Source: Candidatus Thiodiazotropha sp. 'RUGA' (lineage in GTDB: Bacteria; Pseudomonadota; Gammaproteobacteria; Chromatiales; Chromatiaceae). From it: DNA of 35,897 nt. Under the pieces are notes generated by a model. That model ran no database searches and had not been told where the DNA came from. It worked only from the letters and a program-made list of their open reading frames with translations. Positions 1-35,897 of this stretch are shown here, one piece after another (the first letter of the stretch is position 1; each line of letters begins with the position of its first letter). Position numbers and translations under genes: made by a program. The stretch covers positions 1 to 35,897 of the forward strand of contig JAEPDS010000035.1 of the NCBI GenBank assembly GCA_016842065.1, read 5' to 3'.

Positions 1-591
1 AAAGCTTTAAGACTTCATGTCTCATCGTCATTCCTTTGTTCCTTTTCACCCTATCCACCAGTGCCAATAATTCAGATATGGGGATCTTAAGTAGTAAACA
101 TTACTACAACGTGATAGATATCGTACCTGTTTTTTTTATAGTGAGAATCGTGTCACACAGTATGGCCAATCCTTGGCGAATATACATTGACTATCAACCT
201 CGGTTCTCACAACGAATCAAGCGCTAACCACTAACCTGATGCGACGGCTATGATTACCAAATTCATACACGATTGCAATCACTTTCTATCAAAAATAATT
301 AAGCACAAGTTTACTGTTCTTTCACTAGTACGAATTAATTAAAAAAACTTACATGAGCGTATTCACGCGATGTCTACAACTGAATCATTAGTGAATAATG
401 TAATATTACACTTCAATATTTCAACACGATCATTTTCTATACATCGTTCATGATATATCAACATGAAACATAACGTCGTTTAGCTCCTTTCGTTAATCAG
501 CCCAATACCACATTTGTTAGTGATCATTCACAAAATTGTCTTAACAGGGTATGCTTCATCCCAGCAAACACTCTATGCAACGGACGCATTG
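1..591. other. AT-rich non-coding region upstream of sctU
   Basis: No convincing gene is visible in this 590-base stretch. The only reading frame of note (36-227, plus strand) has no ribosome site and an unremarkable composition. The stretch contains a perfect 12-base palindrome at 399-410 (TGTAATATTACA) and several A/T runs, so it may hold the promoter region of the sctU-fliO pair. No sigma-54 motif, PIP box or hrp-box pattern was recognised. Confidence 0.5.
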
Positions 592-1749
592 ATGGCTGAT
601 AAGAATGATAGTGGTGACAAGACAGAAAAACCCACACCCAAAAAACTCAAAGATGCCAGAAAGAAAGGTGATGTAGCTAAAAGCAAGGATGTCTCGAGTA
701 CTGGCGTCATGATCCTTTGGATCGTCTTACTCGGCGTATCCCTCTACTATATTATCGATCGTTTTTCAGCACTTCTCAGCATAACATTGAGTGAGGCAGG
801 AAAAAACGTGGACTTTGACCACTTACTGTCTGCAATTGGTAGAGAGTCATACGAAACACTCGTTGAGATTACAGCCCTGTTGATCATTCCCGCAGCGATT
901 CTTGGAACACTCGTGGAGTTCTTACAGGCAGGTCCGGTGATGACCCTGGAGAAGGTCAAACCCAAGATGGAGCACCTTAATCCAGCATCGGGTGTCAAAA
1001 GGATGTTCAGCATGGATAACCTGGTAGAGGTCATCAAATCCATTGCCAAAACAGCGCTTTTGTTTCTCATTGGCTGGCTAATCCTCAAGGCCTGGATACC
1101 TGACCTGGTCATATTGCCTCAAACCATGACAGAGCTTATTGGCACCACTTTCTGGGGTATGCTTCTAAGTCTGTTGATCTGGTCAATCGGTATATTTCTG
1201 TTCATCGCAATACTGGATGCGGGTTACCAACGGTTTTCCTATATCAAAAAACTCCGTATGAGCATGCGCGATATCAAGCAGGAACATAAGGAAAACGAAG
1301 GCGACCCAATGATCAAGCAACAGAGACGACAAGCACACCAGGAGTGGTCACAGCAGAGTGCGGCAGATGCAGCTGGATCCGCTAACGTGATTGTGGTAAA
1401 TCCCACTCACCTCGCGGTTGCACTGGACTATGACCGGGAAAAAACACCTGTTCCGACCGTCTCTGCCAAGGGAGAGGATCTTGTAGCCAGGGCAATGCGT
1501 GAATCAGCACAGGATGCCCATGTTCCAATTCTACGTAATGTTGATCTTGCTCGAACGCTCTATGCCGATACCAGGGAAGGCGATGTCATTCCAAGTGAGT
1601 TATTCGATGTTATGGCCGAAGTGATTCTATGGGCAACCCAGGTGAAAAAAAAGATCGATAATGACCTAAAAGATGGTGATAAGAGATCAAATCAGATCAC
1701 AGCACCGGGGGAGGATTTAACCCACTATCCCGATGAGGTAGTTATTTAA
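592..1749 (+). CDS. sctU: type III secretion export apparatus switch protein, SctU/YscU family
   Basis: SctU is the inner-membrane autoprotease of the type III export gate. It cleaves itself at NPTH and switches substrate class. The 385-residue protein starts with an EKPTPKKLKDARKKG segment (about residues 12-26), the form typical of injectisome SctU rather than flagellar FlhB. Four hydrophobic segments follow at about 38-56, 92-112, 152-172 and 186-210, then a charged linker with an EGDP motif (236-239) and the cleavage motif N270-P-T-H273. The acidic C-terminal tail is slightly longer than usual. An in-frame TTG at 514 would add 26 residues that do not look like the family, so the ATG at 592 is chosen. 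No other secretion genes lie within the 590 bases upstream, so the gene starts its own operon here. FlhB is the main alternative. The family call is firm, and injectisome type is likely. Confidence 0.85.
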   Translation: MADKNDSGDKTEKPTPKKLKDARKKGDVAKSKDVSSTGVMILWIVLLGVSLYYIIDRFSALLSITLSEAGKNVDFDHLLSAIGRESYETLVEITALLIIPAAILGTLVEFLQAGPVMTLEKVKPKMEHLNPASGVKRMFSMDNLVEVIKSIAKTALLFLIGWLILKAWIPDLVILPQTMTELIGTTFWGMLLSLLIWSIGIFLFIAILDAGYQRFSYIKKLRMSMRDIKQEHKENEGDPMIKQQRRQAHQEWSQQSAADAAGSANVIVVNPTHLAVALDYDREKTPVPTVSAKGEDLVARAMRESAQDAHVPILRNVDLARTLYADTREGDVIPSELFDVMAEVILWATQVKKKIDNDLKDGDKRSNQITAPGEDLTHYPDEVVI

Positions 1750-1752
1750 ACG

Positions 1753-2046
1753 ATGGAAAATTACGCCCAAGAACTCCTGTATACTCTGATGGCGCTGATA
1801 TTGGTGATCGCCCTTGCCTGGCTTTTTCTTAAAGCGTTAAAAGGATTTCATACAAAACAAAGTGGTGCAGATCGCATAAATCTATTATTAAACCTGCCGG
1901 TTGGATCGCGTGAGCGGGTTGTGGTCGTCACTTATCGGCAACATGAATACCTGCTGGGAATTACAACAGGTGGTATGTCTTTGCTGGATAAACTGCCAAT
2001 TGTCGAGCCGATCACTTCTGGCAACCAGGATGTTCCTGAAGGGTAA
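1753..2046 (+). CDS. FliO-like small membrane protein
   Basis: This 97-residue protein has one N-terminal membrane segment (about residues 8-28) and then a short cytoplasmic domain. A VGSRERVVVV stretch (about 50-59) and a following LLGITTGGMSLLDKLP stretch resemble the core of FliO, the flagellar factor that helps FliP assemble. It starts three bases after the sctU stop, so the two are co-transcribed. FliO is normally encoded beside fliN and fliP. Finding a FliO-type protein directly behind an injectisome-type SctU is odd, and it may assist an injectisome export gate. The assignment rests on pattern recognition over a short protein. Confidence 0.65.
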   Translation: MENYAQELLYTLMALILVIALAWLFLKALKGFHTKQSGADRINLLLNLPVGSRERVVVVTYRQHEYLLGITTGGMSLLDKLPIVEPITSGNQDVPEG

Positions 2047-2272
2047 GAGATCAAATTGCTTTTCCTGTATGGAAAAGAGGACTTATTAAAACCGGTGGCT
2101 TACCTACAACTGTATGATTATCGCCATAAAATTGTGAATACATATTAACCCTAGCTAGGGTAATTCATAACTGGTCGTCAAGACTCCTCTCATGTTGAAT
2201 AAGCAGTGGGTAATTCTAACTTTCCTTTAGAATCACCCAATCTTAAGATTATTATTACATGGAGTAAGTGAT
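2047..2272. other. intergenic region with two palindromes before the RTX gene
   Basis: This 226-base gap holds a small stem-loop right after the fliO-like gene (2059-2077, CTTTTCC/GGAAAAG around a 5-base loop, no T-run). It also holds a perfect 14-base palindrome at 2148-2161 (ACCCTAGCTAGGGT) that could be an operator. A clear ribosome site (GGAG, 2261-2264) precedes the RTX start. Promoter boxes could not be placed with confidence. Confidence 0.4.
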
Positions 2273-3295
2273 ATGACAGGAGTAAATGCAACAAACCAGT
2301 GTGGATGTCCAAATCCAATGGATGACACATCGGTAACCAGGGGCTGTGGAAAAACAGTTCTTGATGCAGGAAATGGTAATGACAACATTAACGTTCATAC
2401 CAACTTCGATGGATCGGTTGATGTATGTGTTAATGGCAAAACCTACAGTTTCAGTGCACAAGAGGCACAAAATCTCGAAATCCGTGGTGGCAATGGTAAT
2501 GACAACATCACCATGAGCGGCCAGCAGCTCTGCGGTCCTAAAAACAATATTACCCTGAACGGCGGTAATGGCAACGATACGTTACGCGGTGGGTCGGGTA
2601 ACGACACACTGATCGGTGGTAATGGTAATGATCGCATAAGCGGCGGCAGCGGCGATGACACGATCATTGGTGGTCCCGGTGATGATTGCATTCGTGCAGG
2701 GAGTGGTAATGACTCCATCTGGGGTGGTGGTGGCAATGACCGTATCAGTGGCGGCAGCGGCAATGACATCCTGGTAGGTGGTAGCGGTGATGACTGCATA
2801 CGTGGTGGTAGTGGTAATGACTCCATCTGGGGTGGTGCCGGCAACGACCGTATCAGCGGAGGCAGTGGCAACGATCGACTGATTGGCGGTAGCGGCGATG
2901 ATTGTATTCGTGGTGGTCGGGGTGATGACTCCATCTGGGGTGGCTCCGGTAACGATCGTATCCATGGTGGTCGTGGCGATGACATGATCTCCGGCGGTTG
3001 TGGCAATGACAATATTCGCGGTGGTCGTGGCGACGACAGGATCTGGGGTGGTCATGGCAATGACATCATCCGAGGTGGTCGTGGCAACGATACCATCCGT
3101 GGTGGTTGCGGAGATGACTACATCAACGGAGGAAGAGGTTGCGACGATATCTCTGGCGGCCCTGGAAATGACAAGATCCGTGGTGGCTTCGATCTGTTCA
3201 ATCCTCTGTCACACCTTTCCTGCCTGCTGGGCGGCGGTGGTGGAAATCTGTTGGGCGGTGGAGGGTTTCCGCTGAACCTGATCTCTCCCAGATAA
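2273..3295 (+). CDS. RTX (hemolysin-type calcium-binding) repeat protein, Cys-rich
   Basis: This 340-residue protein is almost entirely calcium-binding nonapeptides of the GGxGxDxIx type. I count 23 contiguous copies from residue 97 to 303, with isolated copies near 32 and 72. Such repeats fold into a parallel beta-roll when secreted into calcium-rich surroundings. There is no catalytic domain and no N-terminal signal peptide, so export would need a type I or other signal-independent system. None is encoded here. It is unusually rich in Cys for the family (residues 10, 12, 25, 52, 87, 139, 175, 211, 243, 279, 290 and 317). Cys and Trp recur every 36 residues. The C-terminal 37 residues are Gly-rich and hydrophobic and do not resemble a textbook type I signal. 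GGAG lies 8 bases before the ATG. Whether SctU next door is related to its export is unknown. Confidence 0.85.
   Translation: MTGVNATNQCGCPNPMDDTSVTRGCGKTVLDAGNGNDNINVHTNFDGSVDVCVNGKTYSFSAQEAQNLEIRGGNGNDNITMSGQQLCGPKNNITLNGGNGNDTLRGGSGNDTLIGGNGNDRISGGSGDDTIIGGPGDDCIRAGSGNDSIWGGGGNDRISGGSGNDILVGGSGDDCIRGGSGNDSIWGGAGNDRISGGSGNDRLIGGSGDDCIRGGRGDDSIWGGSGNDRIHGGRGDDMISGGCGNDNIRGGRGDDRIWGGHGNDIIRGGRGNDTIRGGCGDDYINGGRGCDDISGGPGNDKIRGGFDLFNPLSHLSCLLGGGGGNLLGGGGFPLNLISPR
2669..2992 (+). repeat. three tandem 108-bp units inside the RTX gene
   Basis: Residues 133-168, 169-204 and 205-240 form three successive 36-residue units, each made of four nonapeptides. The first nonapeptide ends DDCIR and the second ends in SIW. 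The third has an NDRI core. At DNA level this is a 108-bp period, which suggests growth of the gene by duplication of four-repeat blocks. Confidence 0.75.
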
Positions 3296-3306
3296 CTCAA
3301 GCCAGG

Positions 3307-3325
3307 GAGGAGCCATCGGCTCCTC
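3307..3325. terminator. stem-loop after the RTX gene
   Basis: A perfect 8-bp stem (GAGGAGCC/GGCTCCTC) with a 3-base loop begins 11 bases after the RTX stop codon and 48 bases beyond the lexA stop on the other strand. It sits between convergent genes but lacks a long T-run on either side, so it may be a weak bidirectional terminator or an mRNA 3' end. Confidence 0.5.
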
Positions 3326-3372
3326 TCACTCAAGCTTTGCAAGTTAAATAATTCTATAATATCAATATGATA

Positions 3373-3972
3373 TTAGTAATATCTAATTAAGCCTATTAAG
3401 ATACCCTGGATCTGGATTTGATCAGGTTTGTAGATCATCGGGCTCATGGTTGCATTGGCTGGGTGAAGAATGATTTTACCGGGTTGTTGTTCAAGACGTT
3501 TCAAGGTTGTCTCCTGCTGATCAATCAATGCAACCACGATGTCTCCGTTATCTGCTGCTGCAGACTGTTCAATGACGACATAATCACCATCAAAGATTCC
3601 CTCATCGATCATCGAATCACCCGATACCTGGAGGGCATAGCGGGGTTTACTGCCAGCCATAGCGTCTGGCACTGAGATATTTTCCGTTTGCTCAACCGCC
3701 TCGATGGGATGTCCAGCAGCGATCCGTCCCAACATAGGTATCCCCTGCTCTTGCTGTGCGGCTGATACCAGTCGAATGCCGCGCTGTTTTCCCTCCATTG
3801 GTTCGACCAGGCCAGCCATTACCAGGGCCTGGATATGTTTGTGCAGGGATCCCCGCGAACGCAATCCAAGCCGTTGACAGAGTTCATCGTAGGTTGGTGG
3901 TCGTTGCATGATATCCGCATCACTTCGCAGAATATCGTAGATCTCCTGCTGTCTTCTGGTTAATCGCATCAT
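3373..3972 (-). CDS. lexA: LexA repressor (SOS regulator)
   Basis: LexA represses DNA-damage genes and cuts itself when stimulated by RecA-ssDNA. The 199-residue protein has an N-terminal winged helix (about 1-70) and a C-terminal S24-type protease domain. The cleavage bond is Ala86-Gly87, Ser120 lies in SGDSM, and Lys158 lies in TLKRL. The recognition-helix region (RSRGSLHKHI, about 38-47) differs from the E. coli form and is closer to the alphaproteobacterial type. This fits the GTTC-type half-sites found in its own promoter. It is divergent from the mrfAB-like operon with 63 bases between start codons, so LexA probably controls both directions. The ribosome site is weak. The family call is very secure, and the operator specificity is inferred. 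Confidence 0.95.
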   Translation of the reverse strand: MMRLTRRQQEIYDILRSDADIMQRPPTYDELCQRLGLRSRGSLHKHIQALVMAGLVEPMEGKQRGIRLVSAAQQEQGIPMLGRIAAGHPIEAVEQTENISVPDAMAGSKPRYALQVSGDSMIDEGIFDGDYVVIEQSAAADNGDIVVALIDQQETTLKRLEQQPGKIILHPANATMSPMIYKPDQIQIQGILIGLIRYY

Positions 3973-3982
3973 AGGGCTTGTT

Positions 3983-4030
3983 TGTTCTCCTGTTGTTCTC
4001 TATTCTAGACTAGAGAACGGATAGAGAACA
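3983..4030. promoter_or_regulatory. candidate double LexA operator between lexA and mrfA
   Basis: Four half-sites are present: GTTC at 3984-3987 and 3995-3998, and its complement GAAC at 4015-4018 and 4026-4029. Each pair has exactly 7 bases between members (GTTC-N7-GTTC, the published alphaproteobacterial LexA box). The whole block is mirror-symmetric about 4006/4007, with TGTTCTC outer arms. It covers most of the space between two divergent start codons, so binding would block both promoters. Identification as LexA sites is inference. Confidence 0.65.
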
Positions 4031-4035
4031 GACTG

Positions 4036-6447
4036 ATGAGCAGACCTGCAGAATCGATTCACTCAGATACCGGCATCCCGCTTTGCCATTCTCCCGATCA
4101 ATTTGCTGATCAACTGCGACAACGCAATGCGGAACGAATTACCGGTGAGCTGACCATACCGGCCCGTAGAGGCAAATTTGCTCCATTTCCTGATGATCTT
4201 GACCCTCGCCTGACTCGTGCCTTGATCAGCAGAGGGATTAAACAGCTCTACTCTCATCAGGCTGCTGCCTGGAGCGCCATTCAGTCGTTGCAACATACCG
4301 TGGTTGTCACGCCAACGGCATCCGGCAAAACGCTCTGTTACAACCTGCCGGTTTTGCAGGCTGCATTGCAAGACCGGAGCAAATCCCTTTATCTGTTTCC
4401 CACTAAAGCACTGGCTCAGGATCAAGTCGCTGAAATCAATGAGATCAATCGCTCGGAATCGCTTGGTATACGGGCTTTCACCTTTGATGGGGATACCCCT
4501 GGTGATGCACGAAAAGCTGTCCGGACCAGAGGGGATATCGTGGTCTCAAATCCGGATATGCTGCATCAGGGCATTCTGCCCCACCACACAAAGTGGGCGC
4601 AGTTTTTTGAAAATCTTCGCTATGTGGTGATCGATGAGATGCACACCTATCGAGGTGTCTTCGGGTCCCATGTGGCGAATGTTATCCGGCGTTTGCAGAG
4701 AGTCGGTAAATTCTATGGATCCGAACCGCTGTTTATTCTCTGTTCAGCCACCATCGCCAATCCCGCCGAGTTGGCCAGGCAGCTGATCCATGCCGACGTA
4801 TCAGCGATTACCGAAAGTGGAGCGCCGCAAGGAGCCAGGCATCTGCTGCTATGGAATCCTCCGGTTGTGAACCATGACCTGGGTATACGAGCATCAGCCC
4901 GCTCCCAGAGTACACGGATTGCCAAGAGTGCCGTAAAACATGGCCTACAGAGTATCGTGTTTGCTCAGTCCCGACTGATGGTCGAGGTCCTGACCAAATA
5001 CCTGAAAGACAATTTCGACCACGATCCCCGCTATCCATCACGGATTGCAGCCTATCGGGGAGGCTATTTGCCTACCGAACGCCGTTCGCTGGAGAAGCGA
5101 CTGCGTCAAGGAGAGATCGATTGTGTGGTTTCGACCTCTGCGCTTGAACTGGGGGTGGATATTGGTTCACTGGATCTCGCAATTCTCAACGGGTATCCGG
5201 GCACCGTCGCTGCAACCTGGCAGAGATTGGGACGTGCGGGTCGACGTCAGCGTTCAGCGATCGGGGTTCTGGTTGCCAGCAGCCTGCCACTGGATCAATA
5301 CATCATTCGCAATCCGGAGTTTTTCCTGGGCGCCGCACCGGAACAGGCTCGAATCGATCCGGATCAATTACTGATTCTATTGGATCACATCCGATGTGCT
5401 GCCTTTGAGCTGCCGTTCAAAGAGGGTGACTCTTTTGGCAAACAGAATTTGTCGGAGATGCTGAGCTATTTGGAGGAACATGGCATTTTACACCGGGAGG
5501 CTAAGCAGTGGCATTGGATGGCGGACAGCTATCCGGCCAACAGCGTCAGTCTTCGTTCTGTTGCAGAGGGTAATTTCGTGGTCATCGATACCACAGATGG
5601 AGATAAGCGAATCATTGCTGAAGTCGATTACAGTTCTGCCCCGATGACCCTTTATGAGGGTGCCATCTATATGATTCAGTCGATGCCCTATCAGGTTGAA
5701 AGACTCGATTGGGAGGGACGAAAGGCTTTTGTAACCCAGACAAAAGCCGACTACTACACCGATGCCATTGACTATACCCGACTTAAGATTCTGCAAAACT
5801 TCGAGTCACAAGAGCGTTTCCGCTACCAGGTATCCCAGGGGGAAGTTCACCTGGTTACCCGGGTTGCCGGTTACAAGAAGATCCGCTACTACACCCATGA
5901 AAACGTAGGATATGGCAAGATCGACCTGCCTGATCAGGAGATGCACACCACCGCGGTCTGGTGGCAAGTCAATCCCATTGCACTGGATCAAGCTTTTACC
6001 TCAAGACAAGCGTCACTGGACGGATTTCTCGGTGCCGGTTATGCCATGCATGTTATCGCGACCATGCGCATGCTCTCAGAATCACGTGACATCGGTCGCG
6101 CCATTGGAGATGGTCAGGACCGCTGGTATGCGAGCCTGGAGAATAGTGGCCGTGGCACGCTGAGTGACCGTAGCGGGCAAAATATCGATCCAGACAGTCT
6201 GGATCAATTCACCCCAACACTGTTTCTCTACGACAACTATCCAGGTGGAATCGGCATAACAAATCCCCTTTTCGACATTCGCTCCAGGATCGTTGCTGAT
6301 GCACGAAGTCTGGTTGAGTCTTGTGACTGCACGTGTGGTTGTCCTGGATGTATCGGCCCGATACTGGCTGGCGACGAACAGGGTGGGAATTCAGCCAAAC
6401 ACTCTGCCTTGACCGTCCTGTCCCTGCTCTCGAACGATGAACCTTAA
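4036..6447 (+). CDS. MrfA-like SF2 helicase with C-terminal DUF1998 Zn domain
   Basis: This 803-residue DEAD/DEAH-type ATPase resembles Bacillus subtilis MrfA (YprA), a 3'-5' helicase that acts with an exonuclease in repair of mitomycin-type DNA damage. Visible motifs are Walker A PTASGKT (93-99), the DEMH box (200-203), SAT (about 237-239) and a helicase C domain ending in a QRLGRAGRR arginine-finger motif. The C-terminal DUF1998 region has a Cys cluster at residues 763, 765, 767, 769 and 772 that should bind zinc. The length is somewhat greater than the Bacillus protein. It overlaps the start of the exonuclease gene by 11 bases, so the pair is translationally coupled. Divergence from lexA through a shared candidate operator suggests SOS control. 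The partner gene and motif set support MrfA over other DUF1998 helicases. Confidence 0.88.
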   Translation: MSRPAESIHSDTGIPLCHSPDQFADQLRQRNAERITGELTIPARRGKFAPFPDDLDPRLTRALISRGIKQLYSHQAAAWSAIQSLQHTVVVTPTASGKTLCYNLPVLQAALQDRSKSLYLFPTKALAQDQVAEINEINRSESLGIRAFTFDGDTPGDARKAVRTRGDIVVSNPDMLHQGILPHHTKWAQFFENLRYVVIDEMHTYRGVFGSHVANVIRRLQRVGKFYGSEPLFILCSATIANPAELARQLIHADVSAITESGAPQGARHLLLWNPPVVNHDLGIRASARSQSTRIAKSAVKHGLQSIVFAQSRLMVEVLTKYLKDNFDHDPRYPSRIAAYRGGYLPTERRSLEKRLRQGEIDCVVSTSALELGVDIGSLDLAILNGYPGTVAATWQRLGRAGRRQRSAIGVLVASSLPLDQYIIRNPEFFLGAAPEQARIDPDQLLILLDHIRCAAFELPFKEGDSFGKQNLSEMLSYLEEHGILHREAKQWHWMADSYPANSVSLRSVAEGNFVVIDTTDGDKRIIAEVDYSSAPMTLYEGAIYMIQSMPYQVERLDWEGRKAFVTQTKADYYTDAIDYTRLKILQNFESQERFRYQVSQGEVHLVTRVAGYKKIRYYTHENVGYGKIDLPDQEMHTTAVWWQVNPIALDQAFTSRQASLDGFLGAGYAMHVIATMRMLSESRDIGRAIGDGQDRWYASLENSGRGTLSDRSGQNIDPDSLDQFTPTLFLYDNYPGGIGITNPLFDIRSRIVADARSLVESCDCTCGCPGCIGPILAGDEQGGNSAKHSALTVLSLLSNDEP

Positions 6448-7651
6448 AACCAGGCTCAGTCAGCTTCAGAATCAGGCTGGTGGTCGACAAGACTCCCCTG
6501 CCCTCTCTTGTCAACCGAAGGATTTGAAGATTCCGCATCGTGTCGGCCAACCGAGCAGGGATAACAATCACAGGCGCCACTCAGACAGCAGGCTAGCCGA
6601 ACAGCTTCGAGGCAAACTGATTGATGAGGGTGTGATCCAGATCGAAAAGCAGATTCCACTGAACTCAAAGCATGGCACCATGCAATTAAGTGAATTGCAA
6701 TATGCGCCGCAATTGCCCGGCGATGCTTGTCTGAAACTGAAGAACTTCTACCTGGATACTGAAACTACCGGGCTGTCGGGGGGAAGTGGCACCCTTGCAT
6801 TCCTGATTGGCTATGCCTGGCTGGAGCGATCAGCAATCTGCCTGCGTCAATTCTTGATCACCCGTTTCTCAGCGGAAGCTAAAATGCTGGAACAGACTGC
6901 ATCGGGGCTCGAGGCAGCAGAACGTCTGGTCAGTTACAACGGTAAAAGCTACGACCTGCCCCTGTTGATCAGCCGCTTTCGCATCAATGCCCGTAAGCAA
7001 AAGTTTGATCACCTGCCCCATCTCGATCTGCTGCATGCCACCCGGCGGCTGTTTCGTCACCATTGGCCGAATTGTCGTCTCACTACTCTGGAGCAACGCC
7101 TACTCGGATATTACCGGGTTGACGACCTACCCGGCTCAGAAGCACCTGCCGCCTGGTTTGACTACCTACAGCGTGGCGCTGAGCAAAAACTGATTAAGGT
7201 CGTCGAGCACAATCAAAGTGATATTATTTCATTGCTTGTGGCTCATACGGAACTTGCAAGGGTAGCCCGGAACCCGGATCACTCTGACCTGGATCTCTAC
7301 AGTCTGGCTCGTTGGGTTGGGGAATTCGATAGAGAGCAGGCTTACGATCTGCTGAGGAATCGGATCGATCAGGCCGATGAGAAGAGCAAAGGGTATCTGG
7401 CTCAGCTCTTGCAGAAATCGGGGGACTGGCAGGGTGCCACCCGGCTATGGCAACAACTTGCTCAAAATCGCTGCCCGGAAGCGCTTGAAAAACTGGCAAA
7501 ATATCACGAACACGTAAGCAAGGATCTGGATGCGGCGCGTTACTATTGCCGGCAGCTTCCAGATTGCCAGGCACGGACTCATCGCTTGAGACGGCTGCAG
7601 CGCAAGTCAGGATATCAGCTGAGTCCAGAGCACCCATCGACTATTCTATAA
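6437..7651 (+). CDS. MrfB-like RNase H-fold 3'-5' exonuclease (YprB family)
   Basis: This 404-residue protein has the DEDD-type nuclease domain of the YprB/MrfB family. Asp107 and Glu109 sit in YLDTETTGLSGGSG, Asp173 in SYDLPLL and Asp262 in HNQSDII, matching the four metal-binding acids expected. The first 100 residues are basic and probably unstructured. The C-terminal 120 residues look like helical TPR-type repeats (LARWVGEFDREQAYDLL and on). In Bacillus the helicase MrfA and exonuclease MrfB work together on mitomycin C damage. Here the genes overlap by 11 bases in the same order. No terminator was recognised after the stop codon, although weak inverted CCTTAA/TTAAGG arms lie near 7708 and 7731. 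Confidence 0.87.
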   Translation: MNLKTRLSQLQNQAGGRQDSPALSCQPKDLKIPHRVGQPSRDNNHRRHSDSRLAEQLRGKLIDEGVIQIEKQIPLNSKHGTMQLSELQYAPQLPGDACLKLKNFYLDTETTGLSGGSGTLAFLIGYAWLERSAICLRQFLITRFSAEAKMLEQTASGLEAAERLVSYNGKSYDLPLLISRFRINARKQKFDHLPHLDLLHATRRLFRHHWPNCRLTTLEQRLLGYYRVDDLPGSEAPAAWFDYLQRGAEQKLIKVVEHNQSDIISLLVAHTELARVARNPDHSDLDLYSLARWVGEFDREQAYDLLRNRIDQADEKSKGYLAQLLQKSGDWQGATRLWQQLAQNRCPEALEKLAKYHEHVSKDLDAARYYCRQLPDCQARTHRLRRLQRKSGYQLSPEHPSTIL

Positions 7652-7808
7652 AGCGATCAATTTATACGCCCCCAAACCAGCGGGCATTGCAGATTGAATC
7701 CAACCTTAACCCTACCGCGTACAGCTATTAAGGTGTCGACTTTATAGTGACAAGCCTGCCTGCGTAGTCGAATTATCATTAATACATAACAAAGCGTGAG
7801 GTACTACA

Positions 7809-8753
7809 GTGAACTTTCGGATTGTGTGGATTGGTTTCTGTTTGCTGTTCACTTCTGTGCAGAGCAGCGCAGGGTCAATCTATAAGAATGGCTTTGATAT
7901 TACAGATGCGACGATCGAGATTTCAGAAATTCTACCTGGCGGACCGCCTCGTGATGGGATACCGTCGATTGATGAACCCCAATTCGTGCCTGCCAAACAG
8001 GCAGACTTTTTAAAACCACAGGACCGAATACTGGGGGTTGTAAGGAATGGTGTTGTAAAGGCCTATCCAATCAATATTTTAAACTGGCATGAAATTGTCA
8101 ATGACCGTTTCAGGCAGGAACCGATCGTCATCACTTTCTGCCCGCTCTGTGGTACGGGTATGGCATTCGAAGCAACGGTCAGAGGTGAACCCCTTAAGTT
8201 TGGCGTGTCCGGCTTGCTCTACAACAGCGATGTACTGCTGTATGACCGTGCCAGTGAGTCTTTGTGGTCACAAATCATGAAGCAGAGTATCAGCGGAAAG
8301 TATCAGGGGAATCGTTTACGCCATGTTCCCTTACAACACACCAATTGGGGCGACTGGTCTGATCGATATCCTGATACATTGGTACTGTCTGATGAGACAG
8401 GCTTTTCAAGAGACTACACGCGTTCACCCTATCGGGGCTACGACAAGAGCCGGGATCTCTATTTTCCGGTAGAGTTTCGGGCCAAGGGATACCATCCGAA
8501 AGAACGGGTGCTCGGATTGGAAGTGAATGGCGCCTACAAGGCCTACCCTTTCATAGAGTTGTCTAAAACAGATGGATCGATCGAAGAGAGTCTGGCTGGC
8601 CAACAGTTGACAGTTAAGTATGATATGCAAAACCAGACGGCCAATGCCTATGATCTGTCGGGTGATCTACTGCCAAGCACTACCGCTTTCTGGTTTGCCT
8701 GGTATGCGTTTCATCCTCAAACAGAGATTTATAGAGCGACTGATCTGGAATGA
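7809..8753 (+). CDS. DUF3179 domain-containing secreted protein
   Basis: This 314-residue protein starts with GTG, preceded by GAGG at about 7798-7801. It has a signal peptide of about 22 residues (cut near SAG-S). The rest matches the DUF3179 family. A CPLCGTG motif (Cys111 and Cys114) follows a hydrophobic strand, and later come conserved SLWSQ, W and SRDYTRSPY segments. The function of the family is unknown. The CxxC pair suggests metal or heme binding or redox activity in the periplasm. The gene stands alone, with about 157 bases to mrfB and a convergent neighbour downstream. Confidence 0.85.
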   Translation: MNFRIVWIGFCLLFTSVQSSAGSIYKNGFDITDATIEISEILPGGPPRDGIPSIDEPQFVPAKQADFLKPQDRILGVVRNGVVKAYPINILNWHEIVNDRFRQEPIVITFCPLCGTGMAFEATVRGEPLKFGVSGLLYNSDVLLYDRASESLWSQIMKQSISGKYQGNRLRHVPLQHTNWGDWSDRYPDTLVLSDETGFSRDYTRSPYRGYDKSRDLYFPVEFRAKGYHPKERVLGLEVNGAYKAYPFIELSKTDGSIEESLAGQQLTVKYDMQNQTANAYDLSGDLLPSTTAFWFAWYAFHPQTEIYRATDLE

Positions 8754-8817
8754 AACATTCACTTTAGAGCCAACAGAGCCTGTTAACACAACTCCAATCA
8801 GCCCGGCAGGGACTATT

Positions 8818-9456
8818 CTATTCGGCTGAAAAGAAGATATCAGCGTACCAGGCCGTTGCCATGGATTCGGTATTGTCCGTATCGCTCATGATTGCAACCA
8901 CATCAATGATCTCTATCTCTTCGCCGAAAAAATTCTTGAAATCCTCTCTGACATTGCGTTTTTCCGTTTGCCATTGACCTGCCTGCTGATCACCGGATTG
9001 AACAGCCACCATCATGGATTGACCGGTGTAAGCACTGGCCCAAACAGTGCTCACAGGCTGACTGCTTGACCAGACATAGTTCATCGAACGTGTCCGCCAA
9101 GGGGCCCAGCCACCCTCTTTGACCACATAGATACGTGCCGGATAGTCATCACCTGATTTGGATTGCTCATCCGGCTTATCCAATACACGATCGATTTTCC
9201 AGCGCCAGTTCAGGTATGGAGTTTTATTCAGATCGACTTTGATCCGTTTCGCCAAGGCCGAGGCGCTGCTCTGACTGATCGCCTTCAGACTGGCTGGTTC
9301 CGTCTTATCATCACCGGCCTGATAAGTTGTATTGCCCTTGAAACTGACTTCAGTCCAATCCTCAACCGGCAACATATCGACCGTAATAGTCTGTTCTGCA
9401 AAGACGACAGCAGGCAGTAGCGTCAGAAGAGCGGAAAAACCGGTTTGTGTTCGCAT
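8818..9456 (-). CDS. DUF3047 domain-containing secreted protein
   Basis: This 212-residue protein has a signal peptide (about residues 1-20, ending VFA). The body matches DUF3047, a family of unknown function with a predicted carbohydrate-binding-like beta fold. Recognisable segments are LNWRWKID, the DDYPARIYVV strand and the RNVREDFKNFFGEE stretch. It is convergent with the DUF3179 gene, and 64 bases without a clear terminator separate them. Its promoter should lie in the 140-base gap behind clpX, which contains a long-armed inverted repeat. Confidence 0.85.
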   Translation of the reverse strand: MRTQTGFSALLTLLPAVVFAEQTITVDMLPVEDWTEVSFKGNTTYQAGDDKTEPASLKAISQSSASALAKRIKVDLNKTPYLNWRWKIDRVLDKPDEQSKSGDDYPARIYVVKEGGWAPWRTRSMNYVWSSSQPVSTVWASAYTGQSMMVAVQSGDQQAGQWQTEKRNVREDFKNFFGEEIEIIDVVAIMSDTDNTESMATAWYADIFFSAE

Positions 9457-9516
9457 CTGATTACCCTAATTATTCCGATGACCGTATATTGGATACAGTC
9501 ACTGTTAATCTGCAAA

Positions 9517-9557
9517 AGTATAGACAGCCCCGGCACAAAGCGTACAAGGTCTATACT
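9517..9557. repeat. inverted repeat in the clpX/DUF3047 gap
   Basis: Perfect 9-base arms (AGTATAGAC at 9517-9525 and GTCTATACT at 9549-9557) are separated by 23 bases. It lies about 60 bases upstream of the DUF3047 start and 40 bases past the clpX stop. There is no T-run on the clpX side, so an operator or RNA stem is as likely as a terminator. Confidence 0.45.
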
Positions 9558-9596
9558 CGCAAACCAACGATTAGGATTCAAAAATAGCTCTGCTCT

Positions 9597-10868
9597 TTAT
9601 CCGGTTTGACGTTGAGTTGCTTCTTCATCGCACGAGATTGTTACGGCAATCTCCTGGGCCACATGTTTTTCATCGATCAGGCAGGCTTTGGCGCCATCAA
9701 TGGATGGCATTTCGTACATCACTTTTCGCAGTAGGCCCTCCATCACGCCACGCAACCCTCTGGCCCCGGTACCACGATCGAGAGCCTGCCGGGCAATGGC
9801 GGTCAGTGCCTCGTCAGTAAATTCCAGTTTCACCCCCTCGAACTCAAACAGTCTCTGATATTGTCGTTGCAGAGCATTACGCGGTTGAGTGAGGATCTTC
9901 ACCAAAGCCTGTTCATCCAGGTCATGCAACGCGGTAATTACCGGAAAACGGCCAATAAACTCCGGAATCAGGCCAAAATGGCGTAAATCCTCAGGTTGTA
10001 CCTCTTCGAAGAGTCTAAGTTGATCATAGGCCTTACTGGTGTCCGATAGATCGACATGAAATCCGATTCCACCCTTACCGGTATTCATCCGTTTCTCCAG
10101 CAACCGCTCCAGCCCGGCAAATGCCCCGCCTGCAATGAACAGGATGTTGCGTGTGTCGATAAAAAGCTCTTCAGCAGACTCTTTGCGACCCTTCTGACTC
10201 AGTTTTACCCGGGTACCTTCCACCAGTTTCAAGAGGGCCTGTTGTACCCCCTCTCCCGAGACATCCCGGGTTCCATGTGATGTTTCGCCGGAACGGGCCA
10301 ACTTATCAATTTCATCGATATAGATAATGCCCCATTCGGCCAGTTCCCGATTACCATCCGCACTGTCAAGCAGGCGCACTATGATGCTTTCCACATCTTC
10401 GCCCACATAACCAGCCTGGGTCAGGGTTGTCGCATCGGCAATCACAAACGGCACTCCGACGATACGCGCCAGAGTACTTGCCAGCAGGGTCTTGCCGGTA
10501 CCAGAGGGGCCAAGCAACAGGATATTCGATTTCTCGATCTCCACATCCTGCTCGTTGCTGGTTGGCATCTGTGTGCTGTTTTGCTCCATGCTGAGGCGTT
10601 TGTAGTGATTGTACACCGCCACTGCCAATGTCTCTTTTGCCAGCCCCTGATCAACCACATAGCGATCCAGCTGCTCTTTCAGCTGGGTCGGCTTAAGCAT
10701 ATTTTCAAACGGTTTGCTGGTGGAGCGACGTCTACCCCAGCTGGCGACAACCTGAGCGGCAAGGCGCACGCACTCCTCGCAGATATGTCCCTCTATTCCG
10801 GCAATCAGTGGGACATCCGGTGTCTGCTGTTCACCGCAGAAAGAGCAGTGTTTGTGATTATCAGTCAT
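9597..10868 (-). CDS. clpX: nif-linked ClpX-type AAA+ unfoldase
   Basis: This 423-residue protein is a full-length ClpX paralogue. The N-terminal zinc-binding domain has Cys8, Cys11, Cys30 and Cys33. Walker A is GPSGTGKT (120-127), the pore loop is GYVG (153-156), and Walker B is IIYIDEID (181-188). The IGF loop that docks on ClpP is intact at 268-270. ClpX feeds tagged substrates to ClpP. A second clpX lies at the end of the nifUSV-cysE-nifWZM group in Azotobacter vinelandii, where it affects turnover of cofactor-assembly proteins. The position here is the same, 19 bases after nifM, so a nif-specific role is likely. It is the last gene of the nifV operon. Confidence 0.92.
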   Translation of the reverse strand: MTDNHKHCSFCGEQQTPDVPLIAGIEGHICEECVRLAAQVVASWGRRRSTSKPFENMLKPTQLKEQLDRYVVDQGLAKETLAVAVYNHYKRLSMEQNSTQMPTSNEQDVEIEKSNILLLGPSGTGKTLLASTLARIVGVPFVIADATTLTQAGYVGEDVESIIVRLLDSADGNRELAEWGIIYIDEIDKLARSGETSHGTRDVSGEGVQQALLKLVEGTRVKLSQKGRKESAEELFIDTRNILFIAGGAFAGLERLLEKRMNTGKGGIGFHVDLSDTSKAYDQLRLFEEVQPEDLRHFGLIPEFIGRFPVITALHDLDEQALVKILTQPRNALQRQYQRLFEFEGVKLEFTDEALTAIARQALDRGTGARGLRGVMEGLLRKVMYEMPSIDGAKACLIDEKHVAQEIAVTISCDEEATQRQTG

Positions 10869-10887
10869 TTGTTCTCACGTGACCTGG

Positions 10888-11757
10888 CTAGGCAGGAAGT
10901 TTGGTTTGCAGACTGTTGAGCCAGGACTTCTGACAATTGCGTCGCTGGCGTTCAGTAAGGATTTCGCGGATCCTTGGCGCGGCTTTTGATAAAGGGACAC
11001 GTTTGGCCGGTTTGATCTTCTCGCAATAGAGGATATGCAGCCCCATATCCGACTCCACGATCGGACTGATTTCATCCAACTGCATGTTAAACAGCTCTGC
11101 ATCCAATGCTTCATAGAGTTGTCCCCTCGATATCTCTCCCAGTTTGCCACCCTCCATTGCAGTGGGGCACTCAGAATAGCGTTTGGCAAACTGCTCAAAT
11201 CGATTCACTCGACCGGCGAGTTTTTCAATTACGTTCTCCATTCGGCTATAGGCGGCAGATCGGGTATTCTCAGGAAAATCCGGATTAATCGTAATCAGAA
11301 TGTGGCGGGCTATGCGTGTTTCAGGTGTCTGAAAACGATCATGATGCATTTCGTAAAACAACTGGATATCGAGATCATTGATATCGGCACCACGAGAGGC
11401 GACTTTCTGCATCACTCTGTCAAACAGCAGTTCGCGATAGAGTGCACTGCGCAGGCCATCCACATCCAACCCATTGTCCTGCAGGTCGCTGGTGAACTCC
11501 TCATTACTCTGATAACGTTCAGCCACTTCCTGAATCGCACTGTCCAACTGCTGCTCGGAGACAATCACCGTTTCAGCTTCTTTACTGGCGATCACCTGAG
11601 ATTCAAGCTCAAAGCTTTTTGTCGCTATCTTGTAAACAGCTTCATTCTCAACCGGGTTGAGTTGTGTCAGGTTCTTCTGGTACTTGCTCAGTGCATTACG
11701 CAACATGTGATAGCTGAATACCGGTGAAACCTCTGGTTTTTTTTCAGCCAAATTCAT
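10888..11757 (-). CDS. nifM: NifM, peptidyl-prolyl isomerase for NifH maturation
   Basis: NifM is a PpiC-type prolyl isomerase that helps the Fe protein NifH fold into an active dimer. The 289-residue protein has a helical N-terminal half (SurA-like) and a parvulin domain from about residue 140. The parvulin motifs include the RIARHILITI strand and the GGKLGEISRGQL and GLHILYCEKI segments. Its ATG overlaps the nifZ stop in an ATGA arrangement, so it is translationally coupled. It belongs to the nifV-cysE-TPR-nifW-nifZ-nifM-clpX operon. Confidence 0.92.
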   Translation of the reverse strand: MNLAEKKPEVSPVFSYHMLRNALSKYQKNLTQLNPVENEAVYKIATKSFELESQVIASKEAETVIVSEQQLDSAIQEVAERYQSNEEFTSDLQDNGLDVDGLRSALYRELLFDRVMQKVASRGADINDLDIQLFYEMHHDRFQTPETRIARHILITINPDFPENTRSAAYSRMENVIEKLAGRVNRFEQFAKRYSECPTAMEGGKLGEISRGQLYEALDAELFNMQLDEISPIVESDMGLHILYCEKIKPAKRVPLSKAAPRIREILTERQRRNCQKSWLNSLQTKLPA

Positions 11758-12212
11758 CTTCCCTCCTCAAGTCCGGGATTCAGAAAATCCAATGCACTTT
11801 CAGGTACCAGCAGGGTTCTGCCGTTAAAACGGGCATGATATGCGGGACCACCAGGATTATCTCTCAAGGTCTTTTCGATCTCACCTTCATCCCCCGGATT
11901 GGCAATCACATCGCCTTTCAGTACCAGCGGGATCTTCGGTGTGATCTTGTCTCTGAATTCAAAACGGGTTGGTATCCAGGGGTCACTCTCAAGTTGCAAC
12001 TCCTGTTCACGACAGCCCACCCGCCGATTCTGGTCGATAAAGTCAACTGTGTAGATCAACTGATCCTGCAGAAAGGTGCCCACATCCCTTACGTAACCGA
12101 CACTGCCCCGACGGATTAACAGTCGACCGGTAACCTCACCGGGATAGGTGCCATCATTACGCAGGTTGCGAATCACGCGAACTGCTTCACCATATTCATA
12201 CTTTGGGCGCAA
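11754..12212 (-). CDS. nifZ: NifZ, MoFe protein maturation factor
   Basis: NifZ takes part in forming the second P-cluster of the MoFe protein. The recognisable core begins RPKYEYGEAVRVIRNLRNDG and continues with RRGSVGYVRDVGTFLQDQ. The start is uncertain. An upstream ATG at 12251 would overlap nifW by 56 bases and add 13 residues not seen in the family. The TTG at 12212-12210 gives the usual N-terminus just before RPKY and has an AGGTGG ribosome site 6 bases upstream, so it is preferred (152 residues). The gene overlaps the nifW end by 17 bases and nifM by 4, consistent with tight coupling. Confidence 0.9.
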   Translation of the reverse strand: MRPKYEYGEAVRVIRNLRNDGTYPGEVTGRLLIRRGSVGYVRDVGTFLQDQLIYTVDFIDQNRRVGCREQELQLESDPWIPTRFEFRDKITPKIPLVLKGDVIANPGDEGEIEKTLRDNPGGPAYHARFNGRTLLVPESALDFLNPGLEEGR

Positions 12213-12546
12213 GACTATCCACCTGCTGACTAAGATCCATGAGTGGCACACTGACTGTTACCGGCTCATGCATACGGAAAACTTTAAAGACCTTCTCAGT
12301 CATTGCATCAGATTCAACAAAATCACTGTATGCACTGCTCAACATTCCCGCATAGAGTTGATACTTTTCGTCATCACTTTCAGGCATGGAAGGAATCTCA
12401 TCCAGGTAGTCATGAAAACGCTGCAGAATATGCAAACGATTGACATGCACCACTGAAGGGTCATACTCGATATCAAAATACTCCAGGAAGTCCTCAGCGC
12501 TGCTGAGTTCATCCATATCCAGCTCGAATTCACTCTCACTCATCAT
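12196..12546 (-). CDS. nifW: NifW, nitrogenase stabilising/protective protein
   Basis: NifW binds immature MoFe protein and protects it or helps its maturation. The 116-residue acidic protein shows the family pattern. An LSSAEDFLEYFDIEYDP stretch (about 14-30) is followed by NRLHILQRF and a C-terminal segment FRMHEPVTVSVPL. Its length is typical. AGGAG precedes the ATG. It sits between the TPR gene (19 bases upstream) and nifZ (overlapping). Confidence 0.93.
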   Translation of the reverse strand: MMSESEFELDMDELSSAEDFLEYFDIEYDPSVVHVNRLHILQRFHDYLDEIPSMPESDDEKYQLYAGMLSSAYSDFVESDAMTEKVFKVFRMHEPVTVSVPLMDLSQQVDSLAPKV

Positions 12547-12565
12547 TCAGCTCCTGTATCTTATG

Positions 12566-13090
12566 TTATGCCGATACACTGTCGGTTTGACAGTTCAGCG
12601 CATTACGGACAACTTCAAGCAGAGCCTGAGCACCAAGACGATCCTTGGAATCAAGTTCTGCTACTTTTTCAAGGCGTTCCAGTGCGGATTCATAGTTACC
12701 CAGTCGCAATTCCAGAAATCCGGATCCTTTCAGCGCCAGCATATAGAAACGGATCAGCGTCATCGAAATCATCACACCGCTACCCAAACGCCCTTCGCTC
12801 AGATCCCGCCAGTTGGTGGGAAATTCAAGCCTCTTGCCGATCACCATGAGTACCCGTTCAGCAACGATCAGTGCCTCTGGCAAGCGATGTTGGTAGTAGA
12901 AATAGCGGTAGAGCGCCACCAGGATCATGGGATGTTCCGGTTCCAGGAAATAGGCCCTGAGCAACGCCTTTTCTGCACTCTCACCTCCATAATTTTCAGC
13001 CGCACTATCCAGACACTGTTTGGCCTCTGAATTTAATACTTCGTCGAAATAGAGGTCCTCGCTATCAAAATCGAGAAGATCTACTGTCAT
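12566..13090 (-). CDS. nif-associated TPR-like protein (first paralogue)
   Basis: This 174-residue helical protein lies between cysE and nifW. Its start codon overlaps the cysE stop (ATGA), so it is coupled to the operon. The sequence reads as TPR-type helix pairs, for example [32 protein letters not shown], and [18 protein letters not shown] near the C-terminus. No enzyme motif was seen. It is clearly related to the 181-residue gene at 19716-20261. The two share an aromatic RYxFxxYQ segment, a central NWRDL/DWQQL stretch, and the C-terminal order D-x-x-D-x-x-GA-x-x-(L/I)-x-x-(V/L). A scaffold or chaperone role in nitrogenase assembly is plausible but inferred. Confidence 0.8.
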
Positions 13091-13884
13091 TTCACTGACT
13101 CCGTGACTACTGTCTCTGGGTTAACTGGTTCACAAACCAACATGGCATCACATTGGCGGCACTCATCCTCAGGTTTTTCACCACCGGGTAGACATCCGTA
13201 CACCCCAACCTCACTTTCCAGGATACGAATCCGTTCCAGCAGACAGTTGATCGCTTCGGCAACGGGATCCGGTATCAGATGGTGGTTCAGGTCAAAACCG
13301 TGCTCACTGCTAACACGCTGGGTTTGTACAACTTTGGCAGGTATGCCCACTACGGTTTTGTTAGCCGGCACGGCTGATACCACGACAGAATTGGCTCCGA
13401 CCCTGACCTCTTCTCCAACCTCGATAGGACCGAGAATTTTTGCACCGGCACCAACTACCACCCGATCTCCAAGTGTTGGATGGCGTTTGCCTTTGTTCCA
13501 CGAGACACCACCCAGGGTGACGCCATGGTAGAGTGTTACATCGTCCCCCACGACAGCCGTCTCTCCGATCACCACCCCGGTACCATGGTCGATGAAAAAA
13601 CGTCGGCCAATGGTTGCCCCGGGGTGGATATCGATACTGGTCCAGATCCGGCCGATGTAAGAGATAAGTCTAGGAAGATAGCGCCAGCCCCTTCTCCATA
13701 GGCGATTCGCCATTCGGTAAAGCATGATGGCATGTACCCCGGGATAGGTCGTGATGATCTCAAGACGGGTACGTGCAGCAGGATCACGATCGAATACACA
13801 TCGGATATCCTCCCCCACCATTTGCCAGACTGAACCTGGGCTGGAGGGTGATTCAACTTCAGCAATCGCTTCACTGTTCATCAT
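13087..13884 (-). CDS. cysE: nif-linked serine O-acetyltransferase
   Basis: CysE makes O-acetylserine from serine and acetyl-CoA for cysteine synthesis. The nif copy is thought to supply Cys for NifS and Fe-S clusters. The central left-handed beta-helix is plain, with hexapeptides through [19 protein letters not shown] and [14 protein letters not shown]. The catalytic His and Asp lie in [12 protein letters not shown]. The C-terminus carries an added Cys-rich segment ([10 protein letters not shown], in the last 25 residues) not usual in CysE. A GTG at 13896 is possible, but the ATG at 13884 overlaps the nifV stop as ATGA and has GGAG 11 bases upstream, so it is preferred (265 residues). Confidence 0.92.
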
Positions 13885-15035
13885 TGACGGGTCCACTCCT
13901 GTGATTCCTTATTGATCTCCAGATAGAAACGGCGTAGATCTCTTGGTCCTGGCGGTTGTTTGTTTTGTACAGCGTGGAGTCTCACCCTCAACAGGAGTGA
14001 TTCTGCCTGCGCCCGATTGAGTGCCATTCCCATGTCGGCATAAGCTTGTATGACCGCATGACTACCGGAGTGCTTACCCAAGACAAATTCATGGTCGCGT
14101 CCCAACTCCGCCGGATCAACACCCTGGTAATTGCGTCTGTCCTTCATCAGACCATCCACATGGATGCCGGCTTCGTGTGTAAACACACCGGCGCCTACCA
14201 GGCTTTTCTGCCATCCAACCTTTCTGCCGGAGGCGTACTCAACCAGTTCTGATAAGGAAGAGTATCGGGTCATGTCAATCTCATTTCCCTGATCGTGAAA
14301 GCGGCGTAATCCCATTACCACCTCTTCAAGTGGCGCATTGCCCGCCCGTTCTCCCAGGCCATGCACAGTCGTGTTGACATGTGTTGCGCCACCACGAATG
14401 GCGGCGAGGGTGTTCGCGGTAGCGAGACCCAGATCATCATGAGCATGCATCTCGATCTCAATATCCGAAACGGCACGAAGATCGCGGATGGCATCGTAGA
14501 CCTGAAAGGGTTCCATGATCCCTACGGTATCTGCGAAGCGAAACCGTCTTGCACCGGCAATTTCTGCCTGTTCGACCACCTGCCAGAGAAATTCCGGATC
14601 CGCACGTGAGGCATCTTCTCCACCAACGCAGACTTCAAGACCCAGATCCAAGGCTTCCTTGACACAAGGCCCGATCTGTTCAAGTACCCACTCCCTGGTA
14701 CGACCAAGCTTGTTACTGATCTGTTGATCGGAGACCGGCATCGAGAGATCCACCATCTGAACACCTAAGCCACGACAGTGGTTGATATCCTGACTGTGCA
14801 TACGACACCAGACCATCAGTCTGGCCTGAGTTACATTCGTCGCAATGGCCTGAATCGCTTCACGCTCTTCAGCCCCCATTGCCGGAATGCCAACTTCAAG
14901 TTCAGAGATACCCAACTCGTCCAGCGAGCGACTGATGGCAAGTTTTTCCTGTAGGGTAAATGAGACCCCGGCAGACTGTTCACCGTCTCTGAGGGTGGTA
15001 TCGTTGATCGTGACTTTGGATGGCTTGGATTGCAT
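13881..15035 (-). CDS. nifV: NifV, homocitrate synthase
   Basis: NifV condenses acetyl-CoA and 2-oxoglutarate to (R)-homocitrate, the organic ligand of FeMo-cofactor. The 384-residue protein shows the DRE-TIM family signatures [16 protein letters not shown] (about 11-26) and [19 protein letters not shown] with the HxH metal ligands. It also shows [15 protein letters not shown], and [13 protein letters not shown] in the middle. It is the first gene of the nifV-to-clpX operon, with its own sigma-54 promoter 27 bases upstream. AAGGAG precedes the ATG and lies inside a small inverted repeat. Confidence 0.96.
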
Positions 15036-15041
15036 AACGGT

Positions 15042-15059
15042 CTCCTTGTTAATAAGGAG
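15042..15059 (-). promoter_or_regulatory. stem-loop covering the nifV ribosome site
   Basis: On the mRNA strand a perfect CTCCTT (6) loop AAGGAG (6) inverted repeat contains the nifV Shine-Dalgarno sequence, 6 bases before the ATG. The predicted transcription start is around 15051, inside the repeat. If so, the left arm may not be fully transcribed, and the effect depends on the exact start. Confidence 0.45.
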
Positions 15060-15061
15060 TT

Positions 15062-15077
15062 TGCAATCACTGTGCCA
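15062..15077 (-). promoter_or_regulatory. sigma-54 promoter of nifV
   Basis: On the minus strand the sequence reads TGGCAC-AGTGA-TTGCA, a perfect match to the -24/-12 consensus with 5-base spacing. It lies just upstream of nifV. Confidence 0.92.
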
Positions 15078-15150
15078 TGATATTTATATCTTATTTTTCA
15101 ATATGATAAAGAACTTGCGACAGACGACCGAGTGTTTGGTTACTACGAAT

Positions 15151-15166
15151 TGTAGGAAAGGCGACA
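15151..15166. promoter_or_regulatory. NifA upstream activator site for nifV
   Basis: TGT-N10-ACA matches the NifA consensus exactly and lies about 75-90 bases upstream of the -24 box. Its right half is AGGCGACAAT, shared with the site upstream of iscA. Confidence 0.8.
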
Positions 15167-15189
15167 ATACCACCATTGGTGCTATTGTC
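15163..15189. repeat. 27-bp near-perfect palindrome beside the nifV NifA site
   Basis: GACAATA (15163-15169) pairs with TATTGTC (15183-15189), and the inner CACCA pairs with TGGTG around a single T at 15176. Only one base pair breaks the symmetry. It overlaps the right end of the NifA site. It could bind a dimeric regulator or form a cruciform, and no T-run is present. Confidence 0.5.
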
Positions 15190-15390
15190 ATCGATTGATC
15201 CCTAAGCCAGAGGGGTTCATGACGAGTCAACGGCAACGCCATTTTTACCGCTGTTGTTTGAGTTACCTGCTTTGAAGTCATGCAACACATTTCTGAAATA
15301 GTCGCACTCTACGATCAGGCGCTTTTTCTCCAAGATTAGCGTCTCCAGATCCTGACTCAATAGATGAGAGAGTAAGAGCTGCCGATGCTC
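15190..15390. other. spacer between nifV promoter and nifS terminator
   Basis: No supported gene lies in these 200 bases. A minus-strand frame (15408-15217, 63 codons) reads like a helical protein but has only a TTG start inside the terminator stem. It is treated as non-coding or as a gene remnant. Confidence 0.45.
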
Positions 15391-15418
15391 AAAAAAATAC
15401 CGCAGCAAGCTGCGGTAT
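15391..15418 (-). terminator. intrinsic terminator after nifS
   Basis: A perfect 10-bp stem (ATACCGCAGC/GCTGCGGTAT, 15397-15406 with 15409-15418) is followed on the minus strand by a run of seven T. It lies 33 bases beyond the nifS stop and should end the iscA-nifU-nifS transcript. Confidence 0.9.
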
Positions 15419-15451
15419 CGAACAGAGAGAAATCAGCCAATGCTGAATAAA

Positions 15452-16678
15452 CTATGCATAACTGGGTGCAAATGCCTTTTCAGGCTCTTCCACAGGTCCA
15501 TCACCACTCCAGTAGGGTGAGAGCTGGCGTAGTTGAGCCACAATGGGCGGTACCGCTTCAATGACCCGCTCTATTTCGTCCATGGTGTTGTAACGTGACA
15601 GGGACAACCGGACTGAACCGTGTGCAGCAGTAAACGGTATATCCATCGCCCGCATCACATGTGACGGTTCGAGGGAACCTGATGTACAGGCAGAGCCACT
15701 GGAGGCTGCGATTCCCATCTTGTTCAACAATAACAGTATGGCTTCGCCTTCAATATACTCAAAAGCGATATTACAGGTATTGGGAAGCCGGTTATTCGGA
15801 TCTCCAGTTACGAAACAGTGGCTTACTTTTTCCAGGATGCCCTGCTCCAAGTGATCGCGCATCGCCTTTACTGAGGACTTTTCGTATTCCATCGCTTGCA
15901 TTGCCATTTCGCAGGCCTTGCCAAGCGCCACGATCGATGCGGCATTTTCAGTACCCGCCCGACGCCCTCTCTCCTGGTGCCCACCCCTCAGGAGTGGACG
16001 GAAGCGCACACCTCTGCGCAGATAGAGTACGCCAATCCCCTTTGGAGCGTGTAATTTGTGTCCGGAAAGGGAGAGCATATCGATACAGGTCTCTTTCAGG
16101 TTAATCGGTAGCTTGCCTACCGCCTGAACCGCATCTGTATGAAACAGCACACCGGCCTGGCGCGCCAACTCGGCCATCTCTTCAACAGGAAAGAGTGTAC
16201 CGCTCTCATTGTTGGCCCACATGACAGAGACTATCGCAACATTGTCTGACAACAGTTTGTAGTACGCCTGAATATCGAGGCGTCCCTTGCTGTCCACTTC
16301 CAGATAGTGAACTTTGTAGCCCTCTTTCTCCAAATGTTCACACAGGGTGAGTACGGCTGGATGTTCCACCACCGTGGTGATGATCTCTTTTCTGTCAGGT
16401 TGAGCCTTGAGTGCGGACAGTATTGCAGTAGAGTCCGACTCGGTGCCACAGGATGTAAAGATGATCTCCGAGTCGTGCTGTGCTCCCAGCAGTGTCTGCA
16501 CCTGCTTGCGGGCTTTCTTCAAAGCTCTTCCTACCTTGTCGCCAAATTGATGCAAGGACGAGGGATTACCAAACTGCTCAGTAAAATAGGGCAGCATCTC
16601 TTCGACGACTTCAGGTGCCACCATGGTGGTGGCATTATTGTCCAGATAGATGCCTTCAATTTTGTCTGTACCACTCAT
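15452..16678 (-). CDS. nifS: NifS, cysteine desulfurase
   Basis: NifS removes sulfur from cysteine with PLP and passes it to NifU for Fe-S cluster building. The 408-residue protein shows YLDNNATT at the N-terminus, HPAVL around residue 106, and the PLP Lys208 in SLSGHKLHAPKG. The catalytic Cys331 lies in SSGSACTSGSLEPSHV. An RAGTEN motif (about 240-245) is also present. It starts two bases after the nifU stop and ends before a strong terminator. It is the last gene of the iscA-nifU-nifS operon. Confidence 0.97.
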   Translation of the reverse strand: MSGTDKIEGIYLDNNATTMVAPEVVEEMLPYFTEQFGNPSSLHQFGDKVGRALKKARKQVQTLLGAQHDSEIIFTSCGTESDSTAILSALKAQPDRKEIITTVVEHPAVLTLCEHLEKEGYKVHYLEVDSKGRLDIQAYYKLLSDNVAIVSVMWANNESGTLFPVEEMAELARQAGVLFHTDAVQAVGKLPINLKETCIDMLSLSGHKLHAPKGIGVLYLRRGVRFRPLLRGGHQERGRRAGTENAASIVALGKACEMAMQAMEYEKSSVKAMRDHLEQGILEKVSHCFVTGDPNNRLPNTCNIAFEYIEGEAILLLLNKMGIAASSGSACTSGSLEPSHVMRAMDIPFTAAHGSVRLSLSRYNTMDEIERVIEAVPPIVAQLRQLSPYWSGDGPVEEPEKAFAPSYA

Positions 16679-16680
16679 AT

Positions 16681-17571
16681 CTAGGCCTCCATTGCAGCTC
16701 GACGAGCCAGTTCTTCCGCAGGCAGGACCTGAATGAACTCACCAAGCCCTTCTGCCAGATGCTGTTGTATGCCACCCAAAGTCGTTGCCGCCATCTGGCA
16801 ACCGGCACAGGCACCGATCATATTCACATAGATGTATTTACCATCGACTTCGACCAGTTCGACATCGCCATGATCCCGCTGCAGATTTGGACGAATCTCA
16901 TCCAGTAACTCTTCGATACGTTTCATCCGTTGCAGATTGGTCAGTCCGGACTTTGGTTTCTTTATCTCTCCAGCAACGGCATTTGGATCAAAGGTTTCAC
17001 CCTTTTCCGCCAGAATGCGGGTAAGAATCTCCTCGATCCCTTCATGGCAGGCGGAACAACCACCACCAGCCTTGGTATAGTTGGTTACCTCTTCCACTGT
17101 GCGTAATCCATTGGCTCGAACAGTCTCTTCGATCATCACTTCATCAATGGCGAAACATTTACAGATCAATGCCCCCTCTTCATGATCATCCTTCCACTCT
17201 TCACCACGGTAGTTGGCAACAGCCGCTTGAAGTGCTTCCCGGCCCATGACGGAGCAGTGCATCTTCTCCGGTGGAAGTCCGTCGAGGTAATCGGCGATAT
17301 CCTGATTACTGACACTTAGGGCATCATCAATTTTCATACCTTTGATTATCTCGGTTAAGGCTGAACTTGAAGCGATCGCTGATCCGCAGCCAAAGGTTTG
17401 AAAACCGGCATCAAGGATCACTTCGCTGTCCGGATCGACCTTCAATGTGAGTCTCAAGGCATCGCCACATGAGAGAGAACCTACATCACCAACGGCATTG
17501 GCATCATCGACAGCCCCTGCATTTCTCGGGCTAAAGAAATGCTCCTGAACCTTTTCTGAATAGTCCCACAT
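16681..17571 (-). CDS. nifU: NifU, three-domain Fe-S scaffold
   Basis: NifU assembles [4Fe-4S] clusters for nitrogenase with sulfur from NifS. The 296-residue protein has all three modules. The first is an IscU-like domain with Cys35, Cys62 and Cys106. The second is a central permanent [2Fe-2S] domain with Cys137, Cys139, Cys172 and Cys175. The third is a C-terminal Nfu domain with Cys255-x-x-Cys258. All nine expected cysteines are present. It follows iscA by 18 bases and leads directly into nifS. Confidence 0.97.
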
Positions 17572-17589
17572 ATCTTTACTCCTGATTGA

Positions 17590-17913
17590 TTAGGCGGAAA
17601 ATGAGTTGCCGCAACCACAGCTATTGGTTGCATTTGGGTTTTCGAATTTAAAGCCACTGCCTTCCATGCTATCGAGGAAGTCAACGGTAACGCCATTCAG
17701 CATGGGAGCGCTGAGTGGATCGACAAAAATCTTCAACTCGTCAATTTCGATCACCGCATCTTCATCATTGGCAGACTCTTCCAGAGCCATACCATATTGC
17801 AGCCCTGAGCAACCACCACCGGTTACAGAGATTCGCAATCCCCCAACCGGGGTTTCAGAGCCCTTGATGAAGCGGCTGATCGCCTTTTGAGCATTTTCTG
17901 TCAGTGTAAGCAT
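17590..17913 (-). CDS. iscA: nif-linked IscA/HesB A-type Fe-S carrier
   Basis: This 107-residue A-type carrier has the three conserved ligands Cys35 (GGGCSGLQY), Cys99 and Cys101 (SCGCGNSF). It carries clusters between the NifU scaffold and targets. It is the first gene of the iscA-nifU-nifS operon and corresponds to the nif-specific IscA of Azotobacter vinelandii. A sigma-54 promoter lies 51 bases upstream. Confidence 0.94.
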   Translation of the reverse strand: MLTLTENAQKAISRFIKGSETPVGGLRISVTGGGCSGLQYGMALEESANDEDAVIEIDELKIFVDPLSAPMLNGVTVDFLDSMEGSGFKFENPNATNSCGCGNSFSA

Positions 17914-17963
17914 GGTCGTTTTCTCCGTGGCAAGTCTCTTGCATCTTTACTTTCCGAGATAAC

Positions 17964-17979
17964 TGCAAGGCCTGTGCCA
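17964..17979 (-). promoter_or_regulatory. sigma-54 promoter of iscA-nifU-nifS
   Basis: On the minus strand it reads TGGCAC-AGGCC-TTGCA, an exact -24/-12 match, placed 51 bases before the iscA start. Confidence 0.92.
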
Positions 17980-18043
17980 CGCGCCCTACACGTAGCTTAG
18001 TTCTTGTTTTTAAAGAGATTGTCGTTTTATTACCTAAAATTCA

Positions 18044-18059
18044 TGTTTGATAGGCGACA
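18044..18059. promoter_or_regulatory. NifA upstream activator site for iscA
   Basis: TGT-TTGATAGGCG-ACA fits TGT-N10-ACA and lies about 65-80 bases upstream of the -24 box. It also lies 35 bases before the divergent gene at 18094. GATTGTCG (18017-18024) and CGACAATC (18055-18062) form 8-base inverted arms that include its right half. Confidence 0.78.
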
Positions 18060-18093
18060 ATCCTGAAATCCGACACAGGTAACAAAACCTACA

Positions 18094-18369
18094 ATGGAAG
18101 AGAAAATGACACTTGAACAACTGAGTCCTGGCGACATGGTCTATGCGGCCAGTCATATCTATAACGATGGGGGTATACCGGATATTCCTCAGGATGCCCT
18201 ACTTGCTGAACCAGGCACTAAAGGGGTGATCATCGAGACCGGTCATTTGGAAGAGAGCCCCGAAAGGGTTCTCTATTTGGTGAGATTTGAAGACTCAGAT
18301 CTCAATCTTGGGCCACCTACCGGATGTTGGCCTGAAGAACTTTCAACGACAGTAATTGAGAAAAGCTAG
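18094..18369 (+). CDS. small NifZ-like protein
   Basis: This 91-residue protein is divergent from iscA. The sequence MVYAASHIYNDGGIPD, then EPGTKGVIIETGHL and VLYLVRFED, suggests the small beta-barrel (SH3-like) fold of the NifZ family. In NifZ a VRNDG segment is likewise followed by GxxG and an R-x-GxV strand. The match is partial, so the call is tentative. The first ATG (18094) lacks a good ribosome site. A second ATG at 18106 is preceded by GGAAGAG and would remove four residues. The stop lies two bases from the end of the opposite-strand gene. No clear promoter of its own was found, although a weaker sigma-54-like sequence points this way at 17928-17943. Confidence 0.6.
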   Translation: MEEKMTLEQLSPGDMVYAASHIYNDGGIPDIPQDALLAEPGTKGVIIETGHLEESPERVLYLVRFEDSDLNLGPPTGCWPEELSTTVIEKS

Positions 18370-18370
18370 C

Positions 18371-18748
18371 CTATCTTGACCAACGGCGCAAATTGATCTC
18401 ATCATGCCAGCGCCCGGTTTGTATGATTTGTCTACCCTGTAAACTGCCCCGGTAGAGGTAGATCCATGCCTGGCCCCAGGGGGTTGGGATGAGCTCTCGC
18501 GTATAGGCATTGGGATAACCTTCCAGTCTATCGAGTTGGTTCATGGTCAGGGCATCGACAAGATAGACCTCACCGGAAATCGATGTACTGCCGCATTTCA
18601 CCACACCAGGATAGCTACCCAAATGGAACATTTTGTAGACAGGTTGAGTTTGGTGATCGCCAAGATAGGTTGCTCTGCAGAGCAGCTCGTGATTGACCTG
18701 ATGCTTTCTCAGCGTACCGTAAACGAATACTCTTGATATCGATTTCAT
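18371..18748 (-). CDS. gamma-glutamylcyclotransferase-like (GGCT/AIG2) protein
   Basis: This 125-residue protein has the GGCT fold signature. VYGTLR (residues 9-14) forms the substrate-binding loop, followed by GSYPGVV and GEVYLVD. The likely catalytic Glu76 lies in RLEGYPNAY. Family members release 5-oxoproline from gamma-glutamyl compounds, but the exact substrate cannot be read from sequence. It is convergent with the NifZ-like gene with one base between them. It may be separately transcribed from the nifE operon, since 168 bases separate it from the upstream gene and an AT-rich palindrome lies before its start. Confidence 0.85.
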   Translation of the reverse strand: MKSISRVFVYGTLRKHQVNHELLCRATYLGDHQTQPVYKMFHLGSYPGVVKCGSTSISGEVYLVDALTMNQLDRLEGYPNAYTRELIPTPWGQAWIYLYRGSLQGRQIIQTGRWHDEINLRRWSR

Positions 18749-18751
18749 TGT

Positions 18752-18774
18752 AATAAAATCTATTTGATTTTATT
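18752..18774. repeat. AT-rich inverted repeat upstream of the GGCT gene
   Basis: Perfect 9-base arms AATAAAATC and GATTTTATT flank a 5-base centre, just before the start codon of the GGCT-like gene. It looks more like an operator than a terminator because the stem has only two G/C pairs. Confidence 0.45.
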
Positions 18775-18916
18775 CGGGCCTGTTCGCAGACTCCAACTAT
18801 ACTGCTGAATCGTTGAGAATTCACTCATCAGGCAGATGAATGAAGGAAACAGGCTGGCATCGCTAATGAATCCAAACCGAATTCCCCTGGATATCAGGTA
18901 ACCAGAAGTATCAGAG

Positions 18917-19327
18917 TCAACCGCCAAGTATCAGTTCGTAAGCGCTACGCAGAAGCTCAAGCTCCACAGCCGGCAGTCCTCTGGCTTGGGTAAGATCAAT
19001 GAATTGTGCATTACAGATCTCCACTTCCACAAATGGCGGATCCGTAGTCGTGATGTTGGCTAATAAGATATCGATATCCTCTCCCGGTACCTGCACTGTC
19101 TGCCGGTACTCACTTTCAAAAGCCAGAGTGTCTCTCGCCAATCCCAATCGCTTTTCAGTTTCAGACAAAATCGCTTTTGGATGAAACACCGTGTCTGGTC
19201 GAGTGGTGACAACCGTTGAAAGATCCGGCAGAGGAGCGAAGGCGCATACACTATTGTTTTCAAATTTAAGAAATCTGGTGCGCGCGCTGGTCGCCTGTTT
19301 ATGATAGAGAATGACACGATGGTCCAT
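18917..19327 (-). CDS. conserved hypothetical protein in the nifENX operon
   Basis: This 136-residue protein is of a type I do not recognise. It starts MDHRVILYHK and has mixed alpha/beta composition with one Cys near the C-terminus (EICNAQF). No signal peptide, membrane segment or metal motif is visible. It lies 21 bases after the neighbouring 124-residue gene in a run of same-strand genes reaching back to nifE, so it is probably nif-regulated. The ribosome site is weak. Confidence 0.7.
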   Translation of the reverse strand: MDHRVILYHKQATSARTRFLKFENNSVCAFAPLPDLSTVVTTRPDTVFHPKAILSETEKRLGLARDTLAFESEYRQTVQVPGEDIDILLANITTTDPPFVEVEICNAQFIDLTQARGLPAVELELLRSAYELILGG

Positions 19328-19348
19328 ATGACTTTTCTGCTTATTACT

Positions 19349-19723
19349 TTATTCAGGAACTGCCAGAAGCCTCGGTTCCGCTTTGATTACAGCGCCTTTA
19401 CCCCAGGCATTGACCGCTTCAACAAACCAGTCAGGCTTGGTCGGGTGCGGCATAACGATGTCGTGTTCAACAAAAAAACTGCCATCCGCGTGAAACAGCA
19501 GCATACCGAGCCGGTTTCCCTGCTCGTTCATCCAGTCGCCGACCAAGCTGAACTCACTATTCGAAGGGTCCCGCTCCAATCGATAGCTCGCCTCATCAGG
19601 TGATTTCAAGAGGATTTCAGATTTGGAAAAACCAAGTTTTATCACTTCTTCATAGAGACGTTTGTGCACACTATGGGCAAGTTCTTCTATCTTAAAAAAA
19701 CGTACCGCAACTGACTCATCCAC
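19349..19723 (-). CDS. conserved hypothetical protein in the nifENX operon
   Basis: This is an unrecognised protein of about 124 residues. The start is taken as the GTG at 19723 because GAGGAG lies 7 bases upstream and overlap with the TPR gene is then only 8 bases. An ATG at 19747 would add eight residues. The N-terminal third is helical (FFKIEELAHSVHKRLYEEV) and the rest is beta-rich with an EHDIVMPHPTKPDWFVEAV segment. No known motif was found. Its position between two other accessory genes suggests a shared role with them. Confidence 0.7.
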   Translation of the reverse strand: MDESVAVRFFKIEELAHSVHKRLYEEVIKLGFSKSEILLKSPDEASYRLERDPSNSEFSLVGDWMNEQGNRLGMLLFHADGSFFVEHDIVMPHPTKPDWFVEAVNAWGKGAVIKAEPRLLAVPE

Positions 19724-20261
19724 TGTTTTGCTCCTCAACAATAGCATCTAACAGATCACGAATAACATTCGCACCCACCTGATCACCAGGGTCGATCAGA
19801 CTCAATGTTTGCAGAATCGATTCTGCTTCATCCGTCTTTTCTTGACGCAGGCGAATAAAAGCAAGTGCCTTGAGACTGTAAAGATAAAAACGTTCAGGAC
19901 CGCGCGGATCATTCCAGTCAGCAGAACTTGGATTCAGTTGCTGCCAATCCTGATTGAAGTTGCCTTGCTTTGCTGCCAGACTCAATGTTTTAATGACCAG
20001 CTTTTCTGCTATCTCGGTCTCACCCTGATAGAAGTGAAACTTGTAACGAGCAATCAGCACTTCGATCTGTTCTGGAGCACTTCGCTGCGCTTGAAGCAGC
20101 GCTTCCGCAGAAGCCTCTCGTGAGGAGATCAGAGACGCCGCTCTCTGCAATTCAGCATTTACACCCGGTTCTATATCGAAGCCGAAATGCACTTCATTGC
20201 CAACCAACCGGATGACATTCGATTGGCGCTCTGGTCTGTTGGAGCTCTGATTCAAGCCCAA
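19716..20261 (-). CDS. nif-associated TPR-like protein (second paralogue)
   Basis: This 181-residue helical protein is encoded between the [2Fe-2S] ferredoxin and an unknown gene, overlapping both. Helix pairs such as AEALLQAQRSAPEQIEVL, RYKFHFYQGETEIAEKLV and LAFIRLRQEKTDEAESIL indicate TPR-type repeats. Shared segments with the 174-residue protein at 12566-13090 indicate a paralogous pair split between two nif operons. This copy has an extra 40-residue N-terminus. The function is unknown, and an assembly scaffold is a guess. Confidence 0.8.
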   Translation of the reverse strand: MGLNQSSNRPERQSNVIRLVGNEVHFGFDIEPGVNAELQRAASLISSREASAEALLQAQRSAPEQIEVLIARYKFHFYQGETEIAEKLVIKTLSLAAKQGNFNQDWQQLNPSSADWNDPRGPERFYLYSLKALAFIRLRQEKTDEAESILQTLSLIDPGDQVGANVIRDLLDAIVEEQNSG

Positions 20262-20578
20262 AATTCCTCAGCAACCTTTAACCGCTCAACCGGCTGATCG
20301 TTCAGTAGATGCTCTTCATAAATTGCTGCAACATCCTGTTTTGAAACACCGCCATACATGATCCCTTCGGGATAGACCAGTACGGATGGTCCTTCACTAC
20401 AAGGGCCCAGACAACTGGTTGTGGTAACCTGTATCTGGTCAAACAGTTGGCGCTGTTGAAGCTGCCCGTAGAACTCTTCAGCCACTTCTGCACAATTTTT
20501 CTGACCGCAAGATGGCCTTGGGTGACCCATCGGTCGACTCTGTACACAGACAAAGACATGTTTTTTCGGTTTAGGCAT
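20252..20578 (-). CDS. thioredoxin-like [2Fe-2S] ferredoxin (Shethna protein I type)
   Basis: This 108-residue ferredoxin has the thioredoxin-fold type of cluster binding, with ligands Cys11, Cys24, Cys56 and Cys60. The last two sit in SCLGPCSEGP. Azotobacter Fe-S protein I and related ferredoxins are of this type and occur in nif regions. It probably carries electrons for nitrogenase or cofactor assembly. GGAG lies 7 bases before the ATG. It is 21 bases from fdxB. Confidence 0.9.
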   Translation of the reverse strand: MPKPKKHVFVCVQSRPMGHPRPSCGQKNCAEVAEEFYGQLQQRQLFDQIQVTTTSCLGPCSEGPSVLVYPEGIMYGGVSKQDVAAIYEEHLLNDQPVERLKVAEEFWA

Positions 20579-20599
20579 GATTACACTCCTATGTCCTGT

Positions 20600-20935
20600 C
20601 TATGCGGCCACGTTTTGAGGCTGATGAGTAAAACACTTTTTCGGACAGATACGCGCGCAGGAACCACAACCGATACAGTCCATACTGTTCTTCAAGCTCA
20701 TGACCATTGCGGTATCATCCGAGAAACCGTCATCATCATCCCCGTAATCGTCATCATAATCATCATCGTCATCGAGCAGTCCTTCCACATCTTCTCGGTC
20801 GATCAGATCAAAGACATCTCGAGGACAGACCTTGAAACATCGACCGCAACCAATGCAGTTCTGTTGATTGATTTCCATTACAAATGCGGGAGTGTACTCT
20901 TCACCACCACGGGTTAAACCGGTAATTACTGACAT
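20600..20935 (-). CDS. fdxB: nif-specific ferredoxin III with acidic linker
   Basis: This 111-residue 2[4Fe-4S] ferredoxin begins with the typical SVITGLTRGG segment. The first cluster motif is CIGCGRCFKVCP (27-38) and the second is CIGCGSCARICP (87-98). Between them lies an Asp/Tyr/Gly tract at about residues 55-70 with 12 or more acidic residues. This is longer and more acidic than usual and makes the linker highly charged. It likely donates electrons to nitrogenase or to cofactor synthesis. It belongs to the nifENX operon. Confidence 0.92.
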   Translation of the reverse strand: MSVITGLTRGGEEYTPAFVMEINQQNCIGCGRCFKVCPRDVFDLIDREDVEGLLDDDDDYDDDYGDDDDGFSDDTAMVMSLKNSMDCIGCGSCARICPKKCFTHQPQNVAA

Positions 20936-20945
20936 TGGTCTATCC

Positions 20946-21161
20946 TCAATTCATCTCTGCAGCTGCTGCTTTGTAGGCCGCTTCGGCTTCAGCCCAGGCC
21001 TGGCATGCATCGTAAGTGGCTTGCGCAATTGCGGGTATCTCTTCATAGGCTGCAGGCAGACGGTCTTCCACCAGATCATGAAGTTCACCTGCTTTTTCAG
21101 TCGCAATACGCTTGGCACGTTTGGAAGCTTTGTGTATGGCTTTCAACTCTTCTTCGGTCAT
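20946..21161 (-). CDS. DUF683 (CCE_0567) nif-associated protein
   Basis: This small helical protein of 71 residues follows the DUF269 gene, the fixed order in many nif clusters (orf5-orf6 of Azotobacter). It starts MTEEELKAIHKASKRAKR and is a two-helix, Ala/Glu-rich protein with a single Cys. A longer frame reaching 21242 would overlap the preceding gene by 71 bases and is rejected. Two adjacent ATG codons occur at 21164 and 21161, and GAGGAG lies 6 bases before the second. The family may bind metal, but its role is not settled. Confidence 0.87.
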   Translation of the reverse strand: MTEEELKAIHKASKRAKRIATEKAGELHDLVEDRLPAAYEEIPAIAQATYDACQAWAEAEAAYKAAAAEMN

Positions 21162-21171
21162 CATCAACTCC

Positions 21172-21645
21172 TCACATTCCAGCAACTTTAGGATGCTGTC
21201 CGATGATCTCCAGAGCCACCGAGAGCAGTTTATCCGCCTCATCTTTCATTTTCGAAAGTGAAGCAAATCCAAAGCGATGCACATCACGCAATGTTTTATC
21301 CATAACCACCAGCTTACCAACGGTTATCAACGAGCGACCGAATCCTTCGTGGGTCAGGTTCAACATGGGAACGGCCATCAGGCCACACTCTTTTTCAATA
21401 AGCGCCGAAATCGCGTTGTAAAATGCTTTCACCCTGGCTAAGGTAATTTCATCCGGATCACCAATTACAGGTATCTCCCGCTTCTTCTCCTTGGTCAGGA
21501 CAAAAGGTTCCAGAATCTTGGCTGTCGACCAATCATCATAGGTACCATAGGTATCAATGGCACGCATCTGGCGAACCATCTCCTTGGCGAAGTCGGTCTC
21601 CAGGACCGGATCGTCTTCGCTGATCAGCACGACGGCTTCATTCAT
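21172..21645 (-). CDS. NifX-associated protein (DUF269)
   Basis: This 157-residue protein shows the DUF269 pattern. An N-terminal FAKEMVRQMRAIDTYGTYD segment is followed by LEPFVLTKEKKREIP, then FGRSLITVGKLVVMDKTLRD. It accompanies nifX in most nif clusters and is linked to FeMo-cofactor delivery, though the biochemical role is unclear. GAGGAG lies 8 bases before the ATG. It has nothing but 4 bases between it and rseC. Confidence 0.92.
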   Translation of the reverse strand: MNEAVVLISEDDPVLETDFAKEMVRQMRAIDTYGTYDDWSTAKILEPFVLTKEKKREIPVIGDPDEITLARVKAFYNAISALIEKECGLMAVPMLNLTHEGFGRSLITVGKLVVMDKTLRDVHRFGFASLSKMKDEADKLLSVALEIIGQHPKVAGM

Positions 21646-21649
21646 CAGT

Positions 21650-22135
21650 TTAACTCCTCATATGTTTCGGAAATACGACATGTTTGTAACCGTTTTCCAC
21701 AACTTTAAGCAGTTGTGGCCCATATTCTGGTGTTGAAATTTCCCTATTTGTGTACCAGCGAACCAGCAACAGCCCAATCGACAAACCGGCCAGCGCCAAA
21801 AGGCTCTGCATAGCGTCGTTGATTCCCAATGCACTGCCTAAAAGGGTTAAGCCCAGCATCAAAATGAGAGGTAACAGATAGGCCAGCACAGACGCCCTAG
21901 CTATTAATCTGCCAGGAACGCCAATCACAACCTGGTCGCCAGGCTTGGCTTGTAGATCGTTATCGATTAACAATTTGTTTTTCTGCACGCCAAACAGTTT
22001 GGCGACTACAGAAGTGGTACAGTTTGAACTGGCACACTGGGAACAACCGCTTCTCGATTCGGTCTCTATCCAGATCTTATCGTCGACGACGCCGATAACC
22101 CTGGCTGACTCTTCAAGCATCTCCTGCTCTCTCAT
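21650..22135 (-). CDS. rseC: RseC/MucC-family membrane redox protein
   Basis: This 161-residue inner-membrane protein has a Cys-rich N-terminal domain (SGCSQCASSNC, about 29-39). A small soluble domain with VVIGVPGRL follows, and then two membrane segments at about 81-102 and 108-126. In E. coli RseC works with the Rnf-type complex (RsxABCDGE) to reduce SoxR. No rnf genes are in this window, yet the gene lies inside the nifENX operon. It may serve an Rnf complex that supplies low-potential electrons to nitrogenase. The start is set to the ATG at 22135 because GGAGGAG lies 5 bases upstream. A GTG at 22141 would add two residues. Confidence 0.88.
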   Translation of the reverse strand: MREQEMLEESARVIGVVDDKIWIETESRSGCSQCASSNCTTSVVAKLFGVQKNKLLIDNDLQAKPGDQVVIGVPGRLIARASVLAYLLPLILMLGLTLLGSALGINDAMQSLLALAGLSIGLLLVRWYTNREISTPEYGPQLLKVVENGYKHVVFPKHMRS

Positions 22136-22137
22136 GG

Positions 22138-22623
22138 TCACTCCTCCCAGCCTTCCTGTTCCATTTCATCGAACCTTGAGGGATCGGCGGGCATGGTGTT
22201 TTTGATCGCTCTTGCCAACCAACTGCCGGGACCTTCCCTGAGTTCCTGCTGGAGTGACTCGAGCAGCGAGCTTATCGAGGCACCAGGTGATATTTTCACC
22301 GGCTGAATACCTTTCATTTTCAGTTGGTTGATTGCTGATGCACCCACTGCCTGGCTATACACCGCAATACATCCCTTCAGCGCATCAATCTTGGCAACCA
22401 ATTTATCTTCATTGCCATCCATATCGAGCTTGCCGAACTCAACCGCTTCGACGAAACAGACCTTCTGCTGGTCAAGGGCGTAGATTGCGAAACTCTGGGC
22501 GGCGCCAAAATGTTGATCCACCCGCTTCATGTCACTGGTGGCAAAGGCAACTTTCAGGGCGGTCTCCATCCATTTGTCCTCAGTGGTGCAGCCCACGAGT
22601 TGTAGCCGTCGAGCTATGCTCAT
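22138..22623 (-). CDS. nifX: NifX, FeMo-cofactor precursor carrier
   Basis: NifX binds NifB-cofactor and the VK cluster and holds them between NifB, NifEN and the apo-enzyme. The 161-residue protein has the NifX/NifB fold, with KVAFATSD and then [14 protein letters not shown] carrying His38. The N-terminal extension with ARRLQLVG is typical of the family, so the ATG at 22623 is kept although it overlaps nifN by 44 bases. An internal ATG at 22569 is the alternative. Confidence 0.93.
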
Positions 22624-24001
22624 CTGTCACCTCCCGAAAGTCGGTCTTTTGTGCGTAGATGGAACGGTAGGGAGAGATTTCACCTTTTTCCAAAGTGAGC
22701 ATGAGATTGGCCAGATCAAAAAGGGTCTGACGACTGCCCCGGTAACCGATCCAGGTTTTCTGATAGCCGCCCAGGAAGTCATATTGGGGAAAGCCGGCAC
22801 GCAGCAATGGAATACCCAGGCGCTCAGCACTCTCACTGCCGTGAGAATTGGTAATCAGAATTTCAGCACCATTTTCTCGGGCCAGTTTCTCAAGGTCTTC
22901 CAGATCCCCGATCTTCACCTTCTCGGAAGAGACCTGCTGCAGAGCTGGCGAGTTTACAGGCGCAACGGCGGCCACGGTTTCAGCACCCACCCCTTCCAGC
23001 ATCTGGCTCAATGCAACCAGGTGATCAGGATCCGCTGCCAAAGCAAAGCGAGCCATACCCAGCATGAAATGGCTGTCGAGCATAGCGTCCTGTAGCTGTG
23101 CCCGCTGACGCTCCAGTTTCGCAGGAACCGGCTCTTCAGAGATGCGATGCAAGCTATCAACAAAGCGATCCATCGCCTGCAGGCCCATTAGATGATCAAA
23201 CCGATAGTCAGGCACGCCAGTCAGTTGCTGCAGAGTGTCGGCTGCTTTTTCCAAAGATTTGCCGATAACCAGGGTGGCTTTGGCATCACCCAGGGTTGAC
23301 ATCTCTGACACCTCTGTACCTCCGATGGTCAGTGGGGAAAACTCATCTTCTCCCAAATGACCATCCAGGGAGTCTGACAGATCAGGAATCACCACAGCTC
23401 GTAAGCCAAATGATTCGATGATCTCTTTCAACTCTTCCAGGTCTCCCGGTGTCAATGAAGCGTTCACCAGAACATTGACTTGCCTATGGCGCCGACCAGG
23501 TGTGGTGTTGGCTTCTTTTGCTGCAGGTACGGTGGTTTTGATAATCGCATCCACTGCTTTGGCAAAGCCACTCTCCAGGCAACCGGCATAGTCTGGCGTG
23601 GAAACCGGCACGACCGGGATAGTATCGAACTGGGGGTACTTGTCTCGAAACATCTTCAGCGCCATGCGGACATCACTTCCCTGGGTCTCGGACAATCCGG
23701 TGGTGGGTACCCCGAGTAACATTGGCTGATTCTTTTCCGCAATTGTCTTCAGTCCTTCGACCACACTCTCTTCAGAACCCATCACCGTTGTCACCTGATC
23801 CATGGCGGTGGTTTGCAGTGGAATGGGTTCGCGGAAATGCCTAACAAAAAACACTTTGCCAAAAGCAGTACAGCCTTGAGAACCATGCAGCATGGGTATG
23901 GCACGTCGAAAACCGAGGAAAGCCAAAGCAGCGCCGATGGTTTGACTTGCTTTCAGGGGGCTTACAGAGAGCGCCTTCTTACGTTTGATGATTTCAGTCA
24001 T
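22580..24001 (-). CDS. nifN: NifN, FeMo-cofactor assembly scaffold subunit
   Basis: NifN pairs with NifE as an alpha2beta2 complex similar to NifDK, on which the FeMo-cofactor precursor is matured. The 473-residue protein has the cluster ligand Cys44 in HGSQGCTAF and otherwise resembles NifK with fewer Cys. Its ATG overlaps the nifE stop (ATGA), and AGGAGG lies 7 bases upstream. Length is typical. Confidence 0.96.
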
Positions 24002-25419
24002 GCCACTACCTCCTGGTCTGTGGTGGATTCAGCCGCGGAGGCTCCCACTGTCCAGGGCGCGGGAGTACGGACTTGAGGCCAGACAGGGCTCTCGATGGTC
24101 AACACCAGTTGACGGGCCAGTTCCACCATACCCTGATAACCGGCATAACCGAATTCACGTTCCTGGTTGATATCAAGAAAGGGGATGCGTGCCTTGAGTG
24201 CGGTATACATGTTGCGGCCCCCCGCAATCAACACATCCACATTTTTCTCATGAACGATATTGATCAAAGCCCTTGGATTGCCCTCTTCAAGCATCACGGC
24301 ATCCTCACCCATCAACTCCTTGATTCTGGCTTTATCCTCTTCTGTGGATTTCTTGGTACCAGTCGCCACCACTTGCATGCCTAAGTCCTGCAAGGCAGCG
24401 ATTACAGACCAGGATTTAACCCCACCGGTATAGAGGAGCACTTTTCGCCCACGTAATTTTTCCCGCCATGGCTCAAGCAATTGATCTATTCTTGCCTCTT
24501 CCCGAGTAATCAGTGCCTCTGTTCTTTGGCTTAAGTCTTCATCGTCAATCACCCGAGCAAAATCGCGCAGTGCTTGCGAGACATCTCTGACTCCATAAAA
24601 GCTGCCCTCGAACCAGGGTGTACCAAAGGCTTCCTGAAGCTTACGCGCGACGTTGATCATCGCCTTCGAACAGACCATCATATTGACGGAGGAGCGATGC
24701 ATCGTCTGAACTTCGTGGAATCGTGCATCACCTGAGAGGGTGCAGAGTACCCGCAGACCCAACTCATCCAGCAGTGGTAAAACATGCCAGAGCTCACCGG
24801 CAATGTTATATTCGCCAATCAATGAGATATCATGGACCTTGATACCTTCCCTGACAGCCACTTCAGGCAGTGGATCCGGTTCTCTGCTTCCACACACATG
24901 TTTGACCATGGATTCGCCTGCAATGCGATTTCCCAGGTTCTTGGTGCCGTAAAAGCCTGCAGCATCGACCGGAACCACAGGTGTACCCCATTTCGCTTCT
25001 GCTGCTCTGCATACAGCCTCAACATCGTCACCAATCAGCGCAGGCACACAAGTGTTGTAGACAAAAACAGCCGACGGTTGGTAATTGTCAACCGCCTGTT
25101 TGATGGCATGAAACAGGCGCTTCTCGCCACGCCCCATAATCACATCCTGCTCAGTGAGGTCGGTGGTCATGCCGATACGAAACAGCCTGGATCCGCTCGA
25201 CCTGGTGCCCCGGTTATCCCAGGAGCTTCCGGCACAAGCGATAGAACCATGAACGATATGGGCCACGTCAGCGATCGGTAACAATGCGATCTGGGCGCCA
25301 TCAAAGGCACATCCACCTGCAGTGGCCCCAGGTTTAGGTTTTGCACAACCCGATTTTGATTTCTTGTTGTGCGCACAGGCAGGTTCGTCGAGCAGAGCGG
25401 CAATGTCTTTCTGTTTCAT
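23998..25419 (-). CDS. nifE: NifE, FeMo-cofactor assembly scaffold subunit
   Basis: NifE is the NifD-like half of the NifEN scaffold. The 473-residue protein retains Cys37, Cys62 and Cys124 for the [4Fe-4S] cluster, plus Cys250, the position of the cofactor-binding Cys of NifD. The numbering agrees with the Azotobacter protein. A Cys/Lys-rich segment lies before Cys37. It is the first gene of a long operon (nifENX-rseC-DUF269-DUF683-fdxB-ferredoxin-TPR-two unknowns) driven by a sigma-54 promoter 41 bases upstream. Confidence 0.97.
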
Positions 25420-25459
25420 GTGATGGCCAGGACCCCATTAGGATTGATAAATACTCATA

Positions 25460-25475
25460 TGCAATCCATATGCCA
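25460..25475 (-). promoter_or_regulatory. sigma-54 promoter of nifE operon
   Basis: On the minus strand it reads TGGCAT-ATGGA-TTGCA, with the invariant GG and GC at correct spacing and one change from TGGCAC. It lies 41 bases upstream of the nifE ATG. Confidence 0.87.
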
Positions 25476-25520
25476 TTACACATCTTATTGTTTTTACATT
25501 AATTTATTATGGGAGAGTTT

Positions 25521-25536
25521 TGTAGTGAACCTTACA
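25521..25536. promoter_or_regulatory. NifA upstream activator site for nifE
   Basis: TGT-AGTGAACCTT-ACA fits TGT-N10-ACA. It lies only about 46-61 bases upstream of the -24 box, closer than in the other three nif promoters of the window. Confidence 0.72.
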
Positions 25537-25561
25537 ATTTGTTCTGTTTGTAGGGTCTTGT

Positions 25562-25580
25562 TGATCGATCGGATCGATCA
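25562..25580. repeat. 19-bp palindrome rich in GATC, between nifE and the next gene
   Basis: TGATCGATC (25562-25570) and GATCGATCA (25572-25580) form perfect arms around a single G, with four GATC sites. It lies 26 bases beyond the nifE NifA site. The rest of the 304-base gap (25420-25723) holds the nifE promoter and no gene. A nine-codon plus-strand frame with a GAGGA site at 25597-25626 is not convincing. Confidence 0.45.
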
Positions 25581-25723
25581 CCATCGAGGAATAAAAATGC
25601 ACCTGGTCGAGATGGAGATCTCATGATTTTAGGATTGATCAGCATTCAATTGGATAGTGAATAGCTTCTGCTGAATTCCATTTTCTTACATGGATTGACC
25701 CACCCTGGAAGAGGCGAAATGAA

Positions 25724-26671
25724 TCATACCGCATATGGGTTCGACTCCCACGATCGAAGTACTTTCAGATCCCGTGCTGGCAGATAATCGAAGGCTCCCA
25801 TCTGATCCTTCAACACCTCTTCAGCCAGTTTGTAATTATCTGATTTACTACTGAGCAGGTTAAAAAACCAGGCGAACGGGTAGCCAACCTGACGATCAAA
25901 TCCATGGATGGCATTCGCCAGCTCAGAACCATGAGGGGTATCGCCAAGACTTGTCACCTTCAACTCTCCTGAGAAGGTGCTGTAGGGTTTGGCACTCAGT
26001 TGATGCTCACCGTCCCTGTCCTGATACTCCCTGAGCGCCAATATCCAGTGATTGCAGAACTGACTCTGAACGCCGGCACTGCTTTCGTACCAGTCATTAA
26101 AAAATCGTGAGAGTGACTGCATGGATCGGTTTCTTCCTGAGGATTCTTTCAGCAAACTCTCAATGGGTGTTATGCGTCGAAACTGAAGATATGCTGACCC
26201 TATGGGTTCTGGCTCCAGACGAGGATAGTCGAGAGGATCAAGGAACTCCTCAAGACTTTCCGGAAACCAATCCCCATCGACCAACGGTCTATCCAGCACT
26301 TCCTGAAGTTCTTCGATTTCCAGTTGAATGAACTGCTCAGGTCCTTCTCCGCAAGGCGCGGTAAAATAGTGGGTCTTGCCGGCCAAGCGAGTTGCAAAGT
26401 AGCCACAATCGATATAGTCGGCAATCAGGTTGTCCACATCGCCGCCTGAACTCTCTTCTGCCCATTGGGCAATATTCTGACTGATAGGTTTGTAATCTCC
26501 ATCAACAACACCGCCAAGACGATACCAATTTCCTCGCGTAACAACGTGGGTAAATTGAAGTTCCGGCATCAGAAGGTTGATCTTTTCGGTCAGCTGCTCA
26601 AATCCAGAACTGAAATCGAAAGAGAGACAAAGGGATGCAATTGATTCTGGTTTTGCAATCGGTGCGTTCAT
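25724..26671 (-). CDS. conserved hypothetical protein, end of the nifHDK operon
   Basis: This unrecognised protein of 315 residues starts MNAPIAKPESIASLCLSFDF. The ATG overlaps the stop of the TrpD2-like gene as ATGA and has GAGG 7 bases upstream, so it is preferred over a longer frame to 26716. It has many Trp, Tyr and acidic residues, an FATRLAGKTHYFTAP segment, and a W-rich C-terminal end, with no membrane or signal segment. It is the last gene of the run that begins at nifH. The role is unknown. Translational coupling with the TrpD2-like gene suggests they act together. Confidence 0.75.
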   Translation of the reverse strand: MNAPIAKPESIASLCLSFDFSSGFEQLTEKINLLMPELQFTHVVTRGNWYRLGGVVDGDYKPISQNIAQWAEESSGGDVDNLIADYIDCGYFATRLAGKTHYFTAPCGEGPEQFIQLEIEELQEVLDRPLVDGDWFPESLEEFLDPLDYPRLEPEPIGSAYLQFRRITPIESLLKESSGRNRSMQSLSRFFNDWYESSAGVQSQFCNHWILALREYQDRDGEHQLSAKPYSTFSGELKVTSLGDTPHGSELANAIHGFDRQVGYPFAWFFNLLSSKSDNYKLAEEVLKDQMGAFDYLPARDLKVLRSWESNPYAV

Positions 26672-27669
26672 GATGCAGCCTCTAACACCGGATCTGCCTG
26701 GTGCCTGTTTTGCCACCAGGATTCGGCTGTCCGATGGGCCTCAACCGGTTCTTCTGAAAGCCCCAAAGCACGTATTACCAATGCCAGTGTTCCCGTTACA
26801 GCCAGTCTGCCATAGGGATCATCGACTTCTCCGTCCCAGACTGATCTGTAGTGGTTTAAATTTAGACGTTGCGGTTTGGTCTGTAACCCTGGTTTACTCA
26901 TATTTGGCCAGCTTTCCAGCCAGGTTTCACCATCGGAGAGACCATTCAGCTCGGCTGCTCGATCGGGGATACGTTCGAACTCACCACCCTCCCCTTTACA
27001 GATCAGAGCACGCTTCAGGTTGAGTAACTGCGCCGCCTGCTGATGTATGGCTGCAAAATTCGGATGAAAAACCCCCATTAGGCTGAGTGGTGCCGAGAGT
27101 GGGTTCAACATTCTGACCACAGTATGTAGCGGTGGACGCAGCCCGAACAGTTCACGTGTTGCGATCAATTGTGAAGCAAGTGGGGATAACTTACTGATGG
27201 GAATATAGGCAAATCCGCTTTCAGACAGTTGCATTTCAGCATCTCTCATCGAATCTGCTGCACTCATATCGAGTGCATCCAGCGCTTCAGGTATATATAC
27301 CCGCTCATCACTACGACTCATTCCATGCATCAGTACCGGATAACCTCGGCGTGCCAATATCAACGCTGCCAAGAGAAACCAGGGCAATTGGCGCTTTTTA
27401 CCGGCATATGCTGCCCAATCAATTGCAGGTGCTTGTGTCTGATGATTTATCGGCAAGCTCTCTTTCAAGGCCTGAACAAAGCCTGCCACCTCTTCGGCTG
27501 TCTCTTCCTTGACACGCATCAACATCATAAATGCACCGATCTGTTCAGGTTCGACATCATAACAGGTGATCATATTCATGGCCTCATAGGCCTCTGATCT
27601 GGTGAGTGGGCGCATACCATTTTTACCCTTTCCCAGTATCTGAATATATTTTGCAAATGGATGCATCAT
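26668..27669 (-). CDS. TrpD2-like (YbiB-type) glycosyltransferase-family protein
   Basis: This 333-residue protein has the fold signature of the anthranilate phosphoribosyltransferase-like family. A helical N-terminal domain with LTRSEAYEAM and EQIGAFMMLMRVKEETAEEVAGF is followed by a nucleoside-phosphorylase-like core. The PRPP-binding GTGGD motif of true TrpD is absent, so tryptophan synthesis is unlikely. E. coli YbiB of this family binds DNA. The start codon lies directly after the lrv stop (TAGATG), so it is coupled to lrv. Its reason for being in a nif operon is unknown. Confidence 0.78.
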   Translation of the reverse strand: MMHPFAKYIQILGKGKNGMRPLTRSEAYEAMNMITCYDVEPEQIGAFMMLMRVKEETAEEVAGFVQALKESLPINHQTQAPAIDWAAYAGKKRQLPWFLLAALILARRGYPVLMHGMSRSDERVYIPEALDALDMSAADSMRDAEMQLSESGFAYIPISKLSPLASQLIATRELFGLRPPLHTVVRMLNPLSAPLSLMGVFHPNFAAIHQQAAQLLNLKRALICKGEGGEFERIPDRAAELNGLSDGETWLESWPNMSKPGLQTKPQRLNLNHYRSVWDGEVDDPYGRLAVTGTLALVIRALGLSEEPVEAHRTAESWWQNRHQADPVLEAAS

Positions 27670-28410
27670 CTATTCCTGCTGTTTTGAAATTCTTGTTTGT
27701 GCAACAAGCCTTACATCATCGTCTTCATCTTCAAGCATCTGCGGTAACAGTTCGCGTGGTGCCCGTTGGCAAGCAATCAAACGTACTCGCCAGTCTGAAT
27801 CGAGAAGTAGCGTTGCAAGGGCTTCTGCTTCAATACGTTCAGCCACGACCAAACGTACTTCTGCTGCCGCATCATTGATCATCAGTCCAATACTCTCCAG
27901 TGGCAGACGCATAGCCACTGTTTTGCGTACATCCCGGTCACTATCGAGAATCATTCGAAACAGTCTGCCGGGAATCAGACGCTTGGCGACTGTATGCCGA
28001 ACCATGTAGTCCTCATCCATGACCATCTTTTCCAGCAGTTCCAACGGCAGTCTGTCAGCAACTGTTATCCTTACTTCCCGATCTGGATCACCGATCAACG
28101 GCTCCAACTGATCGATTGGAATTCTATAGGCAAGGACTCTGCGTACCACCTCATCAGGGTCATCAAGCATTTGCAGCAGGCGCTGTTGGGATAGATATCG
28201 GGCAGCAATCGCCCTCCTTTCCCAGAACTCATCACCCGCATAGACTTCAGCGAGGTCTGGATTGAGTTGAAAGAAGCGGGCAATCTGCCTGCCGCTCATT
28301 GCACGTACACAAATATCACCGGGATTACAGCGACCTGATTTCAACCTGTCTTCTTTATGCGGACAGGTACTGCAATCAGCCGTAGGAACATCAACCTTGT
28401 TCTGTGTCAT
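27670..28410 (-). CDS. lrv: LRV protein: [4Fe-4S] domain plus leucine-rich variant repeats
   Basis: This protein of about 246 residues corresponds to the Azotobacter LRV protein found in the nif region. The N-terminal domain has a C-x2-C-x11-C-x5-C set at residues 13, 16, 28 and 34, which binds a [4Fe-4S] cluster. It is followed by about seven 24-residue LRV repeats with alternating helices (LLQMLDDPDEVVRRVLAYRI, LEPLIGDPDREVRITVADRL and so on). It is thought to bind a protein or nucleic-acid partner, and the function is unproven. The start is uncertain. The ATG at 28410 is used, but a GTG at 28425 overlaps the preceding stop as GTGA and is a fair alternative. Confidence 0.87.
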   Translation of the reverse strand: MTQNKVDVPTADCSTCPHKEDRLKSGRCNPGDICVRAMSGRQIARFFQLNPDLAEVYAGDEFWERRAIAARYLSQQRLLQMLDDPDEVVRRVLAYRIPIDQLEPLIGDPDREVRITVADRLPLELLEKMVMDEDYMVRHTVAKRLIPGRLFRMILDSDRDVRKTVAMRLPLESIGLMINDAAAEVRLVVAERIEAEALATLLLDSDWRVRLIACQRAPRELLPQMLEDEDDDVRLVAQTRISKQQE

Positions 28411-28421
28411 TAACTCTGTTG

Positions 28422-28688
28422 TCACGCGGCTTCGATCTCTGCGACCACAACACCGGTTGCGATCTCCATATCCTGGGTAAAACTGAGACAATGGTTTCTG
28501 CTATCAATCAAGTAGAGATTGAATGTTTCAGATTCATGCAGCGGTGAAGCAGCAATCACATCGTCATCCATACAATAGGTAAAATGGATATCTGGAAACT
28601 TCTGTCTGAGTTCATTGACTGACGATTCATCGATCATTTGCTGTTTCAATAAACCACCGATGTCATTAAGTTGAGCTTGACTGATCAT
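28422..28688 (-). CDS. small nif-associated protein between nifY and lrv
   Basis: This 88-residue protein has its ATG overlapping the nifY stop (ATGA). The position equals the small orf between nifY and lrv of Azotobacter. The sequence is helical at first (MISQAQLNDIGGLLKQQM), then beta-rich with HFTYCMDDDVIAASPLHE and FNLYLIDSRNHC. It may belong to DUF6129, a nif-linked family, but I am not sure. No catalytic motif was seen. Confidence 0.75.
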   Translation of the reverse strand: MISQAQLNDIGGLLKQQMIDESSVNELRQKFPDIHFTYCMDDDVIAASPLHESETFNLYLIDSRNHCLSFTQDMEIATGVVVAEIEAA

Positions 28689-29389
28689 GCTTCGAGCTCC
28701 TGCTCAAATCTGATTCGTTGCTCCGCATCCTGACCCATGACTTTGGCCAACCAGGGGGATGCATCATCACCGATAACAGATTGCAGGGAGGCTATCTCAT
28801 CACTGATCGTGCCGGCCTGAGGCTTTTTGATCGGATGAATGTTGGCTCTTACTACCTTCGCCGCAGCAGGCCCTCCTACCGACCCGACAAACAACAACTG
28901 ACAGTCATCAATAAGACTGACCCGATAGGCATTTTTATCATCCACATCAGGGTTGTTTTCAACCGTTCTGATATCGACCAACCTACTGCTCTCAGCTGAG
29001 ATCTGATAGATCAAAAAGCGACGGCAGGAACCGAAATGTCCATCCAGCATCTCGCCCTTGTTGGAGGCAAAAGCAACCCGGATACTGTTGGGCATCTCCC
29101 CTTCCTGATAATCCTCAATCTCTGGGAGCGGTTCACTCACCAGATCATGTTCACCCTTCAGGTAGGAGAGTGCTTCCTTGACTGCTTCTGTATCACAATC
29201 GGAAAACTCCCCATCAGCCGCCGATTTGAGGTCCTTTACTTTCAATGAAGATAGCTTTTTACCGGTTGGCGGCAGCCCAATGGCATCGGCGAGAACACGG
29301 AGTAGACGGGCTGGTTCAGTATCCGGCAACGCTCTGGCTGCCAATCCGATACGAAGTGCAATTTCCTCAGAAATCGGGGAAGCGCTCAT
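28685..29389 (-). CDS. nifY: NifY/NafY-type FeMo-cofactor-binding protein
   Basis: This 234-residue protein has two domains. A helical N-terminal region (about 1-90) has the form that binds apo-NifDK in NafY. A C-terminal NifX-like domain contains IRVAFASN and DGHFGSCRRF with His118, the type of residue that binds FeMo-cofactor in NafY. It delivers cofactor to, or stabilises, the apo-MoFe protein. It lies downstream of nifT and the ferredoxin in the nifH operon. NifY is chosen over NafY by gene position. Confidence 0.87.
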   Translation of the reverse strand: MSASPISEEIALRIGLAARALPDTEPARLLRVLADAIGLPPTGKKLSSLKVKDLKSAADGEFSDCDTEAVKEALSYLKGEHDLVSEPLPEIEDYQEGEMPNSIRVAFASNKGEMLDGHFGSCRRFLIYQISAESSRLVDIRTVENNPDVDDKNAYRVSLIDDCQLLFVGSVGGPAAAKVVRANIHPIKKPQAGTISDEIASLQSVIGDDASPWLAKVMGQDAEQRIRFEQELEA

Positions 29390-29543
29390 AGTTCACTCCT
29401 AAATATCTCACAGATAATAAATCCGTCTCATGGTTATAGACTTACTGATTGACGCTAATAGGCGCAACTCACAACCCAGATATTGTTTCAATTCATCGAA
29501 AGTGCGAGTTACGCATACTAGCGGCGATGCAATTTATTCCAAG

Positions 29544-29738
29544 TTACACGGGGATGATGCAGTCATCTTCCATGCAGACATCGAGACATTGAGGAACATC
29601 GTGATCCTCCTCGCACTCAGTACAGGTCTCAACTTCGATCTTATAGACCCCTTTGAAAGGAACGATCGACTGAGTCGGACAGACGGGTTCACAATCGCCA
29701 CAGGCGGTACAGATATCTCTAACAATTTGAAGAGCCAT
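29544..29738 (-). CDS. 2[4Fe-4S] ferredoxin (FdxN type)
   Basis: This 64-residue ferredoxin has a first cluster motif Cys10-x2-Cys13-x2-Cys16-x3-Cys20. A second longer one has Cys39-x2-Cys42-x8-Cys51-x3-Cys55, plus an extra Cys60. The wider spacing in the second motif is typical of FdxN and related nif ferredoxins. It sits between nifT and nifY. It likely donates electrons to NifH or NifB. GGAG precedes the ATG. Confidence 0.9.
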   Translation of the reverse strand: MALQIVRDICTACGDCEPVCPTQSIVPFKGVYKIEVETCTECEEDHDVPQCLDVCMEDDCIIPV

Positions 29739-29758
29739 GATAATTCTCCTGATTACAG

Positions 29759-29974
29759 CTAGTTGGCGCGTTTAAATCGAAGGGTTGTAGGAAACGATGG
29801 CGGAGGACTGATGGGGTCGATGTAGTATCTTGAACCGTCAGTCAGCTCGACCTCTCCACCCCACTCGGTTTCACTATCCTTTTCAACCTTAGCGATTTCA
29901 TCTTCCTGATCCTTTTTCGCTATGTAGAAAAGTAGAGCGCCATTGTCTTTCACACGTATCATTACATTTGGCAC
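29759..29974 (-). CDS. nifT: NifT/FixU
   Basis: This 71-residue protein has the family start MPNVMIR, beginning at GTG (29974) with GAGG 8 bases upstream. The C-terminus GSRYYIDPISPPPSFPTTL is also typical. NifT accompanies nifHDK in most diazotrophs, and its function is unknown and usually dispensable. It lies 126 bases after nifK, beyond a stem-loop. Confidence 0.92.
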   Translation of the reverse strand: MPNVMIRVKDNGALLFYIAKKDQEDEIAKVEKDSETEWGGEVELTDGSRYYIDPISPPPSFPTTLRFKRAN

Positions 29975-30031
29975 GATGGTTACCTCACTTCATTCATTGA
30001 TCCGAGTATTCGATCATCAGTTTAGAGCCTG

Positions 30032-30054
30032 GCGGCGGGTTGGATACCCGCCGC
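30032..30054 (-). terminator. stem-loop between nifK and nifT
   Basis: A perfect 9-bp G/C-rich stem (GCGGCGGGT/ACCCGCCGC, 30032-30040 with 30046-30054) has a 5-base loop, 46 bases past the nifK stop. There is no T-run. It probably stabilises or partly ends the nifHDK message and lowers expression of nifT and later genes. Confidence 0.6.
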
Positions 30055-30100
30055 TGTCGGCTCAGAAGGTGACAATCAATACTCGTTCTACCATGGGGTA

Positions 30101-31672
30101 TTAACGTACCAGATCGTAGTTGTAGTCCGTGGTACCCATACCGCGAGTCTCTTCATCAAGACGCTCAAGTACTGCATTGACCAAAGTCTTCAACATGTAC
30201 ATGGCACCCTCATAACCCAGGGTGGTGTCACGATGCATGTGGTGACGATCGAAGATTGGGAAACCGATACGGATCAGCGGTACTTCGTGCTCTTTACCTT
30301 TGTGCAGAGTATCGCGCTGAATGAACTTGCCATATGAGTTACCGATCATGAAGTCAGGCTTGTTGGTAAACATCAATGAGCGGAAATGCCACAGATCCTT
30401 ACTGATGTGAACTTCACTGTTCTGACCATAAGGAGACTCTGCAAGGATCTTCTCCATTGCCTTTTTCCAACGCTTGTTGGCATGGTTGCACAATACATGA
30501 ATCGGCTCGGCACCCAGTTCCAGAAGGAACTTGGTCATACCCATGACAAAGTCAGCATCACCATACAGACCGAACTTCTTGCCGTGCAACCAGGCGTGGC
30601 TATCGGTCATCATATCAACCAGAATACCGCGCTCACGGGTCAGAGACTCAGAGATCGGCTTACCGGTCAACTCGGAGACTTTCATCAGGAAGGCGTCAGT
30701 GGCTTCCAGCCCCATAGGAATGGTGATGTCAGATGCCGGCTGTTTCCAGGTGTTTTTGGTAAATTTACGACTCTTCACCGACTGCCAAGGCTGCAGATAG
30801 AGGGTATCTATCGCATTTGGTGCGCCCTTGATCTCGTCAATTGAGGTGCCACCATCATACATCCGGTACTCACCATCCGCGGGAGTATCGAGTACTTCTG
30901 TGGGATCACACAGCAGGCTGTAATCCACATCCATCTCTTCCATCATCCGCTTCATGACACGGTAGTTACCGAGATAGGTCTCGAAACCAGGAACGATGTT
31001 GATCTTACCGTTGCTACCTACCTCTTTGTCTTCCATGTAGTTGAGGGTGAAGTAACGCTGGATACCTTCGAACATGTTGTCCCAACCGGTGGTGTGGGAA
31101 CCGACAAAGCTCGGAGTATGGGCAAATGGTGTGGGGAACTCCTGTTCGATATGGCCTTCCTTCTTGGCATTACCGATGAAGGCGTTCAGATCGTCACCGA
31201 TAACCTCGGCCATACAGGTGGTGGAGACAGCAATCATCTCCGGCTTGTAGAGGGCTTTGGCATTTTCCAGACCGGCGAACATGTTCTTCTGTCCACCGAA
31301 TACCGCCGCATCTTCAGTCATTGAGTCAGAAACACAGGCTACTGGCTCTTTGAAATGACGATTGAAGTAGGTACGGAAGTATGCAACGCAACCCTGAGAA
31401 CCGTGAACATAGGGCAAGGTCTTTTCAAAACCGAGGGCACACAATACGGCACCCAATGGCTGGCAGGCTTTTGCCGGATTTACAGTCAGGGCTTCACGGT
31501 TGAAGTTCAGCTCTTTGTACTCTTCTGTGGTTGTCCACTGGAATACCTGCTGAATTTTTTCATTAGGGTGTTTCTCTTCGAAGTTCTCCTGCTTGTTTTT
31601 CAGAGTCTCGATGTATTCGTCAGTACGAAATAACGGATAACTGGGTTTAATGTCATCGACTACTTGGCTCAT
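30101..31672 (-). CDS. nifK: NifK, nitrogenase MoFe protein beta subunit
   Basis: This is the beta subunit of Mo-nitrogenase. The 523-residue protein has the P-cluster ligands Cys70, Cys95 and Cys153, identical in number to Azotobacter vinelandii NifK. Landmarks are NPAKACQPLGAV, HGSQGCVAYF and STTCMAEVIGDD. It lies 111 bases after nifD and has GGAG before the ATG. Confidence 0.98.
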   Translation of the reverse strand: MSQVVDDIKPSYPLFRTDEYIETLKNKQENFEEKHPNEKIQQVFQWTTTEEYKELNFNREALTVNPAKACQPLGAVLCALGFEKTLPYVHGSQGCVAYFRTYFNRHFKEPVACVSDSMTEDAAVFGGQKNMFAGLENAKALYKPEMIAVSTTCMAEVIGDDLNAFIGNAKKEGHIEQEFPTPFAHTPSFVGSHTTGWDNMFEGIQRYFTLNYMEDKEVGSNGKINIVPGFETYLGNYRVMKRMMEEMDVDYSLLCDPTEVLDTPADGEYRMYDGGTSIDEIKGAPNAIDTLYLQPWQSVKSRKFTKNTWKQPASDITIPMGLEATDAFLMKVSELTGKPISESLTRERGILVDMMTDSHAWLHGKKFGLYGDADFVMGMTKFLLELGAEPIHVLCNHANKRWKKAMEKILAESPYGQNSEVHISKDLWHFRSLMFTNKPDFMIGNSYGKFIQRDTLHKGKEHEVPLIRIGFPIFDRHHMHRDTTLGYEGAMYMLKTLVNAVLERLDEETRGMGTTDYNYDLVR

Positions 31673-31690
31673 GATATTTCTCCTACCGCG

Positions 31691-31704
31691 CCACTAATCT
31701 GTGG
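31691..31704 (-). repeat. short repeat upstream of nifK (copy 2)
   Basis: CCACTAATCTGTGG, 19 bases before the nifK ATG, differs by one base from a copy the same distance before nifD (33287-33300). On the mRNA it forms a 4-bp stem with a 6-base loop just before the ribosome site. Confidence 0.65.
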
Positions 31705-31741
31705 ACAGACGGTTGGTTAAGTTTGAATCTGGTTGTTCGCA

Positions 31742-31774
31742 CCCGGCAGTTGCTTTCATCAAACAACCACCGGG
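31742..31774 (-). terminator. stem-loop after nifD
   Basis: CCCGG/CCGGG and inner GTTG/CAAC arms with a 2x2 internal loop form a hairpin starting 9 bases past the nifD stop. Without a T-run it probably stabilises the nifHD 3' end rather than ending transcription. Confidence 0.5.
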
Positions 31775-31783
31775 AGCTTTCCT

Positions 31784-33265
31784 TTAAGCGCCAGCCGCAG
31801 CGGCCTCGGCCTCTTCCTCACCCTTCAACCAGGGTGCCTGGATTTTGTTCCAGCAGGGATTGTTCAGTGTCATATCCATATCACGGGCAAAGATGGCGAA
31901 GCCGTCGTAACCATGATAAGGACCGGAATAATCCCAGGAGTGCATCTGACGGAAAGGAATACCCATCTTCTGGAAGATGTACTTCTCTTTGATTCCGGAA
32001 CCGATCAGGTCTGGTTTAACCTTTTTCACGAACTCTTCGAACTCGTAACCGGTAACATCGTCATAGATCAGTGTGGCGTTACCCATCTCCTTGATGGTAC
32101 GGTCGTAGTCGTCGTTATGAGCAAACTCATAACCGGTACCAACCACTTCCATGCCCAGATCTTCATAAGCACCAATGATGTGACGTGGGCGCAGACCGCC
32201 AACGTAGAGCATCACACGCTTGCCTTCGAGACGAGGACGATACTTAACAATGACCGCTTCGTACTCAAGCTTGTATTTCTCGATGACCTTCTCGGTATTG
32301 GCCTGGATGGTCTCATCGAAGAAGGCAGCAATTTTGCGCAGGGACTCTTCAATCTTGGTAGGACCGAAGAAGTTATACTCCATCCAGGGAATACCATATT
32401 TCTCTTCCATGTGACGGGAGATATAGTTCATTGAACGATAGCAGTGAAGCAGGTTCAATTTGGCTTTTGGCGTGTTTTCCATTTCAGCCAGGGTGCCGTC
32501 GCCGGACCACTGGGCGATAACACGAAGCCCCATCTCTTCCAGTAAGGTACGGGAAGACCAGGCATCACCACCGATGTTGTAGTCACCGATAATGGTGACA
32601 TCGTAGTCGGTAGCTTCAAAACTGGTATCACCATCACGATTATGCAGTACCCAATCGCGTACAGCATCGTTGGCGATATGATGGCCGAGAGACTGGGAGA
32701 CACCGCGGAAACCTTCACAGCGAACCGGTACAACCGGTTTTTCTATCTCAGCCGATGTCTTCTTTGAAACGGCTTCGATATCGTCGCCAATCAGACCGAT
32801 CGGACACTCTGACTGTACAGTAATACCCTTGTTCAGTGGGAACAGCTGCTCAATCTCAGTCATGATCTTGGAGAGCTTCTTGTCACCACCGAAAACGATA
32901 TCCTTTTCCTGGAAATCAGAGGTGAAGTTCATGGTACCGAAGGTATTGATGCCAGTCGTTCCCACATAGTAGTTACGACGCCCCGCGCGGGAGTACTGGC
33001 CACAACCACCCGGACCGTGCGAGATATGAATCATATCCTTGATTGGGCCCCAGACCACACCTTTGGAACCGGCGTATGCACAACCACGAATGGTCATCAC
33101 ACCAGGCAGTGATTTACGGTTGGAGGTAATACATTTCTTAGACTGCTCAACCTCTTGGTCATTGACCGTGAGATGCTTGGCACGATCCTTCTTGGCATTT
33201 TCAGGATAGACTTCGAGCACCTCCTGGATGAGGGCTTCTGTCTCTTCGCGTGTCAAATCTGACAT
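31784..33265 (-). CDS. nifD: NifD, nitrogenase MoFe protein alpha subunit
   Basis: This is the alpha subunit, which holds FeMo-cofactor. The 493-residue protein has P-cluster ligands Cys62, Cys88 and Cys154, and the cofactor ligands Cys275 and His445 (in [13 protein letters not shown]). Also present are Val70, Arg96, Gln191 and His195 around the active site. No VNFe- or FeFe-type features are seen, so this is the Mo enzyme. The ATG at 33265 has AAGGAG 6 bases upstream. A GTG at 33280 would read through the ribosome site and is rejected. Confidence 0.98.
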
Positions 33266-33286
33266 AATATTCTCCTTCACCTGCCA

Positions 33287-33300
33287 CCACTAATCCGTGG
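33287..33300 (-). repeat. short repeat upstream of nifD (copy 1)
   Basis: CCACTAATCCGTGG, 22 bases before the nifD ATG, matches the element before nifK at 13 of 14 bases, and the following leader is also alike in both. Confidence 0.65.
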
Positions 33301-33332
33301 ATGCACAGGTTGTGAAAAAATGATAGATGGAT

Positions 33333-33352
33333 ACCGACCCCGTAGGGTCGGT
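33333..33352 (-). terminator. stem-loop after nifH
   Basis: A perfect 8-bp stem (ACCGACCC/GGGTCGGT) with a 4-base loop starts 14 bases past the nifH stop. In other diazotrophs such a hairpin raises nifH mRNA over nifDK by stabilising a processed 3' end. The same is inferred here. Confidence 0.65.
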
Positions 33353-33366
33353 GCAATCCGAATGAC

Positions 33367-34296
<930 letters not shown>

Positions 34297-34317
34297 TCAC
34301 GTGGACAACCTAGGTTA

Positions 34318-34333
34318 TGCAAGCGGTGTGCCA
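34318..34333 (-). promoter_or_regulatory. sigma-54 promoter of nifHDK
   Basis: On the minus strand it reads TGGCAC-ACCGC-TTGCA, an exact consensus, 73 bases before the nifH ATG. Confidence 0.93.
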
Positions 34334-34348
34334 AAATTGATAATATTG

Positions 34349-34377
34349 TTTAATTTATTGTTTTTATTGAATATAAT
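34349..34377 (+). promoter_or_regulatory. possible sigma-70 promoter of draT
   Basis: A perfect TATAAT (34372-34377) lies in an AT-rich stretch about 56 bases before the draT ATG. The -35 at 17-base spacing is poor (TTTAAT at 34349-34354). The A/T-rich region could equally serve as the bend region between the NifA site and the nifH promoter. Confidence 0.4.
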
Positions 34378-34430
34378 TCTATTCGTACAGTAAAACTTTG
34401 AGGTCGGGTTCGCGACAATCACCCAGCATA

Positions 34431-34446
34431 TGTATGGATGAATACA
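34431..34446. promoter_or_regulatory. NifA upstream activator site for nifH, overlapping draT start
   Basis: TGT-ATGGATGAAT-ACA fits TGT-N10-ACA and lies about 98-113 bases upstream of the nifH -24 box. It includes the draT ATG (34434-34436). A weaker GGT-N10-ACA lies at 34402-34417. Confidence 0.68.
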
Positions 34447-35279
34447 AACAATCAGCCACATCAGGCAGTTCATTACCCGCCTATGCACGCTTGCCGATCA
34501 ACCGATGTAACCTGCCCGCAGTCATTCTCGGCAGCCTGACCTTTCAGCAACATCCGGTAAGGCTGTTTTTAGATGGTGTTGCGGAGTTGCATGCGGATCT
34601 TTTCAAGGATTTACAACAGGTGCCGGAGCCGGAGTCACGTGCCGTCCACTTTATGGACTACATGCGCTCGGGCTTTCTGCTCGACAATTTGGATGAGGCT
34701 GGCTTCAGTGAGGCGCAACAGCGATTTAAACGTGATAAGGCTGACTATCTGCGAATTTTACGTGGCTGGATGTTTGATGCTGACGGAAAGGAAGCGGCTG
34801 TTATAAAAAGTTGGGTGGAATCCAGATTTGGACTGCTGCCAAGAAATCACCAGGGTCCGTTGGGCGACTACACAACAGAACACTACCAAAAATACCTGAT
34901 TGATCGAGCGAATGGACTCTATAATACGAATGGATTGGAGGCCCAACTCGACCTGCTCTACACCTATTGTCAATACGAAGTCGAAAAACAGTACCCTGGA
35001 CAAACCCACCTTGATCTTTATCGGGGCATCAACCAGATCAAGGAGCATGAGATACTCCACCAGTTCAGTAAACGGGAGTATGTCATTCTGTTAAATAATC
35101 TTAATTCATTCACCAACCATCGAGAACGAGCTGATGAATTCGGAGACTACATCCTGCAGACAAAAATACCTCTTGTGAAGTTGCTGTATTTACCAGATCT
35201 GCTTCCACACAGGCTCAAAGGGGAAAACGAGTACCTGGTTATTGGCGGTGTCTATAAAGTGAATCTGAGTATTTTGTAG
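34434..35279 (+). CDS. draT: DraT, dinitrogenase reductase ADP-ribosyltransferase
   Basis: DraT transfers ADP-ribose from NAD+ to Arg101 of NifH to switch off nitrogenase when ammonium or darkness/energy signals appear. The 281-residue protein shows the family start LPINRCNLPAVILGSLTFQ (about 19-38 in the ATG-start numbering) and NAD-binding segments including LDLYRGIN near residue 190. A TTG at 34398 would add 12 residues unlike the family. The ATG at 34434 is preferred although no strong ribosome site precedes it. It is divergent from nifH. draG, the reversing hydrolase, is not within the window. Confidence 0.95.
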   Translation: MDEYKQSATSGSSLPAYARLPINRCNLPAVILGSLTFQQHPVRLFLDGVAELHADLFKDLQQVPEPESRAVHFMDYMRSGFLLDNLDEAGFSEAQQRFKRDKADYLRILRGWMFDADGKEAAVIKSWVESRFGLLPRNHQGPLGDYTTEHYQKYLIDRANGLYNTNGLEAQLDLLYTYCQYEVEKQYPGQTHLDLYRGINQIKEHEILHQFSKREYVILLNNLNSFTNHRERADEFGDYILQTKIPLVKLLYLPDLLPHRLKGENEYLVIGGVYKVNLSIL

Positions 35280-35294
35280 GATTGCTGGACACAA

Positions 35295-35660
35295 TTAATT
35301 GAGATCATAAAGAGAGTCACGAAGATAACTTTTAAAATGTTTCATGACAGGCTTAGGGATAACTCTCTCCGCATAGAGTCTAAGCTCATGGATCTGTTGA
35401 CAGGAGATTGCACTGTCAGCATTCAGCGCATCATCGATTTTCTCATGTATGGAAGGCTCAAATAGTGCTCCCTGCCTTTGTCTGACAACAGTATAGATAG
35501 CAGTTATCGCCATCTGTTGTTCAGGTTGCATCTTGCACTTGTTATCAAGGATTTTCAGCATGACTGCTGTGACACAATCGATCTGCAATGGATCCAGAGG
35601 TGCTGTTTCGGCCCAGATAGCCGCAGGATGTGGAGTTTCGATAACAGGTTGGAGTTTCAT
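35295..35660 (-). CDS. hypothetical helical protein convergent with draT
   Basis: This unrecognised 121-residue protein is mostly helical with three Cys (CVTAVM, KCKM and SCQQIH) and no signal or membrane segment. A GGACAAG sequence lies just before the ATG. It is convergent with draT (15 bases between stops) and 35 bases downstream of a small gene on the same strand, so these two may form an operon. The nif link is by position only. Confidence 0.6.
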   Translation of the reverse strand: MKLQPVIETPHPAAIWAETAPLDPLQIDCVTAVMLKILDNKCKMQPEQQMAITAIYTVVRQRQGALFEPSIHEKIDDALNADSAISCQQIHELRLYAERVIPKPVMKHFKSYLRDSLYDLN

Positions 35661-35695
35661 AACTTGTCCAAATCAGGTATTGGCATGCAGAATTC

Positions 35696-35872
35696 TTATG
35701 ACTTAGCCGTTGTGGAAAAATCATGCATGCATTCCATCAACATCTTCCTGTATTGATCACAATAGTAATCGACAGCAGCCAATTGGTTGTCTGAAGCCCC
35801 ATCCGATTCAAAAAAGAAGTGGGTATTATACCATGCAGCCGCATACATAAATGCCGCACTTAAAAAGGGCAT
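35696..35872 (-). CDS. hypothetical small protein
   Basis: This 58-residue protein is aromatic and Ala-rich at the start (MPFLSAAFMYAAAWYNTHFFF) and then Asp/Tyr-rich with two Cys (YCDQ, MECMHD). The first half might be a short amphipathic or membrane helix. A TTG at 35890 would lengthen it by six residues, but GAGGAG lies 6 bases before the ATG at 35872, so that start is taken. An in-frame stop at 35894-35896 shows the gene is complete. No family was recognised. Confidence 0.6.
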   Translation of the reverse strand: MPFLSAAFMYAAAWYNTHFFFESDGASDNQLAAVDYYCDQYRKMLMECMHDFSTTAKS

Positions 35873-35897
35873 TGCCCACTCCTCACTCAAATCGTTA

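Follow-up and report, generated by a model that had tools for sequence, protein, structure and literature searches.

What is a mirrored pair of alphaproteobacterial LexA boxes doing beside a gammaproteobacterial lexA gene, and which regulator does it serve? The question is raised by the window analyzed here, a stretch of 35,897 nucleotides (positions 1 to 35,897 of contig JAEPDS010000035.1, assembly GCA_016842065.1) from Candidatus Thiodiazotropha sp. 'RUGA', in which lexA and the mrfAB genes diverge from a short gap that contains the array. Our comparisons indicate that the array is very probably the switch of a second LexA family in the gammaproteobacteria, one that uses the alphaproteobacterial DNA word, and that it probably comprises two alpha-type units, one per promoter. 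Put in terms of this locus, we consider it highly likely, from the sequence comparisons set out below, that the array is the LexA operator of the divergent lexA/mrfAB promoter pair and that the LexA concerned belongs to a group separate from the canonical gammaproteobacterial one.

The identity of the flanking genes is as the earlier, sequence-only reading had it. The lexA gene (3373 to 3972, reverse strand; here lexA-A) encodes a 199-residue LexA repressor with an N-terminal LexA winged helix and a C-terminal S24 peptidase; it scores 191.9 bits against TIGR00498 (cut-off, 110.95) and 49.1 and 105 bits against PF01726 and PF00717, respectively, both over cut-off. Its architecture is that of canonical gammaproteobacterial LexA, and it aligns to E. 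coli LexA over residues 2 to 197. Ala86-Gly87, Ser120, and Lys158 match E. coli LexA in this alignment and are invariant in the window protein and seven relatives, and we take the first to be the cleavage site and the latter two to be the dyad, with roles as in E. coli LexA. Named relatives at 89 to 95% LexA identity occur in Candidatus Thiodiazotropha taylori and endoloripes and in a symbiont of the clam Stewartia floridana, which places the window genome in or close to that genus (Chromatiales, Sedimenticolaceae). On the other side of the gap, on the forward strand, mrfA (4036 to 6447) encodes a DEAD/DEAH helicase with the MrfA zinc-binding domain (PF00270, PF00271, PF09369, and PF22982), and mrfB (6437 to 7651) encodes an RNase H-like exonuclease (PF13482). 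An MZB-domain helicase thus adjoins an RNase H-like exonuclease, the arrangement that defines MrfAB, with PF09369 and PF13482 over cut-off (MZB in MrfA and RNase_H_2 in MrfB). The same helicase-exonuclease gene pair functions in mitomycin repair in Bacillus subtilis, according to the portions of PMC12458937 available to us; unlike the B. subtilis pair, the window mrfAB is divergent to lexA and is preceded by LexA-type boxes. No title or abstract opening in the literature searched reports LexA control of mrfA. Elsewhere in the window, an RTX protein with calcium-binding nonapeptide repeats (PF00353, 8 stretches) adjoins lexA at 2273 to 3295, and a nitrogen-fixation-like cluster (nifH, nifD, nifK, nifE, nifN, and others, recognized by eye from the frame list) spans 13087 to 34245.

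The gap itself runs from 3973 to 4035, the 63 bases claimed earlier, and both of the exact, facing GTTC-N7-GTTC boxes reported there are present, at 3984 to 3998 (+) and 4015 to 4029 (-). The full boxes are six bases long (GTTCTC at 3984 to 3989 and 3995 to 4000; GAGAAC at 4013 to 4018 and 4024 to 4029) and make up two putative operator units of the form GTTCTC-N5-GTTCTC, unit 1 at 3984 to 4000 on the forward strand and unit 2 at 4013 to 4029 on the reverse strand, i.e., in the lexA direction. The facing pairs are separated by TATTCTAGACTA. Since the half-site centers are 11, 20, and 11 bases apart, the proposed 11-base period holds inside each pair but not between the pairs, whose inner half-site centers are 20 apart. 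CTGT-N8-ACAG is absent from 3973 to 4035, even with one mismatch allowed, and the Gram-positive LexA box, GAAC-N4-GTTC, is not visible there either; the assignment of the boxes to the alphaproteobacterial rather than the CTGT-N8-ACAG type was correct.

How surprising is such an array? A single GTTC-N7-GTTC match in the window is weak, because the three exact matches found (1.09 expected) were reached in 5 of 100 shuffles, and the motif is not specific by itself, since its reversed form, used as a control, has 83 matches genome-wide and the motif 119. Two sites that face each other, forward then reverse, no more than 30 bases apart, are by contrast expected 0.02 times per genome; among 100 listed of the 119 matches there were two, namely, the window array and one before another lexA. 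GTTC-N7-GTTC was also considered as a genome-wide marker of the regulon and was rejected on the basis of the control just given, and longer forms were not clearly above their controls in the same genome: 18 versus 25 for GTTCTCN5GTTCTA with one mismatch, 5 versus 4 for GTTCTN6GTTCT, and 12 versus 17 for KTTCTCN5KTTCT. These counts give no sign of a wide regulon in the window genome. The 12 matches to KTTCTCN5KTTCT comprise five in lexA promoters, six inside longer open frames, and one (L218) that is neither clearly.

Conservation, the stronger test, was assessed at the lexA genes of relatives, which were found by protein search and so were not selected for the motif. Of 158 confirmed relatives, 80 were kept, and 160 bases upstream of each were inspected, with one mismatch allowed; start codons are possibly misplaced in two (L125 and L187). 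Facing pairs were present in 62, a forward pair only in 11, a reverse pair only in 4, and neither in 3. The relatives include Sedimenticola, Thiogranum, Solemya symbionts, Methylobacter, and Methylomonas, and 24 of these 80 genes have mrfA diverging from them; a plasmid search yielded mostly UmuD/MucA, plus one Methylobacter lexA. After removal of near-copies, 70 promoters were left for counting spacers from 0 to 30. An exact forward pair with spacer 7 was found in 49 of them (one at most at any other spacer) and an exact reverse pair with spacer 7 in 43 (five at most at others), while shuffled promoters gave 0.1 to 0.2 pairs per spacer; the Gram-positive form, GAAC-N4-GTTC, occurred in none of the 70. 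The distance between the two pairs, by comparison, ranged from 9 to 28 over 43 promoters, with 16 to 18 the commonest. A nearly constant spacer within pairs and a variable distance between them argue that the direct repeat is a rigid unit and that the mirror arrangement consists of two facing units. Comparison thus establishes the repeats, their spacing, and their conservation, as it does their place before DNA-damage genes (see below). The further suggestion was that four half-sites lie on one face of the helix and might let two dimers bind cooperatively. The first part is roughly true of the window (11, 20, 11), but helical phasing of all four boxes did not emerge as a conserved rule: 24 of the 43 promoters come within 0.2 turn of a whole number, a weak excess over the 40% expected by chance (P = 0.04).

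In several promoter sets, the units also bear a regular relation to promoter-like hexamers. A consensus scan of 3850 to 4150 returned no standard sigma-70-like promoter. Proposed elements for mrfA are a weak -35 at 3978 to 3983 (+; TTGTTT, 3 of 6) and a -10 at 4001 to 4006 (+; TATTCT), two bases past the second GTTC, and for lexA, from sequence comparison by eye, a probable -10 at 4002 to 4007 (-; TAGAAT, with TATAAT in several relatives). In lexA-C-like promoters (the lexA-C gene is described below), CTTGAAA directly precedes the unit when promoters are aligned on it, and a -10-like hexamer lies two bases past the second GTTC in 16 of 18 forward units, so that the 17 bases separating -35 from -10 are taken up by the unit. 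The corresponding hexamer lies two bases past GTTC in 9 of 12 mrfA-linked reverse units and directly after it in the other 3, and directly after GTTC in all nine lexA-B forward units. Its placement is less regular in lexA-A forward units, where 0, 6, 8, and 9 are each frequent offsets. For lexA-B and the lexA-C-like set, the reverse units lay beyond the frame used to relate unit to hexamer.

By analogy with the LexA family, this layout suggests how the switch might work. Each 17-base direct repeat, GTTCTC-N5-GTTCTC, would be one LexA binding unit. The mrfA promoter of the window would consist of TTGTTT, unit 1, and TATTCT, with the unit filling its 17-base spacer; the same unit would also lie over the lexA start region, and unit 2, which is kept upstream of the lexA relatives, would cover the -35/spacer region on the lexA side and, on the mrfA side, the start region. 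With LexA bound, RNA polymerase presumably would be kept off both promoters. Upon DNA damage, RecA-stimulated self-cleavage of LexA would release the two together, such that new repressor would be produced at the same time as MrfAB, the repair helicase-nuclease.

If the boxes are LexA operators, they might be expected before other SOS genes, as the sequence-only reading had proposed, and it is in sister genera that this is seen most clearly (at recA, lexA, dinB-like genes, and imuA). In four sister genomes (G024, G027, G030, and G022), LexA-A-like genes were all that the LexA search found, apart from one additional weak S24-like match in G030. In these genomes, AGAAC-N6-AGAAC occurs at 26 sites, versus 11 in the control. 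Every one of the four has it before recA, and three have it before lexA; it also lies before DinB-like genes in two genomes (recognized by eye rather than by family scan) and, in a single genome each, before mrfA, imuA, and an integron integrase; among the 26 sites, five (L286, L291, L299, L289, and L300) look like chance, and three (L294, L304, and L310) are unassigned. The mrfA gene of G030 lies on a different contig from lexA and has a facing array of its own (GTTCTCCATAGATTCTC, TATCCT, GAAC-N7-GAAC, with one mismatch in one pair), so that the box goes with mrfA as such and is more than a feature of a neighboring lexA. No box was found at mrfA in G023, which has LexA-A, or in G029, which has canonical LexA only. 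The comparison as a whole marks out the mitomycin repair genes mrfAB as a candidate SOS pair.

The picture at recA differs between the sister genera and the genus of the window. Among sister genera with LexA-A, an exact recA box was present in five of six scanned, G028 having one mismatch (the recA of G031 was cut off). In the window genome, recA is preceded at about 212 bases by GTACTC-N5-GTTCTA, with one mismatch, and no CTGT-N8-ACAG was found there within one mismatch; the different LexA motif at recA that the earlier reading had named as evidence against itself was thus not what we found. The one-mismatch box about 212 bases upstream recurs in 6 of 22 genus members and is absent in 16, of which 13 have no match and three (G007, G011, and G017) have other one-mismatch matches, those of G011 and G017 lying inside recA (the stretches scanned at recA in G011, G017, and G022 contain some coding sequence). 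Given this absence, LexA-A may act locally as a repressor in the window's genus and not govern the SOS response as a whole. Within the genus (n = 22), lexA-A and mrfA are both present in 14 members and both absent in 8, a pattern for which joint gain or loss as neighbors may suffice; two members, G014 and G017, have no LexA relative at an E value of 0.001 and no close mrfA either. Upstream of recA in G007 (L106), there is a long inverted repeat, such as the insertion of a small element might have left.

The genome in fact holds three LexA genes over the Pfam cut-off. lexA-B (C21; L017, 6742 to 7400) has a mirrored array of boxes, GTTCTC-N5-GTTCTA, that are nearly the same as those of lexA-A, and a Y-family DNA polymerase gene lies behind it (7438 to 8706). 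lexA-C (C29) shows the same mirrored layout with TTTC/GAAA replacing GTTC/GAAC; it diverges from imuA (NF033429, over cut-off) and from a gene of the Y family that we read as imuB, the locus as a whole being L018, 3655 to 6452. A search for LexA-C in 369 genomes of the class yielded 30 loci, 29 of them new, and a DinB-like frame (by eye) lies directly behind 9 of the 22 lexA-C-like genes for which neighbors were listed. In a set of 29 loci examined for arrays, the LexA frame was readable in 27; no exact 11-base repeat of at least 5 bases was found in L267, L268, L269, L282, and L284 (the starts of L269 and L282 being misplaced), and L265 and L271 hold only an unrelated 11-base repeat.

The TTTC boxes of lexA-C bring into view a possible link between the protein and its site. 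In 107 dereplicated cases (of 161; two lacked a readable helix), residue 40, the position after the recognition-helix Ser, is Arg or Lys in 99 (LexA-A has Arg here and LexA-C has Val). Of 268 half-sites that go with Arg or Lys, 243 have G as the first base of NTTC, compared with 3 of 26 for the six proteins that have Val or Gln (Fisher P = 6e-18, with kinship ignored). When 47 rows are placed on a tree, the best one requires four changes and the supported branches contain one independent pair, too few for significance, and in six Arg/Lys rows (L159, L261, L265, L270, L277, and L280) no more than half of the half-sites begin with G. We regard this covariation as a lead, not proof, that ties LexA itself to the boxes; it has the merit of making the specificity switch testable with point changes.

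Three other readings of the array have to be weighed against a LexA operator made of two direct-repeat units. Canonical LexA binds palindromes, and the inner boxes of the array are perfect inverted repeats, GTTC-N16-GAAC, so that a single LexA dimer might bind the inner palindrome, with the outer half-sites accessory; that inner distances of 16 to 18 are the commonest also speaks for this. We nevertheless think it improbable, since the inner distance wanders over the range given above while that of the direct repeat is nearly always 7, a single direct repeat is present at recA in five sister genomes, and 15 of 80 lexA relatives have one orientation only. The inverted repeat might instead act in RNA, as a 5' leader hairpin or attenuator, or as a DNA cruciform, as the near-perfect complementarity of the two pairs in some lexA-B promoters might suggest. 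This we regard as extremely improbable: the N5 stretches of the two window pairs are not complementary, no terminator-like site was found at 3850 to 4150, and single units occur.

A rather different possibility is that the array is indeed an operator but that a regulator other than LexA-A binds it, e.g., LexA-B or an unrelated repressor. The boxes of LexA-B hardly differ from those of LexA-A, and cross-binding between the two is compatible with the sequences. Yet the array travels with the lexA genes of three paralogue groups, boxes are present where LexA-A-like proteins were the sole LexA detected in a genome, and helix residue 40 goes together with the box's first base. An exclusive role for another regulator consequently seems very unlikely to us, although additional binding by LexA-B is still compatible with these observations.

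Where, then, does this LexA come from? GTTC-N7-GTTC is known as the alphaproteobacterial LexA motif, as stated in the accessible portions of PMC8565304, PMC3323433, and PMC9578287, and papers that contain this string concern Caulobacter, GcrA/CcrM in alphaproteobacteria, cyanobacteria, Vibrio and multi-chromosome bacteria, and Bacteroidetes, along with a review. No title in the literature searched, which mostly excludes subscription papers, concerned the motif in this lineage. Alphaproteobacterial LexA boxes, such as that of Caulobacter, have the same direct repeat and spacing before lexA as the window, but the proteins differ: the alpha-type helix reads SKSGIHRLI and that of the window LexA (RSRGSLHKHI) reads SRGSLHKHI, and the two fall in separate groups on the tree. 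The arrangement differs too, in that four of five alpha-type lexA promoters (L249, L253, L255, and L256) have GAAC-N7-GAAC first and GTTC-N7-GTTT after, the opposite order. The five alpha rows come from genomes of another class and were labeled alpha by their helix. In a LexA tree without outgroup, the window protein is one of 31 in an A group (99/99), lexA-B and lexA-C have groups of their own, and the five alpha-type rows make up one side of a branch (98/97), with the window LexA outside that clade; the joint branch that bears on the kinship of LexA-A, -B, and -C to alpha LexA has support of 92/77 and is unrooted. Canonical gammaproteobacterial LexA, which recognizes CTGT-N8-ACAG, likewise stands apart on the tree and has another helix, and its box is found before neither lexA-A nor recA of the window genome. 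Among control loci from the phylum (23 readable of 30), CTGT-N8-ACAG with up to one mismatch is present at 13, every one of which comes from the same class; five with an alpha-type helix have exact GAAC-N7-GAAC, and five have neither. The earlier suggestion of a shifted operator in this lineage was right as to the alpha-type box, but what we see is not a shift within one lineage; it is a distinct LexA group, with three LexA genes in a single genome.

That group coexists with canonical LexA in some relatives. G031, for example, has a canonical lexA with CTGTATATAATAACAG plus a lexA-A with GAAC-N7-GAAC; in the same comparison, L068 had no LexA frame. LexA is known to have changed its DNA word in evolution, and the proposed course is that a duplicated copy takes over once the first is lost (as outlined in the available part of PMC8565304), and the presence of both kinds in G031 fits such a model of duplication, divergence, and take-over. 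At the recA of G022 (L204), an exact CTGT-N8-ACAG lies beside an exact GAAC-N7-GAAC, as if recA answers, or once answered, to both kinds of LexA; the recA genes of G024 and G027 have one-mismatch CTGT matches. The Sedimenticolaceae may offer a natural series, from canonical LexA only, through both kinds, to the new kind only and up to three new copies. A second LexA with duties of its own has a precedent in Pseudomonas putida, whose LexA2 recognizes GTAC-N4-GTGC. There, LexA2 governs the error-prone repair operon to which its gene belongs, lexA2-imuA-imuB-dnaE2, according to the available parts of PMC3901139 and PMC5261740. lexA-C likewise adjoins imuA and imuB, a likeness of description and gene order, whereas lexA-A adjoins mrfAB.

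Taken further, these comparisons suggest a widespread second lineage of gammaproteobacterial LexA, in which paralogues with their own mirrored operators guard mrfAB, dinB, or imuAB, the co-change of residue 40 and the first base keeps the circuits separate, and the new LexA took over recA and the SOS genes of the Sedimenticolaceae where the canonical one is gone. Because of the CTGT box at the G022 recA and the single supported pair in the covariation, we hold this broader reading to be evenly balanced.

Two minor observations concern the sister genomes. In G024, an integron integrase gene (L306, G024:C1:2525806; TIGR02249, 453 bits) has GTTCTATATTTGTTCT just upstream, and for this reason integron activity in that genome may be under LexA-A-type control. 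In both G030 (L309/L311) and G024 (L288/L292), a second mirrored array lies approximately 4.5 to 5 kb from lexA, between two small divergent frames that are alike in the two genomes, one of 65 residues and the other of 59 with a hydrophobic C-terminal end. The 59-residue frame has no NCBIfam match; it is possible that it encodes an SOS-induced small membrane protein.
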